DNA of 64,000 nt from Halanaerobium saccharolyticum (GTDB lineage Bacteria; Bacillota; Halanaerobiia; Halanaerobiales; Halanaerobiaceae). A model generated the notes under the pieces. The model was not told the origin of the DNA, did no database searches, and worked only from the letters and a program-made list of their open reading frames with translations. This document shows positions 1 through 64,000 of this stretch, piece after piece. The translations under genes and the position numbers were made by a program. Every line of letters starts with the position of its first letter. Position 1 is the stretch's first letter. The stretch is from contig NZ_SNWX01000006.1 of assembly GCF_004362045.1 (NCBI RefSeq), forward strand, positions 1-64,000, given 5' to 3'.

Positions 1-66
1 AGAAGATTAAAAGGATTTTTAGCTACTCGAGAAAACTTAATTCAACTATTTGAAGAAAGATATTAA
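1..66 (+). CDS. 3' end of an unidentified gene (partial)
   Basis: The first 21 codons of the window are open in frame 1 and stop at TAA 64-66. The residues are basic and leucine-rich and end in EERY. Too little remains to name a product, and the reading frame itself is only inferred from the run into the stop codon just before a promoter. Confidence 0.45.
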   Translation, partial: RRLKGFLATRENLIQLFEERY

Positions 67-84
67 TTTATTTACACAAAATAC

Positions 85-114
85 TTGACGTTACCAAATT
101 AATTAGGTTATAAC
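85..114 (+). promoter_or_regulatory. Promoter of the FMN riboswitch/ribU transcript
   Basis: A -35 box TTGACG at 85-90 and a -10 box TATAAC at 109-114 lie 18 bp apart, about 50 bp before the riboswitch. They resemble a vegetative sigma-A promoter. Confidence 0.6.
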
Positions 115-163
115 TTGCTTTTAGAGTAAATATTGCTTATAATTATATTGATAAAAAAATATT

Positions 164-279
164 ATCTTCAGGGTCTGGTGAGCTTTAGAGCAATTCCAAA
201 CCGGTGGTATAGTCCACGAGCTTCAGCTGAACTGGTGCAATTCCAGTACCGACGGTATAGTCCGGAATAAAGAAGATTA
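164..279 (+). promoter_or_regulatory. FMN riboswitch (RFN element)
   Basis: The conserved blocks of the RFN element occur in order: TCTTCAGGGTCTGGTG near 165-180, CAATTCC then ACCGGTGGTATAGTCC, then GAACTGGTGCAATTCC and ACCGACGGTATAGTCC, and the closing GAAGATTA arm at 272-279. The aptamer binds flavin mononucleotide. The terminator directly after it and the riboflavin transporter gene downstream indicate an OFF switch working by transcription termination. Confidence 0.96.
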
Positions 280-289
280 GATAATTAAT

Positions 290-318
290 TAGCCCTGATT
301 TTACAGGGCTATTTTTTT
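290..318 (+). terminator. Intrinsic terminator of the FMN riboswitch
   Basis: The arms AGCCCTG and CAGGGCT close a small loop and are followed by a T-run. The position immediately after the RFN aptamer makes it the expression platform. Confidence 0.9.
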
Positions 319-361
319 TACTTAAAAAGAAGATAATAAAACCAAAAAAAGGAGACAAAGG

Positions 362-907
362 ATGGATACAAAAAGAATTACAACTATTTCAGTTTTATCA
401 GCTTTTTCTTTAGTTTTAATGCTTCTGGTTCGTTTTCCTATGTTTTTACCATTTTTAATATATGAACCAGGAGATATTCCAATTTTAATAGTATCATTTA
501 TGTTTGGACCTGCTGCAGCACTGGGTGCAACCTTTATTCTGTCAATTTTGATGGCAGTATTTACTGGCCTGGGAGGACCTTTTGGTGCTTTTATGCATTT
601 TCTAGCCACAGGTGTTTTTGCGGGTACAGCTGGTTATTTTTATCAGCTGCATCATAATAGAACTGGTGCAATTAAGGGACTTGTTATTGGATCAATTGCG
701 ATGACTGTGGTAATGGCTGGAGCAAATCTAGTATTAAATCCAATTTTTTATGGTATACCTAGAGAACGGGTTTTACAGATGATGCTGCCGGGGATTATAC
801 CATTTAATTTAACAAAAGCTGCAATTAATTCAATTATAACAGTCTTAATTTATAAAAAGCTGGCAGAATTTCTGCGAAACAAGGGTTTACTTAAACAAAT
901 AAATTAG
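362..907 (+). CDS. ribU: Riboflavin ECF transporter S component RibU
   Basis: This 181-residue, very hydrophobic protein has about five to six membrane segments and the ECF S-component architecture: a basic N-terminus (MDTKRITTISVLSAFSL), a YEPGDIPILIVSFMFGP segment and a C-terminal FNLTKAAINS helix typical of RibU. It binds riboflavin in the membrane and needs the shared EcfA/A'/T energising module, which is not in this window. The FMN riboswitch directly upstream independently supports riboflavin as substrate. The ATG is preceded by AAAGGAG. Length is close to the family norm of about 190. Confidence 0.93.
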   Translation: MDTKRITTISVLSAFSLVLMLLVRFPMFLPFLIYEPGDIPILIVSFMFGPAAALGATFILSILMAVFTGLGGPFGAFMHFLATGVFAGTAGYFYQLHHNRTGAIKGLVIGSIAMTVVMAGANLVLNPIFYGIPRERVLQMMLPGIIPFNLTKAAINSIITVLIYKKLAEFLRNKGLLKQIN

Positions 908-926
908 TTAAATGTTTGACAAATAC

Positions 927-968
927 CCCTCTCTTAAGTTAAAATTTTTATGAGAGGGGTTGTTTTTT
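927..968 (+). terminator. Terminator of ribU overlapping the next gene's ribosome binding site
   Basis: CCCCTCTC (927-934) pairs with GAGAGGGG (952-959) and is followed by a run of seven T. The 3' arm GAGAGGGG lies about 8 nt before the TTG start at 968, so it also serves as the Shine-Dalgarno sequence of the next gene. Confidence 0.8.
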
Positions 969-1726
969 TGCAGATAACATTTTTAGGAACAGGAACTTCA
1001 CATGGGGTGCCTGTAATTGCCTGTGATTGTGAGGTCTGTCAGTCTAACAATCCAAAAAACAAAAGAATGCGAACTTCAATTCATATTAAAAGTGAAAATT
1101 ATAATTTATTAATAGATACTCCACCTGAGATGAGACTGGAATTAATTAATAATAATATCAAAAATGTTGATTCAGTTTTAATGACTCATGCTCATGCTGA
1201 TCATATTATGGGTTTTGATGACATTAGAGCTTTAAATTGGTTTCAGGGTAAAGAAATGCCGGTTTATGCTGATTGTAAGACTTTAAAACATATAAAAAGA
1301 ATTTTTCCTTATATTTTTTCAAAAGAAACTCCAGGTGGAGGGATACCTCAGGTCATATTAAAGGAAGTAGAAAAACATCTTCGCTTTAAAGATTTAAATA
1401 TTACAGCTGTACCAATTTATCACGGGGATAATCAGATTTTAGCCTTCAGGATTAATAATTTTGCCTATTTAACAGACTGCAGTAAGATTCCAGAAAGTTC
1501 CTTCAAACTTCTGGAGGGGATTGAATATGCAGCTGTTGATGCACTGCGTTTTGAAGAGCATCCAACTCACATGTCTGTTGACCAGGCAGTAACTTTGATT
1601 GATAAATTGAATTTAAAGCATGGATATTTAACTCATATTTCACACAGATTAGATCATCAAAAACTAAATGATTACTTGCCTGAACATATCAGTACTGCCT
1701 ATGATGGTCTGAAGATTAATATTTGA
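968..1726 (+). CDS. MBL-fold metal-dependent hydrolase, PhnP-like
   Basis: The protein (252 residues from TTG 968) has the metallo-beta-lactamase motif THAHADH followed by a GFDDIRAL segment, a later YHGD histidine, a TDCS acid and an LTHISHRLDH C-terminus. A cysteine pair (DCEVCQSNNPKNKR) near residues 20-35 matches the extra zinc-binding region of PhnP, a phosphodiesterase acting on cyclic ribose phosphate. No phn genes are near, so the true substrate is uncertain; these homologues occur widely outside phosphonate clusters. An ATG at 950 is in frame but sits inside the terminator hairpin without a ribosome binding site, so TTG 968 is preferred. Confidence 0.85.
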   Translation: MQITFLGTGTSHGVPVIACDCEVCQSNNPKNKRMRTSIHIKSENYNLLIDTPPEMRLELINNNIKNVDSVLMTHAHADHIMGFDDIRALNWFQGKEMPVYADCKTLKHIKRIFPYIFSKETPGGGIPQVILKEVEKHLRFKDLNITAVPIYHGDNQILAFRINNFAYLTDCSKIPESSFKLLEGIEYAAVDALRFEEHPTHMSVDQAVTLIDKLNLKHGYLTHISHRLDHQKLNDYLPEHISTAYDGLKINI

Positions 1727-1803
1727 TCAGTTTTATTTTTTATCTTAATCTTTTATTGAATTAAATTAATAAATAAAATTTAAATATATAATAGGTGATT
1801 AAA

Positions 1804-2289
1804 TTGAATATTGTACTTGTTGAACCAGAAATACCACAAAATACTGGAAATATAGCCCGCACTACTGCGGTAACAGACTCAAAATTACATTTAGTAAGGC
1901 CCCTGGGTTTTTCCACCTCCGATAAATATTTAAAGAGAGCGGGGTTAGATTACTGGGATAAAATGGATATAAGTTATTATGATAATCTGGATCATTTCTT
2001 TGAGGAAAATAAGGGTGGGCGCTTTTTTTATGCAACAACCAAAGCTCCGAAATCTTATACAGAATTTGATTATCAGGAAGATGACTATTTTTTATTTGGC
2101 AAAGAAACTGCAGGTTTACCGGAAGAATTATTAAAATCAAATCTGGATAAATGTATTAGGATTCCAATGAAGGAAAATTTAAGATCTTTGAATCTTTCTA
2201 ACTCAGTGTCCATAATAATCTATGAAGCCCTGAGACAGAATGATTTTAAAAATTTAAACAAAAAAGGGAAATATAAAAAGGAAATTTAA
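1804..2289 (+). CDS. trmL: tRNA (cytidine(34)-2'-O)-methyltransferase TrmL
   Basis: This 161-residue SPOUT protein starts NIVLVEPEIPQNTGNIART, the signature N-terminus of TrmL (YibK), and carries FGKETAGLPEELL, RIPM and the knot motif RSLNLSNSVSIIIYEALRQ. TrmL 2'-O-methylates the wobble base of tRNA-Leu isoacceptors using S-adenosylmethionine. I place the start at TTG 1804, seven bases after AGGTGAT; the GTG at 1795 overlaps that ribosome binding site. Length and motifs are those of a complete family member. Confidence 0.92.
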   Translation: MNIVLVEPEIPQNTGNIARTTAVTDSKLHLVRPLGFSTSDKYLKRAGLDYWDKMDISYYDNLDHFFEENKGGRFFYATTKAPKSYTEFDYQEDDYFLFGKETAGLPEELLKSNLDKCIRIPMKENLRSLNLSNSVSIIIYEALRQNDFKNLNKKGKYKKEI

Positions 2290-2339
2290 CTTTTATCTTG
2301 AATTATATATATTAGAGCAAAGTAGAAAGGAGGGGAGAT

Positions 2340-3629
2340 ATGGAAAAAAATTACTTTTTAACTACGCTAATAATTTTATTAGTTTTTCTTTTGTCAATAA
2401 CTATCACAGTTTCTGCTTTCCAGGTTAGATTAAGTGATCGGGGCAGAGATGTAATTGAAGTCCAAAAATATTTAGAAACTCTTGGCTATAATGTTTCAAC
2501 AGACGGTATATTTGGAAAAAGTACTGAGGATGCTGTAAAGGATTTTCAGAAAAACAACAATCTGCAAATTGATGGAATAGTAGGTGGCAGCACCCTTGAG
2601 TTATTAAAAAAAATGATTTCTGAGAAAGTATCTTATGAGCTTTATGTAGTGGATAATGGAGATACTCTGTCAGGAATTGCTGGGTCGAGAGATGTGACTG
2701 TGAAAGAAATTATGGAATTTAATAATATGAGTTCTGTTAAGATAAAACCCGGTCAGGACTTGAAAATTCCACGAGATAAGGTAATAAGAGCTGAATCACA
2801 AAATCGGAACGAAAAAAATAATCAAAATAAGACTGCAGCTAAGAAAGCTAAAATTTATTATGAAGTTCGTCAGGGTGACACTTTATCAGGGATAGCGGCA
2901 CGTAGAAATTTGCCTGTTGAAGAGATTATGAACGCAAATAATCTTAATTCAGATTTTATTAAAGCAGGACAGGAATTGATACTGCCCATTGTTGACTATA
3001 AGCAAAACAAAACTAATAGTGAGAGTGATAGTAATAGTAAGAGAAAAGCTAAAAAAAATAATACTTCCTCTGATCAGATAGTTTATCAAATTCAGAGAGG
3101 AGATGCATTAAGTACTATTGCCCGAATGTATGGTACTGATATAGAAACAATACGCCGTAATAACAATCTTAATGGAAATCGAATTTTTGCCGGTGATAAA
3201 TTAATTATTCGGGATTACCAACGGAAGCCATTTTCTTTAACCAGGAATTCCCTAATCTGGCCGGTCAGTGGAAGGATTACCTCCAATTTTGGCTGGAGAA
3301 CACATCCAATTAGAAAAACAAGATTATTCCATAATGGTTTAGATATTGCTGTACCTGCTGGAACTACTGTTCGAGCAGCAGCTTCTGGAGAGGTTGTACA
3401 TAGTGGCTGGATGAATGGATTTGGTTATACAGTTATTATTGATCATGGACGAGGTGTAGAAACTCTGTATGCCCATAATTCTAGAGTAACAGTTTCTAAG
3501 GGTTCAATGGTAAATAAGGGACAGCAGGTTGCTGTTTCAGGTAATACTGGTTTAAGTACAGGTCCACATTTACATTTTGGAGTCTTAAGGAATGAAGAAC
3601 CCCTTAATCCCAGAAATTACTTACCATAA
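2340..3629 (+). CDS. Exported LysM / M23 murein endopeptidase
   Basis: A 429-residue envelope protein with an N-terminal signal/anchor helix (residues 5-26), a PG_binding_1 domain (about 28-90), three LysM repeats (about 96-145, 173-217, 248-290; each with the GDTLSGIA-type core) separated by Lys/Asn/Ser-rich linkers, and a C-terminal M23 LytM domain (about 315-429). Catalytic motifs HxxxD (HNGLD), YAH and HLHF are intact, so it should cut peptidoglycan cross-bridges. The ATG follows GAAAGGAGGGG. It stands alone before a strong terminator. Confidence 0.93.
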   Translation: MEKNYFLTTLIILLVFLLSITITVSAFQVRLSDRGRDVIEVQKYLETLGYNVSTDGIFGKSTEDAVKDFQKNNNLQIDGIVGGSTLELLKKMISEKVSYELYVVDNGDTLSGIAGSRDVTVKEIMEFNNMSSVKIKPGQDLKIPRDKVIRAESQNRNEKNNQNKTAAKKAKIYYEVRQGDTLSGIAARRNLPVEEIMNANNLNSDFIKAGQELILPIVDYKQNKTNSESDSNSKRKAKKNNTSSDQIVYQIQRGDALSTIARMYGTDIETIRRNNNLNGNRIFAGDKLIIRDYQRKPFSLTRNSLIWPVSGRITSNFGWRTHPIRKTRLFHNGLDIAVPAGTTVRAAASGEVVHSGWMNGFGYTVIIDHGRGVETLYAHNSRVTVSKGSMVNKGQQVAVSGNTGLSTGPHLHFGVLRNEEPLNPRNYLP

Positions 3630-3649
3630 AAACTTAAATTAACTTTACA

Positions 3650-3677
3650 GGCAGACATTTAAATTGTCTGCCTTTTA
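3650..3677 (+). terminator. Intrinsic terminator after the M23 peptidase gene
   Basis: GGCAGAC (3650-3656) and GTCTGCC (3666-3672) form a stem followed by TTTTAT. Confidence 0.85.
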
Positions 3678-3735
3678 TAATATTTTCTGAATTCTTATTC
3701 CATAAGATGATATTATATATTTTTTTGTTTTTTCC

Positions 3736-3764
3736 TTGACAACTCCATTTATTATTGATATTAT
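3736..3764 (+). promoter_or_regulatory. Promoter of tRNA operon Lys-fMet-Phe
   Basis: TTGACA (3736-3741) and TATTAT (3759-3764) are 17 bp apart. GTCGCAAG begins 8 bases after the -10 box, as at the tRNA-Leu promoter at 10248-10276. Confidence 0.8.
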
Positions 3765-3785
3765 AAAAAGCGTCGCAAGAGAAAT

Positions 3786-3861
3786 GGGCCATTAGCTCAG
3801 TTGGCAGAGCACCTGACTTTTAATCAGGTTGTCGGAGGTTCGAATCCTCCATGGCTCACCA
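3786..3861 (+). tRNA. tRNA-Lys (UUU)
   Basis: A complete cloverleaf: acceptor GGGCCAT/ATGGCTC with one G-U pair, anticodon loop CTTTTAA, TTCGAAT T-loop and encoded CCA. Confidence 0.97.
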
Positions 3862-3869
3862 TTTAATAG

Positions 3870-3946
3870 CGCGGGGTAGAGCAGTCTGGTAGCTCGTCAG
3901 GCTCATAACCTGGAGGCCATCGGTTCGAATCCGGTCCCCGCAACCA
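3870..3946 (+). tRNA. Initiator tRNA-fMet (CAU)
   Basis: Anticodon loop CTCATAA. The first base C1 faces A72 (CGCGGGG against CCCCGCA), the mismatch that marks initiator tRNA, and an A11-U24 pair is present. The anticodon stem is TCAGG/CCTGG, so pair 29-41 is A-U instead of the usual third G-C. CCA is encoded. Confidence 0.95.
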
Positions 3947-3969
3947 TTTTTATTTATAATTACATATTG

Positions 3970-4045
3970 GGTGGGATAGCTCAGTCGGTAGAGCAGTGGA
4001 TTGAAAATCCACGTGTCGACAGTTCGATTCTGTCTCCCACCACCA
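3970..4045 (+). tRNA. tRNA-Phe (GAA), copy 1
   Basis: Acceptor GGTGGGA/TCCCACC, anticodon loop TTGAAAA, encoded CCA. The gene is identical over its length to the copy at 9845-9920. Confidence 0.97.
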
Positions 4046-4059
4046 TTTTTCGAATATTA

Positions 4060-4091
4060 AAGCCAGGCTAATTAGCCTGGCTTATTTTTTT
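4060..4091 (+). terminator. Terminator of the tRNA Lys-fMet-Phe operon
   Basis: AGCCAGGCT and AGCCTGGCT arms are followed by a run of T at 4085-4091. Confidence 0.9.
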
Positions 4092-4149
4092 GACTTTTTA
4101 TTAGCTGCTGGTTACTTAGAAATAATTATTAGATAACCAGTATATATTT

Positions 4150-5121
4150 TTATTTTTTGAAAATAGTATCTGCAGTTTTTAATAATTCAGCAGGAATTTT
4201 TAAACCAATTTTTGCAGCTGATTTTTGATTAATATAAAGTTTTAATTCTTCAGAGGATTTAACTGACATTGTCGCTGGATCAGCTCCATTTAGAATTTTG
4301 GCAGCCATCGAACCTGTCTGTCTTCCCAGTTGATAATAATCAATTCCCAGAGTAGCAATAGCTCCTAATTTAACTGAATTGTTTTCAGAAGCAAAGACCG
4401 GAATCTGATTATTATAAGCGGTCTGGAGTACTGTTGGCATTGCAGAAACTATAATATTGTCGGTAGGAATATAGATTGCATCTACATCACCAACCAGAGA
4501 GGATACTGCCAGGCTAACTTCACTGCTGTTGCTAACTGTTCCTTCTTCTATAGCTACTCCCATTTCTTCAGCTTTCTTTTTAGCTAAATCAACCTGAACA
4601 ACAGAATTAACTTCTCCTGGATTATATAAAATTCCCAAAGTATTTAGATCTGGTAAAAATTTCTTGATTAATTCTAATTGTTTGGCAACTGGGTTCATAT
4701 CTGTGGTTCCCGTTATATTTCCGCCAGGTCTTTCCATAGTATTAACTACACCTGCTTTAACTGGATCTGTAACAGCTGTAATTAATACGGGTATCTCGGA
4801 AATTACATTAGCTGCAGTCTGAGCTGAGGGTGTGGCTATAGCCAGCACTAAATCCGGCTTGTTCTGGTTAAATTTCTGAGCAATAGTCTGAGCAGTTGAA
4901 AAACTTGCCTGAGCGTTTTGTAAGTCAATTTTAAGATTTTTTCCCTCTACAAAACCTTCTTCTGCCAGCTGATCAACAAATCCCTTTCTGGCTAAATTTA
5001 GAGATGGATGTTCGACAAACTGTGAAATTCCAATTTCATATTTCTGGGCACCAGCAAAATTTGTCAAAACAAATAGGAAAATAATACTTAAAGATAGTAC
5101 AGTTAATAAAGACTTTTTCAT
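4150..5121 (-). CDS. ABC transporter substrate-binding protein (ABC_sub_bind family), orphan
   Basis: A 323-residue exported protein. A signal peptide (MKKSLLTVLSLSIIFLFVL...AGA) is followed directly by Gln, with no lipobox Cys, consistent with a soluble periplasmic protein in a diderm. The body has the ABC_sub_bind (TrpX-like) hallmarks: GISQFVEHPSLN, LVLAIATPSAQTA, PVLITAVTDPVKAGV, GGNITGTTD and DAIYIPTDN. Relatives bind aromatic amino acids or other small ligands. No permease or ATPase gene adjoins, so its partner must lie elsewhere. The start has GGGAG upstream. A palindrome sits between the promoter and the gene. Confidence 0.9.
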   Translation of the reverse strand: MKKSLLTVLSLSIIFLFVLTNFAGAQKYEIGISQFVEHPSLNLARKGFVDQLAEEGFVEGKNLKIDLQNAQASFSTAQTIAQKFNQNKPDLVLAIATPSAQTAANVISEIPVLITAVTDPVKAGVVNTMERPGGNITGTTDMNPVAKQLELIKKFLPDLNTLGILYNPGEVNSVVQVDLAKKKAEEMGVAIEEGTVSNSSEVSLAVSSLVGDVDAIYIPTDNIIVSAMPTVLQTAYNNQIPVFASENNSVKLGAIATLGIDYYQLGRQTGSMAAKILNGADPATMSVKSSEELKLYINQKSAAKIGLKIPAELLKTADTIFKK

Positions 5122-5149
5122 TATTATCTCTTCTCCCTTCTCACTAGAA

Positions 5150-5168
5150 AATTCAAATTATTTGAATT
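5150..5168. promoter_or_regulatory. Candidate operator palindrome for the substrate-binding protein gene
   Basis: AATTCAAA and TTTGAATT form a perfect 8-bp inverted repeat around TTA. It lies directly downstream of the minus-strand -10 box (5170-5175), over the expected transcription start, as a repressor site would. Confidence 0.5.
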
Positions 5169-5169
5169 A

Positions 5170-5199
5170 ATTATATAATCTTTTGCTTTTGCTTGTCAA
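5170..5199 (-). promoter_or_regulatory. Promoter of the substrate-binding protein gene
   Basis: On the minus strand TTGACA (5199-5194) and TATAAT (5175-5170) are 18 bp apart. Confidence 0.75.
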
Positions 5200-5363
5200 T
5201 TTTGAATTTTTTATGATAGATGCAGCTCAAGGAAAATGTTATGAGAGAACTATATTAATGAATGGTAACAGTATTTATTTAAATAATTGCTTTAATTATG
5301 GACTTAATTTGTATATAATAGAATAAGTAAATGGAACAGAAAAAGATATAAGAGGTGTTTTAG

Positions 5364-5885
5364 ATGGCGAAAAATCCAGAAATAACTATAAAAATGGAGA
5401 ATGGAGAAGAAATAAAGATAGAATTGTACCCAGAAATTGCCCCAAATACTGTTAGAAATTTTATTGAATTAGTAGAAGACGAATATTATGATGGTCTTAA
5501 GTTTCATCGAGTAATTAAAGGTTTTATGATTCAGGGTGGCTGTCCTGATGGTACTGGTATCGGAAACCCTGGTTATTCAATCAGGGGGGAGTTTACCGAG
5601 AACGGTTATGATAATGACTTAAGCCACAAAAGAGGAGTGATTTCGATGGCCAGAAGCTCTCATCCTGACTCTGCAGGTTCTCAGTTTTTTATAGTTCACA
5701 GGGATGCTCCTCATCTGGATGGTAAGTATGCTGCGTTTGGTGAGGTTATAGAAGGTATGGATTTTGTTGATCAGATAGCTGAGGTAGAAACTGGAGCAAG
5801 CGATATGCCGCGGGAAGACCAGATAATGGAATCAATGGAAGTTGAAACCTCTGGAGAAGAATATCAGGCTGCGGAAAAGCTTTAA
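5364..5885 (+). CDS. Cyclophilin-type peptidyl-prolyl cis-trans isomerase
   Basis: A 173-residue cytoplasmic cyclophilin without signal peptide. The core motifs are FHRVIKGFMIQGG, RGVISMAR, SAGSQFFIV and YAAFGEVIEGMDFVDQI, which include the catalytic Arg and the FFI(V) pocket. It isomerises X-Pro bonds during protein folding. The ATG at 5364 follows AGAGGTG, and a TATAAT -10 box lies at 5314-5319. The gene appears monocistronic, ending at a hairpin. Confidence 0.95.
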   Translation: MAKNPEITIKMENGEEIKIELYPEIAPNTVRNFIELVEDEYYDGLKFHRVIKGFMIQGGCPDGTGIGNPGYSIRGEFTENGYDNDLSHKRGVISMARSSHPDSAGSQFFIVHRDAPHLDGKYAAFGEVIEGMDFVDQIAEVETGASDMPREDQIMESMEVETSGEEYQAAEKL

Positions 5886-5913
5886 ATTAATTAATATTAG
5901 AATGGATTAGACA

Positions 5914-5943
5914 GCTGGCAGTTAATTCTGTCAGCTTTTCTTT
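5914..5943 (+). terminator. Terminator after the cyclophilin gene
   Basis: AGCTGGCAG and CTGTCAGCT arms (one G-T pair) are followed by TTTCTTTT. Confidence 0.8.
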
Positions 5944-5977
5944 TAAGAGGTGGTGAGAAGAATTACTTGATTTATAT

Positions 5978-6769
5978 TTGAAAGAAAACATTAAAGAAGA
6001 TATATTTTTAAAAGAGATAAAGAAGATGATAAGAAAACGGGAAATTTTTATTGCTGGAGCTGGTTTAGCTCTAAATGATCAGGGAATAAAAGAATTTTTT
6101 GATCAACTGGTTCTGCTAACAGATAGTGTTTATTTAAATCAGCAGGACCAGAAACTGCAGGCGCTTTTATATAAAATTTCTCATGATCAGGATAATAATC
6201 GAATTTCGCATATTAAAGTTTTAAATGGGAGCTTTAAAGTTAGAGATTTGCTTGAATATCATAAATTAGATAAAATAATTTCAGAAAAAATTACAAAACT
6301 AAGGATTTATAATGGCCAGGATTATCATAATGTTAATCAGGTTAATGTGATGGGTACAATTCAGCTGGAAATTTTGAAAAGTTTAATTAAAGAAAGGTTT
6401 AAATTTGAGATAGATTTTGCTCAGCCAGATATTATTTATAAAGAGACTATAAATGATCAGGTTTCTGAATATGGGCATTTTGAGCCACCTGATATTTTGG
6501 GGGATCAGGCAGTAATCAAGGGTCAGGCTCCTGCTGCTGCTTTTATGAATTATCCGATTGAGTTAAGAACTTTTAGCGGTGGCAAAGGGATAATTAATCT
6601 TAAATTTGGTGGTTATGATTTTTGTCATAATAGTAAGCAGGTCATTAAGGAAAGCAATTATGATAAGCATCAAGATCCTGAGTATTTTTCTTCCTCAATT
6701 TTTTGCAGTAAGGGAAAGGGTTATACCGTCCCCTGGAATCAAGCTGAAACAGAAATGCACTGTTTGTAA
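5978..6769 (+). pseudogene. Remnant of a TetM/EF-G-like translation factor lacking its GTPase domain
   Basis: The 263-residue reading frame matches the middle and C-terminal parts of the clostridial TetM-like translation factor GTPase family: IFIAGAGLALNDQGI with the following region (about 20-75), NVMGTIQLEILKSLIKERF (domain III-like), QPDIIYKETI, YGHFEPP, NYPIELRTFSGGKG, GYDFCHNS and a complete tail ending GYTVPWNQAETEMHCL. The G1-G5 GTPase motifs are absent, and domains II-IV look internally shortened. Full members are about 650 residues or more. The only in-frame start is TTG 5978, 25 bases after a good AGGTGG, whose own GTG (5953) reads into a stop in another frame. I read this as a decayed, internally deleted gene; a small expressed derivative cannot be excluded. 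Confidence 0.72.
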
Positions 6770-6833
6770 TTTAAGATAGAATTGAACCTGTATATTTATT
6801 GAGTGATGAAATATTTAGAAGGTGGGATAGATA

Positions 6834-7601
6834 ATGAATGAAACAATTAAATTGATAAATGAAAGAGCATCGCTGCGTAAATTTGCCGATAAAGAGATCA
6901 GTCAGGATGAAAAAGATACCATTATTAATAGTGCTTTAAGGGCTCCTACAGCTGGTAATATGATGCTTTACTCGATTATTGTAGTGGATGATCAAGAAAA
7001 AAAGAATCTACTGAGTAAAAGTTGTGACCAGCAATCATTTATTGCTAAGGCGCCTCTGGTTATGGTGTTTTTGGCGGATTATCAGCGGTGGTATGATTAT
7101 TATAATTTATCGGGAGTTAAGGAATTTTGTTTAAAAGAAGATATTAACTATACTGGTCCTAAAGAAGGGGACTTAATGCTGGCCTGTAGTGATGCCTTAA
7201 TTGCTGCTCAGAATGCAGTAATTGCAGCAGAATCACTGGGCATTGGTTCCTGCTATATAGGTGATATTATGGAGAATTATGAAAAACAGCAGGAAATTTT
7301 ATCACTGCCAGAGTTAGTTTTTCCAATTTCGATGCTGGTAATGGGGCATTATCCAGAAAAAAAACCTGTAATTAAATCTCGTTTTGATAAAAAGTATATA
7401 GTTTTTGAAAATAATTATAGAACTTTGAATAAGGAAGAATTAGAGAATATGTTTGCTGATCGGAGCCAGAGATTCAACCCTGATAATACTTTTAATGCAG
7501 ATAACTATGGACAGTTTATGTATGCCAGAAAAACTGGAGCCAGTTTTAGTAAAGAGATGGCTCGTTCTGTTCGAGTTATGTTAAAAAAGTGGGAGAATTA
7601 A
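6834..7601 (+). CDS. Nitroreductase family protein (NfsA/FRP-like)
   Basis: A 255-residue flavoprotein. INERASLRKFADKEIS and SALRAPTAGNMMLYSIIVV are the FMN-binding N-terminal motifs of the nitroreductase fold. AAQNAVIAAESLGIGSCYIGDI and PISMLVMGHYPEKKP follow at the expected places, and the C-terminal arm is long as in NfsA/FRP relatives. It should reduce nitro or quinone compounds with NAD(P)H; the physiological substrate is not evident. The ATG follows AAGGTGGG. It stands alone, convergent with the tRNA-Leu gene. Confidence 0.9.
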   Translation: MNETIKLINERASLRKFADKEISQDEKDTIINSALRAPTAGNMMLYSIIVVDDQEKKNLLSKSCDQQSFIAKAPLVMVFLADYQRWYDYYNLSGVKEFCLKEDINYTGPKEGDLMLACSDALIAAQNAVIAAESLGIGSCYIGDIMENYEKQQEILSLPELVFPISMLVMGHYPEKKPVIKSRFDKKYIVFENNYRTLNKEELENMFADRSQRFNPDNTFNADNYGQFMYARKTGASFSKEMARSVRVMLKKWEN

Positions 7602-7644
7602 AAAACCCCCAAGAAACCTGCATTATCAGGGTAAACTTGGGGGT
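7599..7644 (-). terminator. Terminator of tRNA-Leu(GAG)
   Basis: ACCCCCAAG (7605-7613) and CTTGGGGGT (7636-7644), with an inner CCTG/CAGG pairing, make a stem. On the minus strand it is followed by a T-run (A-run 7599-7605 on plus). The plus strand has no T-run, so it serves the tRNA. Confidence 0.85.
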
Positions 7645-7667
7645 AAATTATCATTTTAAATTTAAAT

Positions 7668-7755
7668 TGGTGCCGAGGGCGGGATTCGAACCCGCACGGT
7701 CTATTAGACCACTAGCCCCTCAAGCTAGCGCGTCTGCCAGTTCCGCCACCTCGGC
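7668..7755 (-). tRNA. tRNA-Leu (GAG)
   Basis: A class II tRNA on the minus strand: acceptor GCCGAGG/CCTCGGC, anticodon stem CTAGC/GCTAG with loop TTGAGGG, a long variable arm (GGTCTAATAGACC) and encoded CCA. Confidence 0.96.
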
Positions 7756-7948
7756 ATCACAATTATAAATTATACCATAAAAATTTGCTTTGTCAATAAA
7801 ATTTAGCAAATAAGTTTGACAGGGAGAAAAAAAATAAAATTTAGACTTTTTAAAATAGATTAAAATAGATAAAGAAATTACTTTCATGCAGGAATTGAAC
7901 CTATAATCACGAATATTATGAATATAAGGGAATAGGGAGGCAATAACA

Positions 7949-9424
7949 TTGGCAGAAAAAAATACCCAAGACAATCAAAAATCAAAAAAGAAACATAAAT
8001 GGATAGGAGTTTTCCTGATAGCTCTACTCTTATTATTTATTGGACTGGCTGGTTATTACTTAGAAAGAGATTTAGAGCCAGTACCTGATAATCAAGTTGA
8101 GAAAAGTGAAGACACAGCTATTACTTCAGATATGAAAACAGAAAAAGATAAGGTAGCTACAAAACAACCAGCTGAAAAGACTGAAAGCGATGCTCCTCCT
8201 GTAGAAGACGAGGATAATGGCATGACTTCTGAGTCTTATAAAAAAGATACAGTTAAAACTGACAGTGGGGTAGAACCTAAAAGTGATACAGCTGATACCG
8301 AAAAAACCTCTGTTAAAGAGAGCAAAAGCGGTATTAAAAATGGTAGTTTAGATGAGTCAGATACGGCAGGTCAAAAAGAGGAAGTCGATCAAAAAGACAA
8401 AGAGAAAAAGTTAGAAACTGAGTTAAATAAAGGAGAAACTGACGATACTACAGCAGAAGATAGTTCAGTGGAGACAGAAGAACAAACAGTAACTGGTGAC
8501 CAGAGTCAGGAAACTACTCCGGAAGCAGAGGATTCTGGCCAGACAGATCTTGAGCAAGAGAGTGATAAGAACGTTGAAGTTGAAGAGGAAGAAGTTGAAA
8601 TGTCTGCTAAACCTGAGAAAGAAGAAGATATTACTCAGGAAAGAGAAAAACAGCTAAAAAGCGAAGGGCAAATAAACGAAAAAGCCGGAGTAGAGAGAGA
8701 TGAACAGGTAAAAGATGAAACTCAGAATGATTTTGCCCGGGAATTAGAAGATCCATCTCTATTGGATCGAATTTTATCTATTCTGGGTTTATCGGAAAGT
8801 GATTTTACTCAGGATTTAAACATATTATTTGTTGGACTTGATAGCGAAGAAAGTGTAGCAATTGGAAGTGTGGAAGCTGATTCTATAATGCTTGCTAAAT
8901 TAAGACCCGGAGCAAACAAGCTGCTGGTAAAACATATTAATGAAGATACAAAATATAAAGGGCAGTTATTAAGAAAATATCATAATGGGGATATTCAGTC
9001 GGCAGTAGAAGAAATTACTGCTACCGAAATTGATTATTATGTCTATCTTAGGTATCAGGGATTTGAAAAGGTAATTGATGAATTAGGTGGAGTACAGATA
9101 ACTCTTAAACAGGAAATAAGGGTGCCTGGTCTGGGTCTTAATTTAAAAGAAGGAAATAATCTATTGTCCGGAAAAGAAGCATTGAATTTTGTTCGCTGGA
9201 GAAGTTCTGATTCAATGGCTAGGTTTGAAAGGCAGAAATTATTAATTAATGCTGTACTCTCAAAGCTAAAGTCTAATAATATACTTTTCAATGTTAAAGA
9301 ACTTTATAATACAATTGTTAAAAGTTACAATTCCATAGAAACAGACATCAACCCAGTACTGGCGGCAGAGATATTTAATTATATTAGAGAAAATGACAAA
9401 TTAAAGCTAGAGTTTATTGAATAG
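7949..9424 (+). CDS. LytR-CpsA-Psr (LCP) family envelope protein with a long acidic linker
   Basis: The 491-residue protein starts at TTG 7949, eight bases after GGGAGG. It has a short cytoplasmic part, one membrane helix (about 18-36), a roughly 230-residue disordered Glu/Lys/Asp/Thr/Ser linker (about 45-285) and a C-terminal LCP domain (about 289-450). LCP motifs seen: ILFVGLD, ADSIMLAKL, AVEEITATEIDYYVYL, ELGGVQI, LLSGKEALNFVRWR, SMARFERQ. LCP enzymes transfer lipid-linked glycopolymers to acceptors such as peptidoglycan. The usual Arg before the ADTIML-like motif is Glu309 here, while the later Arg/Asp cluster is kept, so transferase activity is uncertain. Confidence 0.83.
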   Translation: MAEKNTQDNQKSKKKHKWIGVFLIALLLLFIGLAGYYLERDLEPVPDNQVEKSEDTAITSDMKTEKDKVATKQPAEKTESDAPPVEDEDNGMTSESYKKDTVKTDSGVEPKSDTADTEKTSVKESKSGIKNGSLDESDTAGQKEEVDQKDKEKKLETELNKGETDDTTAEDSSVETEEQTVTGDQSQETTPEAEDSGQTDLEQESDKNVEVEEEEVEMSAKPEKEEDITQEREKQLKSEGQINEKAGVERDEQVKDETQNDFARELEDPSLLDRILSILGLSESDFTQDLNILFVGLDSEESVAIGSVEADSIMLAKLRPGANKLLVKHINEDTKYKGQLLRKYHNGDIQSAVEEITATEIDYYVYLRYQGFEKVIDELGGVQITLKQEIRVPGLGLNLKEGNNLLSGKEALNFVRWRSSDSMARFERQKLLINAVLSKLKSNNILFNVKELYNTIVKSYNSIETDINPVLAAEIFNYIRENDKLKLEFIE

Positions 9425-9537
9425 AATATAAAAAATAAGCTTTTGAGAAAAAAATTATCTGTAGTAGTTTTTTTAAGTATTTAGTAGTATATTTAACATA
9501 AAATTATTTAATTACTGATAACAGTCTATATTGAATT

Positions 9538-9566
9538 TTGACTTAAAGTAGCTTTTTATATATACT
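9538..9566 (+). promoter_or_regulatory. Promoter of tRNA operon Val-Asp-Phe-Gly-Cys
   Basis: TTGACT (9538-9543) and TATACT (9561-9566) are 17 bp apart, 44 bp before the first tRNA. Confidence 0.75.
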
Positions 9567-9609
9567 AGTTATTGCTGATGCGGTAATTATGCTTTTAATT
9601 ACTGCTGAG

Positions 9610-9685
9610 GGGCGAATAGCTCAGTTGGGAGAGCACCTGCCTTACAAGCAGGGGGTCACAGGTTCGAGCCCTGTTTCGCCCACCA
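9610..9685 (+). tRNA. tRNA-Val (UAC)
   Basis: Acceptor GGGCGAA/TTCGCCC, anticodon loop CTTACAA, encoded CCA. Confidence 0.97.
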
Positions 9686-9763
9686 TTTTTATTTGCAAAT
9701 TTAATAAAAGAAGTTGTGTTAGATGTTTTATTCCTGATTTTCTAGATACTACTTCTTAAACGC

Positions 9764-9840
9764 GGAGGTGTAGCGTAGCGGTTTAACGCGCCGGCCTGTC
9801 AAGCCGGAGATCGCGGGTTCAAATCCCGTCTCCTCCGCCA
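9764..9840 (+). tRNA. tRNA-Asp (GUC)
   Basis: Anticodon loop CTGTCAA, G73 discriminator (an Asp identity element), encoded CCA. The acceptor GGAGGTG against CTCCTCC contains one U-U mismatch at pair 6-67. Confidence 0.95.
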
Positions 9841-9844
9841 TTTT

Positions 9845-9920
9845 GGTGGGATAGCTCAGTCGGTAGAGCAGTGGATTGAAAATCCACGTGTCGACAGTTC
9901 GATTCTGTCTCCCACCACCA
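9845..9920 (+). tRNA. tRNA-Phe (GAA), copy 2
   Basis: Identical to the tRNA-Phe gene at 3970-4045, including the CCA end. Confidence 0.97.
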
Positions 9921-9925
9921 TTTTT

Positions 9926-10000
9926 GCGGGAATAGCTCAGTGGTAGAGCATCACGTTGCCAACGTGAGGGTCGCGAGTTCAAATCTCGTTTCCCGCTCCA
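9926..10000 (+). tRNA. tRNA-Gly (GCC)
   Basis: Acceptor GCGGGAA/TTCCCGC, anticodon loop TTGCCAA, encoded CCA. Confidence 0.97.
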
Positions 10001-10016
10001 TTTTATTTGCAGCCTG

Positions 10017-10091
10017 GGCGGCATAGCCAAGTGGTAAGGCAGAGGACTGCAAATCCTTTATTCGGCGGTTCAAATCCGTCTGCCGCCTCCA
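10017..10091 (+). tRNA. tRNA-Cys (GCA)
   Basis: Acceptor GGCGGCA/TGCCGCC, anticodon loop CTGCAAA, U73 discriminator, encoded CCA. Confidence 0.97.
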
Positions 10092-10107
10092 ATTCATTAT
10101 TACTGAT

Positions 10108-10152
10108 ATAACAGCCATTGCGGCTGTTATTAAAATTATTATTTTTTTATTT
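10108..10152 (+). terminator. Probable terminator of the Val-Cys tRNA operon
   Basis: ATAACAGCC (10108-10116) and GGCTGTTAT (10122-10130) form a stem. The T-rich tract comes only after a short A/T spacer, so strength is uncertain. Confidence 0.6.
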
Positions 10153-10247
10153 GCTTGACAAAAGGTGCCCGTATTGGTGCCATTTTATTATTTTAGAAGC
10201 ATTAAATAAAAGTTTATTAACAATTTAAATAATTTGAAATATTTATC

Positions 10248-10276
10248 TTGACAAATTTGAGAACCATTGATATAAT
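10248..10276 (+). promoter_or_regulatory. Promoter of tRNA operon Leu-Val-Leu
   Basis: Consensus TTGACA (10248-10253) and TATAAT (10271-10276) are 17 bp apart. GTCGCAAG begins 8 bases after the -10 box. Confidence 0.88.
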
Positions 10277-10308
10277 ACAAAATGTCGCAAGTTAAATGTT
10301 ACATATTT

Positions 10309-10397
10309 GCCGGGGTGGCGGAATTGGCAGACGCATCGGACTTAAAATCCGGTGGGAATTTATTCCCGTGTCGGTTCGAGCCCGACCCCCGGCACCA
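10309..10397 (+). tRNA. tRNA-Leu (UAA), copy 1
   Basis: Class II tRNA with acceptor GCCGGGG/CCCCGGC, anticodon loop CTTAAAA, a long variable arm and encoded CCA. It is identical to the copy at 10551-10639. Confidence 0.97.
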
Positions 10398-10459
10398 CTT
10401 TTTGCTTGCACATTTTTTCTTTTTCATAGTAAGTTGAAAGTGCTAACTTAATATTTTAA

Positions 10460-10536
10460 GTTGGTATAGCTCAGTTGGTCAGAGCGCTACGTTGACATCG
10501 TAGAGGCCAGTGGTTCGAATCCACTTACCAACACCA
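10460..10536 (+). tRNA. tRNA-Val (GAC)
   Basis: Acceptor GTTGGTA/TACCAAC, anticodon loop TTGACAT, encoded CCA. It sits between the two identical tRNA-Leu copies. Confidence 0.96.
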
Positions 10537-10550
10537 TTTTAATAATATTT

Positions 10551-10639
10551 GCCGGGGTGGCGGAATTGGCAGACGCATCGGACTTAAAATCCGGTGGGAA
10601 TTTATTCCCGTGTCGGTTCGAGCCCGACCCCCGGCACCA
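10551..10639 (+). tRNA. tRNA-Leu (UAA), copy 2
   Basis: Identical to the gene at 10309-10397. The identity also covers the few bases before it (ATATTTGCC against TAATATTTGCC), which points to a recent local duplication. Confidence 0.97.
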
Positions 10640-10651
10640 CTTTGATGATTT

Positions 10652-10678
10652 GACCACTGTTGGTGGTCTTTTTTTATT
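10652..10678 (+). terminator. Terminator of the Leu-Val-Leu tRNA operon
   Basis: GACCAC and GTGGTC arms close a short loop and are followed by a T-run. Confidence 0.9.
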
Positions 10679-10787
10679 TATTATACAGTGACACCAATTG
10701 GCTTCCAGGCTTTTAATACTTTAATTGGGATATTGGTAGAAACAGCAGTAATTTCTCTTCAAGCTGTAAAAAATAAATAATAATCAC

Positions 10788-10816
10788 TTGACTTTTTAAC
10801 AAATAAAAACTATAAT
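10788..10816 (+). promoter_or_regulatory. Promoter of thrS
   Basis: TTGACT (10788-10793) and TATAAT (10811-10816) with 17 bp between, just before the T-box leader. The 100 bp between the tRNA terminator and this promoter hold nothing recognisable. Confidence 0.85.
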
Positions 10817-10823
10817 GAAAGAA

Positions 10824-11105
10824 ATAAATATTCAAATGCCCTGATAGGGAAGAGTAAATTTATCTGTAAGTTACAAGAGAATTGTGCCGACGGCTGAAAG
10901 CACATAGCTTAACAGTAAGTTGAAAACCACCCTGGAGCAGATAGGAGGAATAAAGTATTTCTATCCGGTTAAACCGTTATCTTATTAAGGGAATAATGAT
11001 TTTAACTATTCTATCTTTAATCTAGAATAGAGATAATTATTATTAACTAGAGTGGAACCGCGCAGTCCGTCGTCTCTATAATGAGATGAGGGATTTTTTT
11101 GATTT
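10824..11105 (+). promoter_or_regulatory. T-box riboswitch of thrS (Thr)
   Basis: The leader has the T-box sequence AGAGTGGAACCGCG (11049-11062), whose TGGA pairs with the UCCA end of uncharged tRNA-Thr. The stem I apical part, AGAGTAAA and the 3' flank of the specifier loop are present; ACC at 10926-10928 is the likely Thr specifier codon. A terminator stem (11077-11101, one mismatch) with a T-run follows. Uncharged tRNA-Thr should stabilise the antiterminator and switch thrS on. Confidence 0.93.
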
Positions 11106-11206
11106 TATATAAGAAAATTAGATTTAGGATGACCCACTCGATGTGCTAATACTAAATCAACCATGCTTAAAAAGAAGATTTATTAAATTTATAAGGAGGA
11201 AATGAT

Positions 11207-13138
11207 ATGGTGGAAAAAGTTAAGGTAACATTACCTGATGGTTCAGTTAAGGAATATGAACCCGGAACAACAGTAGAAGACGTTGCTTATTCTATTGGCA
11301 GTGGTTTAGGTAGAGATGCGATTGCTGGAGTTGTAGACGGGAAAGAAGTAGATGCCTATTATCCGATTGAAAAAGATGTGGAGCTTTCTATTATTACTAT
11401 CGACAGTGATGATGCTCTGGATATTATTCGTCACACAACCTCACATGTGATGGCTCAGGCAGTAAAAAGACTTTATGATAATGTACAGGTTGCAATTGGA
11501 CCTACAATAGAAGAGGGTTTTTATTATGATTTTAATTTAGAGGAAAATTTTAATGAAGATTCTTTGACAGAAATTGAAGCTGAGATGGAAAAGATTATCG
11601 AGGAAGATATAGAAATCCAGAGAAAAGAACTTCCCCGTCAAGAAGCAATTGAATTAATGGAAGAAAGAAATGAAAAATATAAACTGGAATTAATAGAGGA
11701 ATTGGATGATCAGATGATTAGTCTCTATTTTCAGGGAGATTATGTTGATCTCTGCCGCGGACCTCATCTTCCCTCTACAGGCTATATAAAGGCTTTTAAG
11801 CTGCTTAATGTTGCTGGAGCTTACTGGCGTGGAGATGAGAACAATGAGATGCTGCAGCGGATTTATGGTACTGCTTTTGCCAGCGAAAAAGATTTAGAGA
11901 AATATCTGCATAGAGTAGAAGAAGCTAAAAAACGTGATCACAGAAAACTTGGCAAGGAACTTGATCTTTTCAGCATGCAGGATGAAGGAAGAGGTTTTCC
12001 TTTTTTCCATCCGAAAGGGATGGCTCTCAGAAATGAATTGATTGATTTTTGGAAAGAAGAGCACCGCAAGGCTGGATATGAAGAGATTAAAACTCCTATT
12101 ATTTTAGATGAGTCTCTCTGGCATCAATCAGGACACTGGGACCATTATCAGGATAATATGTATTTTACCGAAATTGATGGAGAAACTCATGCTGTTAAAC
12201 CAATGAACTGCCCCGGTGGGATTTTAGTTTATAAAGATTCGATGCACAGTTATCGTGAGCTTCCAATTAGAATGGCTGAACTGGGACTGGTACATCGTCA
12301 TGAAATGTCCGGAGCCCTCCACGGATTAATGAGAGTTAGAAGCTTTACTCAGGATGATGCTCATATTTACTGTCTCCCGACTCAAATTGAAGATGAATTA
12401 AGTGGGGTTATTAAGCTAGTTGATAAAATTTACAGTGCCTTTGGATTTAACTATAATGTTGAGTTAAGTACTAAACCCGAAAAAGCAATGGGAGATGAGG
12501 CACTCTGGGATAAAGCAACTGACGCTCTGCGTAATGCGATAGAGAAAAATGGACTGGATTATGAAGTCAACGAAGGTGATGGAGCTTTTTATGGTCCTAA
12601 AATTGACTTTCATTTAGAAGACAGCCTCGGCAGAACCTGGCAGTGTGGAACAATCCAGCTTGACTTCCAGATGCCGGAACGTTTCGATTTAAGCTATATA
12701 GGACAGGATGGAGATGAGCACCGGCCGGTAATGATTCACCGTGCAATTTATGGTAGTATTGAGCGTTTCATTGGAATCTTAATTGAACACTTTGCAGGTG
12801 CTTTTCCAACCTGGATGGCCCCGGTACAGGTAGAAATTATTCCTGTTTCTGATGATCAGATTGATTATGCACTTAAAGTTAAAGAAGCTCTAAAAGAAGA
12901 AAATATTAGAGTTGAGGTTGACAGCCGTTCAGAACAGGTAGGTTACAAAATACGAGATGCTCAGGTTAAACAGGTACCCTATATGTTAATTGTAGGTGGA
13001 CGTGAAGAAGAAAATGGAACTGTGTCTGTACGGGATAGACGTGAAGGTGACTTAGGAACAAGTAATTTAGAGGAATTTAAAGCTAATATTTTAGAAGAAA
13101 TTGAAGCAAAAGAAATTAATACAGAAGATATCGAATAG
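11207..13138 (+). CDS. thrS: Threonyl-tRNA synthetase
   Basis: A complete 643-residue class II synthetase charging tRNA-Thr. Domains in order: TGS (about 1-62, VKVTLPDGSVKEYEPG), editing domain with HTTSHVMAQAVKRLY and later CRGPHLPSTG, catalytic core with motif 2 (HRHEMSGALHGLMRVRSFTQDDAH) and motif 3 (HRAIYGSIERFIGILIEH), zinc ligand Cys in MNCPGG, and the anticodon-binding domain from about 535. The ATG is preceded by AAGGAGG. Expression is set by the T-box leader upstream, and transcription ends at 13152-13185. Confidence 0.98.
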   Translation: MVEKVKVTLPDGSVKEYEPGTTVEDVAYSIGSGLGRDAIAGVVDGKEVDAYYPIEKDVELSIITIDSDDALDIIRHTTSHVMAQAVKRLYDNVQVAIGPTIEEGFYYDFNLEENFNEDSLTEIEAEMEKIIEEDIEIQRKELPRQEAIELMEERNEKYKLELIEELDDQMISLYFQGDYVDLCRGPHLPSTGYIKAFKLLNVAGAYWRGDENNEMLQRIYGTAFASEKDLEKYLHRVEEAKKRDHRKLGKELDLFSMQDEGRGFPFFHPKGMALRNELIDFWKEEHRKAGYEEIKTPIILDESLWHQSGHWDHYQDNMYFTEIDGETHAVKPMNCPGGILVYKDSMHSYRELPIRMAELGLVHRHEMSGALHGLMRVRSFTQDDAHIYCLPTQIEDELSGVIKLVDKIYSAFGFNYNVELSTKPEKAMGDEALWDKATDALRNAIEKNGLDYEVNEGDGAFYGPKIDFHLEDSLGRTWQCGTIQLDFQMPERFDLSYIGQDGDEHRPVMIHRAIYGSIERFIGILIEHFAGAFPTWMAPVQVEIIPVSDDQIDYALKVKEALKEENIRVEVDSRSEQVGYKIRDAQVKQVPYMLIVGGREEENGTVSVRDRREGDLGTSNLEEFKANILEEIEAKEINTEDIE

Positions 13139-13151
13139 AGTTTTGTTAATT

Positions 13152-13185
13152 AACTTTCCTTCAGCTTATTCTGGAGGAAAGTTTT
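13152..13185 (+). terminator. Terminator of thrS
   Basis: AACTTTCCT and AGGAAAGTT arms with an inner TCAG/CTGG pairing, followed by TTT. Confidence 0.8.
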
Positions 13186-13196
13186 TGAAATATTTC

Positions 13197-13225
13197 TTGA
13201 CACTATTACCACCCTGTGCTATAAT
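13197..13225 (+). promoter_or_regulatory. Promoter of infC-rpmI-rplT
   Basis: TTGACA (13197-13202) and TATAAT (13220-13225), 17 bp apart. Confidence 0.88.
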
Positions 13226-13231
13226 TATTAA

Positions 13232-13400
13232 GGAAAACAAAGTAGAAGCACCTGTTTCTCACCAGTCAGAACTGGTTAATATCAGTTTCTCGTTTAGAAT
13301 TTTAATTTCTGCGGGAAAAGTAGACTTATCTTTAGGGATAGTCTATCTTTAGCTGATTACTGTATTTAACGGGTGGTTTCTACCACTCGTTTTTTTGTTT
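13232..13400 (+). promoter_or_regulatory. L20-type autoregulatory leader of infC-rpmI-rplT
   Basis: About 170 nt of structured leader precede infC. It starts with GTAGAAGCACCTGTTTCTCACC, typical of firmicute infC leaders, contains CCAGTC/GACTGG-like pairings, and ends in a terminator (CGGGTGG/CCACTCG, then T7, 13370-13398). In Bacillus the homologous leader binds ribosomal protein L20 and terminates transcription when L20 is in excess. The assignment rests on position, terminator and the 5' motif; I cannot fold it here. Confidence 0.72.
13370..13398 (+). terminator. Attenuator terminator of the infC leader
   Basis: CGGGTGG and CCACTCG arms close TTTCTA and lead into seven T, 40 bp before infC. 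Confidence 0.85.
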
Positions 13401-13437
13401 ATATTGGTTTTTTATATCACTCAGGAGGTGCATAAAT

Positions 13438-13956
13438 ATCGTTAATGATTTAAGGGTTAATGATCGCATTAGAGCAAGAGAGGTTCGTCTGATCGATCAA
13501 GAAGGTGAGCAAGTTGGTATCAAGTCGCTGGATGATGCATTGGATAGAGCAGCAGAACAGGGTTTGGACTTAGTAGAAGTTGCTCCACAGGCTAATCCAC
13601 CTGTATGCAGAGTTATGGATTATGGAAAGTACAAATATGAGCAGGCTAAAAAGGAAAAAGAAGCCAAAAAGAACCAGAACGTAATGAATGTTAAAGAGGT
13701 TCAGATGGGTGTTAAAATTGAAGATCACGACTTTAATGTTAAATTAAAGCAGGCTCGCAGATTCCTCAATGATAAGGATAAAGTTAAGGTAAGAATTCGC
13801 TTTAGGGGAAGAGAAATGATGCATAAAGAATTAGGATATGATCTGATGGACCGCCTAATTGAACAGACTAAAGATATTGGTAAGGTAGAAAGCAAGCCGA
13901 AAATGGAAGGTAGAAATATGATGATGTTTCTAACTCCCGAAAGTGATAAACAGTAG
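13438..13956 (+). CDS. infC: Translation initiation factor IF-3, starting at AUC
   Basis: The 172-residue IF-3 has a complete N-domain (VNDLRVNDRIRAREVRLIDQEG) that is open only upstream of the first ATG (13540). The reading frame begins at ATC 13438, seven bases after a perfect AGGAGGTG; no ATG, GTG or TTG lies between. IF-3 genes classically start with a rare codon (AUU in E. coli) so that IF-3 represses its own translation. The C-domain (IKLK-type VKVRIRFRGREMMHKELGYDL) is intact. IF-3 binds the 30S subunit and proofreads initiator tRNA. First gene of infC-rpmI-rplT. Confidence 0.95.
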   Translation: MVNDLRVNDRIRAREVRLIDQEGEQVGIKSLDDALDRAAEQGLDLVEVAPQANPPVCRVMDYGKYKYEQAKKEKEAKKNQNVMNVKEVQMGVKIEDHDFNVKLKQARRFLNDKDKVKVRIRFRGREMMHKELGYDLMDRLIEQTKDIGKVESKPKMEGRNMMMFLTPESDKQ

Positions 13957-14053
13957 TCAATTAAACAACTTAGAATCCACTTTAATTACCGGCTTAATTA
14001 CAGGGTTATTTTAGAAATCATTTTTGATTATTACAGTATTAGGAGGTTAAATC

Positions 14054-14248
14054 ATGCCAAAGCAAAAAACACACAAGGGTATAGCTAAGAGAGTTAAAGT
14101 TACTGCTAATGGTAAGCTTAAGCATCACAAAGGATTTCACAGTCATATTTTAACTAAGAAATCTGGAAATAGAAAAAGACAGTTACGTAAAGCTAAATTA
14201 TTAAGCAAAAGTTATCAGAAGAAATATAAGAAATTATTACATGGATAA
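14054..14248 (+). CDS. rpmI: 50S ribosomal protein L35
   Basis: A 64-residue, strongly basic protein starting [31 protein letters not shown]-like sequence, the L35 signature. It is a late-assembling 50S component. Ribosome binding site AGGAGG; located between infC and rplT as in most Firmicutes. Confidence 0.97.
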
Positions 14249-14313
14249 ACCGCAATAATAAAATAAGATAAAAAATAATATATGCTAAAATTTTGGAAGG
14301 AGTGTCATTTAAG

Positions 14314-14673
14314 ATGCCACGTGTAAAAAGAGGAAATAAGGCGCGCAAGCGTAGAAAAAAAGTTTTGAAGATGGCTAAGGGATATTTTGGTTCCCGCAGT
14401 AAGTTATATCGTCCTGCAAATCAGGCGGTAATGAAATCTTTACATTATGCTTATAGAGATAGAAGAAATAAAAAGAGAGAATTTAGAAAGCTCTGGATTA
14501 CCAGAATCAATGCAGCAGCTAGAAATGAAGGTCTTTCTTACAGTCGTTTCATTAATGGTTTAAGACAGGCTGATGTAGAAATCGACCGCAAAATGTTAGC
14601 TGACTTAGCAGTTAATGATTCTGATGGATTTGCTGATTTAGTAGATCTGGCAAAAGAGAAATTAGGAAACTAG
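14314..14673 (+). CDS. rplT: 50S ribosomal protein L20
   Basis: A 119-residue basic protein beginning [19 protein letters not shown] with the L20 core [18 protein letters not shown] and [15 protein letters not shown]. It binds 23S rRNA early in 50S assembly and, in Bacillus, represses this operon through the leader. The start is ATG 14314 with GAAGGAG upstream; an in-frame TTG at 14293 would add seven residues not found in the family. Confidence 0.97.
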
Positions 14674-14677
14674 TTAA

Positions 14678-15490
14678 ATGAATATAATCAGCAGTTCTCA
14701 AAATGATAAAGTCAAATATCTAAATAAGCTTTACCGGAGTAGAAACAGACGCAAAGAAGGTGTCTTTATTCTGGAAGGTAAAAGGCTTATTGAGGCTGCG
14801 CTAGCAGGGGGAGCAGACTTTAGACAGGTCTTTCTTACTCCTGCTTTTTTTAAATCAGCTGAAAATGATAATCTGCTGGCTGATTTAAAATTAAAGGCTG
14901 AATTTATTTATATTGAAGAAGATCTTTTAAAAGAAACTGCTTCCACAGTTAATCCTCAGGGAATTCTCGCTGTAGTAAATGAATCCGTATTTAAGGGGAA
15001 TGATTTTTATCAGCAGGCCGAAAAAATACTACTTCTAGATAGAATTCAGGATCCGGGAAACATGGGAACTATGATCAGAACAGCTGTTGCGGCTGGTTTT
15101 GATGGTATTATTGCTCTTAAGGGTTCAGTAGATATTTTTAATCAAAAAGTTATTAGAGCCACCATGGGTGGAATTTTTTCTATTGCTATCAGGCAGAAGC
15201 TGAGTCAGGAAAATTTTCTGGCTGAAATCAAAAGTGAGGCAGCAGAATACGAACTGCTGGCTGCAGATATTCAGGCTGAAGAATATCATTTTGAGCATCA
15301 GTATCAGGATAATTTAATTTTAATGATTGGTAATGAAGCAAATGGACTTGATCAGCAATTATTAGAATCTGCTACTTCAAAAATAAAAATCCCACTGGCT
15401 GGAGAAATTGAATCTTTAAATGCGGCAGTTGCAGCATCAGTTATTTCTTTCGAAATACTTTCCCAGCAGCTAAAAAATAAGTTAAACTAA
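14678..15490 (+). CDS. TrmH/SpoU-family RNA 2'-O-ribose methyltransferase
   Basis: A 270-residue protein with an N-terminal substrate-binding domain (SSSQNDKVKYLNKLYRSRNRRKEGVFILEG) and a C-terminal SPOUT domain holding motifs 1-3: LDRIQDPGNMGTMIRTA, LMIGNEANGLDQ and IPLAGEIESLNAAVAASVISFE. These bind S-adenosylmethionine in a knot and methylate rRNA or tRNA ribose. The exact target is unknown. It starts four bases after rplT, so it shares that transcript, the same place ysgA has in Bacillus. Confidence 0.9.
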   Translation: MNIISSSQNDKVKYLNKLYRSRNRRKEGVFILEGKRLIEAALAGGADFRQVFLTPAFFKSAENDNLLADLKLKAEFIYIEEDLLKETASTVNPQGILAVVNESVFKGNDFYQQAEKILLLDRIQDPGNMGTMIRTAVAAGFDGIIALKGSVDIFNQKVIRATMGGIFSIAIRQKLSQENFLAEIKSEAAEYELLAADIQAEEYHFEHQYQDNLILMIGNEANGLDQQLLESATSKIKIPLAGEIESLNAAVAASVISFEILSQQLKNKLN

Positions 15491-15536
15491 TATTGTTATA
15501 AGTTATTTAATTTAAAGTTTGAGCTTTATTTTTTTC

Positions 15537-15565
15537 TTGTGCGAATATTTTTTATATGGTATAAT
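15537..15565 (+). promoter_or_regulatory. Promoter of pheST
   Basis: TTGTGC (15537-15542) and TATAAT (15560-15565), 17 bp apart, ahead of the T-box leader. Confidence 0.75.
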
Positions 15566-15572
15566 TAAAAAA

Positions 15573-15819
15573 GAATATTATATTTAATGGCTGAGAAGGA
15601 GAGAGTAACTAAAAATGATTCTGACAGAGATTAGCTGCAGCAGCTGGGAGCAGTTAAATTATCAAATTTAGTGAAGTTCACTCTGGAGCTGAGGGCTGAA
15701 TCAAGTAAGCTTTTCCGGAAGTTAATGACTTTCGTTAACAAAAGAAAGTGATTCCACAATTATGTGGGATAATCAGGGTGGTAACACGGTATCTCGTCCC
15801 TTTAGGGCGGGATTTTTTG
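15573..15819 (+). promoter_or_regulatory. T-box riboswitch of pheST (Phe)
   Basis: The T-box sequence AGGGTGGTAACACGG (15775-15789) contains TGGT, which pairs with the ACCA end of the tRNA-Phe genes in this window. The specifier-loop codon is TTC at 15677-15679 (Phe) before an ACTCTGGAG stem flank, and AGAGAGTA lies in stem I. The terminator (TCGTCCC/GGGCGGGA with T6, 15792-15819) follows. Uncharged tRNA-Phe should promote readthrough into pheS. Confidence 0.95.
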
Positions 15820-15869
15820 TATTTTCAGGAGATAAAATTTATCATACATATAATATGGAGGTGTTAGTT

Positions 15870-16895
15870 TTGGATCTATTAGATGATCTAAAAAAGATTG
15901 AAAAAGAAGCAGAGTCAGAATTAAAAGAAGTAGAAAGTCTTGATCAATTAGAAGAAATGAGAATAAAGTATTTGGGCAAAAAAGGGGCTATTCAGTCTGT
16001 TTTTTCAAAGATGGGAAAAATTGAGGCAGATCAGCGTCCTGTTGTAGGGAAAGAAGCAAATATCTTAAAAAATAAAATTCAGAACTGGCTGGGTGAACAT
16101 AAAGGAAGACTGGAAGAGAAAGCCGCTCAAAAACGTTTTGAAGCAGAAAAAATTGATGTTACTCTTCCTGGAGGTAAAGTAGAAGCCGGTCGTTCTCATC
16201 CATTATCTTTAGTGACTAAAGAATTAGAAGACATTTTTATTGGTCTGGGTTTTGAGATTGCCGAAGGACCTGAAGTAGAAAGCGAATATTACAATTTTGA
16301 AGCGCTAAATATTCCAGCTCACCACCCGGCCCGGGACCTTCAGGATACTTTATATATTGATGACCATTATTTACTGCGAACTCATACCTCACCGGTCCAG
16401 GTAAGAACTATGGAAGCACAGGAACCGCCGGTTAGAATAATTGCACCGGGCAGAGTTTATCGTTCTGATGAGCTTGATGCATCTCATTCTCCTATTTTCC
16501 ATCAGACTGAAGGGCTAGTTATTGATAAAGATATTTCTTTTAGTGATTTAAAAGGAACAATTGAGTTAATTGTAGAAGCCTTATTTGGAAAAGATAGAGA
16601 TGTTAGATTTCGCCCCAGCTATTTCCCTTTTACAGAACCCAGTGCTGAGGTAGATGTTTCCTGTATTGTCTGTGGTGGAGAGGGATGTCCTTTATGTTCC
16701 AGAACAGGTTGGCTGGAGATTATGGGAGCAGGGATGGTTCATCCAAATGTACTGGAAATGTCAGGTTATGATAAGGATATTTACAGTGGTTTTGCTTTTG
16801 GAGTTGGGCTAGATCGGCTGGCTTTATTAAAATATGGAATTGATGATATTAGAGTACTTTACGAAAATGATAAACGCTTTTTACATCAGTTTTAA
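15870..16895 (+). CDS. pheS: Phenylalanyl-tRNA synthetase alpha subunit
   Basis: The 341-residue alpha subunit has an N-terminal coiled coil (about 1-85) and a class II catalytic domain with motif 1 near HPLSLVTKELEDIFIGLGF, motif 2 (RTHTSPVQVRTM, PGRVYRSDELDASHSPIFHQ) and motif 3 (GFAFGVGLDRLALLKYG). It works as an alpha2beta2 complex with PheT. The start is TTG 15870, seven bases after GGAGGTG. The frame is also open back through the T-box terminator to 15762, but that is leader, not protein. Length matches the family. Confidence 0.97.
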   Translation: MDLLDDLKKIEKEAESELKEVESLDQLEEMRIKYLGKKGAIQSVFSKMGKIEADQRPVVGKEANILKNKIQNWLGEHKGRLEEKAAQKRFEAEKIDVTLPGGKVEAGRSHPLSLVTKELEDIFIGLGFEIAEGPEVESEYYNFEALNIPAHHPARDLQDTLYIDDHYLLRTHTSPVQVRTMEAQEPPVRIIAPGRVYRSDELDASHSPIFHQTEGLVIDKDISFSDLKGTIELIVEALFGKDRDVRFRPSYFPFTEPSAEVDVSCIVCGGEGCPLCSRTGWLEIMGAGMVHPNVLEMSGYDKDIYSGFAFGVGLDRLALLKYGIDDIRVLYENDKRFLHQF

Positions 16896-17008
16896 ATTAT
16901 AAAATTTATTATAAATTTTAATTTACTTTCTAAACTAGGAACAGTTTTTTTAAGGAAAATGTGCAGCTTTGTTTCACTGTTAATTTAAAATAAGAAAGGA
17001 TGATAATT

Positions 17009-19441
17009 TTGCAGATATCATATAACTGGTTGAAAAAATATATTGATATAAATTTTACTCCTGACGATCTTTCGGAAAAGCTGACAATGGCAGGTCTGGA
17101 AGTTGAAGGAGTTGAGTACCTGGGAGAAGGTTTAGAAGATATAATTATTGCCCGAATTGAAAAAATAAAAGAACATCCTGATGCGGATAAACTTGTGATC
17201 TGTATGGTAAAAGCTGGATCAGATACTGAGCTGATTCCCGTGGTTACAGGAGCACTCAATGTTGAAGTAGGTCAGATGGTTCCATTTGCAGAAGTGGGAG
17301 CAACTCTTCCTGGTGGAATGCAGATTGAAGAAGTTAAATTAAGGGGAGAACTTTCTCAGGGAATGATCTGTTCTAAAGATGAGCTTGGTCTGCAGGAAGA
17401 AAGAGCAGAAGGAATAATGGTCTTAGCAGACGATGCTCCACTTGGCGGCAGTTTTATCAAATACAAGCGTCTGGATGACTATGTGTTTAAACTGGATTTA
17501 ACCCCAAACTATGCCCGCTGTCTGGGAATGATTGGTGTGGCCCGAGAGATCAAATCTTTATATGCCCAGGAAAAAACATTAAACACACCTCCAATCTCAT
17601 TTGAGGAAGCTGAAGAATTAGGTAATATTAATGATTATGTGAAAGTAGAAATTGAGGACCCGGATTTATGTCCCCGCTATACTGCGCGTCTGGTTAAAAA
17701 TGTTAAAATCAAAGAATCGCCAGAGTGGATCCAGCGCCGACTTAAAGCAGCAGGTATTAGACCGATAAATAATGTAGTTGATATTTCGAACTTTGTTTTA
17801 ATGGAATATAATCAACCACTGCATACTTTTGATTTTAATAAAATTAAAGATGGCAAAATTATTGTGCGCCGGGCCAATGCAGAAGAAAAAATGTTAACCC
17901 TGGATGAGGAAGAAAGAATATTAGATGATGAAATGCTCGTCATTTCTGATCCGGAAAAAGCAGTAGCAGTTGGTGGGGTTATGGGTGGAGCAAATACTGA
18001 AGTAACTGAAGAAACTACTGATGTTTTAATCGAATCTGCCTACTTTAATCCGGTCAGCATTCGTAAAACAGCTAAAAAATTAGGAATGCACTCCGATTCT
18101 TCCCACCGTTTTGAAAGAGGTGTGGATGTAGAAAAAGCAATTGAGGCCAATAACCGGGCCTGTCAGATGCTGGCTAAATGTGATGGAGCCAGAGTAGTTC
18201 CTGGTGTAATTGATAATTATCCCATAAAATATGAACCAGCTGTGATTACTCTGGCTGTAGAAAGAGTAAATGAGCTTTTGGGAATTGAATTAGAAGCTGC
18301 TGAAGTTAAAGAAAGTCTTGAACGTTTAGGTTTTGAGGTTGAGGCAGCTGCCAATGCTGATCAGTTTGAGGTTACTGTTCCTTCCTATAGAACTGATGTG
18401 GAACAGGGAGCTGATCTAGTAGAAGAAATAGCCAGAGTTTATGGCTATAATAAAATTCCTTCTACCAGACCAATTTCTAAACAGCGAGGTAAAAGATCTC
18501 CCAGGCAGAAATTTGAAGCAAGGGTTAAAAAATTACTGCAGGCAGGGGGACTTGATGAAGTAATTACCTATAGTCTGCAGGATAAGAAGATTTATCAGGA
18601 TTTGAATTTAACTCAGTTTGAAGACTATGCTAAATTTGTAAGTATCAAAAATCCTTTGAGTGAGGCTTTTGGAATTCTAAGAACTACTCTGCTGCCGGGA
18701 ATAGTGGATGTTCTGTCTTCTAATGCCCGCCGTCAGGGCTCAGAAATGGCTGTTTTTGAGACCGGTACAGTATTTAGAAACAAAGGTGGTAATAATCGAC
18801 CTGAAGAGTTAAATAAACTCGGTGGTGGAATTTTCGGACAGAATAATAACCTCTGGCAGCAGGGAGCTCCTAACTTCTTTGCCCTAAAAGGTGTGCTGGA
18901 AATGTTATTTAACAGAGTTCAGCTGGATCAGTACAGTTTTATTGCTGATAATGACAATCGAGATTTTCTACATCCAGGGCGCAGAGCTGAGATTAAGTAT
19001 GACCAAACTCAGACTTTTGGGTTTATTGGAGAAATTCATCCAGAGCTTGCAGATCAGAATAATTTACCTGCTGGAACAACTGTGTTTGAACTAGATCTGG
19101 ATTTCTTGTTTGAAATCACTGCAGAAAAATCTTATCAATATCAAAGATTGGTTAAATATCCTGTACTGGCAAGAGATCTGGCAATTGTAATGGCTGAGGA
19201 TATTGCAGTTGGTGATATTCATCAGGCAATCAGAGAAAAAGGTGGTTCAATGCTTAAAGGGCTGGAACTTTTTGATATTTATCAGGGAGATCAGATTCAG
19301 GATGGCTATCAGAGTGCTGCTTTTGAATTGAAATTTCAGGCAGAGGATAGAACTTTAACTGACCAGGAGGTAAATGAGCGTTTTAATCAGATAGTAAATC
19401 ATCTCAAAGAAGAATATTCTGCAGAAATCAGGGGAAATTAA
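17009..19441 (+). CDS. pheT: Phenylalanyl-tRNA synthetase beta subunit
   Basis: An 810-residue beta subunit: MQISYNWLKKYIDINF start, tRNA-binding EMAP-like domain (about 40-150, IARIEKIKEHPDADKL), B3/B4 editing domain (about 205-375), B5 domain (about 405-475), pseudo-catalytic core and a C-terminal ferredoxin-fold anticodon-binding domain (from about 715, YQRLVKYPVLARDLAIV). I start it at TTG 17009; the in-frame ATG at 17000 overlaps the AAAGGA ribosome binding site. It follows pheS after 113 bp. Confidence 0.97.
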   Translation: MQISYNWLKKYIDINFTPDDLSEKLTMAGLEVEGVEYLGEGLEDIIIARIEKIKEHPDADKLVICMVKAGSDTELIPVVTGALNVEVGQMVPFAEVGATLPGGMQIEEVKLRGELSQGMICSKDELGLQEERAEGIMVLADDAPLGGSFIKYKRLDDYVFKLDLTPNYARCLGMIGVAREIKSLYAQEKTLNTPPISFEEAEELGNINDYVKVEIEDPDLCPRYTARLVKNVKIKESPEWIQRRLKAAGIRPINNVVDISNFVLMEYNQPLHTFDFNKIKDGKIIVRRANAEEKMLTLDEEERILDDEMLVISDPEKAVAVGGVMGGANTEVTEETTDVLIESAYFNPVSIRKTAKKLGMHSDSSHRFERGVDVEKAIEANNRACQMLAKCDGARVVPGVIDNYPIKYEPAVITLAVERVNELLGIELEAAEVKESLERLGFEVEAAANADQFEVTVPSYRTDVEQGADLVEEIARVYGYNKIPSTRPISKQRGKRSPRQKFEARVKKLLQAGGLDEVITYSLQDKKIYQDLNLTQFEDYAKFVSIKNPLSEAFGILRTTLLPGIVDVLSSNARRQGSEMAVFETGTVFRNKGGNNRPEELNKLGGGIFGQNNNLWQQGAPNFFALKGVLEMLFNRVQLDQYSFIADNDNRDFLHPGRRAEIKYDQTQTFGFIGEIHPELADQNNLPAGTTVFELDLDFLFEITAEKSYQYQRLVKYPVLARDLAIVMAEDIAVGDIHQAIREKGGSMLKGLELFDIYQGDQIQDGYQSAAFELKFQAEDRTLTDQEVNERFNQIVNHLKEEYSAEIRGN

Positions 19442-19513
19442 GTTTTTAGGCAGGAATTTCGACTTTTGTAATGAATATAATAAAGTAGACTACTATAGCT
19501 GGAGATGTTGCTA

Positions 19514-19864
19514 ATGATAGAGGAAAAAAATCGAGATACAAAAAAATTCAAATTGAATATTTTGGGTGATCAATTTACTGTCACTGGTGATTTTAGTGAG
19601 GAATATATAAATAAACTTGCTGATCATGTGGAGAAAACAGGTCGAGAGATTAAAAATGCTTATCCTAAATTGCCCTTTAGACGTTTATCCCATCTGACAA
19701 TGATTAATCTGGCTGATGAATATTTCAAACTGCGCAGTCAGTGTGTTGATTTAAGTAAAGAAAAAGAAAGACTTAAAGAGGCCAATCAGAGCCTGCACCA
19801 GGAGTTAAAAAAACTGCGTCAGGAGAATGAGGAATTAAATACCCTACTCGAGGAGGTAGACTAA
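19514..19864 (+). CDS. zapA: Cell division protein ZapA
   Basis: A 116-residue protein with the ZapA head (KFKLNILGDQFTVTG...YINKLADHVEKTGREIKN) and a long C-terminal coiled coil (about 70-115). ZapA bundles FtsZ filaments at the division ring. The ATG at 19514 is nine bases after GGAG; the ATG at 19505 is too close to it. The stop TAA abuts the TTG of cvpA. The position after pheT is the usual one in Firmicutes. Confidence 0.92.
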   Translation: MIEEKNRDTKKFKLNILGDQFTVTGDFSEEYINKLADHVEKTGREIKNAYPKLPFRRLSHLTMINLADEYFKLRSQCVDLSKEKERLKEANQSLHQELKKLRQENEELNTLLEEVD

Positions 19865-20356
19865 TTGGATATCATAAATTTCCTCGATGTTATAATCTTA
19901 GTAATTATACTCTTTTTTGCCTTTAATGGCTTTAGAAGAGGATTTATAGATCAGACAAGTACAATCCTGGGACTGCTGGCTGCGTTATTTGTAGCAGTCA
20001 AGCAGTATCAGTATTTTACCCAGTTTTTAGAGCCCTATCTAGATTTATCTATTTCTCTACTGCAGTTTATTTCTTTTGCAGTAATCTTTATTGTAGTAAA
20101 TATTGTGATCCATGTTTTAGGAATTACACTCAAAAAAATAGTGGATTCTATTTTTCTGCAGCCAGTGGATCGTGGATTGGGATTTTTGTTAGGTTTAGTA
20201 AAAGGTGGAATTATCATTTATTTGTTAGTATTAATTTTGACCCAGATTCCCTATCAAAAATTAAATGATGTTTTAAATAATTCTTTTCTGGCAAGCAGAA
20301 TTATCGAAGCATCACCATTAATACAATCAAAGATTGAAGAAATTTTTCGGCCATGA
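19865..20356 (+). CDS. cvpA: CvpA family membrane protein
   Basis: A 163-residue protein with four predicted membrane helices and the CvpA pattern: INFLDVIILVIILFFAFNGFRRGFID at the N-terminus, then FISFAVIFIVVNIVIH and DRGLGFLLGLVKGGIIIY. Starts at TTG 19865 directly after the zapA stop, with GAGGAGGT upstream inside zapA, so the two are translationally coupled. CvpA homologues were first linked to colicin V secretion and envelope functions; the role here is unknown. Confidence 0.85.
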   Translation: MDIINFLDVIILVIILFFAFNGFRRGFIDQTSTILGLLAALFVAVKQYQYFTQFLEPYLDLSISLLQFISFAVIFIVVNIVIHVLGITLKKIVDSIFLQPVDRGLGFLLGLVKGGIIIYLLVLILTQIPYQKLNDVLNNSFLASRIIEASPLIQSKIEEIFRP

Positions 20357-20376
20357 GATATTCATGGCCTTTTGGC
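20348..20376 (+). terminator. Hairpin at the end of cvpA
   Basis: GGCCATGA and TTCATGGCC pair around GATA and are followed by TTTT. The cvpA stop codon lies in the stem. It may partly terminate transcription before polX. Confidence 0.6.
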
Positions 20377-20419
20377 GTCTTAAGTGAAATTAAAGATCTT
20401 AATAGAAAGAGGTGTTATA

Positions 20420-22156
20420 ATGCAGGAAATGACCAATAAAGAAATTGCTAAAATTCTGACAGAATTTGCTGAGTTAATGGCAATTAAAGGTGAAAATGAT
20501 TTTAAAATTAGAGCCTATACAAATGCTGCCCGTAAAATAGAATCCTATCCTGATGATATTTTTGAGCTGGCAGAAGCGGATAACCTTAAAGAAATTAACG
20601 GAATCGGCAGTGGTATTGCGGAGTCAATTACAGAACTGCTGCAGGATGGAATTATAGAAGAATTGGAAGCAATTAAAGCCGAACTTCCGCCTGGTGTTAT
20701 AGAAATGACCGATATTCAGGGACTGGGACCAAAAACTGCTCACCGCTTTTATTATGAGTTAGAAATTGAAGATTTAATATCACTGGAGAAAGCTCTTAAA
20801 GAGGGTAAAGTTCAGAAGCTTAAGGGTTTTGGTAAAAAATCAGAAGAAAAATTATTAAAAGCTTTAAAAAATCACGAAAAATATGTAGATAAAATTAATC
20901 TGGCTAAAGCTTTAAAAACAGCTGGAGAGATAATAGAGACAATTAACACTGAACTTAAACCTGATCTATTTGAAAAAATTGAAATCTGCGGCAGCAGCAG
21001 AAGAGCAAAAGAATTGACTGGAGACCTGGATATTTTGATAGCGACAGCAAAACCAGAAGAACTTTCCCAGAATCTTAAAAATTTAAATTTTACCGCTGAG
21101 GTTATTGGAGCTGGCAAGACTAAAGTCAGTATTAGAACTGAACAGGGAGTTCAGACAGATTTTCGACTTGTGAGTAAGGAAGAATTCCCCTCTGCTCTCC
21201 ATTATTTTACCGGCTCTAAGGCTCATAATGTAAGGATGAGACAGCTGGCAAAAGATCATAATTTAAAATTAAGTGAATATGGACTTTTTCGAGATGATGA
21301 CAGCAAAGAAAAAGTAGAATCTGAGGCAGATATTTTTAAGATTCTGGGTCTGGATTACATTATTCCTGAACTGAGAGAGGATCAGGGAGAGATAGAAGCT
21401 GCCCAGAAAGGAGAACTGCCGGATAGTATTAAATCAGAAGATATTAAAGGTGATCTTCATCTCCATTCCCGTTACAGTGATGGTGCTTTTTCAATTCGTG
21501 AGATGGCAGAAGCGGCTAAGGAACGAGGTTATCAATATATTGCAGTAACAGATCACTCCCAGTCTTTAACAGTAGCCAGTGGGATGTCAATAGAAGAATT
21601 AAAAAAGCAGCTCCAGGAAATTGATGATCTAAATCAGGATTTTAAAAATTTCCAGATTCTTAAAGGTGTAGAGGTTGATATACTTAAAAACGGTGAGTTA
21701 GATTTTGAAGATGAGTTATTACAAGAATTAGATTTTGTTATTGCATCTGTCCACAGTTATTTTAATCTGGAGGAAGCAGAAATGACAGAGCGAATTATCA
21801 GGGCAGTTAAAAATCCTTATGTTAAACTGATCGGACATCCCAGAGGCAGGATGCTCGGAGGAAGGGAAGCATATGCAGTTGATTTAGAAAAAGTTATTAA
21901 AGCTGCTGCGGAGAATAATACTGCTTTAGAAATCAATGCTTCACCGCAGAGGCTTGATCTGGATGCAGAATGGGCGCGTAAGGTAAAAAAGGCTGGAGCT
22001 AAAATTTCGATTAATACTGATGCTCATCATTATAAGGAGTACAGTGATATGGAACTTGGAGTTGCAACTGCCCGCCGCGGCTGGCTGGAAAAAGAAGATG
22101 TTATAAATACTTTTTCTTTTAAAGAACTGAATGATTTTTTTAAATTAAAGGAGTAA
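20420..22156 (+). CDS. polX: DNA polymerase X family protein with PHP domain
   Basis: A 578-residue protein in the bacterial PolX layout: helix-hairpin-helix N-terminal domain (about 1-130, INGIGSGIAESI, IQGLGPKTAHRFY), nucleotidyltransferase domain (about 160-315) with SSRRAKELTGDLDILIA and the third carboxylate in QTDFRLV, and a C-terminal PHP metal-dependent phosphoesterase domain (about 338-578: GDLHLHSRYSDG, VTDHS, SVHSYF, INASPQRLDLD, INTDAHH). It fills gaps and resects 3' ends in DNA repair. Start ATG 20420 after AGAGGTG. It precedes mutS2, as in Bacillus. Confidence 0.95.
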   Translation: MQEMTNKEIAKILTEFAELMAIKGENDFKIRAYTNAARKIESYPDDIFELAEADNLKEINGIGSGIAESITELLQDGIIEELEAIKAELPPGVIEMTDIQGLGPKTAHRFYYELEIEDLISLEKALKEGKVQKLKGFGKKSEEKLLKALKNHEKYVDKINLAKALKTAGEIIETINTELKPDLFEKIEICGSSRRAKELTGDLDILIATAKPEELSQNLKNLNFTAEVIGAGKTKVSIRTEQGVQTDFRLVSKEEFPSALHYFTGSKAHNVRMRQLAKDHNLKLSEYGLFRDDDSKEKVESEADIFKILGLDYIIPELREDQGEIEAAQKGELPDSIKSEDIKGDLHLHSRYSDGAFSIREMAEAAKERGYQYIAVTDHSQSLTVASGMSIEELKKQLQEIDDLNQDFKNFQILKGVEVDILKNGELDFEDELLQELDFVIASVHSYFNLEEAEMTERIIRAVKNPYVKLIGHPRGRMLGGREAYAVDLEKVIKAAAENNTALEINASPQRLDLDAEWARKVKKAGAKISINTDAHHYKEYSDMELGVATARRGWLEKEDVINTFSFKELNDFFKLKE

Positions 22157-22261
22157 TTAACAGCCGAAACTGATTTAGACAATTGATTAATTTTAAGAAA
22201 AGAACTTTATTTAACCTGTAATAAAAAAATGTAATAAAATTAAATTCCGGAGGTTTTTAAG

Positions 22262-24637
22262 TTGAGAGAACACAGTCTGGAAGTATTGGAATATAAAAAA
22301 ATAATAAAAATGACTGCCGAGAGAGCAGCAACTAAAATAGGAAAAGAAATTGTAAATAATTTGGAGCCTGTAATTAATAGTGATTATATTGAGGAAAGGC
22401 TGGCAGAAGTTACTGCCTTAAAATCAATGATGGCTGAGTTTTCTACTCCCCCTTTTGGCGGAGTAAGGGATATCAGAGATGATTTAAAAAAGGCAGCCAA
22501 AGGGTCAGTACTCTCTACAGATGCTATCAGCAGGGTCAGGAGCACCCTCAGAGGGGTTTCTGAATTAAAACGTTATCTGAATGAGATAGAAACTAATCTG
22601 GATCCCCGAATTGTCGAAAGGGAATATCAAATAATTTATGATTTATGTGCTGATTTACAGTGCAGACCTGCTCTGGCCCGGGAAATTGACCGCTGCATAA
22701 ATGAATATGGAGAGGTTGCAGATGATGCTAGTGCTAAATTAAAATCTCTGCGCTCAAAAATGGATTCTATAGAAAATTCAATTCGAGATAAACTGGACTC
22801 AATTATAAAAAGTAAACACTATGAGGATATGCTGCAGGAAAATATTGTGACAAGAAGAGAAAACCGCTATGTTGTACCTGTAAAACAGGAACAGCGCAAT
22901 AATTTTGATGGGATTGTGCACGGGCAGTCTGCCAGTGGTTTGACTCTATTTATGGAACCCATGTCAGTGGTTAGACTAAACAATGAACTGAGAGAGGTTA
23001 GGGCTAAAGAGAGTGCAGAAATTCAACGCATCTTACAGATGCTCAGTTCAAAAATAGCTCAGGATGAAGAAATAATTAAAACCGATCTAATGATTGTCAG
23101 CAGGCTGGATAGTATTGCAGCTGCTGCTAAATTTAGTTTAGATTTTGAATGTAATGCACCTGAGATTAATGATCAGGGGCTGATAGAATTAAATCAGGCC
23201 CGTCACCCACTATTAAAAGAAGAGCCGGTACCAATTGATCTTAAACTGGGAGATGATATATCGACTCTGGTAATTACAGGTCCCAATACTGGTGGTAAAA
23301 CAGTTTCCTTAAAAACAGTTGGATTATTAACTCTGATGACTCAGAGTGGTCTCCACATTCCGGCTGCAGCTAATTCTACAGTAGCAGTCTTTAAAAAGAT
23401 ATTTGCAGATATTGGAGATGAACAGAGTATTGAACAGAGCTTAAGTACTTTTTCTTCTCATATGACCCGGATTAGAGAATTTCTGGCAGAATCAGATGAT
23501 TCTACTCTGGTTCTGATGGATGAGCTCGGTGTTGGGACAGACCCAGAAGAAGGTGCTGCTTTAGGAATTGCAATTCTGGAAAAACTGCAGCAAAAAAATG
23601 CAGTTACCATTGCTACCACTCATTATAGTCAGTTAAAAAGTTATGCTTATACTACTGATGAGGTAGAAAATGCCTCAGTTGAGTTTGATATTGAAACTTT
23701 AAGACCGACCTATAAATTAATTATGGGAGTTCCGGGTGGTTCCAATGCTTTTGAGATTGCCCTCAGACTGGGAATACCAGTAGAAATAATTGATCGAGCC
23801 AGAACTCTCTTGAGTGATGAGGAAATTAAAGTTGAAGATATTATCAATGAGTTAAATCAGGAAAGAAACCGTTACCAGAAACTAAGACAGGAAATGGAAG
23901 AATTACGCAATCACGAAAAAGAATTAAAAGAAAAATATGAGAAAATGATTGAAGAACAGCAGCAGAAACACAAAGAGGAGATGAAAGCCGCTCGAGAAGA
24001 GGCAGAAGCAATTGTGGAGGAAACGAAAAAAGAGGCTCGAAGAATCATTTCTAATCTAAAAGAAAAAGATTTTACTAAGCGTTCGGAAGTCGATCGAGCT
24101 CAGACTTCTGCTAATCAAAATTTAAAAGAACTAAGTCAGATTTTAGAATCAGCAAATGATAAAGAAAAAGAAAAAGTGTCTGCTGATGATTTTGAGGTTG
24201 GAGACCAGGTAAGAGTGCGCAGTATTGGTCGTAAGGGTGAGATAACTTCTCTTGATCGGGATAAAAAGGAAGCTCAGATCCAGGCTGGAATTATGCAGGT
24301 TACTGCCTCTCTCGCTGATCTGGTCAAGGTTGATATTCCGGAGGAAAATGAAGAAAGGCAGCTTAAAAACTACAGAGTCCAGAAAGCACAGCATGTTTCT
24401 CCAAAGCTTGATCTCAGAGGGGAAAGATATGATGCAGCTCAACATAAAGTTGATAAATACTTAGATGATGCTTTTCTGGCCGGTTTAAATGAAGTAGAAA
24501 TTGTTCACGGTAAAGGAACAGGAGCTCTGCGCCAGGCTGTAGAAGAAGTATTGGAAAAAAATTCTCATGTTAAAGATTATCGTCTGGGAAGACAAAAAGA
24601 AGGTGGAATGGGAGTCACCATAGTAAAGGTTCAGTAA
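22262..24637 (+). CDS. mutS2: Endonuclease MutS2
   Basis: A 791-residue MutS2: lever/core region (about 1-310), ATPase with Walker A GPNTGGKTVSLK (about 339), Walker B LVLMDELGVGTDPEEG and ATTHYSQLK, a long coiled-coil (about 520-640), a KOW-like segment (DDFEVGDQVRVRSIGRKGEI) and a C-terminal Smr nuclease domain (about 715-791, LDLRGERYDAAQ, VEIVHGKGTGALR). It lacks the MutS mismatch-binding domain. Family members suppress recombination or split collided ribosomes. Start TTG 22262, seven bases after GGAGGT. Confidence 0.96.
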   Translation: MREHSLEVLEYKKIIKMTAERAATKIGKEIVNNLEPVINSDYIEERLAEVTALKSMMAEFSTPPFGGVRDIRDDLKKAAKGSVLSTDAISRVRSTLRGVSELKRYLNEIETNLDPRIVEREYQIIYDLCADLQCRPALAREIDRCINEYGEVADDASAKLKSLRSKMDSIENSIRDKLDSIIKSKHYEDMLQENIVTRRENRYVVPVKQEQRNNFDGIVHGQSASGLTLFMEPMSVVRLNNELREVRAKESAEIQRILQMLSSKIAQDEEIIKTDLMIVSRLDSIAAAAKFSLDFECNAPEINDQGLIELNQARHPLLKEEPVPIDLKLGDDISTLVITGPNTGGKTVSLKTVGLLTLMTQSGLHIPAAANSTVAVFKKIFADIGDEQSIEQSLSTFSSHMTRIREFLAESDDSTLVLMDELGVGTDPEEGAALGIAILEKLQQKNAVTIATTHYSQLKSYAYTTDEVENASVEFDIETLRPTYKLIMGVPGGSNAFEIALRLGIPVEIIDRARTLLSDEEIKVEDIINELNQERNRYQKLRQEMEELRNHEKELKEKYEKMIEEQQQKHKEEMKAAREEAEAIVEETKKEARRIISNLKEKDFTKRSEVDRAQTSANQNLKELSQILESANDKEKEKVSADDFEVGDQVRVRSIGRKGEITSLDRDKKEAQIQAGIMQVTASLADLVKVDIPEENEERQLKNYRVQKAQHVSPKLDLRGERYDAAQHKVDKYLDDAFLAGLNEVEIVHGKGTGALRQAVEEVLEKNSHVKDYRLGRQKEGGMGVTIVKVQ

Positions 24638-24695
24638 ATAGTGACTATGATTTAAAATAATCATTAGATTTTTTATCAAAATATTGGATATAGGA

Positions 24696-24741
24696 AAGGG
24701 ATTTCCCCATTTGTAATTTGTAAGTGGAGAAATCCCTTTAA
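24696..24741. terminator. Hairpin between convergent mutS2 and PBP genes
   Basis: AAAGGGATTT (24697-24706) and AAATCCCTTT (24732-24741), with TCTCC/GGGGA-type inner pairing, make a long stem. The T-runs are short on both strands, so bidirectional termination is probable but not strong. Confidence 0.6.
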
Positions 24742-24793
24742 TTTATTATTTATTTAAATGTATCATTATTATTTAAAGAACTATCATTTTAGT

Positions 24794-27214
24794 TTAATCA
24801 CTACCAAATATATCGAATAGATTCCTGATAGAATCCTCCGACTCCTCAGAACTTTCTTCTGAATTGGATTCTGTGCTGGTATGATCTTGATTTTCAGTCA
24901 GCGGCTGACCCTCAGGATGTAAATTACATGTTCTATTTGGTTTAGTTTCATAGCGAGGACTGCCATTTCGCTGAACTTTTGGAATTCCATATTCATGATC
25001 TATCAGCTGGACTGGTTCCCCAACTTCTATAGTATAAGTTCCTCTTACTAGATCTTCTGAATTTTTATTAGAATTAACCTCTTTAAACGACTTTTTAGTT
25101 GGCCCGATTCTAATTCCTGAATCAGAAATATAATGCCGTTTTTCAACCTGGTCGGCAGGACAATTGGCTGTTGCAAGCAGTCCGCTTTTTCGGTCAACCA
25201 GAACAGTTTCTACCGGTCCATGCAGACTTTCTTTTTTAGTTGGTTGTGTACCTTTTTTATAGGGCAAAACATCAATTCTGGGAGAATATTGATTTGGAAG
25301 CAGACCAGTATATGGTCCGACACCAATCTCAATAACATTATTTGGCTTCTGGAAGTTGATAACAGGCATTTCTTTAACTGCGGCTCTCATATAATCTCCC
25401 CAGATTTGAGCTGCTTCTCCACTACCCACAGTTTTAACATCATATTCCATCGACTGGTTGGTGTCCTCCCCAATCCAGACACTTGTTGCAATCTGAGAAG
25501 TGAAACCAACAAACCAGGCATCAGTATAATCATTTGTTGTACCTGTTTTACCACCAACATCACGGTTCATCTGAGCTCTATGTCCTGTTCCATTATCAAC
25601 AACACTTTTTAACATAGAAGTTATTAAATAACTATCAGCTTCTGACATAACCATCTTGCTCTCCGGCTGTGCTTCATAAATCAAATTATCATGTTTATCA
25701 TAAACTTTAGTTATAGCATGTGGTTCAGTATAAATTCCCTTATTGGCAAAAACACTGTAAGCAGCCGCCATTTCTAAAGGAGTAACACCTCTATTTAAAC
25801 CGCCAAGAGCAAGGGAATAATGGTCAGCAAGAGCATCCTTTTCAGTAAAGGTTGAAATTCCCATTTTTTCTGCAAAATTAATTACATTTTTTACTCCCAC
25901 ATCCTTAATCAATTTTACTGCAGCAACATTTACCGAATTGGTCAGGGCAGTATTCAAATTAATTAATCCTCGGTAGCGGTCCCCGTAGTTTTGAGGCCAG
26001 ATGCTTAAATTATCTCCCTTACCAGTTTCTGAAGCAAGCATTGGTAAATCATTAATAATAGTACCGGTTGTATATCCACCATCAAATAAAGCAGTAGAGT
26101 AGACAAAGGGTTTAAAGGCAGATCCCGGCTGTCTAACAGCCTGATAGGCCCGGTTAAATTGATCAGTTCCCCGGCCTCCAACCATTGCTCTAATCGCGCC
26201 ACTATTAACATCTAAACTAACTAAAGAGAGCTGGGGCTGTAATTTATTGCTCTGATTACTCTGAAAAGAAGGAATAAATCCATTTTCAATCTTATTTCTT
26301 ATTGTCTGTTCTGCTAATTTCTGCATATTACGGTCTAAAGTTGTATGTACTTTTAAACCTCCACTATAGACCATAGAAGACCCAAAACGATCAATCAATT
26401 GATCTCTAACATAAAGAGTAAAATAATGGGCTATGTCTTCTTTTGTATTTTCAACAGTATCCAGATTTAACTTAGCATTTTTTGCTTTCTCCATTTCACT
26501 TTTGGTAATATATCCTAGTTCATACATTCTGTCCAGAACAATGTTTCTTCTTCTAATAGCAAGTTCTGGATTTCTTAAAGGTGAGTAATTATTTGGTGAC
26601 TGTGGTAAACCAGCGATTAGAGCTGATTCTGCTAAATCAAGCTCCCAGACATGTTTACCGAAATACTGTAGTGAGGCTGTTTCAACACCATAAGCACTGT
26701 GTCCTAAAAATATTTCATTTAGATACATTTCTAAAATCTCAGCTTTGGTGTATAATCGTTCAAATTGGATTGCCAGATAGGCCTCCTGAATTTTACGAAT
26801 ATAAGTTTTGTCTAAGGTTAAAAAAGCATTTCTGGCCAGCTGTTGGGTAATTGTACTTGCACCCTGATCAGTAAGATCACCCTTTAATATATTATTTAAC
26901 ATTGCTCGACCAATACCCCAGAAATCAATACCGTGGTGGACATAAAATTTAGTATCTTCAATAGCTACAATTGCATTTTTTAAATTTTCTGGTATTCTTT
27001 CCAGAGGAACATAAACTCTATTTTCTTTGAATAATTTAGTTAAAAGTTCACCATTAGCATCATAAATTAATGTTGCTTCACTTGAACCTTTATAACCTGT
27101 AATATCAGGAGTATCCTGAATTATCCAGGTGACAGCACCTAAGATAGCGCCTGTTCCCAGGGCAAAAATTAATAAAAAAGATATTAAAAATATTGCCTTT
27201 GTTCTTTTCTTCAT
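24794..27214 (-). CDS. Class A penicillin-binding protein (PBP1A type)
   Basis: An 806-residue bifunctional peptidoglycan synthase anchored by one N-terminal helix (about 7-30). The glycosyltransferase GT51 domain (about 60-235) has EDTKFYVHHGID, QGASTITQQLARN and EILEMYLNEIFLGHSAYG. The transpeptidase domain (about 320-620) has the serine motif SAFK, NSVN and KTGTTNDY. The C-terminal tail (about 640-806) is linker-like with two Cys and ends acidic/Ser-rich. Start ATG with GGGAGGT upstream. It stands alone, divergent from tyrS. Confidence 0.96.
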   Translation of the reverse strand: MKKRTKAIFLISFLLIFALGTGAILGAVTWIIQDTPDITGYKGSSEATLIYDANGELLTKLFKENRVYVPLERIPENLKNAIVAIEDTKFYVHHGIDFWGIGRAMLNNILKGDLTDQGASTITQQLARNAFLTLDKTYIRKIQEAYLAIQFERLYTKAEILEMYLNEIFLGHSAYGVETASLQYFGKHVWELDLAESALIAGLPQSPNNYSPLRNPELAIRRRNIVLDRMYELGYITKSEMEKAKNAKLNLDTVENTKEDIAHYFTLYVRDQLIDRFGSSMVYSGGLKVHTTLDRNMQKLAEQTIRNKIENGFIPSFQSNQSNKLQPQLSLVSLDVNSGAIRAMVGGRGTDQFNRAYQAVRQPGSAFKPFVYSTALFDGGYTTGTIINDLPMLASETGKGDNLSIWPQNYGDRYRGLINLNTALTNSVNVAAVKLIKDVGVKNVINFAEKMGISTFTEKDALADHYSLALGGLNRGVTPLEMAAAYSVFANKGIYTEPHAITKVYDKHDNLIYEAQPESKMVMSEADSYLITSMLKSVVDNGTGHRAQMNRDVGGKTGTTNDYTDAWFVGFTSQIATSVWIGEDTNQSMEYDVKTVGSGEAAQIWGDYMRAAVKEMPVINFQKPNNVIEIGVGPYTGLLPNQYSPRIDVLPYKKGTQPTKKESLHGPVETVLVDRKSGLLATANCPADQVEKRHYISDSGIRIGPTKKSFKEVNSNKNSEDLVRGTYTIEVGEPVQLIDHEYGIPKVQRNGSPRYETKPNRTCNLHPEGQPLTENQDHTSTESNSEESSEESEDSIRNLFDIFGSD

Positions 27215-27271
27215 TACTTTACCTCCCGTTAATAAAATATTATAACATAAAACAGCTGTTTATGGTACCCC

Positions 27272-27300
27272 TTGTTAGTAATTAATCTATCTGTTATAAT
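27272..27300 (+). promoter_or_regulatory. Promoter of tyrS
   Basis: TTGTTA (27272-27277) and TATAAT (27295-27300), 17 bp apart. The start of transcription near 27307 excludes the ATG at 27304 as a tyrS start. Confidence 0.82.
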
Positions 27301-27318
27301 TAAATGACAAAGGATACA

Positions 27319-27363
27319 GGAGGTGAAGTACCTGTTGCCAACAGCAAGGAACAGGTGTTTTTT
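27319..27363 (+). promoter_or_regulatory. tyrS leader: ribosome binding site separated from the start by a hairpin
   Basis: GGAGGTG at 27319-27325 is followed by a stem ACCTGTT (27330-27336) / AACAGGT (27350-27356), a T6 tract (27358-27363) and the tyrS ATG. The linear distance from ribosome binding site to ATG is 38 nt, about 11-12 nt if the hairpin forms. The hairpin plus T-tract could also act as an attenuator. No T-box sequence is present. Confidence 0.55.
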
Positions 27364-28584
27364 ATGAAAATTAAGGAACAGATTGAGATATTAAAAAGAG
27401 GGGTAAGTGATCTTATCTCTGAGGAAGATCTAAAAGACAAATTGATTGAAGCAGAAAAAGAAGGAAGACCTTTAAAAGTTAAGCTCGGGCTTGATCCATC
27501 AGCCCCGGATATTCATCTGGGACATACAGTGGTACTTCGTAAGTTAAAGCAGTTTCAGGATTTAGGCCATGAAGTCTATTTAATTATTGGTGATTTCACT
27601 GGAATGATCGGAGATCCAACCGGTAAATCTGAAACCAGAAATCAGCTGACCAGAGAAGAGGTTTTAGAAAATGCACGTACATATGAAGAACAGTTTTCTA
27701 AAGTGCTGGATCCCGAAAAGACCAGGGTAGTTTTTAATGGAGACTGGTTAAGTGAAATGGATTTTGCTGATGTTTTAGAATTATCAGCCCATTATACAGT
27801 TGCCAGAATGCTGGAGCGTGATGATTTTTCAAAACGTTATAATGCCGGTAAGCCAATTGGAATTCACGAATTTTTCTATCCCTTAATGCAGGGTTATGAT
27901 TCGGTAGCAATTGAAGCCGATGTAGAATTAGGGGGAACAGATCAGCGTTTTAACTTGCTGGTTGGGCGTAAATTGCAGCAGGAATACGGCCAGGAGCCCC
28001 AGGTTATTTTGATGATGCCCTTACTGGAAGGTTTAGATGGTGTCAACAAAATGAGTAAGAGTTTAGATAATTATATCGGAGTTTATGATGAACCGGCTGA
28101 TATGTTTGGTAAGGTAATGTCGATTCCTGATGATATGATCTTACGTTATTTTGAACTTTTAACTGATGTTTCAATTGAACGTTTAAATGAAATGAAGGAA
28201 AAATTGGACCGTGATGATTTTAATCCAATGAAATTAAAAAAAGAACTGGCTCATGAGATTGTAAAGGAATATCACAGTGAAGAGGATGCAGTTAAGGCCC
28301 GGAAAGAATTTGAAAGTGTTTTCTCTAAGGGAAATTTACCTGAGGATATTCCGGTAATTGAGATTTCAGAATCTGATCTAGAAGATGGTGAGCTCTGGAT
28401 AGTGAAGCTGATAGCTGCAACTGGACTTGTTGATTCTAACAGTCAGGCCCGCCGAATGATTAAACAGGGTGCGGTAAGTATTAATGATGAGAAGTATGAA
28501 AAGATTAATCTGGATATTAAAGTTGAGGATGAGATGATTATTCAGATTGGTAAACGCCGCTTTGCTAAAATTAAATTAGTTTAG
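27364..28584 (+). CDS. tyrS: Tyrosyl-tRNA synthetase
   Basis: A 406-residue class I synthetase of the TyrRS-2/TyrZ type: [32 protein letters not shown] with the HLGH signature, [26 protein letters not shown] for tyrosine recognition, KMSKS (NKMSKSLDN) and a C-terminal S4 RNA-binding domain (about 340-406). The ATG at 27364 fits the family N-terminus. Frame is open upstream to 27304, but that is before or at the transcription start. See the leader feature for the unusual initiation region. Confidence 0.96.
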
Positions 28585-28596
28585 ACAGCAGCTGAA

Positions 28597-28886
28597 ATTT
28601 ATTTTTCTGTTCTTTCTAAAATTATTTAAAATAACTAGGGCCTCAAAATCTTAAATCTCTATCCAGATCAGCTTTAAGAAAAAGCTAATAATCATATTTT
28701 GCAATTAATAAGACTACCTTCCCGATCAGAACCTCGTGTTCTGCGGTCAGCTGAGAACATCCTGTTTTCAGGTCTTATTAATTGCTCATATTCTTAAAGT
28801 TTTTCTAGAAAAGCTGATGAGTCAGTCGATTTAAGATTTTGAGTCCTAGTTTCAGTTAAATAGAAGATTAGAACAGAAAAATAAAT
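28597..28886. repeat. 290-bp imperfect palindrome, possible structured RNA or MITE-like element
   Basis: The outer arms ATTTATTTTTCTGTTCT (28597-28613) and its exact complement (28870-28886) bound a long inverted repeat with further matching blocks: CTAGG.CTCAAAATCTTAAATC (left near 28633-28656) and GCAATTAATAAGAC (28701-28714) against 28772-28785. The apex has two small hairpins, CAGAAC/GTTCTG (28727-28743) and GAGAACA/TGTTTTC (28753-28769). Folded as RNA it is a rod ending in two hairpins. No ORF fills it and no T-box motif is present. It occupies most of the 434-bp gap between tyrS and alaS. Function unknown. Confidence 0.75.
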
Positions 28887-29018
28887 ATACATTTTAATAA
28901 CTAATTAAATTTTAGCTGCAGCAGTTATTAGAAGAACAATCCATAATTAATTTTCAAGGAAAAGCGTTGTGGAGATTAATATCTGAGAGAAAGAAATAAA
29001 TTTGAAAGGAAGGTTTAA

Positions 29019-31655
29019 ATGATTAAAAGTGGAGATGAAATAAGACAGGCTTATCTTGATTTTTTTAAATCAAAGGGGCATCTGATTTTAGATAGTGCAC
29101 CTCTGGTTCCTAAAAATGATCCAAGTCTGTTGTGGATAAATGCAGGAATGGCTCCCTTTAAGCCATATTTTGACGGCAGTCTTGAGCCACCTAAAAAGCG
29201 TATTGCTACCAGCCAGAAGTGTATCCGTACAAATGATATAGAAAATGTGGGTAAAACGGCACGTCATCATACTTATTTTGAAATGCTCGGGAACTTTTCT
29301 TTTGGTGATTATTTTAAAGAAGAAGCAATAACCTGGGGCTGGGAATTTGTAACTGAAGTTCTGGAGCTTGATCCTGATAAATTATGGATTACAATTTATG
29401 AGGAAGATGAAGAAGCTTTTAAGATCTGGCATGACAAGGTTGGTTTACCGGAAGAAAAGATAGTCAGAATGGGTAAAAAGGAAAATTTCTGGCAGATTGG
29501 AACTGGCCCCTGTGGTCCCTGTTCTGAAATTCATTATGACCGGGGAGTAGAAGCAGGTGACAGTGAAGAAGATGTGCTTGGTGGTGAAGGTGATAGATAT
29601 TTAGAAATCTGGAACCTTGTCTTTACTCAGTATAATTATACAGAAGCCGGAGAATACAGAGAACTGCCCAATAAAAATATAGATACCGGGATGGGGCTGG
29701 AAAGAGTTGCTTCTATTTTACAGGAGACTGAAACCAATTTTGAAACAGATTTGATTAAGCCGATTATCGATCAGGTAGTAGAAATGACAGGGATTCCCTA
29801 TCGGCAAGATGAGGAAAGTGTAACAGCATATAGAGTAATTGCTGATCATATTCGTTCCGCTTCTGTTGCTATTTCTGATGGAGCTTTACCTTCTAATGAA
29901 GGACGCGGTTATGTAATTCGCCGTCTGATTAGAAGAGCTGCTCGTTATGGTCGAAAACTTGGTTTTGAAAAACCATTTTTATATAAATTAGTGGAAAAAA
30001 CAGCTGAGATAGTAAAGGGTGTAGCACCTGATCTTAAAAAACAGCTGGCTCATGTTAAAAACGTTCTTAAATCTGAGGAAGAAAGTTTTTTAAAAACCTT
30101 AGAACAGGGGTTAAATATTCTAGAAGATATGTTAAGCAATCTAAAATCAGAAAATAGAGAAGTACTGGCAGGTAAAGAAGCTTTTCGCTTATATGATACC
30201 TATGGTTTCCCCCTTGATTTAACCGAAGATATTGCAGCTGAAGCTGGAATTAAGGTTGACGAAAAGGGATTTGAAAAAGAAATGGCAGCTCAGCGCAAAC
30301 GAGCCAGAGAGGCCAGAGAAGAAACTTCTTTCAGCAGAGGGGAAGTAGAAAAAATTTATGCAGAATTTAAAGATCAGATTGAAGAAGATAATTTTACCGG
30401 CTATCATTCCTTAAAAGAAAAAACTGAAGTTATCGGTCTGCTTCAGGATAATCAGAAAGTTAAAAAGCTTACCAAAGGTGAAAAAGGAGATTTGATACTG
30501 GCTAAAACTCCATTTTATGCAGAAAGTGGGGGTCAGATTGGTGATGAAGGTATAATAAAAAATGATAATTTTAAAGTGGAAGTAACAAACACCGTCAAAA
30601 AAGCAGAAGTTTTTGTACATCAGGTTGAGGTAAAGGAAGGTTCAATAGAAGTTGGAACTGAGGTAGAAGCAGTTGTTTATCACAACAGACGTCAGGCAAC
30701 TGCCAGACATCATTCAGCGACTCACCTGCTGCATAAAGCTTTAAAAGAGGTTCTGGGTGAACATGTAAATCAGTCCGGTTCTCTGGTAGCCCCGGATCGA
30801 CTTCGTTTTGACTTTACTCATTTTTCTGCCCTGACTGAAGAAGAATTAGAAACAATTGAAAGAAAAGTAAATCAGGCAGTAATGGAAAATTATCAAGTGG
30901 AAACAGAAGTTAAAGCCATTGATGAAGCGAAAAAAATGGGCGCAACTGCTCTTTTTGGTGAAAAATATGGCGAAGAGGTTAGAGTTGTCAAAATGGGTGA
31001 TTTTAGTATGGAATTATGTGGTGGAACTCATGTTGAGGCAACTGGAGATATTGGCGCTTTTAAAATCATTTCTGAAAGCGGAATTGCAGCTGGTGTCAGG
31101 AGAATAGAAGCTGTAACCGGAGAATATGCTCTGGATTATTTTAATTCCAGGCTTGAACTTTTAGAACAGACAGCAGCTGAATTAAAGACTGAACCTGATA
31201 ATCTTTTACAGCGTGTTAAACAGCTGCAGAAAGAGCAGAAGGATTTAGAAAAAGAATTAGAAGCTTTAAAACAGAAGCTGGCCGGTTCTAAAAAGGATGA
31301 ACTTCTCGATCAACTCCAGCAAATTGAAGGTGTTAATCTGCTGACAGCAGAACTTGAAGATCTTGATAATTCAGCTTTAAGAAATTTAAATGATCAGCTT
31401 AAAGATAAAGTTGACTCAGCTGTAATTGTTCTGGCCAGCAAAGGTGATAACAAAGTAATTTTTGTTGCTTCTGTAACTGAAGATTTAATTGCAAAAGGAT
31501 TTAAAGCTGGAGATATTATTTCAAAAGTTGCCAGAACTGCTGGTGGTGGTGGAGGTGGACGTCCTGATATGGCCCAGGCAGGAGGTTCAAAACCAGAAAA
31601 AACTACTGAAGCACTGGCAGAAGTAGAAAAAATTGTCAGGGAAATTGCAGGATAA
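29019..31655 (+). CDS. alaS: Alanyl-tRNA synthetase
   Basis: A complete 878-residue class II synthetase. The catalytic domain starts GDEIRQAYLDFFKSKGH and continues through FEMLGNFSFGDYFKEEAI; the tRNA-recognition domain follows; the editing domain carries the zinc motif HSATHLLHKAL and CGGTHVEATG; the C-Ala domain has a coiled coil (about 725-770) and the GGGGGGRPDMAQAGG glycine segment. It charges tRNA-Ala and clears Ser/Gly mischarging. Ribosome binding site GGAAGG. It heads the conserved alaS-ireB group. Confidence 0.98.
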   Translation: MIKSGDEIRQAYLDFFKSKGHLILDSAPLVPKNDPSLLWINAGMAPFKPYFDGSLEPPKKRIATSQKCIRTNDIENVGKTARHHTYFEMLGNFSFGDYFKEEAITWGWEFVTEVLELDPDKLWITIYEEDEEAFKIWHDKVGLPEEKIVRMGKKENFWQIGTGPCGPCSEIHYDRGVEAGDSEEDVLGGEGDRYLEIWNLVFTQYNYTEAGEYRELPNKNIDTGMGLERVASILQETETNFETDLIKPIIDQVVEMTGIPYRQDEESVTAYRVIADHIRSASVAISDGALPSNEGRGYVIRRLIRRAARYGRKLGFEKPFLYKLVEKTAEIVKGVAPDLKKQLAHVKNVLKSEEESFLKTLEQGLNILEDMLSNLKSENREVLAGKEAFRLYDTYGFPLDLTEDIAAEAGIKVDEKGFEKEMAAQRKRAREAREETSFSRGEVEKIYAEFKDQIEEDNFTGYHSLKEKTEVIGLLQDNQKVKKLTKGEKGDLILAKTPFYAESGGQIGDEGIIKNDNFKVEVTNTVKKAEVFVHQVEVKEGSIEVGTEVEAVVYHNRRQATARHHSATHLLHKALKEVLGEHVNQSGSLVAPDRLRFDFTHFSALTEEELETIERKVNQAVMENYQVETEVKAIDEAKKMGATALFGEKYGEEVRVVKMGDFSMELCGGTHVEATGDIGAFKIISESGIAAGVRRIEAVTGEYALDYFNSRLELLEQTAAELKTEPDNLLQRVKQLQKEQKDLEKELEALKQKLAGSKKDELLDQLQQIEGVNLLTAELEDLDNSALRNLNDQLKDKVDSAVIVLASKGDNKVIFVASVTEDLIAKGFKAGDIISKVARTAGGGGGGRPDMAQAGGSKPEKTTEALAEVEKIVREIAG

Positions 31656-31773
31656 GTGGATAAGAGAGCAAAACTTAGCGTAATGGAGAAAAATTACTGA
31701 TAAAAACAAGGAATTTGAAGCTGTCTGCAGAAATAATAAAATAAGGCAAATTAAAATACGGGATGTGATATAT

Positions 31774-32034
31774 ATGGCCGCAGAAGATTTTAGTGATAAA
31801 ACGATGCGATTTAAGATTAATAAAGAAGAGTTAAGTGAAGCAGCATTTGTTCTGGGTAAGGTGTCTAAGGCCCTGGAAGAAAAGGGATATAATCCAATTA
31901 ATCAAATTGTTGGCTATTTACTTTCTGGAGACCCTGCTTATATAACAAGTTATAAAGATGCCCGGACAATGATTAGAACTATTGAACGAGATGAAATAAT
32001 TGAAGAATTACTGCGCAGTTATCTTAATAACTAG
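31774..32034 (+). CDS. ireB: IreB family regulatory phosphoprotein (UPF0297)
   Basis: An 86-residue protein with the full UPF0297 core: [45 protein letters not shown] and [17 protein letters not shown]. In Enterococcus IreB is phosphorylated by the PASTA kinase IreK and affects cephalosporin resistance. Start ATG 31774 after GGATGTGA; the GTG at 31765 overlaps that site. A terminator follows, so it ends the alaS transcript here, whereas in most Firmicutes ruvX is next. Confidence 0.92.
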
Positions 32035-32049
32035 CAGGCTATGTTTTAA

Positions 32050-32082
32050 AGCAGCCGATTTTTATTGGCTGCTATTTTTTTT
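32050..32082 (+). terminator. Terminator of alaS-ireB
   Basis: AGCAGCC and GGCTGCT arms are followed by eight T. Confidence 0.9.
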
Positions 32083-32202
32083 GCCTAAAACATCAAAAAA
32101 TGTAGATTTTAAGCTAAGGAAAACAATAAATGTCTTGTTATTAATCTTTTTTTTATATAAGATTTGCTTAGAATCAATTAAATAAATTTAGGAGGAATTT
32201 TA

Positions 32203-33477
32203 ATGAGATATGCAGTGATTGGAACTGGTTCCCGTTCAGCGATGTATTATGAGGCATTAGTCGAAAATGAAAAAATAGCAGCAGAAAATGAACTGGCTGC
32301 TTTACTTGATTTAAACCAGACAAGAATGGATTATGTTAACGAAAGACTGGGGCTGGATCTGCCAACCTATCAGCCGCATCAGTTTGAAGAAATGATTGAA
32401 AAAGAAAATATTGAAGGAATTGTAGTAACTACCAAAGATTCACACCATCATGAATATATTATCAAAGGTTTAAAAAGTGATCTTAAAGTCATCACAGAAA
32501 AACCAATGACTACAAATGAAGAGAAAAATCAGGCTATACTGGATACAATGGAAGAAACAGGTAATGATTTGACTGTGACCTTTAATTACCGTTATTCTCC
32601 CTATCGTTCCAAAGTTAAAGAAATGCTGCAGGATGGAATAATTGGAGAGGTTACAATGGTCGAATTCCACTGGTATCTGGATACAACCCACGGGGCAGAT
32701 TATTACCGCCGCTGGCATGGAGAAAAAAGAAACTCCGGGTCTCTCTGGGTACATAAGGCAACACACCACTTTGATTTAGTTAACTGGTGGCTGGATTCTG
32801 CTCCCGAAGAAGTTTTTGCTTTTGGTGATAAAAGATTTTACCAGCCGGAGACTTTTCCCTATAGAATGAGATGTAAGGACTGTGATGCTAAGGATGAATG
32901 TAAATTTGAGCTTGACATGAGTTCATCCGATAAACTTACAGCTCTCTATTTAGATGCAGAGCATGAAGACGGTTATTTTAGAGATCGCTGTGTATTCTCA
33001 CCGGAAATTAATATCTGGGATACAAGAGCTCTTACAGTTAGATATCAAAATCGGACTTTATTAAGTTATTCACTCAACAACTATGCCCCTTATGAAGGCT
33101 ATAAGGTTGCTTTTATTGGAACTAAAGGGAGAATTGAACAGGATGTTGTAGAGGCTTCCTATATCAGCGGTCATGATGGAGAGCTGGAAAGACAGACTCC
33201 AGACAATAATATCCGACTGGAAGTCTTCCCACTCTTTGAAGAATCTTATACCCTGGATGTGGAAGTAGAAGAAGGAGGCCATGGTGGAGGCGATAAGCGT
33301 TTATTAGAAGATATTTTCCTCGAAAATCCGGAAGCAGATCCTTTAGGACGTCAGGCTGGAGGTTATGATGGAGCAATGTCAATCTTAACCGGGATTGCAG
33401 CCAGACGCTCAATTGAAAAAGATCAGCCTATTAAAATTAAAAATCTGGTTGAATTTCCATCAGGATTAAACAAATAA
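32203..33477 (+). CDS. Gfo/Idh/MocA family oxidoreductase
   Basis: A 424-residue protein with a Rossmann N-terminus (YAVIGTGSRSAMYYEAL, LAALLDLNQTRMDYV), the EKPMTTNEEKN motif around the catalytic Lys, NYRYSPYRSKVKEML, and a C-terminal alpha/beta domain with WHGEKRNSGSLWVHKATHHFD. It should oxidise or reduce a sugar-like substrate with NAD(P). An extra Cys cluster (C224, C227, C233, C263) may bind metal. Ribosome binding site AGGAGG. It pairs with the convergent AraC regulator gene; no transporter is beside them, so the substrate is unknown. Confidence 0.9.
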   Translation: MRYAVIGTGSRSAMYYEALVENEKIAAENELAALLDLNQTRMDYVNERLGLDLPTYQPHQFEEMIEKENIEGIVVTTKDSHHHEYIIKGLKSDLKVITEKPMTTNEEKNQAILDTMEETGNDLTVTFNYRYSPYRSKVKEMLQDGIIGEVTMVEFHWYLDTTHGADYYRRWHGEKRNSGSLWVHKATHHFDLVNWWLDSAPEEVFAFGDKRFYQPETFPYRMRCKDCDAKDECKFELDMSSSDKLTALYLDAEHEDGYFRDRCVFSPEINIWDTRALTVRYQNRTLLSYSLNNYAPYEGYKVAFIGTKGRIEQDVVEASYISGHDGELERQTPDNNIRLEVFPLFEESYTLDVEVEEGGHGGGDKRLLEDIFLENPEADPLGRQAGGYDGAMSILTGIAARRSIEKDQPIKIKNLVEFPSGLNK

Positions 33478-33518
33478 TTTCCAATCAATAGTTTAAAGTT
33501 AACTCCTTATTAAATATA

Positions 33519-33556
33519 ATTAAGGCTTCTGATTAATTTCAGGAGCCTTAAAAATT
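33519..33556. terminator. Hairpin between convergent oxidoreductase and AraC genes
   Basis: TTAAGGCT and AGCCTTAA arms with an inner CTGA/TCAG pairing. The A/T tracts on both sides could allow bidirectional termination, but neither is a clean T-run. Confidence 0.6.
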
Positions 33557-33595
33557 ATCTGGATAAAAATTAGGAGTGGTAATAGATTTAGCTTA

Positions 33596-34429
33596 TTATA
33601 TTTCTTTAACTTTTCGGTATTCCAGTGGTGATAAATTTGTAAATTCTTTAAATATCCTGCCGAAGTGAGTTATATTATTAAAACCAACTTCAGTTGCAAT
33701 TTTTGTTACAGACATGTCACTCTGCTGTAGAAGTTTACTTGCTTCCTTAATTCTGATATTATTTTTATATTCCACAAAATTAAAACCTGTAACTTCTTTA
33801 AAAGCCCGGCTTAAATAGGCAGAACTGTAGTTAAATTTGGAAGCAAGCTCACTTAAAGTTAAGGACTTTTGATAATTTTGACTGATATAGGCTGCTATTT
33901 TAGATATATTTTTATGTTTTTGATCAGGATAGTCAAGGTTTTGGGAGGCTGATTTTAAAGAAATTCTTTTAATGAAAATTAACAGCTCAACAATTATCAT
34001 TTTGACATATAATTTGTTTTCAGCTTTTTTACTTTTTTTGTTTTCAGTAATTAGTTTAAACAGCTCTTCTTCCAGCCAGAGCTGCTGTTCGGGATTGAGG
34101 CTTAAAACATTTTCTTTTTTTTGGAAAATTCTAAATAATTCAGCTGCTTCCATTTCTTCAGTCAGGGAAGCAAAAAAATTCTGATCAAACTGAATTAAAA
34201 TTCTTTCATGTTCTGGATTCTCCTGATCAATAGTACTTGTTTTATGTAATATATTTTTATTGATTAAAACCAGATCTCCTTTTTTAACATGATAGCTTCG
34301 CTGATTGATAAAATAATTGCGCTCACCTTTTAAAAGATAGTAAATTTCAAATTGATTGTGATAATGACGCTGTTCCATATTGAAGGGTTCAGCCTCTCTT
34401 TTTACATGGGTAATAATTGCTTGATTCAT
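33596..34429 (-). CDS. AraC family transcriptional regulator with cupin sensor
   Basis: A 277-residue regulator. The N-terminal cupin (about 8-90: HYHNQFEIYYLLKGERNYFINQRSYHVKKGDLVLINKNILHKT-type sequence) should bind a sugar or related ligand. The C-terminal pair of AraC helix-turn-helices (about 178-277) shows LTLSELASKFNYSSAYLSRAFKEVTG and SVTKIATEVGFNNITHFGRIFKE. GGAGGTGG precedes ATG. It most likely controls the neighbouring oxidoreductase gene, inferred from position only. Confidence 0.92.
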   Translation of the reverse strand: MNQAIITHVKREAEPFNMEQRHYHNQFEIYYLLKGERNYFINQRSYHVKKGDLVLINKNILHKTSTIDQENPEHERILIQFDQNFFASLTEEMEAAELFRIFQKKENVLSLNPEQQLWLEEELFKLITENKKSKKAENKLYVKMIIVELLIFIKRISLKSASQNLDYPDQKHKNISKIAAYISQNYQKSLTLSELASKFNYSSAYLSRAFKEVTGFNFVEYKNNIRIKEASKLLQQSDMSVTKIATEVGFNNITHFGRIFKEFTNLSPLEYRKVKEI

Positions 34430-34487
34430 AATCCACCTCCAGAATTAAATTATAATTGACTGAAATACTTATAATTAAGCCATAAAT

Positions 34488-34516
34488 TTGCTTATTTACT
34501 AAAATGATTATATAAT
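34488..34516 (+). promoter_or_regulatory. Promoter of ruvX
   Basis: TTGCTT (34488-34493) and TATAAT (34511-34516), 17 bp apart. It gives ruvX and downstream genes their own start, separate from alaS-ireB. Confidence 0.78.
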
Positions 34517-34551
34517 ATTTTATTGAAGAAAGAAAATTGGAGGCCAGAGAG

Positions 34552-34959
34552 TTGAGAATTTTAGCTTTAGATTATGGCAATAAAAGAGTGGGAGTCGCAG
34601 TTAGTGACGCTCTTGGTTGGACAGCACAGCCCCTGGCAACTCTTGCGATGCACGGGCACCAGGAATTACTGACAGAAATAAAAGAATACATAGATAAGTA
34701 TGATGTAGAAGAAATTGTAGTTGGAATGCCCTATAATATGGATGGAACAAGAGGTAAAAGGGCGGAAATAACTCAGGCTTTTATTAATTTTTTAAGAAAC
34801 AACCTTGAGCTTCCGATTCAGATTCAGGATGAGCGGCTGACAACAAGTCAGGCCAAAAACATACTGCTGGAGGCTGATGTCAGCAGAAAGGGCAGAAAAA
34901 AAGTTATTGACAAAATGGCTGCGTCTTTAATTCTGCAGTCTTATCTTAATTCAAAGTAA
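34552..34959 (+). CDS. ruvX: Holliday junction resolvase-like protein RuvX (YqgF)
   Basis: A 135-residue RNase H-fold protein: RILALDYGNKRVGVAVSD with the first catalytic Asp, EEIVVGMPYNMDGTRG, DERLTTSQA and DKMAASLILQSYL with the last Asp. Family members process pre-16S rRNA ends and are also annotated as resolvases. Start TTG 34552, eight bases after GGAGG; the TTG at 34537 overlaps that site. It leads ruvX-yrzB-mltG. Confidence 0.92.
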   Translation: MRILALDYGNKRVGVAVSDALGWTAQPLATLAMHGHQELLTEIKEYIDKYDVEEIVVGMPYNMDGTRGKRAEITQAFINFLRNNLELPIQIQDERLTTSQAKNILLEADVSRKGRKKVIDKMAASLILQSYLNSK

Positions 34960-34967
34960 AACGATAG

Positions 34968-35003
34968 GTACCAGGTCCAAATCAGCTGATTTGGACCTGG
35001 TAC
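34968..35003. repeat. Perfect 36-bp palindrome downstream of ruvX
   Basis: GTACCAGGTCCAAATCAG (34968-34985) is followed directly by its exact complement (34986-35003). There is no loop beyond the turn and no T-run after it. It resembles REP/BIME-type palindromes more than a terminator. Confidence 0.85.
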
Positions 35004-35044
35004 AGAAGAATTAATTCACAAACCAACAAAATGAAAGGGGTAAA

Positions 35045-35314
35045 ATGATGAGTAATGGCAAGTTTTGGATTGATGAAGAAGAAAAAGAACTGGTTTTATC
35101 AGATAGCACAGGGGAGAGCCGCTTTATCATAGAAGATGACCTGGTTATTGACGGTGTAAAATACTTAATTATTGTTGATGCCAGAGCTGGCGAAAATGCT
35201 GATGCAACAGTAGTTAAAATTATCAATGAAGGGGAAGAAGAAATTATTATTCCTGTTGAAGAAAAAGAGGAATTCGAAAAAGTTCAGGCTGCATATCTAG
35301 AAGATATGGAATAA
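35045..35314 (+). CDS. UPF0473 family protein (YrzB-like)
   Basis: An 89-residue acidic protein with the family pattern: GESRFIIEDDLVIDGVKYLIIVDA and IIIPVEEKEEFEKVQAAYLEDME. Function is unknown, but it is a fixed member of the alaS-ireB-ruvX neighbourhood in Firmicutes, which supports the call. Two tandem ATG codons (35045, 35048) follow AAAGGGG; 35048 has the better spacing. Confidence 0.85.
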   Translation: MMSNGKFWIDEEEKELVLSDSTGESRFIIEDDLVIDGVKYLIIVDARAGENADATVVKIINEGEEEIIIPVEEKEEFEKVQAAYLEDME

Positions 35315-35393
35315 AACAATTTTGCTATATAAATACTGCCTGTATAACTTTTATTAATCAATCAATTTAGAATATGAAAGGAAGATTTTGAAG

Positions 35394-36407
35394 TTGAAAA
35401 GAACAGCTTTTATATTTTTGATTTTTATTATAATACTCAGCTTTTCGCTGAAGGCCTATTCTTTAATGGAGCCCATAGATCCTGTTGATCCGAGAGATAT
35501 TATGGTAAAAATAGAACAGGGGATGACTGGTAGAGAAATTGCTGAATTGCTGGAAGAAAAAGAAGTTATCAAGTCATCTACTATGTTTTATTTGCTGCTC
35601 CGATTTAAACAGGTTGATAATCTGCAGGCAGGTTACTACCGCTTTTCAACTTCTAAGACTCCTTTAGAGATCATGGATAAATTACAGCGTGGAGATGAAA
35701 TGCAATTTAAAATTACTATTCCAGAGGGATTTACTCTGGAAGAAATTTTAAATAGATTTGTCGCTCTGAAACTGCCGGAGTATGAAAGAAAAGTTCTGGA
35801 AAATGAAATTAATAAGGAAATTTCTAAAATAGAGATTGAAAGAAGTTTTGAAAAAAAGATTTCTGAATCTGAGGAGTTTTATCCGGCAGAAGGTTTTATT
35901 ATTCCCAACACCTATAATTTTCCTGTGAGTTATGATGAACAGGATATAGCAAAATCGTTAATAAATTACTTTATAGCTCAAAGACAGCCTGTTTTAAAAA
36001 AGGCCGCAGCAGATAGTAATTATTCTGCTTATCAACTTTTAATAATTGCTTCTTTAATTGAAGAAGAGGGAAAACTGGCAGCAGAAAATAAATTGATTGC
36101 TTCAGTTATCTATAACCGTTTAGAGAGGGGTATGCCCCTGCAGTTGGATGCTACAGTTCAGTACGCTCTACCTGCAAGAACCGAAAGAGTACTTTATGAA
36201 GATTTAGAAGTTGATTCTCCCTATAATACTTATCTAATAAGTAAGCTGCCTCCTACTCCAATAGCAAATCCGGGTAAACTGGCAGTGAAGGCTGCAATTA
36301 ATCCTGCCGAAAGTGATTATTTATTTTATTTTGCCCGTGAGGATGACAGCCATGTCTTTACAGAAAGTTATGAGGAACATCTGCAAAAACAGCGAGAGCT
36401 GAATTAA
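35394..36407 (+). CDS. mltG: Endolytic murein transglycosylase MltG
   Basis: A 337-residue protein with one N-terminal membrane helix (about 3-22) and a YceG domain: MVKIEQGMTGREIAELLEEK (LysM-like), TIPEGFTLEEIL, ASLIEEEGKLAAENKLIASVIYNRL with the catalytic Glu, PLQLDATVQYALP, PYNTYLISKLPPTPIANPG and LFYFAREDDSHVF. MltG cleaves nascent glycan strands and sets their length. Start is TTG 35394 (AGGAAG nine bases before) or TTG 35388. It fits the wall-synthesis theme with IreB nearby. Confidence 0.94.
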   Translation: MKRTAFIFLIFIIILSFSLKAYSLMEPIDPVDPRDIMVKIEQGMTGREIAELLEEKEVIKSSTMFYLLLRFKQVDNLQAGYYRFSTSKTPLEIMDKLQRGDEMQFKITIPEGFTLEEILNRFVALKLPEYERKVLENEINKEISKIEIERSFEKKISESEEFYPAEGFIIPNTYNFPVSYDEQDIAKSLINYFIAQRQPVLKKAAADSNYSAYQLLIIASLIEEEGKLAAENKLIASVIYNRLERGMPLQLDATVQYALPARTERVLYEDLEVDSPYNTYLISKLPPTPIANPGKLAVKAAINPAESDYLFYFAREDDSHVFTESYEEHLQKQRELN

Positions 36408-36470
36408 TTATATACTACAAGATTGAATCAATTAAAAATAATTGTTTATTAAGCACAGAGGAAGTAGATT

Positions 36471-37115
36471 ATGAAAATTACTGATATTAACAGCAAATTT
36501 TCTAAAAGTAAATATATAGAGCGTCAATTCGCTGAAATTGAAAAGCACTGTCAAGAAATTCATATTCCAATTATTGATCGAGATGCGGCTGATTTATTAA
36601 AGTTACAGTTAAAACTCAAAAAGCCGCAGAGAATTTTAGAAATTGGTACTGCTCATGGATTTTCTACACTTCTACTTGCAAAATATAGCCCGGAAATGTC
36701 TGAGATTACGGCAGTAGAATTGGATTCCGGCCGGGCCCAGCAGGCAAAAGAAAATTTTTTGAAATTTAATTATCAGGAGAAAATAGATTTAAAAGTTGGA
36801 GATGCCTTTGACATTTTGATGTATTTAAAAAAGGATTATGATTTTATTTTTCTTGATGCTGCCAAAGGGCAGTATTTTTATCTTTTTGAATATTTAATGG
36901 AGCTTTTAGCCCCCGGAGGACTTTTAATTTCGGATAATGTGCTTTATAAAGGTAAGGTTCTTGCAGATGGTGAAGCAGATGCAAAAATTAGAACATTGGT
37001 CAAGAATTTAAAAAAATATTTAAAATTAATTATGAACCATCCGGAACTTGAGTCAACAATAGTTACCGCAGGTGACGGAATGGCGATTAGCAGGAGGAAA
37101 GATATAAATGAATAA
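36471..37115 (+). CDS. SAM-dependent O-methyltransferase (YrrM-like)
   Basis: A 214-residue class I methyltransferase of the O-methyltransferase 3 family: RILEIGTAHGFSTLLLA is motif I, AVELDSGRAQQAKENF motif II, DFIFLDAAKGQY and GLLISDNVLYKG later motifs with metal-binding acids. In Bacillus the counterpart (TrmR/YrrM) methylates 5-hydroxyuridine at tRNA wobble position 34. Its 3' end overlaps the U32 peptidase gene by 8 nt, the partner that makes ho5U, so a joint role in tRNA modification is likely. Confidence 0.88.
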   Translation: MKITDINSKFSKSKYIERQFAEIEKHCQEIHIPIIDRDAADLLKLQLKLKKPQRILEIGTAHGFSTLLLAKYSPEMSEITAVELDSGRAQQAKENFLKFNYQEKIDLKVGDAFDILMYLKKDYDFIFLDAAKGQYFYLFEYLMELLAPGGLLISDNVLYKGKVLADGEADAKIRTLVKNLKKYLKLIMNHPELESTIVTAGDGMAISRRKDINE

Positions 37116-38337
37116 AGTAGAACTACTGGCACCAGCAGGAAGTTTAGAAAAACTTAAAACTGCCATTTTATTTGGTGCAGATGCTGTATATTGTGGAGGT
37201 TTAAACTTTGGTTTAAGAGCCGGAGCTGACAATTTTACTGTTGAGGAGCTTGAGGCAGGAATAGAATTTGCTCATCAGCGGGATAAAAAAGTATATATGA
37301 CACTGAACATGATTCCTCATAATAGAGAACTGGCTCAACTTCCAGAATATATAGAACAAATTAAAAAACTTAAGTTAGATGCACTTATAATTTCTGATCC
37401 TGGTGTTTTTGCTTTTGTCAAAAAAGAAATGCCGGAGATGGAGATTCATATTAGTACTCAGGCCAATAATGTTAACTGGGCTTCTGCTCTTTTTTGGGCA
37501 GAACAGGGAGCTGAACGGATAATTCTGGCCCGAGAATTGAGTAGAAATGAAATTGAAGAAATTGCAGATAAAACAGAGGGGAAAATAGAATTAGAATATT
37601 TTGTTCATGGAGCAATGTGTATTTCTTATTCTGGACGCTGTCTGCTCAGTAATTATTTTGTGGGACGTGATGCTAATAAGGGAGACTGTGCTCAGTCCTG
37701 CCGCTGGAAATATCATCTGGTAGAAGAAAAGAGACCAGGTGAATATTATCCAATTGAAGAAAATGATCAGGGCACTTTTATTATGAACTCCAGAGACTTA
37801 AATCTGGCTGAAGAAATTCCAGAACTAATAGAATTGGGTTTAAGTAGTTTAAAAATTGAAGGCAGAATGAAAAGTGTTCATTATGCTGCAACAGTTGTGA
37901 ATACCTATCGGCAGCTGATAGATCAGTATTATGAAAATCCTGAAAACTTTGAAGCTGATCCGGAGCTATTAGCAGAGCTCAGAAAAATAAGCCATCGAGA
38001 TTATACCAAAGGTTTTTATTATGGTAAACCGGGATCTGAAGGACAGAGATATGAAAGTTCTTCTTATTTAAGAACTTACGATTTTATGGGAGTTATTAAA
38101 GATTATGATTCCACTCAAGCAGAAGCAGTGGTGGAAGTTAGAAACAAGATTTTTAAAGGTGATCAGTTGGAATTAGTAGCCCCCGGTCAAAAATCATTTA
38201 CAATCACTGCTGATTATCTTTTAGATGAAGAGGGAGAAGAAATTGAGGCTGCTCCCCATCCAAAACAGTTAATTAAAATACCTCTTGCTTCAGAAGTCCC
38301 AGCTGGTACTTTACTGAGGCGTCAAAAGGAGAATTAA
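37108..38337 (+). CDS. U32 family peptidase / tRNA hydroxylation protein (TrhP-like)
   Basis: A 409-residue U32 protein: ELLAPAGSLEKLKTAILFGADAVYCGG start, HISTQANNVNWASALFW, FVHGAMCISYSGRCLLSNYFVGRDANKGDCAQSCRW with the four-Cys iron-sulfur pattern, and MNSRDLNL, SLKIEGRMKSVHYAA. Homologues TrhP/YrrN-YrrO introduce the hydroxyl of 5-hydroxyuridine in tRNA. It overlaps the methyltransferase upstream, with AGGAGG in that gene as ribosome binding site, and is followed by DUF4911. Confidence 0.92.
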   Translation: MNKVELLAPAGSLEKLKTAILFGADAVYCGGLNFGLRAGADNFTVEELEAGIEFAHQRDKKVYMTLNMIPHNRELAQLPEYIEQIKKLKLDALIISDPGVFAFVKKEMPEMEIHISTQANNVNWASALFWAEQGAERIILARELSRNEIEEIADKTEGKIELEYFVHGAMCISYSGRCLLSNYFVGRDANKGDCAQSCRWKYHLVEEKRPGEYYPIEENDQGTFIMNSRDLNLAEEIPELIELGLSSLKIEGRMKSVHYAATVVNTYRQLIDQYYENPENFEADPELLAELRKISHRDYTKGFYYGKPGSEGQRYESSSYLRTYDFMGVIKDYDSTQAEAVVEVRNKIFKGDQLELVAPGQKSFTITADYLLDEEGEEIEAAPHPKQLIKIPLASEVPAGTLLRRQKEN

Positions 38338-38338
38338 A

Positions 38339-38575
38339 ATGAAGGATACTCTAAAACTTAGATATGAGGTCGATCCAGAGGAAATTAATTTTATTGATAT
38401 GATTATTAAAGCTTATGAAGGAATAGGTACTGTTAATGTGGATCACGATAATCCAGGAGAGATCTGGATTGATGTTACTGAAGGCACCAGAGCGGAAGTT
38501 AAGGAAGTTATGGCTGATCTGGGGAAAAAATTTAAAGTCAGATTAATTTCTGAAAAGAAAAATAAATTACTGTAA
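38339..38575 (+). CDS. DUF4911 domain protein
   Basis: A 78-residue protein starting one base after the U32 gene stop. The pattern LKLRYEVDPEEINFIDMIIKAYEGIGTVNVDHDNPGEIWIDV matches DUF4911, small proteins found beside U32 peptidases in clostridia. No function is known; the coupling suggests it assists the U32 enzyme. Confidence 0.8.
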   Translation: MKDTLKLRYEVDPEEINFIDMIIKAYEGIGTVNVDHDNPGEIWIDVTEGTRAEVKEVMADLGKKFKVRLISEKKNKLL

Positions 38576-38660
38576 TTAATGTTTGACGATGCTAGCTCTG
38601 ATTTAACAGTGTGCTCAAAAATTCAGCTGATAAATATTTGTAAATGTAAAATAGGAACAT

Positions 38661-38689
38661 TTGACAATCGGTCAGTTATTGTTTATTAT
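38661..38689 (+). promoter_or_regulatory. Promoter of the SleB-like hydrolase gene
   Basis: TTGACA (38661-38666) and TATTAT (38684-38689), 17 bp apart. The untranslated leader would be about 115 nt. Confidence 0.75.
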
Positions 38690-38810
38690 TGAATTAAGAT
38701 TAGATACAATTTTATATAAGTTTATAAGAAGATTTTTTGTTGGAGAAGTTGAGGGAGGAAAATTAAATTATACATTTAACTAGCATGGAACAAGAGGGAG
38801 GTAATTTAAA

Positions 38811-39500
38811 ATGCTGAGCAAAAGTAGAGTTCTAATCTCGGTAATGTTACTCCTAATAATGGTGTCTTTTGTTAATCTCGAAGAAGCTAAAGCTCTGGAT
38901 CTGGCTGAATTTGGAAGCAGAGTGATGAGCAGAGGTGACGAAGGAATAGATGTAGCTATATTACAGCAGAAGTTAAAGCAATTAAATTATTATAGGGGAA
39001 AATTAGATGGACTATATGGGAGTGGAACAGCAGAAGCAGTAAAAAGATTTCAGAAAGATAATGGACTTAAGGCAGATGGAGTTTTTGGTGAAAGTTCTTT
39101 TAAAGCAATTCCTGATTTAAAGGCAGAGCTAAATTATAACATATCAAGAGATGATATAATTTTACTGGCCAGAATTATTCACGGAGAGGCCAGAGGAGAA
39201 GACTTTAAAGGTAAGGTTGCTGTGGGTTCTGTAATTTTAAATAGAATTAATAGTAAGCAGTTTCCCAATTCAATTAGAGATGTTATCTTACAGAAGGGAC
39301 AGTTTAGCAGTTTGATGGATGGTCAGGCTTATTACTATCCCGGGGAAGAGGAACTGCAGGCAGCAAGAGCTGCTGTTCTGGGCTATGATCCAACTCTGGG
39401 ATCTGTTTATTTTTATAATCCGGAGGTTGCAACTAATACAGCCTGGATATCACGCCGTAATTTTGTGACCAGAATTGGAGATCATGTATTTTTAAGGTAG
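38811..39500 (+). CDS. Exported cell wall hydrolase (SleB/CwlJ family)
   Basis: A 229-residue protein with a signal peptide (about 1-29, ends EEAKALD), a PG_binding_1 domain (about 38-100, SRGDEGIDVAILQQKLKQLNYY) and a Hydrolase_2 domain (about 115-229: IILLARIIHGEARGEDFKGKVAVGSVILNR, the catalytic Glu in HGEARGE). SleB-type enzymes lyse spore cortex, but homologues without sporulation also exist, so a vegetative wall role is possible. Ribosome binding site GGGAGG. Confidence 0.93.
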   Translation: MLSKSRVLISVMLLLIMVSFVNLEEAKALDLAEFGSRVMSRGDEGIDVAILQQKLKQLNYYRGKLDGLYGSGTAEAVKRFQKDNGLKADGVFGESSFKAIPDLKAELNYNISRDDIILLARIIHGEARGEDFKGKVAVGSVILNRINSKQFPNSIRDVILQKGQFSSLMDGQAYYYPGEEELQAARAAVLGYDPTLGSVYFYNPEVATNTAWISRRNFVTRIGDHVFLR

Positions 39501-39540
39501 TTCAAATTTTAAAAATATAATTAAATTAAATAAAATATAA

Positions 39541-39573
39541 AAAATAGCACCTGTGCAGGTGCTATTTTTTTAG
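39541..39573. terminator. Bidirectional terminator between sleB-like and abrB-like genes
   Basis: ATAGCACCTG and CAGGTGCTAT arms, with A-run on the left and T-run on the right, so it works for both convergent genes. Confidence 0.9.
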
Positions 39574-39609
39574 AAATCGATATCCAATTTTTGTTATTTG
39601 GGTAAAAAA

Positions 39610-39864
39610 TTATTTTTCTTCCTGCAATTCCTTCATGTTATCCATACATTCGCCGCAGATTGTTCTACCTTTATATTCGATAGTGTCATCTGCGCTGCCG
39701 CAGAAAATACATGCTGGCTCATATTTTTTGAGAATTATTTTTTCTTCATCAACGAAGATTTCCATTGGGTCTTTTTTATTGATATTCATAGTTTTTCTGA
39801 GTTCGATTGGAATTACCATTCTACCCAAATCATCAATTTTACGGACGATACCAGTAGATTTCAT
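39610..39864 (-). CDS. AbrB/SpoVT-type regulator with a four-Cys tail
   Basis: An 84-residue protein. The swapped-hairpin AbrB DNA-binding domain (1-48) reads MKSTGIVRKIDDLGRMVIPIELRKTM. The C-terminal part has CIFCG...CGECMDN, a CxxC-x(13-17)-CxxC zinc-ribbon-like knuckle that replaces the usual multimerisation tail. AbrB proteins are transition-state or global regulators in Firmicutes. Ribosome binding site AAAGGAG; the promoter is on the minus strand at 39915-39943. Confidence 0.9.
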   Translation of the reverse strand: MKSTGIVRKIDDLGRMVIPIELRKTMNINKKDPMEIFVDEEKIILKKYEPACIFCGSADDTIEYKGRTICGECMDNMKELQEEK

Positions 39865-39914
39865 ATTAATTCTCCTTTCATAACAAATTTCGACAAATTA
39901 TTCTTGTTTATTAC

Positions 39915-39943
39915 ATTATATAATCTATTAGAGCTATAGTCAA
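39915..39943 (-). promoter_or_regulatory. Promoter of the abrB-like gene
   Basis: Minus-strand TTGACT (39943-39938) and TATAAT (39920-39915), 17 bp apart. Confidence 0.8.
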
Positions 39944-40066
39944 TACCCAAATGTTATTTTTTAAAGTAAAAAATGGATAATTAAGCGAAAAAATTCAAAA
40001 TAATTATTAATATTTGTTTAAATATGTGATAAAATATAAATAGTCATCTAAAATGGGGTGTTTATA

Positions 40067-40504
40067 ATGGAGAAATTAAAAGAAAAGTTTAAAAGAAAAT
40101 TAGCAGAAAACAATTATAAATTGACAAAGCAGAGAGAAATTATCTTAGATACAATTCTCGAAAAGGAAAACTGGCATTTTACCGCTGAGGAACTTTTTGC
40201 AGCTGCACGAAAAAAAGACAGGGATATTGGTATGGCGACCATATATAGAACTCTGGAGTTAATGCAGAATCTAGATATTGTGCATGTACTCGATTTTAAT
40301 GATGATTCCCGTAAATATGAAATATATTTGGAAGAAGCCCACCATCATCATTTAATTTGTAAGGGCTGTGGTAAATTAATTGAGTTTAGTGATCAGGATA
40401 TTGATTACTTTGAATCAGAACTGGAAGATAAATATGATTTTGAAATTACAGAACACAAATTAAGATTTTACGGATATTGTAATGAGTGTAAAGAAAATAA
40501 TTAA
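40067..40504 (+). CDS. Fur family transcriptional regulator
   Basis: A 145-residue Fur-like protein: winged helix (LTKQREIILDTIL, HFTAEELFAAARKKDRDIGMATIYRTLELM), then the HHHHLICKGCGKLIEF metal site and a second Cys pair (CNECKEN) forming the structural zinc site. It senses a metal or peroxide; the sequence cannot separate Fur, Zur and PerR function. Start ATG 40067 after GGGGTG; GTG 40058 overlaps it. Confidence 0.92.
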   Translation: MEKLKEKFKRKLAENNYKLTKQREIILDTILEKENWHFTAEELFAAARKKDRDIGMATIYRTLELMQNLDIVHVLDFNDDSRKYEIYLEEAHHHHLICKGCGKLIEFSDQDIDYFESELEDKYDFEITEHKLRFYGYCNECKENN

Positions 40505-40572
40505 GAAAAAAGGAATTTTTTAATTAATAGAGAATACTATATATATAGCAACAAAGAGAGGTAGGTTGAGCT

Positions 40573-41265
40573 ATGGAGGAAACAAAACAGTGTTTAAAAG
40601 ATTTAATTGTATTTCAGAATCTGGATCCAGAGGAATTGGAACTTTTATGTCAAAATTCTTATGCCAAATTTTACGAAAAAGGTGAGGTTATCTTTTTTGA
40701 AAATGACAGTGTAAAAAAATTATATTTGTTAGTAAACGGTAAGGTAAAGCTTTCTATGCTATCTGCAGAAGGTAAAGAAAAAGTGCTGACAATCCTGCAG
40801 GAAGGGGATATTTTTGGTGAACTTTCTTTATTTGACGAAGATCCTCATCCGCTGACTGCTGAGGTAATGGATGATGCTCGTTTGTTGATCATTCCCTGGA
40901 ATGAGATGGAAAAGATGATTATTGACCGTCCTTCACTGGCAATTAAAATTATTGAAGCACTATCTAAAAAAACAAGACTTTTAACCAGTCAGGTTAGAGA
41001 ATTGGTGTTTCAGGATGCTGCTGGAAGATTGGCCAGCTTGCTTTCGCGTCTGGCAGAAGACTTTGGCCGGGAAATTGAAGAAGGTACAGTTATTGATTTA
41101 GTTTTAACCCACCAGGAGATTGCCAATTTAATTGGTTCTTCCCGGGTTACAGTTACTAAATTGATCAATAAGTTTATTGATGATGGAATGATTACAATTA
41201 AAAAAAGGAAAATTATTATTAAAGACTTCGAATCCCTGGGAGAAAGACTGCAGACAGTTTTTTAA
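40573..41265 (+). CDS. Crp/Fnr family transcriptional regulator
   Basis: A 230-residue regulator: cyclic-nucleotide-binding-like beta barrel (about 15-125, GEVIFFENDSVKKLYLLVNGKVKLSM, GDIFGELSLFDEDPHPLTAEV), dimer helix and a C-terminal winged helix (LTHQEIANLIGSSRVTVTKLINKF). The N-terminal Cys residues do not form the Fnr iron-sulfur pattern, so the ligand is unknown. Ribosome binding site AGAGAGGTAGG. Follows fur by 68 bp. Confidence 0.92.
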   Translation: MEETKQCLKDLIVFQNLDPEELELLCQNSYAKFYEKGEVIFFENDSVKKLYLLVNGKVKLSMLSAEGKEKVLTILQEGDIFGELSLFDEDPHPLTAEVMDDARLLIIPWNEMEKMIIDRPSLAIKIIEALSKKTRLLTSQVRELVFQDAAGRLASLLSRLAEDFGREIEEGTVIDLVLTHQEIANLIGSSRVTVTKLINKFIDDGMITIKKRKIIIKDFESLGERLQTVF

Positions 41266-41310
41266 GTTTCAGCTCGGGATAATCCTGTAGTCTGAGATAA
41301 TACATAACAG

Positions 41311-41350
41311 ACACGCTGGCAGAATCATTCTGGCGTGTTTTGATTTTTTT
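41311..41350 (+). terminator. Terminator after the Crp/Fnr gene
   Basis: ACACGC and GCGTGT arms with inner CAGAAT/ATTCTG pairing, followed by TTTGATTTTTT. Confidence 0.85.
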
Positions 41351-41383
41351 ATATTTTTAATTTAAGATTTTAGGAGGTAGAAG

Positions 41384-42286
41384 ATGAGTATTTTTATACC
41401 TAATAGTGAAACGAAATTGTATGGTTTGCTGGGAAAAACACTGAGTCATTCTATTTCTCCATCTCTACATAATAATGGTTTTAGAGATTTAGGGATTAAT
41501 GCTATTTATTTGATGCTGGAGACTAAAGATCAGGACCTGGAAGAATATATTAACTCCTTAAAAAATTTAGGTTTTGACGGCTGGAATGTCACAATCCCTC
41601 ATAAAGAGAGTATTATACCATATTTAAATGGTTTTTCTTCTCTGGCCCGGGCAGCAGGAGCAGTAAATACCGTTTTAAATAGAAAAGGAAGATTAACCGG
41701 CTATAATACTGATGTTATTGGATTTCAGCGTCAGATTGAGGAATCAGGGGTTAAAGTTAAGGACAAGAGAGCTGTTGTAATTGGTGCAGGTGGAGCTGCG
41801 AGAGCAGTTATTGCAGCTATGGTTCAGCTTGACCTGGCAGATATTACTATTATTAACCGGACAGTAGAAAATGCGGAAGAACTGGCAAAACTTTTTAGAG
41901 AAGAAAATGCTAAGCAAAACTTTGATTTCTGCAGTCTGGATGAGCAGGAATATGCAGAACCCTTAAAAGCAGCAGATCTGGTGGTTGATACAACCCCGGT
42001 TGGAATGTATAGTAATAATATTGAGAACATAGTAATCAATCCTGATTATCTGCATCAGGAGCAGCTGGTAATAGATTTAGTATATAATCCACTTAAAACT
42101 AAAATACTAAAAGAAGCAGAAAAAAGAGGAGCTCAAATTGGAAATGGGCTGCCAACTTTAATTTATCAGGCAGAGGCTTCTTTTAAACTCTGGACTCAGG
42201 AGATGCCGAAAAAGCAAAAATGGTATCAAATAGCAGAGGATGCTGTAGAAAAAATTGAGGCCGAAAAAAATGATTCTGACGAATAG
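41384..42286 (+). CDS. aroE: Shikimate dehydrogenase
   Basis: A 300-residue enzyme reducing 3-dehydroshikimate with NADPH in chorismate synthesis. Motifs: LLGKTLSHSISPSLHN, GWNVTIPHKESI with the catalytic Lys, AAGAVNTVLN, NTDVIGF, the Rossmann VVIGAGGAARAVIAAM, and the C-terminal GLPTLIYQAEASFKLW. No other aro genes adjoin. Ribosome binding site AGGAGG. It precedes the type IV pilus region but is separated by its promoter and riboswitch. Confidence 0.95.
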   Translation: MSIFIPNSETKLYGLLGKTLSHSISPSLHNNGFRDLGINAIYLMLETKDQDLEEYINSLKNLGFDGWNVTIPHKESIIPYLNGFSSLARAAGAVNTVLNRKGRLTGYNTDVIGFQRQIEESGVKVKDKRAVVIGAGGAARAVIAAMVQLDLADITIINRTVENAEELAKLFREENAKQNFDFCSLDEQEYAEPLKAADLVVDTTPVGMYSNNIENIVINPDYLHQEQLVIDLVYNPLKTKILKEAEKRGAQIGNGLPTLIYQAEASFKLWTQEMPKKQKWYQIAEDAVEKIEAEKNDSDE

Positions 42287-42295
42287 TTATTAGTT

Positions 42296-42333
42296 TATAT
42301 CTATTATCCAAAATTTGATGTATAATAGATATA
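42296..42333. promoter_or_regulatory. Perfect 12-bp inverted repeat over the pilus promoter -10 box
   Basis: TATATCTATTAT (42296-42307) and ATAATAGATATA (42322-42333) are exact complements with 14 bp between. The -10 box TATAAT (42321-42326) lies in the right arm and the arm ends at the expected transcription start. It may be an operator. Being A/T-rich and without a T-run it is an unlikely aroE terminator. Confidence 0.6.
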
Positions 42334-42440
42334 GGCAATAATTTATTAAAATAGCATAAAAAAGCAAAACAGTCGAAAGGCTGTGACGCAAAGACATAAA
42401 TCTAAGGGAAAAATTTTCTATGATCGTTATGTTTGCCTCA
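42333..42440 (+). promoter_or_regulatory. Cyclic di-GMP-I riboswitch (GEMM-I)
   Basis: P1 pairs AGCATAA (42353-42359) with TTATGTT (42427-42433). The first hairpin CAGTC-GAAA-GGCTG (42370-42383) has the GAAA tetraloop and is followed by the conserved TGACGCAAAG, the core of GEMM-I. The 5' end (AGGCAA, 42333-42338) can also pair with TTGCCT (42433-42438). The aptamer binds c-di-GMP and stands 5' of the pilus operon. Confidence 0.92.
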
Positions 42441-42445
42441 GCTTT

Positions 42446-42484
42446 AAAATTGCCAGTGAGATTTACTTAATGGCAATTTTTTGC
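42446..42484 (+). terminator. Expression-platform terminator of the c-di-GMP riboswitch
   Basis: AAAATTGCCA (42446-42455) pairs with TGGCAATTTT (42471-42480) and runs into TTTT. The remaining 120 bp to pilB show no other signal. Confidence 0.88.
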
Positions 42485-42607
42485 TTTATTATATTATAAA
42501 AATTAAAAGTTAAGTTAGATAAGGCAGGAATTATTATTCTTTTGACGAATTTTATTAAACAAATACAAAATTATGACAAACTTAGATATTAATAAGGGGG
42601 TGAGGAA

Positions 42608-44308
42608 GTGACAGCACAAAATAGAAAAAAATTAGGTAAGCTTTTAGTAGACCATGATTATATAAGTAGAGATCAATTAGAAGAAGCTTTAGATAGATTA
42701 AAAGTAACCGATAAAAAAATAGGAGAAATTTTAGTTGAATTGGGTTATGTTCAGGAAGAGGATTTGATAGAAGTTTTAGAATTTCAACGTGGTATACCAC
42801 ATGCTGATCTTGATAAATACTTTTTTGACCCTTCCTTAGCAGGATTAATACCCGAAAATATTGCCAGACGCTATTTAGCGGTTCCGATTGAAAAGAGCAG
42901 TCGGGATAAATTAAAAGTAGTGATGGCAGATCCGACTGATTTAGTTGCTATAGATGATATAGAAATGTTGAGCGGTATGAGTGTGGACCCACTTTATGGT
43001 GCACCTCATCAAATTCGTTCGGCAATTGATCGACTCTATAGTAATGATGATCTTGATATTTCAAGTATTTTCGAAGATTTTAATCTTGATGATATAGAAG
43101 AAGTTTCTGATAGCGAAAATGATGAAATTTACGAAGAAGAAGAGCTTAGAGAAATGGTAGATGAGGCTCCGATTATTAAACTTGCTAATTATATAATCAG
43201 TAAGGCCTATCAAAAAGGAGCAAGTGATATTCATATTGAACCTGAGGAAGATAAAATTAGAGTTCGTTTTAGAATAGATGGAGTTTTGGAGAAGGAAATG
43301 ACAGCTCCTAAATCTTCCCATCGTGCTTTAATTTCCAGAATTAAGATTATAGCTAATCTTGATATTACCGAGCATCGAGTTCCTCAGGATGGAAGAATTA
43401 AAATGTTTTTTAAAGGTGAAAAACTTGATATGCGTGTTTCTACCCTGCCTACGATTAAGGGCGAAAAGGTAGTGATTCGTCTGTTAGCTCAGAATACAAA
43501 TCTTTTAGATTTAGATAATTTAGGTTTATCCGATTATAATAGAAAGAAGTTTGGGGAATTAATTAAAAAACCAAATGGAGTTATATTATTAACAGGTCCT
43601 ACAGGTAGTGGTAAATCGACTACACTTTTTGCAGCTTTAAATGAACTAAACAGCCCTCAAATAAATATGGTTACAATTGAGGACCCGGTTGAATATCAGA
43701 TTGCTGGTATTAATCAGGTCCAGGCAAAAGAAAAAGCGGGTTTAACCTTTGCTAAAACACTGCGTTCTATTTTAAGACAGGATCCGGATATAATTATGAT
43801 CGGTGAGATGCGGGACCAGGAAACTGCAGAGATTGCTGTCAGATCAGCTTTGACAGGCCATTTAGTCTTTAGTACACTCCATACAAATGATGCTGTAAGT
43901 TCGATTACCCGATTAATTGATATGGGCTTAGCCCCTTATCTGGTAGCAGCTTCTTTAAATGGTGTTGTTGCTCAGAGACTTGTACGCAGACTCTGTCCAC
44001 ACTGTAAAGAGAAAAGGGAACTTAATAAAACAGAATTAAAATATCTTGACGAACCCAGTATTGAAGAAGCATATTTTGCTGTTGGCTGTAAAAAATGTAA
44101 TGATAGTGGTTATGATGGCCGACTGGCGATTCAGGAAATTTTTGAAATAGACAATCAGATAAAAGAGATGATTAGTGATAATCTTTCTAAAGAAAAAATT
44201 AGTGAATATGCAAAAAATAATGGTATGATCACATTAAAACAGGATGGTATAGAAAAAATTAAAGCCGGAGAAACTGATGTTTCAGAATTGGAAAGAATAA
44301 TTTATTAA
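42608..44308 (+). CDS. pilB: Type IV pilus assembly ATPase PilB
   Basis: A 566-residue extension ATPase. The N-terminal MshEN/T2SSE-N domain (about 1-150, KLLVDHDYISRDQLEEALDRL) may itself bind c-di-GMP in relatives. The motor domain has the Walker A GPTGSGKSTT (about 328), Asp box, Walker B and His box, plus the tetracysteine zinc site CPHC...CKKC. Start GTG 42608 with GGGGGTGAGGA before it. First gene behind the riboswitch; followed by pilT and pilC in the same direction. Confidence 0.95.
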   Translation: MTAQNRKKLGKLLVDHDYISRDQLEEALDRLKVTDKKIGEILVELGYVQEEDLIEVLEFQRGIPHADLDKYFFDPSLAGLIPENIARRYLAVPIEKSSRDKLKVVMADPTDLVAIDDIEMLSGMSVDPLYGAPHQIRSAIDRLYSNDDLDISSIFEDFNLDDIEEVSDSENDEIYEEEELREMVDEAPIIKLANYIISKAYQKGASDIHIEPEEDKIRVRFRIDGVLEKEMTAPKSSHRALISRIKIIANLDITEHRVPQDGRIKMFFKGEKLDMRVSTLPTIKGEKVVIRLLAQNTNLLDLDNLGLSDYNRKKFGELIKKPNGVILLTGPTGSGKSTTLFAALNELNSPQINMVTIEDPVEYQIAGINQVQAKEKAGLTFAKTLRSILRQDPDIIMIGEMRDQETAEIAVRSALTGHLVFSTLHTNDAVSSITRLIDMGLAPYLVAASLNGVVAQRLVRRLCPHCKEKRELNKTELKYLDEPSIEEAYFAVGCKKCNDSGYDGRLAIQEIFEIDNQIKEMISDNLSKEKISEYAKNNGMITLKQDGIEKIKAGETDVSELERIIY

Positions 44309-44331
44309 AGCTAGATTGGGGAGTGGTGTGA

Positions 44332-45393
44332 TTGGAATTTGAAGATTTATTAAAAATAGTTTCCCAGGATGATCAGATTTCTGACCTTCATTTAACTGTG
44401 TTTTCTCCTCCTTATATCCGTAAAAATGGGAAATTAAGACCCTATGAAAAATATAAGGGAGAATTAAGTGTTGAGGATACTGAAAGATTAGCTAAAGAAA
44501 TGATGAATGAAAAACAGTATAAAGAATTCAAGGAAAAGGGAGAGCTGGATTTTTCTTATAGAATACCCGGCACTTCCAGATTTAGAGTTAATGCTTATCA
44601 TCAAAGAGGTAGTGTGGGGATAGCACTGCGGATTATTCCCAGTGAAGTTCCCTCAATTGATGAGATGGGTTTACCTGAAGTTTTTAAAAAACTTGCAGGT
44701 CAAAGAATGGGTTTAATTTTAAGTACCGGACCTACCGGGAGCGGTAAATCTACAACACAGGCAGCAATTATTAATGAGATCAACCAGACCCGGCAGTCAC
44801 ATATAATGACTTTAGAAGATCCAATAGAGTATCTTCACAAACACAATAAAAGTCTGGTTCATCAGCGTGAAATTGGTAGTGATACTGATAATTTCAAAAG
44901 AGGCCTGAGAGCCTGTCTGCGCCAGGATCCGGATGTGATTTTAGTTGGTGAAATGAGAGATCTAGAGACTATTCAAATTGCTTTAGAGGCTGCAGAAACC
45001 GGACATTTAGTTCTGGCAACTCTGCATACAAACAGTGCTCCTGCTACTATAGATCGGATCATTGATGTTTTTCCGGCATCACAGCAGGATCAGATTAAAA
45101 TTCAGCTGTCTTCTGTGCTCAGTGCGGTTATTGCTCAGCAGTTAATTCCTACTAAAGATCAGAGCGGCAGGGTGGCAGCATTTGAAATCATGATGGCCAC
45201 CTCAGCTATTAGAAATATTATCAGGGAAGGTAAGACAAATCAAATTTATTCTGCTATTCAGACCGGTGGACGTTACAATATGATTACAATGGATAATTCT
45301 CTTTTAAAATTATATCAGAGTGGTAAAATTTCTAAGGAATCAGTTTTACATCACTGTAATGATATAAAATATGTAAATGAAAAATTGCGTTAA
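44332..45393 (+). CDS. pilT: Type IV pilus retraction ATPase PilT
   Basis: A 353-residue hexameric ATPase that powers pilus retraction and twitching: FEDLLKIV N-terminus, ASDLH-like DLHLTVFSPPYIRKNG, Walker A GPTGSGKSTTQAAI, GEMRDLETIQIALEAAETGHLV and the C-terminal AIRNIIREGKTNQI motif required for retraction. Start TTG 44332 after GGGGAGTGG, 23 bp beyond pilB. Confidence 0.95.
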   Translation: MEFEDLLKIVSQDDQISDLHLTVFSPPYIRKNGKLRPYEKYKGELSVEDTERLAKEMMNEKQYKEFKEKGELDFSYRIPGTSRFRVNAYHQRGSVGIALRIIPSEVPSIDEMGLPEVFKKLAGQRMGLILSTGPTGSGKSTTQAAIINEINQTRQSHIMTLEDPIEYLHKHNKSLVHQREIGSDTDNFKRGLRACLRQDPDVILVGEMRDLETIQIALEAAETGHLVLATLHTNSAPATIDRIIDVFPASQQDQIKIQLSSVLSAVIAQQLIPTKDQSGRVAAFEIMMATSAIRNIIREGKTNQIYSAIQTGGRYNMITMDNSLLKLYQSGKISKESVLHHCNDIKYVNEKLR

Positions 45394-45424
45394 ATTTAAA
45401 ATAAAGAGTTAAGGGAGGTGCAAA

Positions 45425-46672
45425 ATGGCACAACTTTATAGTTATAAAGCCCGGGGCCAGGCAGGTCAGCTTCTAAATGGTAGTATCGAAGCAGCCAGCA
45501 GAAAAGATGCAGCAAAAGAACTGCGAGGAAAAAATTTATATGCTGTTTCCATTCAGGAAATAGAAAGCAAGGAAAAAGCAGCGAAAAATTCTAAATTTTC
45601 TCTGGCAATGGATATTTCAGAGATAAATATTTTTGGTGGTGGCTATAAGATTTCGGAGCTGGCCAATTTTGCCCAGAGATTATCTGTTTTGATTGCTGCA
45701 GGAATCCCTCTGGTCAGATCGCTGAGCATTATTAAAAATCAGTCTAATGTAAAACATGAAAAGGAAATGCTGAGTCAACTATTATCCAATGTGGAGGCAG
45801 GAGAAACATTATCTTACGCTTTACAGGAGCATCCTAAATATTTTCCTAAATTATTTGTCCATTTGATCAAAGCAGGAGAAACAGGTGGAGTCCTGGATGA
45901 TGTATTATCAGAATTAGTAGAATATTACCGCAAACGAGATAAAATAAATAAAGAAGTTAAGTCTGCTTTATATTATCCGATTACGATAGTTATTGTAGCA
46001 ATTGTAGCTGTCTTTATCCTGATGGGTTTTGTACTTCCCAATATTTTAGATATGCTGGTCGGATTTGGAGGAGAAATTCCGCTGCCAACTCAAATCTTAA
46101 TTTTTGTCAGTAATATTATTTCTGCTTACTGGTGGGCAATCTTAATTGCAGCAGCTGGAGCAGGATTTTTACTAAATTCTTATTTTAAAACTCCCAGGGG
46201 TAAATTGAGAAAAGATAAATTTATGTTAAAAATTCCTGTAGTTGGTGATTTAATTAGAAAGATTGTTATTGCCAGATTTGCCAGTACTCTGGCACTTTTA
46301 ATTAAAAGTGGGGTTAATATTATCAATGCGCTGCCGGTTATTGAAGAGGTTGTAGATAATGAAGTTTTTTCTGATATCATATTAGAAACTAGGTTGAGAG
46401 TTAGAGAGGGTTCAACACTGTCGGAGCCGATTAAGCAGAGTGGAGAGTTTCCACCAATGGTGGTCCAGATGCTTAAAGTTGGGGAAGAGAGTGGTAATAT
46501 AGAAGATATGTTAAATAAGATTTCTAATTATTACGACATGGAAGTTGAAAATGCAATTGAAGGAAGTATTTCCTTAATTGAACCAGTAATGATCGTTATC
46601 TTGGCTGTAATTGTCGGTGGGATTGTAGCTTCGGTTATTTTACCACTGTTTAGTATTTACAGCAGTTTTTAA
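45425..46672 (+). CDS. pilC: Type IV pilus inner membrane platform protein PilC
   Basis: A 415-residue GspF-family membrane protein with two cytoplasmic GspF domains (about 75-195 and 275-400) and three membrane helices (near 185-210, 230-250 and 380-405). Typical: FAQRLSVLIAAGIPLVRSL, FVHLIKAGETGGVLD, FASTLALLIKSGVNIINAL, MVVQMLKVGEESGNIEDML. It couples PilB/PilT motion to pilin assembly. Ribosome binding site AGGGAGGTG. Confidence 0.95.
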   Translation: MAQLYSYKARGQAGQLLNGSIEAASRKDAAKELRGKNLYAVSIQEIESKEKAAKNSKFSLAMDISEINIFGGGYKISELANFAQRLSVLIAAGIPLVRSLSIIKNQSNVKHEKEMLSQLLSNVEAGETLSYALQEHPKYFPKLFVHLIKAGETGGVLDDVLSELVEYYRKRDKINKEVKSALYYPITIVIVAIVAVFILMGFVLPNILDMLVGFGGEIPLPTQILIFVSNIISAYWWAILIAAAGAGFLLNSYFKTPRGKLRKDKFMLKIPVVGDLIRKIVIARFASTLALLIKSGVNIINALPVIEEVVDNEVFSDIILETRLRVREGSTLSEPIKQSGEFPPMVVQMLKVGEESGNIEDMLNKISNYYDMEVENAIEGSISLIEPVMIVILAVIVGGIVASVILPLFSIYSSF

Positions 46673-46768
46673 ACCAGAGTATTACTTAGCGAAAACTAAT
46701 TTATGTAGCTCACTTAATTGTTATCTATTTTTTATAATGCAATAATTGAATAATACAAATAATGTTTG

Positions 46769-46837
46769 ATGAATTTTGAGGAGGTGGGGCTCAAAACAAG
46801 AAGACTTGTAGTTGAAAGATTTTTATTAAATTTTTAA
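46769..46837 (+). other. Possible 22-codon leader ORF with an internal strong ribosome binding site, upstream of pilA
   Basis: ATG 46769 opens 22 codons ending at TAA 46835-46837. GAGGAGGTGG (46778-46787) lies inside it but no ordinary start follows at the right distance. This could be a leader peptide, a remnant, or a pilin mRNA stability element. No homology is recognised. Confidence 0.25.
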
Positions 46838-46860
46838 AACAAAAATAGGAGGAAGAAGAT

Positions 46861-47307
46861 ATGAAAAAAATAAGAGATATTTTTAGTGGAAATGAAGGTT
46901 TTACTTTAATTGAATTATTGATTGTAATTGTGATTTTAGGTGTGCTGGCAGCGATTGCAGTGCCGAATTTAGCTGGGTTATCTGATTCGGCAAATGAAGA
47001 AGCTGTTAGAGCAAATGCAAGAACACTGGCTGTTGAATTAGAGGCTTTTAAAGCAAGTCCTGATAGTAAGACAATTCCTAATGCTACTGATGGTTCAACT
47101 GGAACAATTACTTCAGATTCAGCAGGTTGGAACTGGGATGATTTTAATGGAATGATTGCTTTATTTGGTCAAGAAGGGGTTACTGTTACTGTTGATACTT
47201 GGTCAATTTCTAATGGTGAATTAGATAACTATAAAATAACTTTATCTGGAGATTTTGGTGATAGTTTGATTATAGAAGATGGTTCAGTTACTACATCTGG
47301 TGCATAA
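46861..47307 (+). CDS. pilA: Major-type type IV pilin
   Basis: A 148-residue prepilin with a class III signal: leader of 13 residues ending in Gly, then FTLIELLIVIVILGVLAAIAVPN, with Glu at +5. The globular part has repeated Ser/Thr/Gly and no Cys pair. High expression is suggested by two nearby A/G-rich ribosome binding sites (AGGAGGAAGA before ATG). It would be the main structural subunit of the pilus. Confidence 0.93.
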   Translation: MKKIRDIFSGNEGFTLIELLIVIVILGVLAAIAVPNLAGLSDSANEEAVRANARTLAVELEAFKASPDSKTIPNATDGSTGTITSDSAGWNWDDFNGMIALFGQEGVTVTVDTWSISNGELDNYKITLSGDFGDSLIIEDGSVTTSGA

Positions 47308-47346
47308 AATTAATTAAAATCAAAAATAAAAGTTGGGGGTTAAATT

Positions 47347-49104
47347 TTGATTTCCCAAAAAAAATTAGAAAAACTTATAAAATTTAACCTTCTTTTTATA
47401 ATTGTAACTATTCCTGCAGTTATGTATTTGCATTTAGTTATGCAGGGAGAAGAAGCAACTGAAATCTGGGGCAGTTTCATAAACATTGACTTTTATTCAT
47501 ATTATAAGATGATATTTTTTCTAACTGCCTCATTTTTTCTTCTAATTTTATTTCTTAAATATATTGATCAGAATCAGCTTCAGCCAAGTAGATATCATAT
47601 ACCTATTATTATTTACAGTATTTTAACGGTTATTTCAGCTTTTGCTGCTGAATACAAAGAAATAGTAATTAAAGGTTTTCCTGATCGTTATGAAAACATT
47701 TTTGTTCTGCTGGGATATATGTTATTAGTTGTAGTTGTGATCAATATTATCAGGGATAAAAAGTCATTTAAATTAATTTTAAAAGCTCTCTTTATTTCAG
47801 CTTTTATTTTAGCTATTCATGGTGTTTTGCAATTTTACAACTATGATTTACTGGCGACTGAGTTTGGAAGAAAGTTAATTACTCCAGCTGGACTGGAATT
47901 TTTTGTAGACCGTTTGAGTTTTATCGGTAAAAGAGTAATTTATTCTACAATGTATAACCCAAATTATGTGGGAAGCTATGGCTCAATGGTTGGTATTTTA
48001 GCACTTGGTTTATATACGAGTTCTCAAAAGAAAAACAGATTATTTATATCAGGTATTTTGAGCACTTTGTTATTTGCTTTTTTAATTGGGTCCCGTTCCC
48101 GGGCTGGTTTTATGGGTTTTATTGCGGGAACTTTAATTATATTATTTATGCAGCGGCAGTTTTTAAAAGTGCACTGGCCTAGAATTATAATCATCTTTAC
48201 AATTTTTACTCTTGTATTTACAACTATGAATGCCAGAGGTTTAGATGAAATTTTTAGTGATGTTTTATTTCCAAAAACGGAAAAAGAAAAATATCTAGAA
48301 GAGAAGATTTTACCACCAATAACGGAAGTTAGTTCTGAAGCTGGTGAATTGAAACTGGAAACAGCTGAAGCAGAATTTGAGATTATGATGAATTCAAAAC
48401 AGATTAAAGTTTTGAATAAAAAGCCAATCAATGTTTATAACTCAAGCAATGAAGTTAAAGAAGTTATTTTTAAGGGAAAACAACATCTTAATCACAGCTT
48501 TCAGATAAATGAACAGGAAAACTCTATAATCTGGAACTATGGTGCTAAGAAGGCTCAGTTTTACTATCAGGATGGACAGATTTTAATGGCAGGAATGCAT
48601 AATAATTTATATCCTTTAGTTGAAGCAGAAAGTATTGGTTTTGAAGGTTATGAAAGATTGGGTTCATCCAGAGCTTATATCTGGTCAAGAACATTACCAT
48701 TATTAAAAGATACAAGTTTTATTGGCCACGGTCCTGATACTTATGCGATGTATTTTCCTCAGGATGATGTAATCGGAAAACTTAAATTTTTTAATAATCC
48801 TGAAATTATAGTGGATAAACCCCACAATTTATATTTGCAGATAGCTGTTAATACAGGAATTACTTCATTATTAGCTTTATTATATATATGGGGTGATTAT
48901 ATTATTTCGTCATTTATTTTGTTTAATAATAGTGATTTAAGCAGCTGGAAGAATAGACTGGGAATTGCATTGATGGGAGCAGTTGCTGCATATTTAACAG
49001 CTGGTTTTTTTAATGATAGTGTTATATCTGTAGCACCAGTTTTCTGGATTTTACTGGGGCTGGGTATTTCTATAAATTATCTGGCAAAAGAAGATAAGTT
49101 TTAA
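47347..49104 (+). CDS. O-antigen ligase-like membrane protein
   Basis: A 585-residue protein with about ten to eleven membrane helices and a large extracytoplasmic loop (about 310-455) before the Wzy_C-type region (RLGSSRAYIWSRTLPLLKDTSFIGHGPDTYAMYFPQ, DKPHNLYLQIAVNTGI). This matches the O-antigen ligase/PilO-TfpO oligosaccharyltransferase superfamily, with the conserved Arg and His. It lies between two pilin genes, so pilin glycosylation is a good guess. The start is TTG 47347 after GGGGGTT. Confidence 0.8.
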   Translation: MISQKKLEKLIKFNLLFIIVTIPAVMYLHLVMQGEEATEIWGSFINIDFYSYYKMIFFLTASFFLLILFLKYIDQNQLQPSRYHIPIIIYSILTVISAFAAEYKEIVIKGFPDRYENIFVLLGYMLLVVVVINIIRDKKSFKLILKALFISAFILAIHGVLQFYNYDLLATEFGRKLITPAGLEFFVDRLSFIGKRVIYSTMYNPNYVGSYGSMVGILALGLYTSSQKKNRLFISGILSTLLFAFLIGSRSRAGFMGFIAGTLIILFMQRQFLKVHWPRIIIIFTIFTLVFTTMNARGLDEIFSDVLFPKTEKEKYLEEKILPPITEVSSEAGELKLETAEAEFEIMMNSKQIKVLNKKPINVYNSSNEVKEVIFKGKQHLNHSFQINEQENSIIWNYGAKKAQFYYQDGQILMAGMHNNLYPLVEAESIGFEGYERLGSSRAYIWSRTLPLLKDTSFIGHGPDTYAMYFPQDDVIGKLKFFNNPEIIVDKPHNLYLQIAVNTGITSLLALLYIWGDYIISSFILFNNSDLSSWKNRLGIALMGAVAAYLTAGFFNDSVISVAPVFWILLGLGISINYLAKEDKF

Positions 49105-49119
49105 ATGGAGGACAAATTT

Positions 49120-49584
49120 ATGAGTTTTAAAAGACTAAGAAAACAAGCCGGTTTTACTTTAATTGAATTATTAATTGTGATAGTTATTTTAGGTACCTTA
49201 GCTTCAATAGCTCTTCCAAATCTAACTGGCTTAATAGAAGAAGCAAGAGTTGAGGCTATAACTTTTAATTCTAGAACTTTATTAACAGAAATGAAAGTGT
49301 ATGAATTTGAAAATGATCAATATCCCGCGGCTGCTAATGTCCAGGAGTTTATTAGTAATTATAGAGATCAATTAAATGCTTTAGATAGTATTGTACAGGA
49401 AGTAGGAACCGATGATTATAGCAAATATAATTATATGACAAATGGAAATAATAGTGATTATGTTTTTTCAGTCCAGCTACCAAATAATAAGTATGTAGTT
49501 ATTTCAGCTAAAGAAGGACTGGAAGAAATCTCAGGAAATTTATCAAATGAAGACTTAGAAGATTATTTAACTTTAAATGAGTAA
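49120..49584 (+). CDS. Type IV pilin-like protein
   Basis: A 154-residue prepilin: basic leader MSFKRLRKQAG, then FTLIELLIVIVILGTLASIALPNLTGLIEEARVEA with Glu at +5. The helix is nearly the same as in the pilin at 46861, but the globular part differs (acidic, Asn/Tyr-rich, no Cys). It is a second major-like or a minor pilin. Start ATG 49120 with GGAGG upstream; ATG 49105 would place the ribosome binding site inside the gene. Confidence 0.9.
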   Translation: MSFKRLRKQAGFTLIELLIVIVILGTLASIALPNLTGLIEEARVEAITFNSRTLLTEMKVYEFENDQYPAAANVQEFISNYRDQLNALDSIVQEVGTDDYSKYNYMTNGNNSDYVFSVQLPNNKYVVISAKEGLEEISGNLSNEDLEDYLTLNE

Positions 49585-49614
49585 AATTATAGTCTTATAG
49601 ATTGGAAGGATAAT

Positions 49615-50358
49615 ATGCTTTTCTTAATTTTTATTTTAGGATTAATAATTGGCAGTTTTTTAAATGTTGTGATTTATAGACTACCTGAAGGTAAATCAAT
49701 TGTTTATCCAGCATCTCACTGTCCAAATTGTGGTCATAAATTAAGTCCACTGGAATTAATACCAGTTTTAAGTTATTTATTTTTAAGAGGGGAATGCAAA
49801 TCCTGTGGAGCAGATATTTCAGTCAGATATCCTTTAATTGAATTAACAACTGGAATTATATTTATTATTAATTATATCTATTTATCTGATTTGATTATCT
49901 TGGCCGCAGGTTTGATATTTTCTTCTTTATTGATTGTTTTAACAATAATTGATTTTGATCATCAGATATTACCAGATAAATTGACATTAGGTGGACTTAT
50001 ATTAGGATTAATATTTAGCTTTTTTAGATCTGATATAACTGTAATTTATTCGTTAGCAGGTATACTGGCAGCTGGAGGCTTATTATTTTTAATCGCTTAT
50101 CTAAGTAAAGGTGGTATGGGTGGAGGAGATATTAAAATGATGGCAATGGTCGGCAGTTTTACCGGGCCGATAATTGCTCTTAGTTCTATCTTTTTAGGAG
50201 CAGTGATTGCTTTAATAGCTCATTTACCTGGGATTGTGTCTGGCAAAACAGGAATGAAAACTAAACTTCCTTTTGGACCATTTTTGGCACTGGCTTCACT
50301 AATTTTATGGTTCTGGTCTGAGGAATTGTTTGATTTATATATTAACTTATTTATTTAA
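49615..50358 (+). CDS. pilD: Prepilin peptidase / N-methyltransferase PilD
   Basis: A 247-residue A24 aspartic peptidase with about seven helices. The N-terminal methyltransferase part has the zinc pairs CPNCGH...CKSCGADI; the peptidase carries the two catalytic Asp motifs IDFDHQILPD and GMGGGDIKMMAMVG. It removes the class III leaders and methylates the new N-termini of all the pilins in this region. Its 5' neighbour is a pilin gene. Confidence 0.95.
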   Translation: MLFLIFILGLIIGSFLNVVIYRLPEGKSIVYPASHCPNCGHKLSPLELIPVLSYLFLRGECKSCGADISVRYPLIELTTGIIFIINYIYLSDLIILAAGLIFSSLLIVLTIIDFDHQILPDKLTLGGLILGLIFSFFRSDITVIYSLAGILAAGGLLFLIAYLSKGGMGGGDIKMMAMVGSFTGPIIALSSIFLGAVIALIAHLPGIVSGKTGMKTKLPFGPFLALASLILWFWSEELFDLYINLFI

Positions 50359-50380
50359 ACACAAAAGAGGGGGCAATATA

Positions 50381-50842
50381 ATGAGAGTAAATAATAGTAA
50401 TGGACTGACTTTGATTGAAACAGTAATTGCCTTAACCCTTGTTGTGGTATTAGTGACTGCTTTTGCTGGGGCTATGGCAACAGGATTGAGAAGTGAAAAA
50501 AACACAAATGATTTAGATAGGGCAATAAATTTTTCTGCTTCAATTTATGAATATTTTAATCAAAAATTTGAACTTGTTTTATCAAATATAGAATTAAACT
50601 CTAATAGTTATGATAATAGTTTGGAAAATTTCAAAAATGAAATTGATAATGGTCAGTTTAATAATATTTATGATAGTCATACTGAAAATTTAGATTATGA
50701 TTCAGATAATTCTAAAATATTAATTGAAAAAATTAATGAAGATTTAAAACTATATAAAGTTAAACTTATTATTGCTTGGAATAGTGGTAATGGAAATAGT
50801 TCATATAAATTAGAAAGTATTTTTGGTGATTCAGATGAATAA
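50381..50842 (+). CDS. Minor pilin, set 1 (GspI-like)
   Basis: A 153-residue prepilin: MRVNNSNG then LTLIETVIALTLVVVLVTAF, with Glu at +5. The remaining part is Asn/Ser-rich. It is similar in the helix (GLTLIE, LT, SE at the helix end) to the protein at 59905. Start ATG 50381 after AGAGGGGGC. Overlaps the next gene by 8 nt, so the trio is cotranslated. Confidence 0.85.
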   Translation: MRVNNSNGLTLIETVIALTLVVVLVTAFAGAMATGLRSEKNTNDLDRAINFSASIYEYFNQKFELVLSNIELNSNSYDNSLENFKNEIDNGQFNNIYDSHTENLDYDSDNSKILIEKINEDLKLYKVKLIIAWNSGNGNSSYKLESIFGDSDE

Positions 50843-51344
50843 AAACGAACACTTATTAGATAACAATGGAATAACTTTAATTGAAATTTTAATGTCTGTG
50901 ATTATTCTTGGATTAGTTATGGCTATTGCAACTCCAATGATTATTAAAACTTTTAATATAGTTGAGGATAGTTCTGTTAGAATAACTCAAAATAGAATGG
51001 CAGACATTATGTTGGAAGATATCAGTAAATATTTTAAGTCTGCAGTTAGTTTTGAAGAAAATACAATAAATGGTTTAGAAATTTATAAATTTGAAGCTTT
51101 TTCTCCTCAAGATGGAAACAAAAAAAATTATAAAATTATTGAAACCTCTGACTCTAAATTAGAATTTCGAGAGAATGGTAAATTAATAAGGAAAATTGAT
51201 AGTGTTGATGATTTCGATATTAATAAAGATAATTCCCCTTTATATATTTTTAAATTAAGAGTTATTAATCAATCTGAGGAAATAATAATAAAACAACTTA
51301 ATTTGGATGCCAGGAATATAGCTGTTGAAGATGAATATAATTAA
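50835..51344 (+). CDS. Minor pilin, set 1 (GspJ-like)
   Basis: A 169-residue prepilin: leader MNKNEHLLDNNG then ITLIEILMSVIILGLVMAIATPMIIKTFNIVEDSSVR, Glu at +5. FNIV...S..R and the downstream pattern match the protein at 60311, its clear paralogue. GspJ-like minor pilins cap or start pilus assembly. Start ATG 50835 inside the preceding gene's last codons. Confidence 0.85.
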   Translation: MNKNEHLLDNNGITLIEILMSVIILGLVMAIATPMIIKTFNIVEDSSVRITQNRMADIMLEDISKYFKSAVSFEENTINGLEIYKFEAFSPQDGNKKNYKIIETSDSKLEFRENGKLIRKIDSVDDFDINKDNSPLYIFKLRVINQSEEIIIKQLNLDARNIAVEDEYN

Positions 51345-51367
51345 TCCTCAAGAAAGGGGGATTTGTA

Positions 51368-52939
51368 ATGGTTTATTTAGATAATAATAAAGGTATTGCC
51401 TTAATAATGGTTCTATTAATGCTTTTGGTTGTGGGAATTTTGAGTGGTTCTTTATTAGTAGCCTATAATAGTAATATAAGGCAAAGTAGTAATTATACAA
51501 AAAAAACACGAGCCTTTTATGCTGCTGAAGGTGGAGCAAATTATTTAAAAGCATATATAAATAATTTTAATGAAGAAGAGGGCAGCTTGGGTTTTTATCT
51601 TCCTTATGAATTTGACAATCGTTATGATAAAATTATCGAAGAAATACGAGGTTTTGATGCAGTTGAAATTGGCAGTTATGAAGTTGACTACAATCTTAAT
51701 GAACTATCAGAAGATACATTTGAAGTAGAGATAACTGCCCGAGATGGGTCCAGCCAGGAGAAAATAATGGCAACTTATCGCATTGCTTCAGAAGGTTTAT
51801 CCTTTTTTGCTCATGCGTTAGCTGCACGCTCTATAGAACTAAATGGGACCCTAACTCTGGAAGGAGGGTATCCTGGTGCAGATTCTTTTCCTACTATAGC
51901 GACTGGCGAAACAAGCAGTGAGTCTGATTTAACTAAGGATAATGTTGATCTACAGGAACTGGTTGGTTGGTGGTTTTTTAGAAGGTATGAATCAATGACA
52001 GGTTCTGATTATGATGAAGCTTACGAAAAAACATTTGAATTTTATGGTAATGAAACTGATAAAGAGTTGTATTTACCTGAATCTAATCAATCAGAAGAAT
52101 TTACTGCTTATGTCAGAGGGATTAATTTTAGAGAAGTTTTGAAACAAAATGGAATTACAAATTATATTATTGGGTATGATGAAAATGATGATCCAGTTAC
52201 GGTTTCTTTAAGCCAATTTGATTATGCAGATGGTGAATTAGAAACTCAATATGACATTAGTGAAATTTCACCTGATATTGATCCAGATAAACTTGACCTT
52301 TCAAATTTCACAGGAGATTTCCCAGAAGATCTGAATGGATACTATGAAGATATGGATGATTTTAAAAATTATTCAAATTCTAATACAGGACCATATATTT
52401 ATATAGATGAGTTTAATTTCACACCTAGTAGTGGGTGGGATGATTATCAAATCGACTTTACTAACATTAATACTGTTAATACTGGAACAGATGGTGCAGG
52501 GGTTGTTCAGATGTATATAAATGATGATATAGATTTTTCAAATACAAATAGTAATATTTATTTTAAATCTAGAACAGAAAAAAGTATACTTGTTCAGTCA
52601 GGAGGGTCAGAAATTAATCTTGATAATAATCGGATATTATATTATTCTTCTGGTTATGAGGGACAGATAAAAAGTATAGCCTATTATGCTCCAAATGCAA
52701 CTATGAGAATTTCCGGGAGGATGCCTGGAACTGGCTGGGGGCAGTCCTATAATGTCAACAAAATTATTATGGAAGATGATGTCACTTTTCCGACTTTTGA
52801 ATATGATCCAGAAGAATCAGGTTTATATGGAAATATTCATCCTGATATAGCAGGATATTTTGGTGATGAAGATGATAAAGAGTTAGTTAATAAATTTCCT
52901 GGAGAAACTTTCCGGATAAAGTGGAGACAAATTAGATAG
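51368..52939 (+). CDS. PilX/GspK-like large minor pilin, set 1
   Basis: A 523-residue protein: MVYLDNNKG then IALIMVLLMLLVVGILSGSLLVAYNSNIRQ with Met, not Glu, at +5, as GspK proteins lack Glu5. TRAFYAAEGGANYLKAY follows, the PilX N-terminal signature. The body is acidic (long Asp/Glu-rich stretches, no Cys) and beta-rich; about 200 residues longer than its paralogue at 58909. It would sit at the tip and could be an adhesin. Confidence 0.85.
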   Translation: MVYLDNNKGIALIMVLLMLLVVGILSGSLLVAYNSNIRQSSNYTKKTRAFYAAEGGANYLKAYINNFNEEEGSLGFYLPYEFDNRYDKIIEEIRGFDAVEIGSYEVDYNLNELSEDTFEVEITARDGSSQEKIMATYRIASEGLSFFAHALAARSIELNGTLTLEGGYPGADSFPTIATGETSSESDLTKDNVDLQELVGWWFFRRYESMTGSDYDEAYEKTFEFYGNETDKELYLPESNQSEEFTAYVRGINFREVLKQNGITNYIIGYDENDDPVTVSLSQFDYADGELETQYDISEISPDIDPDKLDLSNFTGDFPEDLNGYYEDMDDFKNYSNSNTGPYIYIDEFNFTPSSGWDDYQIDFTNINTVNTGTDGAGVVQMYINDDIDFSNTNSNIYFKSRTEKSILVQSGGSEINLDNNRILYYSSGYEGQIKSIAYYAPNATMRISGRMPGTGWGQSYNVNKIIMEDDVTFPTFEYDPEESGLYGNIHPDIAGYFGDEDDKELVNKFPGETFRIKWRQIR

Positions 52940-52969
52940 TAGGATATTTAAATGAAAGGGGATGATTAG

Positions 52970-54061
52970 ATGGCAGTAAGCCCATTATCGCTAATCAGAG
53001 GAATAAAATACACAAGTATTGATTTTGGTCATAACAGCATCAAATATTTAAACAGCAGAGTTAAAAACAATAAATTCAAATTACTTGCTTCTGGACGCAG
53101 AGAAATTCCTGCAGGAACAATAGATGACGGCAAAGTAGTTGATACTCATCTTTTAACAAAAATTATAGGCGATATATTTAATGAAAAAAATATGGAACCA
53201 GGAATTTTAATGATTACACCTGCTTCTGGACAGGAATTCGTTAGAAATATTAAAATGCCTAAAATGCCGAGAGAGGAGTTAAAAGAAGCTTTAATCTGGG
53301 AAGTTCAGGATTTTTTAGATCTGGAAGCAGAAAAAATAGCTTTAGATTATATTATTTTAAATGAAAAAGAAGATCAATATGAGTTATTAGTAACAGGTAT
53401 ATCTAAGGATGTTTTAAATGGATATTTAGAAATTTTCGAAAATAATATGTTAAATGTTAAGGTTTTTAATTTAGAAAATATGGCTGTAATATCTTTATTA
53501 ACAAAGGAAAATAAATTAGAAAACCCAGCCTTAATTTTGGATATTGGGGCCAGCAGCTCTAAAATATTAGTTGCGGCTAAAAACAAATTGTTTCTAAGTA
53601 GAGAAGTGGATACCTCAGGTAATAATTTCAGCAACTTATTTTTAAATGAAGAAAATAGTCATGAAGAAGCTGAAATTGAAAAGAAAAAGTTTGAATTTTT
53701 TCCCGAGCAGGCAGGAGAAGAGGATCTTAATTTAATGCTCTCTGATATTGATACTGCTGGCAATCTACAAAATAAGGTTAAGGATCTGGCAGATGAAATT
53801 ATTTTTGAAGTAAATCGATCTCTGGAATATCATAATGAAAGAAATTTAGAAAACCCGGTAGAAAAAATCTATTTAACAGGTGGAGGGTTACTATTAAATG
53901 GACTTGTTGATTATTTTAAAGATGAAATAGAAAATGAAATTTTCATTATTGACCCTCTAAAAGAGTTTCAAATAAAAAAAGACTCAAATAAAATTAACAG
54001 TTACTTTTTAGCTACTGCTGCCGGAACGATCATTAGTGAGGTGATGCATAATGAGAGTTAA
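52970..54061 (+). CDS. pilM: Type IV pilus assembly protein PilM
   Basis: A 363-residue actin-like ATPase: TSIDFGHNSIKYL phosphate loop, GTIDDGKVVD, LDIGASSSKILVA and IYLTGGGLLLNGLVDYF adenosine motif. It binds the N-terminus of PilN at the cytoplasmic side. The 3' end overlaps pilN by 11 nt. Ribosome binding site AAAGGGG. Confidence 0.93.
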   Translation: MAVSPLSLIRGIKYTSIDFGHNSIKYLNSRVKNNKFKLLASGRREIPAGTIDDGKVVDTHLLTKIIGDIFNEKNMEPGILMITPASGQEFVRNIKMPKMPREELKEALIWEVQDFLDLEAEKIALDYIILNEKEDQYELLVTGISKDVLNGYLEIFENNMLNVKVFNLENMAVISLLTKENKLENPALILDIGASSSKILVAAKNKLFLSREVDTSGNNFSNLFLNEENSHEEAEIEKKKFEFFPEQAGEEDLNLMLSDIDTAGNLQNKVKDLADEIIFEVNRSLEYHNERNLENPVEKIYLTGGGLLLNGLVDYFKDEIENEIFIIDPLKEFQIKKDSNKINSYFLATAAGTIISEVMHNES

Positions 54062-54578
54062 CCTCCTGGAAAAAGATGAAGGTCTAAAAATTCAGTGGAT
54101 GGAAATTGTAGTGGTTTTAATTATTATTTTCACTTTTGCAGCACCTGCTTTTAATTATTATCTTAATTATATTGAAGTAAAAAATTTAGAACAGCGTCAA
54201 AGCAATTGGGAAACCAGACTGCAGGCCCTGCGTCCGGAAGAAGAACGCTATTTTCAATTGAAAGAGGAGATAGCTAATTTTAAACTTCCGGAACGAGTAG
54301 AACTTGAAAAATATCTTGTTTCTCCTTTTTTCCTGGAGTTTGCAGAAATAATTGGTGATGATATTAGTTTTAATAATTTGGATTACAGCAGTGGCCAGAT
54401 AAATATTACTGGTAAGGCAGAAGATCTTAGATCTCTATTAGATTTTAGTTCCCGTATTTTTAATTCGGAAGTTTTTTCTATTATTTCTCTGGAAAGATTT
54501 CAGAATAATGGACAGTTAGAATTTAATCTAGTAGTAGAACTGGATAATAGGAAGAGTGGGGTGATTTATAATGAGTAA
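54051..54578 (+). CDS. pilN: Type IV pilus assembly protein PilN
   Basis: A 175-residue protein starting MRVNLLEKDE, the PilN motif that PilM binds, with one membrane helix (about 19-38) and a periplasmic ferredoxin-like domain (coiled coil 45-75, then LRSLLDFSSRIFNS). It bridges PilM and PilO. It overlaps pilM and pilO by a few bases. Confidence 0.88.
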   Translation: MRVNLLEKDEGLKIQWMEIVVVLIIIFTFAAPAFNYYLNYIEVKNLEQRQSNWETRLQALRPEEERYFQLKEEIANFKLPERVELEKYLVSPFFLEFAEIIGDDISFNNLDYSSGQINITGKAEDLRSLLDFSSRIFNSEVFSIISLERFQNNGQLEFNLVVELDNRKSGVIYNE

Positions 54579-55119
54579 TTTATCGACTAGAGAAAAAGTA
54601 CTGCTTTTTATTTTATTTGTCACAGTAATATTTGTTGCTTATTATTATTTGCTCTATCAACCTATCCAGGCTGAACAGCAGAATTTAAAAAATCAAATAG
54701 CCAGCATTCAGAATGAGTACAATACAGTTCTCTCTCATGTTAATCAAATTGAAGATTTGAAAAAAGAACTAGCAGATTTACAGAGGGAAAGAGAAGAACG
54801 TCTGGAAATAGTTATTAGAGAAGCGGAAGAAATCCTGGCAGCTATTGGTTTTTTTGCCAGAGAAAGTGATGTTGAGATTAGAAGTTATCAAAAGGGAAAT
54901 GCTGATAACGGATATCCTTTTACTTTTAATATAGAGGGAGAATATTTTGAGCTGCTTTCTTTTCTAAAAATGCTTGATAACTGGGATTATCGTTTAGTTA
55001 TAGAAAATTTATCTGCTAATAATATTCAGCAGGGAGATAAATTAATAGGATTAACTCTTAATTTATTTTATCATCAATCAGATGAGTTAAGAGATTTTAT
55101 AGAAAGAGCAGCGAGGTGA
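54571..55119 (+). CDS. pilO: Type IV pilus assembly protein PilO
   Basis: A 182-residue protein with a short cytoplasmic tail, one membrane helix (about 9-27), a coiled coil (35-75) and a periplasmic domain (EYFELLSFLKMLDNWDYRLVIENLS). This is the PilO pattern. It dimerises with PilN to connect the inner platform with the secretin via PilP. Confidence 0.88.
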   Translation: MSNLSTREKVLLFILFVTVIFVAYYYLLYQPIQAEQQNLKNQIASIQNEYNTVLSHVNQIEDLKKELADLQREREERLEIVIREAEEILAAIGFFARESDVEIRSYQKGNADNGYPFTFNIEGEYFELLSFLKMLDNWDYRLVIENLSANNIQQGDKLIGLTLNLFYHQSDELRDFIERAAR

Positions 55120-55123
55120 TCAA

Positions 55124-55582
55124 ATGAAGCACTTAAAATTGTTATTTTTTATAGTATTAATTATTATATTTAATAGTACGGCCTTTGCTTTAAACCTTAA
55201 TGTGGAAAGTGAATTAAATGATTTTGCTAAAGGAAATTTATTAAATAAAAATCTAGTTCAAAATTTAAATAATCCTTTTTTTTCAAATGAGAAGATAGAG
55301 GAGGCTCCAGAAGAGGAAGTCGAAGTACAGACTCCACCAAATATTGCTGTAGATACTATTGAAACTGGAGCAGAAATTGAGAAAATAGATACTGAGCCTG
55401 GAATTATAATAAATGGAGTTGTTTCCGCTTCTAATTCGAGAATGGCTTTACTTATTAGCTACCAGCAGGAAAAACATCTACTTGAAATTGGAGAGAGTCT
55501 GGATGGCTATAAGTTTACCGCCTATCAAAATGGAGAGGCTACTTTTAAAAAAGCAGGAAGAGAGATTGAAGTTTTATATTAA
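55124..55582 (+). CDS. PilP-like pilus protein
   Basis: A 152-residue exported protein: signal peptide (about 1-22), a disordered acidic region (40-90) with NNPF motif, and a C-terminal beta domain (GIIINGVVSASNSRMALLISYQQEKHLLEIGESL) like the GspC/PilP homology region. No lipobox is seen, unlike PilP of proteobacteria. The position between pilO and the secretin supports a link from PilNO to the secretin. Confidence 0.75.
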   Translation: MKHLKLLFFIVLIIIFNSTAFALNLNVESELNDFAKGNLLNKNLVQNLNNPFFSNEKIEEAPEEEVEVQTPPNIAVDTIETGAEIEKIDTEPGIIINGVVSASNSRMALLISYQQEKHLLEIGESLDGYKFTAYQNGEATFKKAGREIEVLY

Positions 55583-55613
55583 ATCTTAGATAATATTGAT
55601 TGGAGGCAAGATA

Positions 55614-57500
55614 ATGATAAAAACAAAAAAAGTTTTAATAATATTTTTATTGATTATGATTTTCTTCTCAGCAGCAGCAGCCGCCGGCCCACAGGATAAA
55701 ATAGAGAATTTAGATTTTAAAAACACCCATATTGTTGATGTATTGCGGGCAATTGCAGAAGTTGCAGATGTTAATTTAATTACAGACAGCGAGATTTCTG
55801 GAAACATAACAGTTAGTTTAAAAGATATTACTTTTCAAAAAGCCCTGGATTTAATTACTCAAACAAGTGCGATCAGTTATAAATGGGATGGAAATACTGT
55901 TGTGGTAGCTTCACCTGAGAGACTGGATAATATTTATGCAAATATAGTAACAGAATTTGTAGAAGTTAATTCTAGTGATTTTGATAACATAGGTACTATT
56001 GTTAGAGAACTGTTTCCAGAAACACAAATCACCTTAGATCCTACCCGCAGACAGTTTATTTTAAAGGGAGAAAAAGAAAATATAGAGAAAATCAAGCAAA
56101 TGATAAACCGATTAGATACTTCTAGAACTGTGGCAGAGATTGAAAGTAGTGAGCAAACACAGGCAGTCGAAGAAAAAGAAGTTGAAATTCACACTGAAAG
56201 TTATCAGGTTTTAAATGCAGAATTGGAAGATTTGCAGTCTAAGTTAAGAACAGTTAATTCAAACTTGACTTATAAAATTAACCCTTTAACAGAGACAATA
56301 ACGATTAGTGGAGAAAAATCTTTGGTTAAAGAAGCTATCTCAATGGCCCAGACCTACGATCAGAGTTTAGAGCCGGAAACAAGAAATATTAGAGTTGATT
56401 ATGTTGATACTGAACAGATAACTGAAATTATGAGTAAATTTTATCCTGATATTAAATTACATGTTAATGCGAAAAGAAAAGAAATTATAATTAACGGAGC
56501 TAAAAATAAATTAGACAATGTAGTGGAATTGATCAATGAAATTAACAAACCTCAGTATCAGGTAGTGATAGAAACTCGGGTGGAAGAAATCTCTTCTGAA
56601 TTTTCACGAGAATTGGGAATTGAACATACTGGAATTTTTAATATCATCAGAGAATCAGAGGTAAGCCCAGGTGGGGAAAATTATATAATAGAGGGGATAG
56701 ATTTTACCTGGCCGGATGTTTTTAAAGCTCTGGATACTTCTTCTAATACCAGGACACTTGCAAGTCCTAAATTAATGACTTTAAATGGAGAAGAAGCAAG
56801 TTTATCTATCCTGGAAGAAGAACCCTATGAGGTGGTTACTACAGATGAAAATGGTGATAAAACCAGCAGCTGGCAATATGCAGAAGCAGGAGTGGAATTG
56901 ACTTTTACTCCCTGGATAACAGAAAATAATGAAATTGAATTAAAAATTGCACCAACAGTAAGCAGTTTTAGTGAAGTAGGTGAGTCTCAAAGTGGAGAAG
57001 GAGAAAGTGCTCCCCCTGCCAAGAAAAGTAGAAGTGTAGAAACAACTCTTAGATTAAAAAATGATGAAACTTTTGCTGTAGGAGGGCTAATTCAGACTGA
57101 CAGCGAAGGAATGATAACAAAAATTCCTCTTCTCGGTGATTTACCTCTTTTTGGTGAATTATTTAAATTTAGAGAGCCGAGTGATTCAACCAATGAATTA
57201 ATAATTTTTGTAACCCCCCATATTATTAAATATGGTGATGAAGTAACAACAAAAAATGTAATTAATCCTCGAAGTGAAAAATTGGCTTCGGATGTTCAGA
57301 AAGAAATTAAGTTAGATAGAGAAAAGCAGAGTAAAAAGGAAAAAGAATTAGAAAAATCTAGGGAAGAAATAATAAATGAATATTTAGAAAAAAGAAGTAA
57401 AACCAGGGAGGAAATTTTAGAATCTTTAAAAGACGATAACAAAGAAAAAGAATATCAAAAATTAACCCCTGAAGAATTAGAAGAAATTTTAAATAACTAA
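55614..57500 (+). CDS. pilQ: Type IV pilus secretin PilQ
   Basis: A 628-residue outer-membrane channel protein. Signal peptide (about 1-24, ends AAAAAG); STN domain (about 28-100, IVDVLRAIAEVADVNLITD); three to four N-domains (about 100-330, each with ...ITLDPTRRQFILKG, VNAKRKEIIINGA); secretin domain (about 345-538, TLASPKLMTLNGEEAS, VETTLRLKNDETFAVGGLI, IPLLGDLPLFGELFKF, LIIFVTPHII); then a charged coiled-coil tail (about 540-628). Requires an outer membrane. Start ATG 55614 after GGAGG. Confidence 0.94.
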   Translation: MIKTKKVLIIFLLIMIFFSAAAAAGPQDKIENLDFKNTHIVDVLRAIAEVADVNLITDSEISGNITVSLKDITFQKALDLITQTSAISYKWDGNTVVVASPERLDNIYANIVTEFVEVNSSDFDNIGTIVRELFPETQITLDPTRRQFILKGEKENIEKIKQMINRLDTSRTVAEIESSEQTQAVEEKEVEIHTESYQVLNAELEDLQSKLRTVNSNLTYKINPLTETITISGEKSLVKEAISMAQTYDQSLEPETRNIRVDYVDTEQITEIMSKFYPDIKLHVNAKRKEIIINGAKNKLDNVVELINEINKPQYQVVIETRVEEISSEFSRELGIEHTGIFNIIRESEVSPGGENYIIEGIDFTWPDVFKALDTSSNTRTLASPKLMTLNGEEASLSILEEEPYEVVTTDENGDKTSSWQYAEAGVELTFTPWITENNEIELKIAPTVSSFSEVGESQSGEGESAPPAKKSRSVETTLRLKNDETFAVGGLIQTDSEGMITKIPLLGDLPLFGELFKFREPSDSTNELIIFVTPHIIKYGDEVTTKNVINPRSEKLASDVQKEIKLDREKQSKKEKELEKSREEIINEYLEKRSKTREEILESLKDDNKEKEYQKLTPEELEEILNN

Positions 57501-57504
57501 ATTA

Positions 57505-57537
57505 ATGAGGCTGAATTTTTCAGCCTCATTTCAATAA
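57505..57537 (+). terminator. Hairpin after pilQ
   Basis: AATGAGGCTGAA and TTCAGCCTCATT close a short T-rich loop; only a short TTTCA tract follows. It may reduce readthrough into the EAL-HDOD gene. Confidence 0.7.
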
Positions 57538-57558
57538 TACTATCACTAGGGTGATTTT

Positions 57559-58776
57559 ATGGATGCAGTAGTAGCAAAACAACCAATATTGGATAAAAAT
57601 AAAGAGGTATTTGCCTATGAATTATTATTTAGAGGAGGAGATACTGGTTCAGATAATTTTGATGGAGACAAAGCAACTGCTCAAGTTATTTCAAACACTT
57701 TAGAATCAATCGGATTTAAAAATTTAACTGAGGGGAAACCAGCATTTATTAATTTTACCGATAAGTTATTAAAGCAGGGAATACCTGATTTACTAGCTCC
57801 TGAAAATGTGTATCTTGAAGTTCTAGAAAATGTTAAAGTTGACAGCCATCTACTTTATGCTCTTAAAACTTATAAAGAAATGGGATTTAAAATAGTACTT
57901 GATGATTTTGTTTTTTCGGAAAATCTAATTTCTTTAGTTGAATTAGCAGATTTTATCAAAATAGATTTCTTAGCTATTAGAGGTTCTGCAAGAAAAAATA
58001 TAATTGAAATTTGTCTAAGTCATAATCCTGAGCTTAAATTTATTGGAGAAAAGATTGAAACTCATGAGGACTATATTATAGCTGCTAAGATGGGCTATGA
58101 TTATTTTCAGGGTTATTTTTTCATTAAACCCGAAACTATTCAAACAAGAGAAAGTAATTCTTATGAGTTTAGTTTTTTCAAAATGATGGAAGAGCTAAAT
58201 AAAGCTGAGCCAGAATTTAAAACTTTAGAAGAAATAGTTAAATCTGATTTTTCAATGTCCTACAGTCTGTTGAGAATTATTAACTCAGCTCATTTTGGTT
58301 ATGATGTTAAATCAATCAGGCAGGCTATAGTATTACTGGGTGTTGATAAATTAAGAAAATGGAGTCTGCTTTATTTTCTTAAGGGTTTAAATAACAATAA
58401 ACCGGATATCTTGTTTAAAACAGCAGTATTAAGAGCAAATTTTGCAGAAACATTATCTAAATATTTTAGTGATGATAAGTCCAGTAATCTTTTCGTTTTA
58501 GGGTTATTATCAGTTATAGATGGTTATTTAGATAGAGATATTGGAGATATTTTAGAAGAGATTTCTCTTTTTGGGGAATTTAAACAGGCATTAATCAGTA
58601 GAGAAGGGAAGTTAGGGGATCTGTTGAGTTTGATTGAATCATTTGAAAAGTTAAACTTTAAGCAGTGCCAGCAATATTTAGATAAATATTCTCTAAACTA
58701 TGATACTATTTCTCGTAAATATATTAATTCTCTGGAGAAAACCGAGGAAATAATTGAGGCTTTTGATAATTACTAA
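57559..58776 (+). CDS. EAL-HDOD signalling protein (YuxH-like)
   Basis: A 405-residue protein: degenerate EAL domain (about 1-195: VVAKQPILDKNKEVFAYELLFRGG, YLEVLENV, KIVLDDFVFSENL, GEKIETHEDY, DYFQGYFF) and C-terminal HDOD domain (about 200-385: LLRIINSAHFGYDVKSIRQAIVLLGVDKLRKW). EVL replaces the EAL triplet and the DDFG motif reads DDFV, so it probably binds rather than cleaves c-di-GMP. Homologues control pili, motility or biofilms. It sits at the end of the pilus operon whose leader senses c-di-GMP. Confidence 0.9.
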   Translation: MDAVVAKQPILDKNKEVFAYELLFRGGDTGSDNFDGDKATAQVISNTLESIGFKNLTEGKPAFINFTDKLLKQGIPDLLAPENVYLEVLENVKVDSHLLYALKTYKEMGFKIVLDDFVFSENLISLVELADFIKIDFLAIRGSARKNIIEICLSHNPELKFIGEKIETHEDYIIAAKMGYDYFQGYFFIKPETIQTRESNSYEFSFFKMMEELNKAEPEFKTLEEIVKSDFSMSYSLLRIINSAHFGYDVKSIRQAIVLLGVDKLRKWSLLYFLKGLNNNKPDILFKTAVLRANFAETLSKYFSDDKSSNLFVLGLLSVIDGYLDRDIGDILEEISLFGEFKQALISREGKLGDLLSLIESFEKLNFKQCQQYLDKYSLNYDTISRKYINSLEKTEEIIEAFDNY

Positions 58777-58838
58777 TCATTTATTGCTTTAATGTTAAGT
58801 ATAATTAATAATATAGTGATAGATTGTATAAAATAATT

Positions 58839-58868
58839 TTGATTATTGTAATAGAAACATGATATAAT
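58839..58868 (+). promoter_or_regulatory. Promoter of the second minor-pilin trio
   Basis: TTGATT (58839-58844) and TATAAT (58863-58868), 18 bp apart, 40 bp before the gene at 58909. Confidence 0.65.
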
Positions 58869-58908
58869 TAAAGTTGACCTATTAACTATGATTTAAAAAG
58901 GAGATATT

Positions 58909-59889
58909 ATGAAACACAATAATCAAGATGGTGTAACTTTAGTAATGATTTTAGTATTACTGGTGGTTACTTTTGTTTTAATTGGCTCATTATTTACTGT
59001 GGTTAGAAGTCATATCAATACAGTCTCCAGGGAAGAACTTAATACAAAAGCATTTTATAATGCTGATTCTGGAGTAGAGTTTGTGAGAGCTAATGCGAAG
59101 AATATTGATTTTACTACTTTAAATTCGAATCAGGATAAATATTTAAAATTTGACGAGGAAAAGAATTTGATTTTTGAAGAGCCCGAATATTTTTTTGATG
59201 GAAACAATTTAGATTTAAATAATTCAAAACTCAAGTTTTCATTAAAAGCAGAGCGAAATACTGGGGTTATTAAATTTACATCAACTGGAAACTATCAAAT
59301 TAATGGAGAAGAAGTTACAAAAAATATTAATTTTGAGCTGGAATCTAATAGAGAGAATTTCAATAAACTATTTAATGTTCAGGCAAACATTGATGATATC
59401 GTGCTAAAAGGAAAAGCTGATGATTTAGATGATCTACTTCTTAACCTGTCTGAAGAAATATATCCAGATTGGGATATTTGGCAGATTTTGAGAGATAAAG
59501 CAGACAATTGGTCTGAGATAAAGAAAAACGGTAATTGGAACACATATGAGAGTGTTATTACTAAGGTAGATGGAGATTTAAAATTAAATAACAAAGAAAC
59601 TTTTGTGAATTCTATTATTTTTGTAGATGGAGATCTGACTATCGGATCACAGACTGAATGGGAAAATTCTCTTATAATTATAAATGGAAATTTGAAATCT
59701 AATGGATTTCCGACTCATGGAATTAGTAATTCAGTTTTTTTTATTTATAATACTGATACTATTCATTTAGCTGGTAATTTTCCAGATGATATTGAACAGG
59801 GAATTGATTTCAATAATTTGCCTGCTGAATTTAATCAGGTAAAAGATGAGATTTTAATTTTTAGGCTTAATAATTGGCAGCAGGATTAG
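58909..59889 (+). CDS. PilX/GspK-like minor pilin, set 2
   Basis: A 326-residue protein: MKHNNQDG then VTLVMILVLLVVTFVLIGSLFTVVRSHI, with Met at +5 like the set 1 homologue, and TKAFYNADSGVEFVRANA. The C-terminal part has repeated VDGDLTIG / IINGNLKSNG turns like bactofilin-type or beta-helix domains. No Cys. Ribosome binding site AAAAAGGAG. Confidence 0.82.
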   Translation: MKHNNQDGVTLVMILVLLVVTFVLIGSLFTVVRSHINTVSREELNTKAFYNADSGVEFVRANAKNIDFTTLNSNQDKYLKFDEEKNLIFEEPEYFFDGNNLDLNNSKLKFSLKAERNTGVIKFTSTGNYQINGEEVTKNINFELESNRENFNKLFNVQANIDDIVLKGKADDLDDLLLNLSEEIYPDWDIWQILRDKADNWSEIKKNGNWNTYESVITKVDGDLKLNNKETFVNSIIFVDGDLTIGSQTEWENSLIIINGNLKSNGFPTHGISNSVFFIYNTDTIHLAGNFPDDIEQGIDFNNLPAEFNQVKDEILIFRLNNWQQD

Positions 59890-59904
59890 TAGAGGGAGAA
59901 AGAT

Positions 59905-60306
59905 ATGAATATATTCCAAAAAGATGGACTTACACTTATTGAAATCATTATCTCATTAACTATAATTGTGATCTTAATTACGGGAATTTATACAGCTTTG
60001 GTTGGTTCTCTAAAAAGCGAAGTCCAATTAGATGAACAGCATAAAATTAGAAGAGTAACTAATTCTATAATTGAAAACTTAAAGACAGAAAAATATAGAA
60101 CAAGATTAAATGATCCAGATATTGTCTGGGATGAAGATGAATATAATTTAAGTGAGTACAATATTAATTTTAAAGATAATGATGTTAATAATACTGATAT
60201 TCTCATAAATATTGAAAAAAAGGATTTCTCTGATAATTTATATTTTGTAAAAATCACCTGGAAAAATATTAATTACAGCAGTGAAATTTTAATTTCTGGA
60301 GATTAA
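59905..60306 (+). CDS. Minor pilin, set 2 (GspI-like)
   Basis: A 133-residue prepilin: MNIFQKDG then LTLIEIIISLTIIVILITGIY, Glu at +5. Similar to the protein at 50381. Ribosome binding site GAGGGAGAAAG. Confidence 0.85.
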   Translation: MNIFQKDGLTLIEIIISLTIIVILITGIYTALVGSLKSEVQLDEQHKIRRVTNSIIENLKTEKYRTRLNDPDIVWDEDEYNLSEYNINFKDNDVNNTDILINIEKKDFSDNLYFVKITWKNINYSSEILISGD

Positions 60307-60310
60307 AATT

Positions 60311-60769
60311 ATGTATAAAAGAATGAATTTAAAAAATAATAACGGTTTTACTCTAGTTGAAATATTATTGGTCATCTTAATTCTGGCTGTTGTGATGACT
60401 ATAGGAGCCACAACATTAATTCAAGTTTTTAATATTGTACCAGAGAGTAATGAAAGAATGTCAACCAGACAGTTAGCTGAAATAAATCTTTCTACGATCG
60501 CAACTTATATCCGGAATGCTGAAGAAGTTAATCCTGATAATGATACGATAACTATAAATGAGGATGGAATTTTAAAAATAATTCGACATTCAGATAAGAG
60601 TATAAAAAAGAATGGTGAAGTTTTGATAAATGATATTGAAACTTTTTCTATAGAAAAAGATGATGATACAGAGCAGGAAAATCTATATATTGTTACTATT
60701 GAAAAGTGCGCCCAGGAAGAATGTGAAGAAAACACTGTATTAACTGAGCAGGTTTTAGTTAGAAATTAA
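60311..60769 (+). CDS. Minor pilin, set 2 (GspJ-like)
   Basis: A 152-residue prepilin: leader MYKRMNLKNNNG then FTLVEILLVILILAVVMTIGATTLIQVFNIVPESNERM, Glu at +5. Clear paralogue of the protein at 50835. Unlike it, two Cys near the C-terminus (EKCAQEECEEN) could form a disulfide or bind metal. Starts nine bases after GGAG, five bases beyond the previous stop. Confidence 0.85.
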   Translation: MYKRMNLKNNNGFTLVEILLVILILAVVMTIGATTLIQVFNIVPESNERMSTRQLAEINLSTIATYIRNAEEVNPDNDTITINEDGILKIIRHSDKSIKKNGEVLINDIETFSIEKDDDTEQENLYIVTIEKCAQEECEENTVLTEQVLVRN

Positions 60770-60805
60770 ACAAACCAATATAGATTGGTTTTATAGGTGA
60801 TATAA

Positions 60806-60848
60806 AAGAGAGTTTTGTTAATTTTTCTGGCAAAATTCTCTTTTTTTA
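60806..60848 (+). terminator. Terminator after the pilin region
   Basis: GAGAGTTTTG and CAAAATTCTC arms (one G-T pair) are followed by seven T. A smaller hairpin (AAACCAAT/ATTGGTTT, 60770-60793) precedes it. The T-run enters the 3' end of the convergent luxR-type gene. Confidence 0.8.
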
Positions 60849-61622
60849 TCTGACTTTATAAATCAAACTGACTAACTCAGTTCTATTCTTAACCTCAGTC
60901 TTATTAAAAATATGGCTGAGGTGTTTTTTTACTGTATTAATAGAGATAAATAAGTCCTGGGCAATTTCCTGATTGTTTTTACCTTCAATTAATAATTTTA
61001 ACAACTCTTTTTCCCTTTCAGTTAACTGAAATTTTTGCCCCGCTTTTTCTAAAAGTCCATGTCTGTTTTTCTGAATTTTTCTTTCTAAATTATTTATTAT
61101 AAATAATTTATTAAGCTGATTAGAACACTGCTGGCTGATTAATTTGAGATAAAGCAGATCTTTAAGCGAAAAGTCATTATCATTCTTGTCGCGAAAAAGG
61201 CTAATCGTACCCAGCAGTCGTTCTTGATGATGAATATCAATTCCACAGGAATAATAAAGATTATTTTTTTTCAAAAAATCGGTGAAATACTCTGTTTTAA
61301 CCCATTTTTTATAATCCATAAGATCAGTGCTTCTACTCGGCTCTATTTGATTAAAGGCTATTTCCCTGATTGCATCAATCTGATAATAGTAACTATTGTA
61401 AGCATTAAGAGCCTGGTTATTTACATTGAGGCAGACCGGACTCTCAATTATCTCTTCATTTTCATCAAAAAGAAAAAAATTTGCTGCATAAAAGGGTATT
61501 AATTTATTTAATTTTTGCAAAAAATAATAGGAATAGTTATTTAAATCAGTTATTTTTCCTGTTTCATAAATAAAACTAAAAATATTTTTCCAGTCAATCT
61601 TATAATTACTATTATTTTGCAA
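60846..61622 (-). CDS. LuxR family transcriptional regulator with GAF-like sensor
   Basis: A 258-residue regulator. Residues about 20-175 are GAF-like (LNKLIPFYAANFFLFDENEE, YYSCGIDIHHQERLLGTISLFRDKND), a domain type that senses small ligands. The C-terminal LuxR helix-turn-helix (about 198-258) reads LTEREKELLKLLIEGKNNQEIAQDLFISINTVKKHLSHIF. It converges on the pilus region; control of pili or of the adjacent 61745 gene is possible but unproven. Confidence 0.88.
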   Translation of the reverse strand: MQNNSNYKIDWKNIFSFIYETGKITDLNNYSYYFLQKLNKLIPFYAANFFLFDENEEIIESPVCLNVNNQALNAYNSYYYQIDAIREIAFNQIEPSRSTDLMDYKKWVKTEYFTDFLKKNNLYYSCGIDIHHQERLLGTISLFRDKNDNDFSLKDLLYLKLISQQCSNQLNKLFIINNLERKIQKNRHGLLEKAGQKFQLTEREKELLKLLIEGKNNQEIAQDLFISINTVKKHLSHIFNKTEVKNRTELVSLIYKVR

Positions 61623-61744
61623 AATAACCTCTCCTTAATATTATACTTTTGGGTAATATAAATTATTTTTAAAAAATGTTATTCTGGGTATATAATTCAG
61701 GATTTTTGTAAAAATTCCTGCAAAAAATAAAGGAGGAAGTATTT

Positions 61745-62320
61745 ATGAGTAGAAAAAGTTTTGTGGTGGGATTAGTTTTATTATTTGTATTTATTTTAAG
61801 TAGTGGGGCTTCTGCACAATTATTAAACTTTTATGGTTTAGATAATATGCTGATGTCCGACTGGCAGTTAGATTACATAAGACCTCTAGAACCTGGTGAA
61901 TTAAAAAAGGGAGAATTCAGATTAAGTCCTGTAATTGGGAGAGTTAATTCAGGCAGAGAAAGAGATATTTTTGATTCATCTTCTGATGAATATGATTATG
62001 AGAATGGGACAAATGCTTATTTTTTAGTTTTTGATACAGCTTTAAGTGATAATTTAACCTTTCATAGTAAATATGTCTATCAACCCTGGGAAAAATATAC
62101 ATATAATGACTATATGGATAGTGATGAGTCCCGAAGCAGCTTAATTGATCTATTTATTAATTATGAATTTAAAGAAGATAAAACTATGTTTTTTGGTTAT
62201 AACAGGACATTAAATAAAGACAAAGAATATGATGACCTGGATAATTTAGAGTACCAAACTGAAACAACAAATAATATTTATTACTTAGGTTTTGAAATTC
62301 GCGGTTCGTTTCTTAATTAA
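61745..62320 (+). CDS. Exported protein, possibly outer-membrane beta-barrel
   Basis: A 191-residue protein of unknown function. It has a signal peptide (about 1-24, SSGASA) and no lipobox. The body is acidic and aromatic (Tyr/Asp/Asn) with alternating beta strands (NAYFLVFDTALSDNLTFHSKYVY, TMFFGYNRTL, IYYLGFEIRGSFLN), suggesting a small barrel or periplasmic beta protein. Ribosome binding site AAAGGAGG; divergent from luxR. Confidence 0.6.
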   Translation: MSRKSFVVGLVLLFVFILSSGASAQLLNFYGLDNMLMSDWQLDYIRPLEPGELKKGEFRLSPVIGRVNSGRERDIFDSSSDEYDYENGTNAYFLVFDTALSDNLTFHSKYVYQPWEKYTYNDYMDSDESRSSLIDLFINYEFKEDKTMFFGYNRTLNKDKEYDDLDNLEYQTETTNNIYYLGFEIRGSFLN

Positions 62321-62341
62321 TAAAATTTAGTAATTAAAACT

Positions 62342-62369
62342 GCTCCCTTTAAACGGGAGCTTTTTTCTT
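62342..62369 (+). terminator. Terminator after the exported beta protein gene
   Basis: GCTCCC and GGGAGC arms around TTTAAAC, then TTTTTTC. Confidence 0.9.
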
Positions 62370-62378
62370 GTCTAAAGC

Positions 62379-62407
62379 TTGACATTTTAATCATTAAACT
62401 ATATAAT
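62379..62407 (+). promoter_or_regulatory. Promoter of ilvE-ilvD
   Basis: TTGACA (62379-62384) and TATAAT (62402-62407), 17 bp apart. I see no T-box or attenuator in the short leader. Confidence 0.85.
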
Positions 62408-62501
62408 TTATAAGCAATAAATATTAAATAAAATGCTATCTCTATAATAAAAAAGTTTATACTTTAATTAAAATTCAAATAAATTCAAGGAGGACAAAGT
62501 A

Positions 62502-63383
62502 GTGAGTAGAAATATTTATTTAAACGGAGAAATTGTCCCGGAAGATCAGGCAAAGGTTTCAGTTTTTGACCATGGTTATCTATATGGTGATGGTATTTTT
62601 GAAGGCATCAGAGCCTACAATGGTCGTGTCTTTATGCTGGATGAACATATTAAAAGATTATATGAGTCAGCAAAGACTATTATGCTCGATATTCCTCTAA
62701 GTAAAGAAGAAATGGAAACTGCAATTTTAGAGACTATCAGAGCCAATGAGTTGAGAGATGCTTACATAAGAGTGGTAGTTTCTAGAGGAGAAGGAGATCT
62801 AGGGTTGGACCCCCGGAAGTGTCCAGATCCAACAATTGTAATTATTGCCAGTGCCATTCAGCTTTATCCAGAAGAACTATATGAAACAGGTTTAAAACTG
62901 GTAACTGTACCAACTCGGCGCAATGGACCGGAGATGGTTAATCCAAGAATTAAATCTTTAAACTATTTAAATAACATTATGGCCAGAATTGAGGCCAATA
63001 TGCAGGATGCACCGGAAGCTATCATTTTAAATAGTGATGGTTATGTTGCAGAGTGTACAGGAGATAATATTTTTATAATTGATGAAGATACTCTCTATAC
63101 ACCACCAAAGTATGCAGGGATTCTAAAGGGAACAAAAAGAGAAGTCGTACTTGAAATAGCGGCAGATATGGGATTAGAAGTTAGAGAAGAGCTATTTACA
63201 AGACACGATATCTTTAATGCTGACGAATGTTTCCTCAGTGGAACTGCAGCTGAAGTTATTCCAGTAGTTGAAGTAGACAGCCGTAAGGTTGGAGATGGTG
63301 AGGTTGGAGACAGGACAACAGCATTAATTGCTAAATTTAGAGAAATTGCAAATTCAACCGGAAAAGAAATATATGCCGATTAA
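62502..63383 (+). CDS. ilvE: Branched-chain amino-acid aminotransferase
   Basis: A 293-residue class IV PLP enzyme: NIYLNGEIVPEDQAKVSVFDHGYLYGDGIFEGIRAYNG, RVVVSRGEGDLGLDP, IKSLNYLNNIMARIEAN with the catalytic Lys, EAIILNSDGYVAECTGDNIFII and ECFLSGTAAEVIPVVEVD. It moves the amino group onto Leu, Ile and Val precursors. The start is GTG 62502 after AGGAGG. Next to ilvD, in line with branched-chain synthesis. Confidence 0.94.
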   Translation: MSRNIYLNGEIVPEDQAKVSVFDHGYLYGDGIFEGIRAYNGRVFMLDEHIKRLYESAKTIMLDIPLSKEEMETAILETIRANELRDAYIRVVVSRGEGDLGLDPRKCPDPTIVIIASAIQLYPEELYETGLKLVTVPTRRNGPEMVNPRIKSLNYLNNIMARIEANMQDAPEAIILNSDGYVAECTGDNIFIIDEDTLYTPPKYAGILKGTKREVVLEIAADMGLEVREELFTRHDIFNADECFLSGTAAEVIPVVEVDSRKVGDGEVGDRTTALIAKFREIANSTGKEIYAD

Positions 63384-63500
63384 TTAGTAAACTGTGGCTC
63401 CACATTAAATTAATAGCTATATTTTAGATAAATAAATTTCAAAAGAAATATAATCGAGCTTTTCAATAAAGAAGCAGCTAGCAGTATAAGGAGGAATAAA

Positions 63501-64000
63501 ATGAGAAGTGATAAGATTAAAAAAGGTATCGAAAGAGCCCCTCATAGATCTTTACTCTATGCACTGGGCCTTGATGATGATGATATAAATAAACCTTTGA
63601 TAGGAATTGCCAATTCGGCAAATGATATTATTCCCGGCCATAAACATCTTGATCGAATTAGAGATGGGGTTGAACATGGAATTACAGCAGCCGGGGGAAC
63701 AGCAATGAGTTTTGGTACAATCGGTGTCTGTGATGGAATTGCTATGGGTCACAGCGGGATGCGTTATTCCCTGGCCAGTAGAGAAATCATTGCTGATTCG
63801 GTTGAGGCAGTAGTCAATGGACATCAGCTGGATGGACTGGTTTTAATACCAAACTGTGATAAGATTGTGCCGGGAATGATGATGGCAGCAGCTAGACTCG
63901 ATATTCCAGCAATTGTAATCAGTGGAGGACCGATGGATGCCGGCAGTCACTGTGGTGAGGCAATTGACCTGCACAATGTATTTGAAGCAGTTGGTTCAGT
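63501..64000 (+). CDS. ilvD: Dihydroxy-acid dehydratase, 5' part
   Basis: 166 codons are visible before the window end. [58 protein letters not shown] and [16 protein letters not shown] are the IlvD N-terminus, with the iron-sulfur cysteine region in PNCDK. It makes 2-oxoacids in Val/Ile synthesis. Ribosome binding site AAGGAGG before ATG 63501. The gene is truncated by the window edge, not broken. Confidence 0.95.

Follow-up and report, generated by a model that had tools for sequence, protein, structure and literature searches.

A palindrome between tyrS and alaS of Halanaerobium saccharolyticum as a probable MITE-derived repeat re-mirrored by template switching

MITEs and other small mobile sequences of bacteria have been reviewed previously (PMC2229807), and MITEs are typically non-coding, short, intergenic and palindromic. 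A short, gene-less palindromic element of about 270 nt, the IS200/IS605-derived PATE of Halanaerobium hydrogeniformans, has IS605 ends and carries a piece of tnpB (PMC7290912), and insertions in the 5S rRNA genes of Halanaerobiales have been described as unbranched helices (PMC7812874). REP/BIME sequences are hairpin-forming repeats, which are often located between co-directional genes. Mirrored arms, two-sided base changes and inverted adjacent DNA are known from template-switch hairpins (PMC8794818) and from quasipalindrome correction (PMC7202029), and template switching is an established source of such two-sided changes (PMC8794818).

Here we analyzed a palindrome in the gap between tyrS and alaS within a stretch of 64,000 nucleotides of the H. 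saccharolyticum genome (the window). The repeat family to which it was assigned shares the listed properties of MITEs, and the copies in genome G039 add terminal inverted repeats, a target duplication and a high copy number. Unlike in MITEs, a T-shaped tip is conserved across the class, and the outer arms of the Halanaerobium copies are locus-specific. The family also shares the mirrored arms, two-sided changes and inverted adjacent DNA of template-switch hairpins, but here these features recur around the copies of one repeat family and reach the coding ends of neighboring genes. Size, palindromic form, lack of genes and host genus are common to the PATE; however, IS605 insertion makes no target duplication, whereas in G039 the present family is characterized by long terminal repeats and a duplication of 6 bp. 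Identity with the PATE was rejected because of this duplication and the published description of that element. REP/BIME sequences are far shorter and do not carry two hairpins on one long stem. The 5S rRNA gene insertions, being unbranched by description, were also rejected as members of the T-shaped family. In the literature searched, no published description of such a family in Halanaerobiales was found. These gene-less small mobile DNA repeats of Halanaerobium and its relatives are seemingly undescribed; as far as this literature and Rfam show, the MITE-like family is new, and the mirrored-arm behavior in Halanaerobium is unusual.

The palindrome in the tyrS-alaS gap

The initial annotation had described a 290-bp imperfect palindrome at positions 28597-28886, and our analysis bore out both its existence and its matching blocks. 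These comprised the ends (28597-28613 and 28870-28886; 17 of 17 positions), the middle (28643-28657 and 28828-28842; 15 of 15, within a 35-nt block matching at 77%) and the region near the apex (14 of 14), which is tipped by two hairpins as described (Table 1). The 316-nt region 28585-28900 was far more stable than its dinucleotide shuffles, with a minimum free energy of -105.1 kcal/mol compared to -52.9 (SD 4.5) kcal/mol; this value was 11.7 SD below the shuffles, and none of 100 shuffles was as good. The extended fold including the flanks (28556-28925) contained 127 Watson-Crick and three G-T pairs. Moreover, the mirrored region is longer than first stated and totals ~350 bp, as an outer inverted pair of 18 nt had been missed. 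Its left half consists of the last coding bases of tyrS, an inverted copy of which lies beyond the palindrome (p = 0.007 compared to shuffles). The orthologous site in G004 also shows an inverted tyrS coding end.

Just before alaS, positions 28928-29003 represent half of a second palindromic repeat, which had been missed as well. An inverted copy of this repeat is located on the tyrS side in G001, G002 and G006, indicating that the tyrS-alaS gap was mirrored more than once. Elsewhere, the window contains known cis-regulatory RNAs, namely an FMN riboswitch, two T-boxes and a c-di-GMP-I riboswitch (160-281, 10832-11080, 15584-15804 and 42353-42440), and tRNA clusters at 3786-4042 and 9610-10636.

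Table 1 Features of the palindrome and its flanks in window coordinates.
Feature	Position	Strand	Basis
Shared core, model R1, 176 positions, T-shaped when folded	28660-28835	+	R1 match of 165 bits, E 4e-28; homology between loci stops near these limits
Left outer arm, locus-specific	28597-28659	+	Pairs with right arm, score 34 (shuffles ≤23); unrelated to arms of other loci
Right outer arm, locus-specific	28836-28886	+	As for left outer arm
Apex closing stem, 5' side	28701-28714	+	Pairs with 28772-28785, 14 of 14
Apical hairpin 1, loop CTCGT, inside TTCCCGA...CGGTCAG	28722-28746	+	Invariant flanks, covarying stem and nTC[C/G]T loop across loci
Apical hairpin 2, loop TCC plus closing A-T (nTC[C/G]T type)	28751-28771	+	Conserved position, covarying stem
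tyrS coding 3' end with inverted copy beyond the palindrome	28564-28581	+	18 nt, 94% complementary to 28899-28916
Inverted copy of tyrS coding end	28899-28916	-	Pairing with 28564-28581; G004 orthologue alike

A dispersed repeat family with a T-shaped core

The palindrome is not unique. A DNA search of relatives detected an orthologous copy in G004 (93% identical) and diverged copies at other loci of G000, G002, G003, G004 and G009, and further copies in the window's own genome had escaped the initial annotation. All copies have a ~176-bp T-shaped core tipped by two small hairpins. The common apex, found in 18 copies, consists of TTCCCGA, a small hairpin, CGGTCAG and a second small hairpin, with the loops of both hairpins following nTC[C/G]T. 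A covariance model of the core (R1), which was trained on Halanaerobium copies only, detected family relatives in 17 of the 59 genomes of the class, with nine copies in the window's genome and 8-11 in G003, G004 and G009. The matches in nine other genera were weaker but significant (mostly 50-108 bits). Since only Halanaerobium copies were used for training, the matches of 90-107 bits in G038 and G039 are independent evidence of kinship. Among the matches listed from a collection-wide pattern scan, most were due to chance, and the H. saccharolyticum record was the sole clear family member.

In Halanaerobium, about a dozen mostly intergenic sites were found, many of them common to several species. 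Based on gene names assigned by reading the protein sequences, they are tyrS-alaS, kdgA-kdgK, purC-purF, an amidohydrolase gene, a hydF-adjacent gene, a gene upstream of rho, rpsI, purL and a few others. The neighboring genes are mostly, not always, co-directional. A constant orientation of the repeat relative to the genes, an early hint at RNA, did not hold at the purL, L203 and L240 loci and in G039. The initial annotation had also considered a leader of alaS; this idea was not supported, because the same core occurs beside other genes, among them purC, kdgA, rpsI and purL, and several species have no copy in front of alaS (the tyrS-alaS gaps of G007, G010 and G011 lack the element). Between loci, the identity of representative copies does not exceed 76%, and the Halanaerobium copies are old and located at shared sites. 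At the G004 site upstream of rho, a second, diverged core (L039, 1085-1254) lies in tandem with the first and has CTCCT loops in both hairpins, but lacks TTCCCGA.

A textbook MITE form was observed in G039, a member of the same class but another family, in which 58 copies match R1. The terminal sequence TACTGCAAAAAGCTAATTTT occurs there 565 times in forward and 569 times in reverse orientation (≤3 mismatches), as opposed to 0 and 1 for the controls. According to the alignment, the element is ~220 bp long, has terminal repeats of ~25 bp and ends sharply, the flanks of different copies being unrelated. In 400 kb of G039 we identified 54 end pairs, most of which span 190-220 bp, as well as shorter, internally deleted forms of 90-190 bp. 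An identical 6-bp target duplication flanks 16 of the 54 copies (0.7 expected by random pairing), and only one of the 54 lies inside an ORF, although ORFs cover 82% of the sequence. G038 contains a homogeneous set with related ends (ATGGTATAACCACAAAAAGGTCA), and the element ends in these two genomes read GATTNTACTGCAAAAAG or ATGGTNNNNCCACAAAAAGGT. The elements of G039 and G038 are MITEs by form. Dispersed non-coding copies in unrelated flanks are a feature of the family. In contrast, terminal inverted repeats were found in G039 and G038 while the Halanaerobium copies have no recognizable shared end sequence, and a target duplication of fixed length (6 bp) was found in G039 while none was identified for the Halanaerobium copies. 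The mobility of the latter is suggested by their kinship with the G039-type elements. A transposase or autonomous partner sharing the ends was not found in the 400 kb (11%) of G039, where an apparent 3.8-kb "long element" turned out to be a chance pairing of weak end matches. Taken together, the MITE-like option of the initial annotation is supported by the dispersal, by the element-free tyrS-alaS gaps of other Halanaerobium species, and by a related genome whose copies have clear terminal repeats and, in part, target duplications.

In one region of G039 (G039:C1:1943462-1981588, L226-L228), 13 MITE copies lie on the same strand within an RHS-type array, interspersed among its repeated cassette genes and the small genes downstream of these; the array also holds one IS110-like and one ISL3-like transposase ORF. 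The ~2-kb spacing of these same-strand copies had suggested an integron attC or gene-cassette array. This interpretation was discarded as the region looks RHS-type, and the copies are ordinary MITEs that were probably duplicated along with the array.

Mirrored arms and base changes in the stem

Beyond the 176-bp core, the left and right flanks pair strongly with each other at most loci (scores of 26-45; shuffle maxima mostly 17-24, and 30 at one tyrS variant). The kdgA, adaq and purL copies are without clear outer mirrored arms. The arms of different loci are unrelated, with mean cross-locus scores of 10.5-17 that fall in the shuffle range (L203 and L045 being the same locus in this comparison). 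At about five loci (tyrS, purC, the amidohydrolase gene, L067 and L246), the right arm holds the inverted coding tail of the left gene. Such an inverted copy of adjacent unique sequence, as template switching would generate it, was thus seen at these loci and is absent at element-free sites. The purC-purF gap is particularly informative. In G002, G004, G009 and G007 it measures 15-22 bp and contains neither element nor inverted copy; in G013, from another genus, the purC site carries the element and one inverted purC tail; in G000 and G003 there is a unit with its own inverted purC tail plus a second outer tail that matches the right arm of G013. The purC site of G008 has lost the apex and kept both tails, which looks like a deletion. 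In the purC-purF gap of G000:C2 (L323), the left half of the core (TAATTTTAAAATGAATCTAA...GGACTACCTT) is present a second time in direct orientation; this duplicate is located to the right of the palindrome, flanked by two copies of GGCGGTAGTTGGAT, and is a further indication of local template switching. Among 53 G039 copies no inverted flanks were found (own score 10.1, other loci 9.95), indicating that inverted flanks arise after insertion.

The initial annotation had proposed a stem kept by compensation. As a pattern this holds: the RNAalifold consensus comprised 39 pairs, 26 of which had two-sided changes, and a second count gave 35 of 39. As a sign of selection on RNA it does not, because A-C mispairs are as frequent as G-U mispairs, and most differences between close orthologues are one-sided. 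In the SRP RNA, our control from the same genomes, G-U pairs made up 20.6% of the paired cells, the ratio of two-sided to one-sided changes was 1.05, and the G-U to A-C ratio was 378:1. In the repeat stem, G-U pairs accounted for 3.4-3.8%, two-sided changes exceeded one-sided changes 7- to 13-fold, and, leaving out two weak pairs, G-U and A-C mispairs numbered 53:66 overall and 35:31 in Halanaerobium. Among close orthologues one-sided changes prevailed (50, versus nine Watson-Crick double changes) with a G-U to A-C ratio of 18:13 (p = 0.47), whereas distant orthologues differed mainly by double changes. Selection on an RNA transcribed from one strand should strongly favor one mispair, with G-U tolerated and A-C not, and the repeat stem shows no such preference.

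Origin of the palindrome

The palindrome is probably a Halanaerobium copy of a class-wide, gene-less family of MITE type, and intrastrand template switching probably lengthened its arms and mirrored them anew. In an ancestor of G000, G002, G003, G004 and G009, a trans-acting transposase would have placed the element between tyrS and alaS. Thereafter, during replication, the nascent strand may have formed a fold-back at the palindrome, with its own first arm serving as the template. Such copying would re-mirror the arms, convert one-sided into two-sided mutations and, where it overran the old end of the element, place an inverted copy of the neighboring gene's 3' end on the opposite side. The long stem would then be a record of DNA copying rather than a selected RNA structure. 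We infer template switching from its products; it predicts the two-sided changes among distant orthologues, and fold-back copying after insertion is the simplest account of the local arms. Template switching does not account for the fact that the T-shaped tip and its loop motif are conserved across genera. This conservation suggests some function, perhaps in transposition, with a role of the tip as a DNA hairpin in that process being our likeliest guess.

Of the other explanations, the replacement of existing units is the least improbable, albeit well short of an even chance. Copies of other subfamilies would re-insert into or convert resident ones and bring self-matched arms, which would also yield many two-sided and few one-sided changes among distant orthologues and one-sided changes among close ones. 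The tyrS copies fall into two tree groups and were grouped together in 0% of the bootstrap trees, and the tyrS core of G009 is 76% identical to one amidohydrolase-locus copy, compared to 65% to that of the window. Identity and bootstrap values had made replacement between sites look convincing, but a single clade for each locus was not rejected in AU tests (p = 0.098 for tyrS, 0.053 for amidohydrolase, 0.38 for kdgA and 0.40 for adaq), which lent it no support; replacement alone does not account for the inverted coding tails either, and it may have acted alongside template switching. A functional structured RNA (3' UTR, intercistronic or leader), with the stem kept by selection on the transcript, appears improbable. 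It would agree with the strong two-sided variation, the conserved loop motif and unpaired stretches on one strand, and the persistence of mostly co-directional sites in several species. Against it stand the mispair counts in all three comparisons relative to the SRP RNA, the very unlike neighboring genes, the variable orientation at some loci and the hundreds of copies in G039. Furthermore, no known RNA family matched the palindrome in Rfam, neither in the whole window nor at a permissive threshold in 27500-30000, which gave one chance match, and no sigma-70-like promoter was found in 28500-29060. On present evidence the palindrome is hence not the new structured RNA that the initial annotation had envisaged as one option.

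We consider it quite improbable that the element preferentially inserts into pre-existing palindromes, such as old hairpins after genes, so that the outer arms were the target and not the product. At purC the newer unit does sit within the remnant of an older mirrored stretch, but element-free sister species have short gaps without palindrome at purC and tyrS, and the outer arms include inverted coding sequence. Least credible of all is an ordinary intrinsic terminator of tyrS. The palindrome directly follows tyrS, and the one terminator-like match is its second apical hairpin, which scores by itself; yet the whole is ~290 bp long, its long stem is followed after position 28886 by ATACATTTTAAT without a T run, and the same core is also found in front of divergently oriented genes (purL). 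We further regard as rather unlikely a repeat that installs or sustains itself, its T-shaped DNA hairpin priming fold-back synthesis along the same strand and each site gaining arms from the inverted host locus. If this were true, the repeat could do without terminal repeats, and a locus-specific mirror image of the adjacent gene would be left behind at every site.

For a functional RNA stem, base changes on both sides of the pairs usually count as the strongest evidence. The present repeat has a strong two-sided signal, yet, compared to the matched SRP RNA control, its mispair spectrum suggests that a mechanism at the DNA level was at work. Counting G-U against A-C mispairs is a simple check that could be used before announcing a new structured RNA. 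In addition, template switching is usually inferred from isolated events, whereas the inverted ends of neighboring genes make it visible at several sites of one family.
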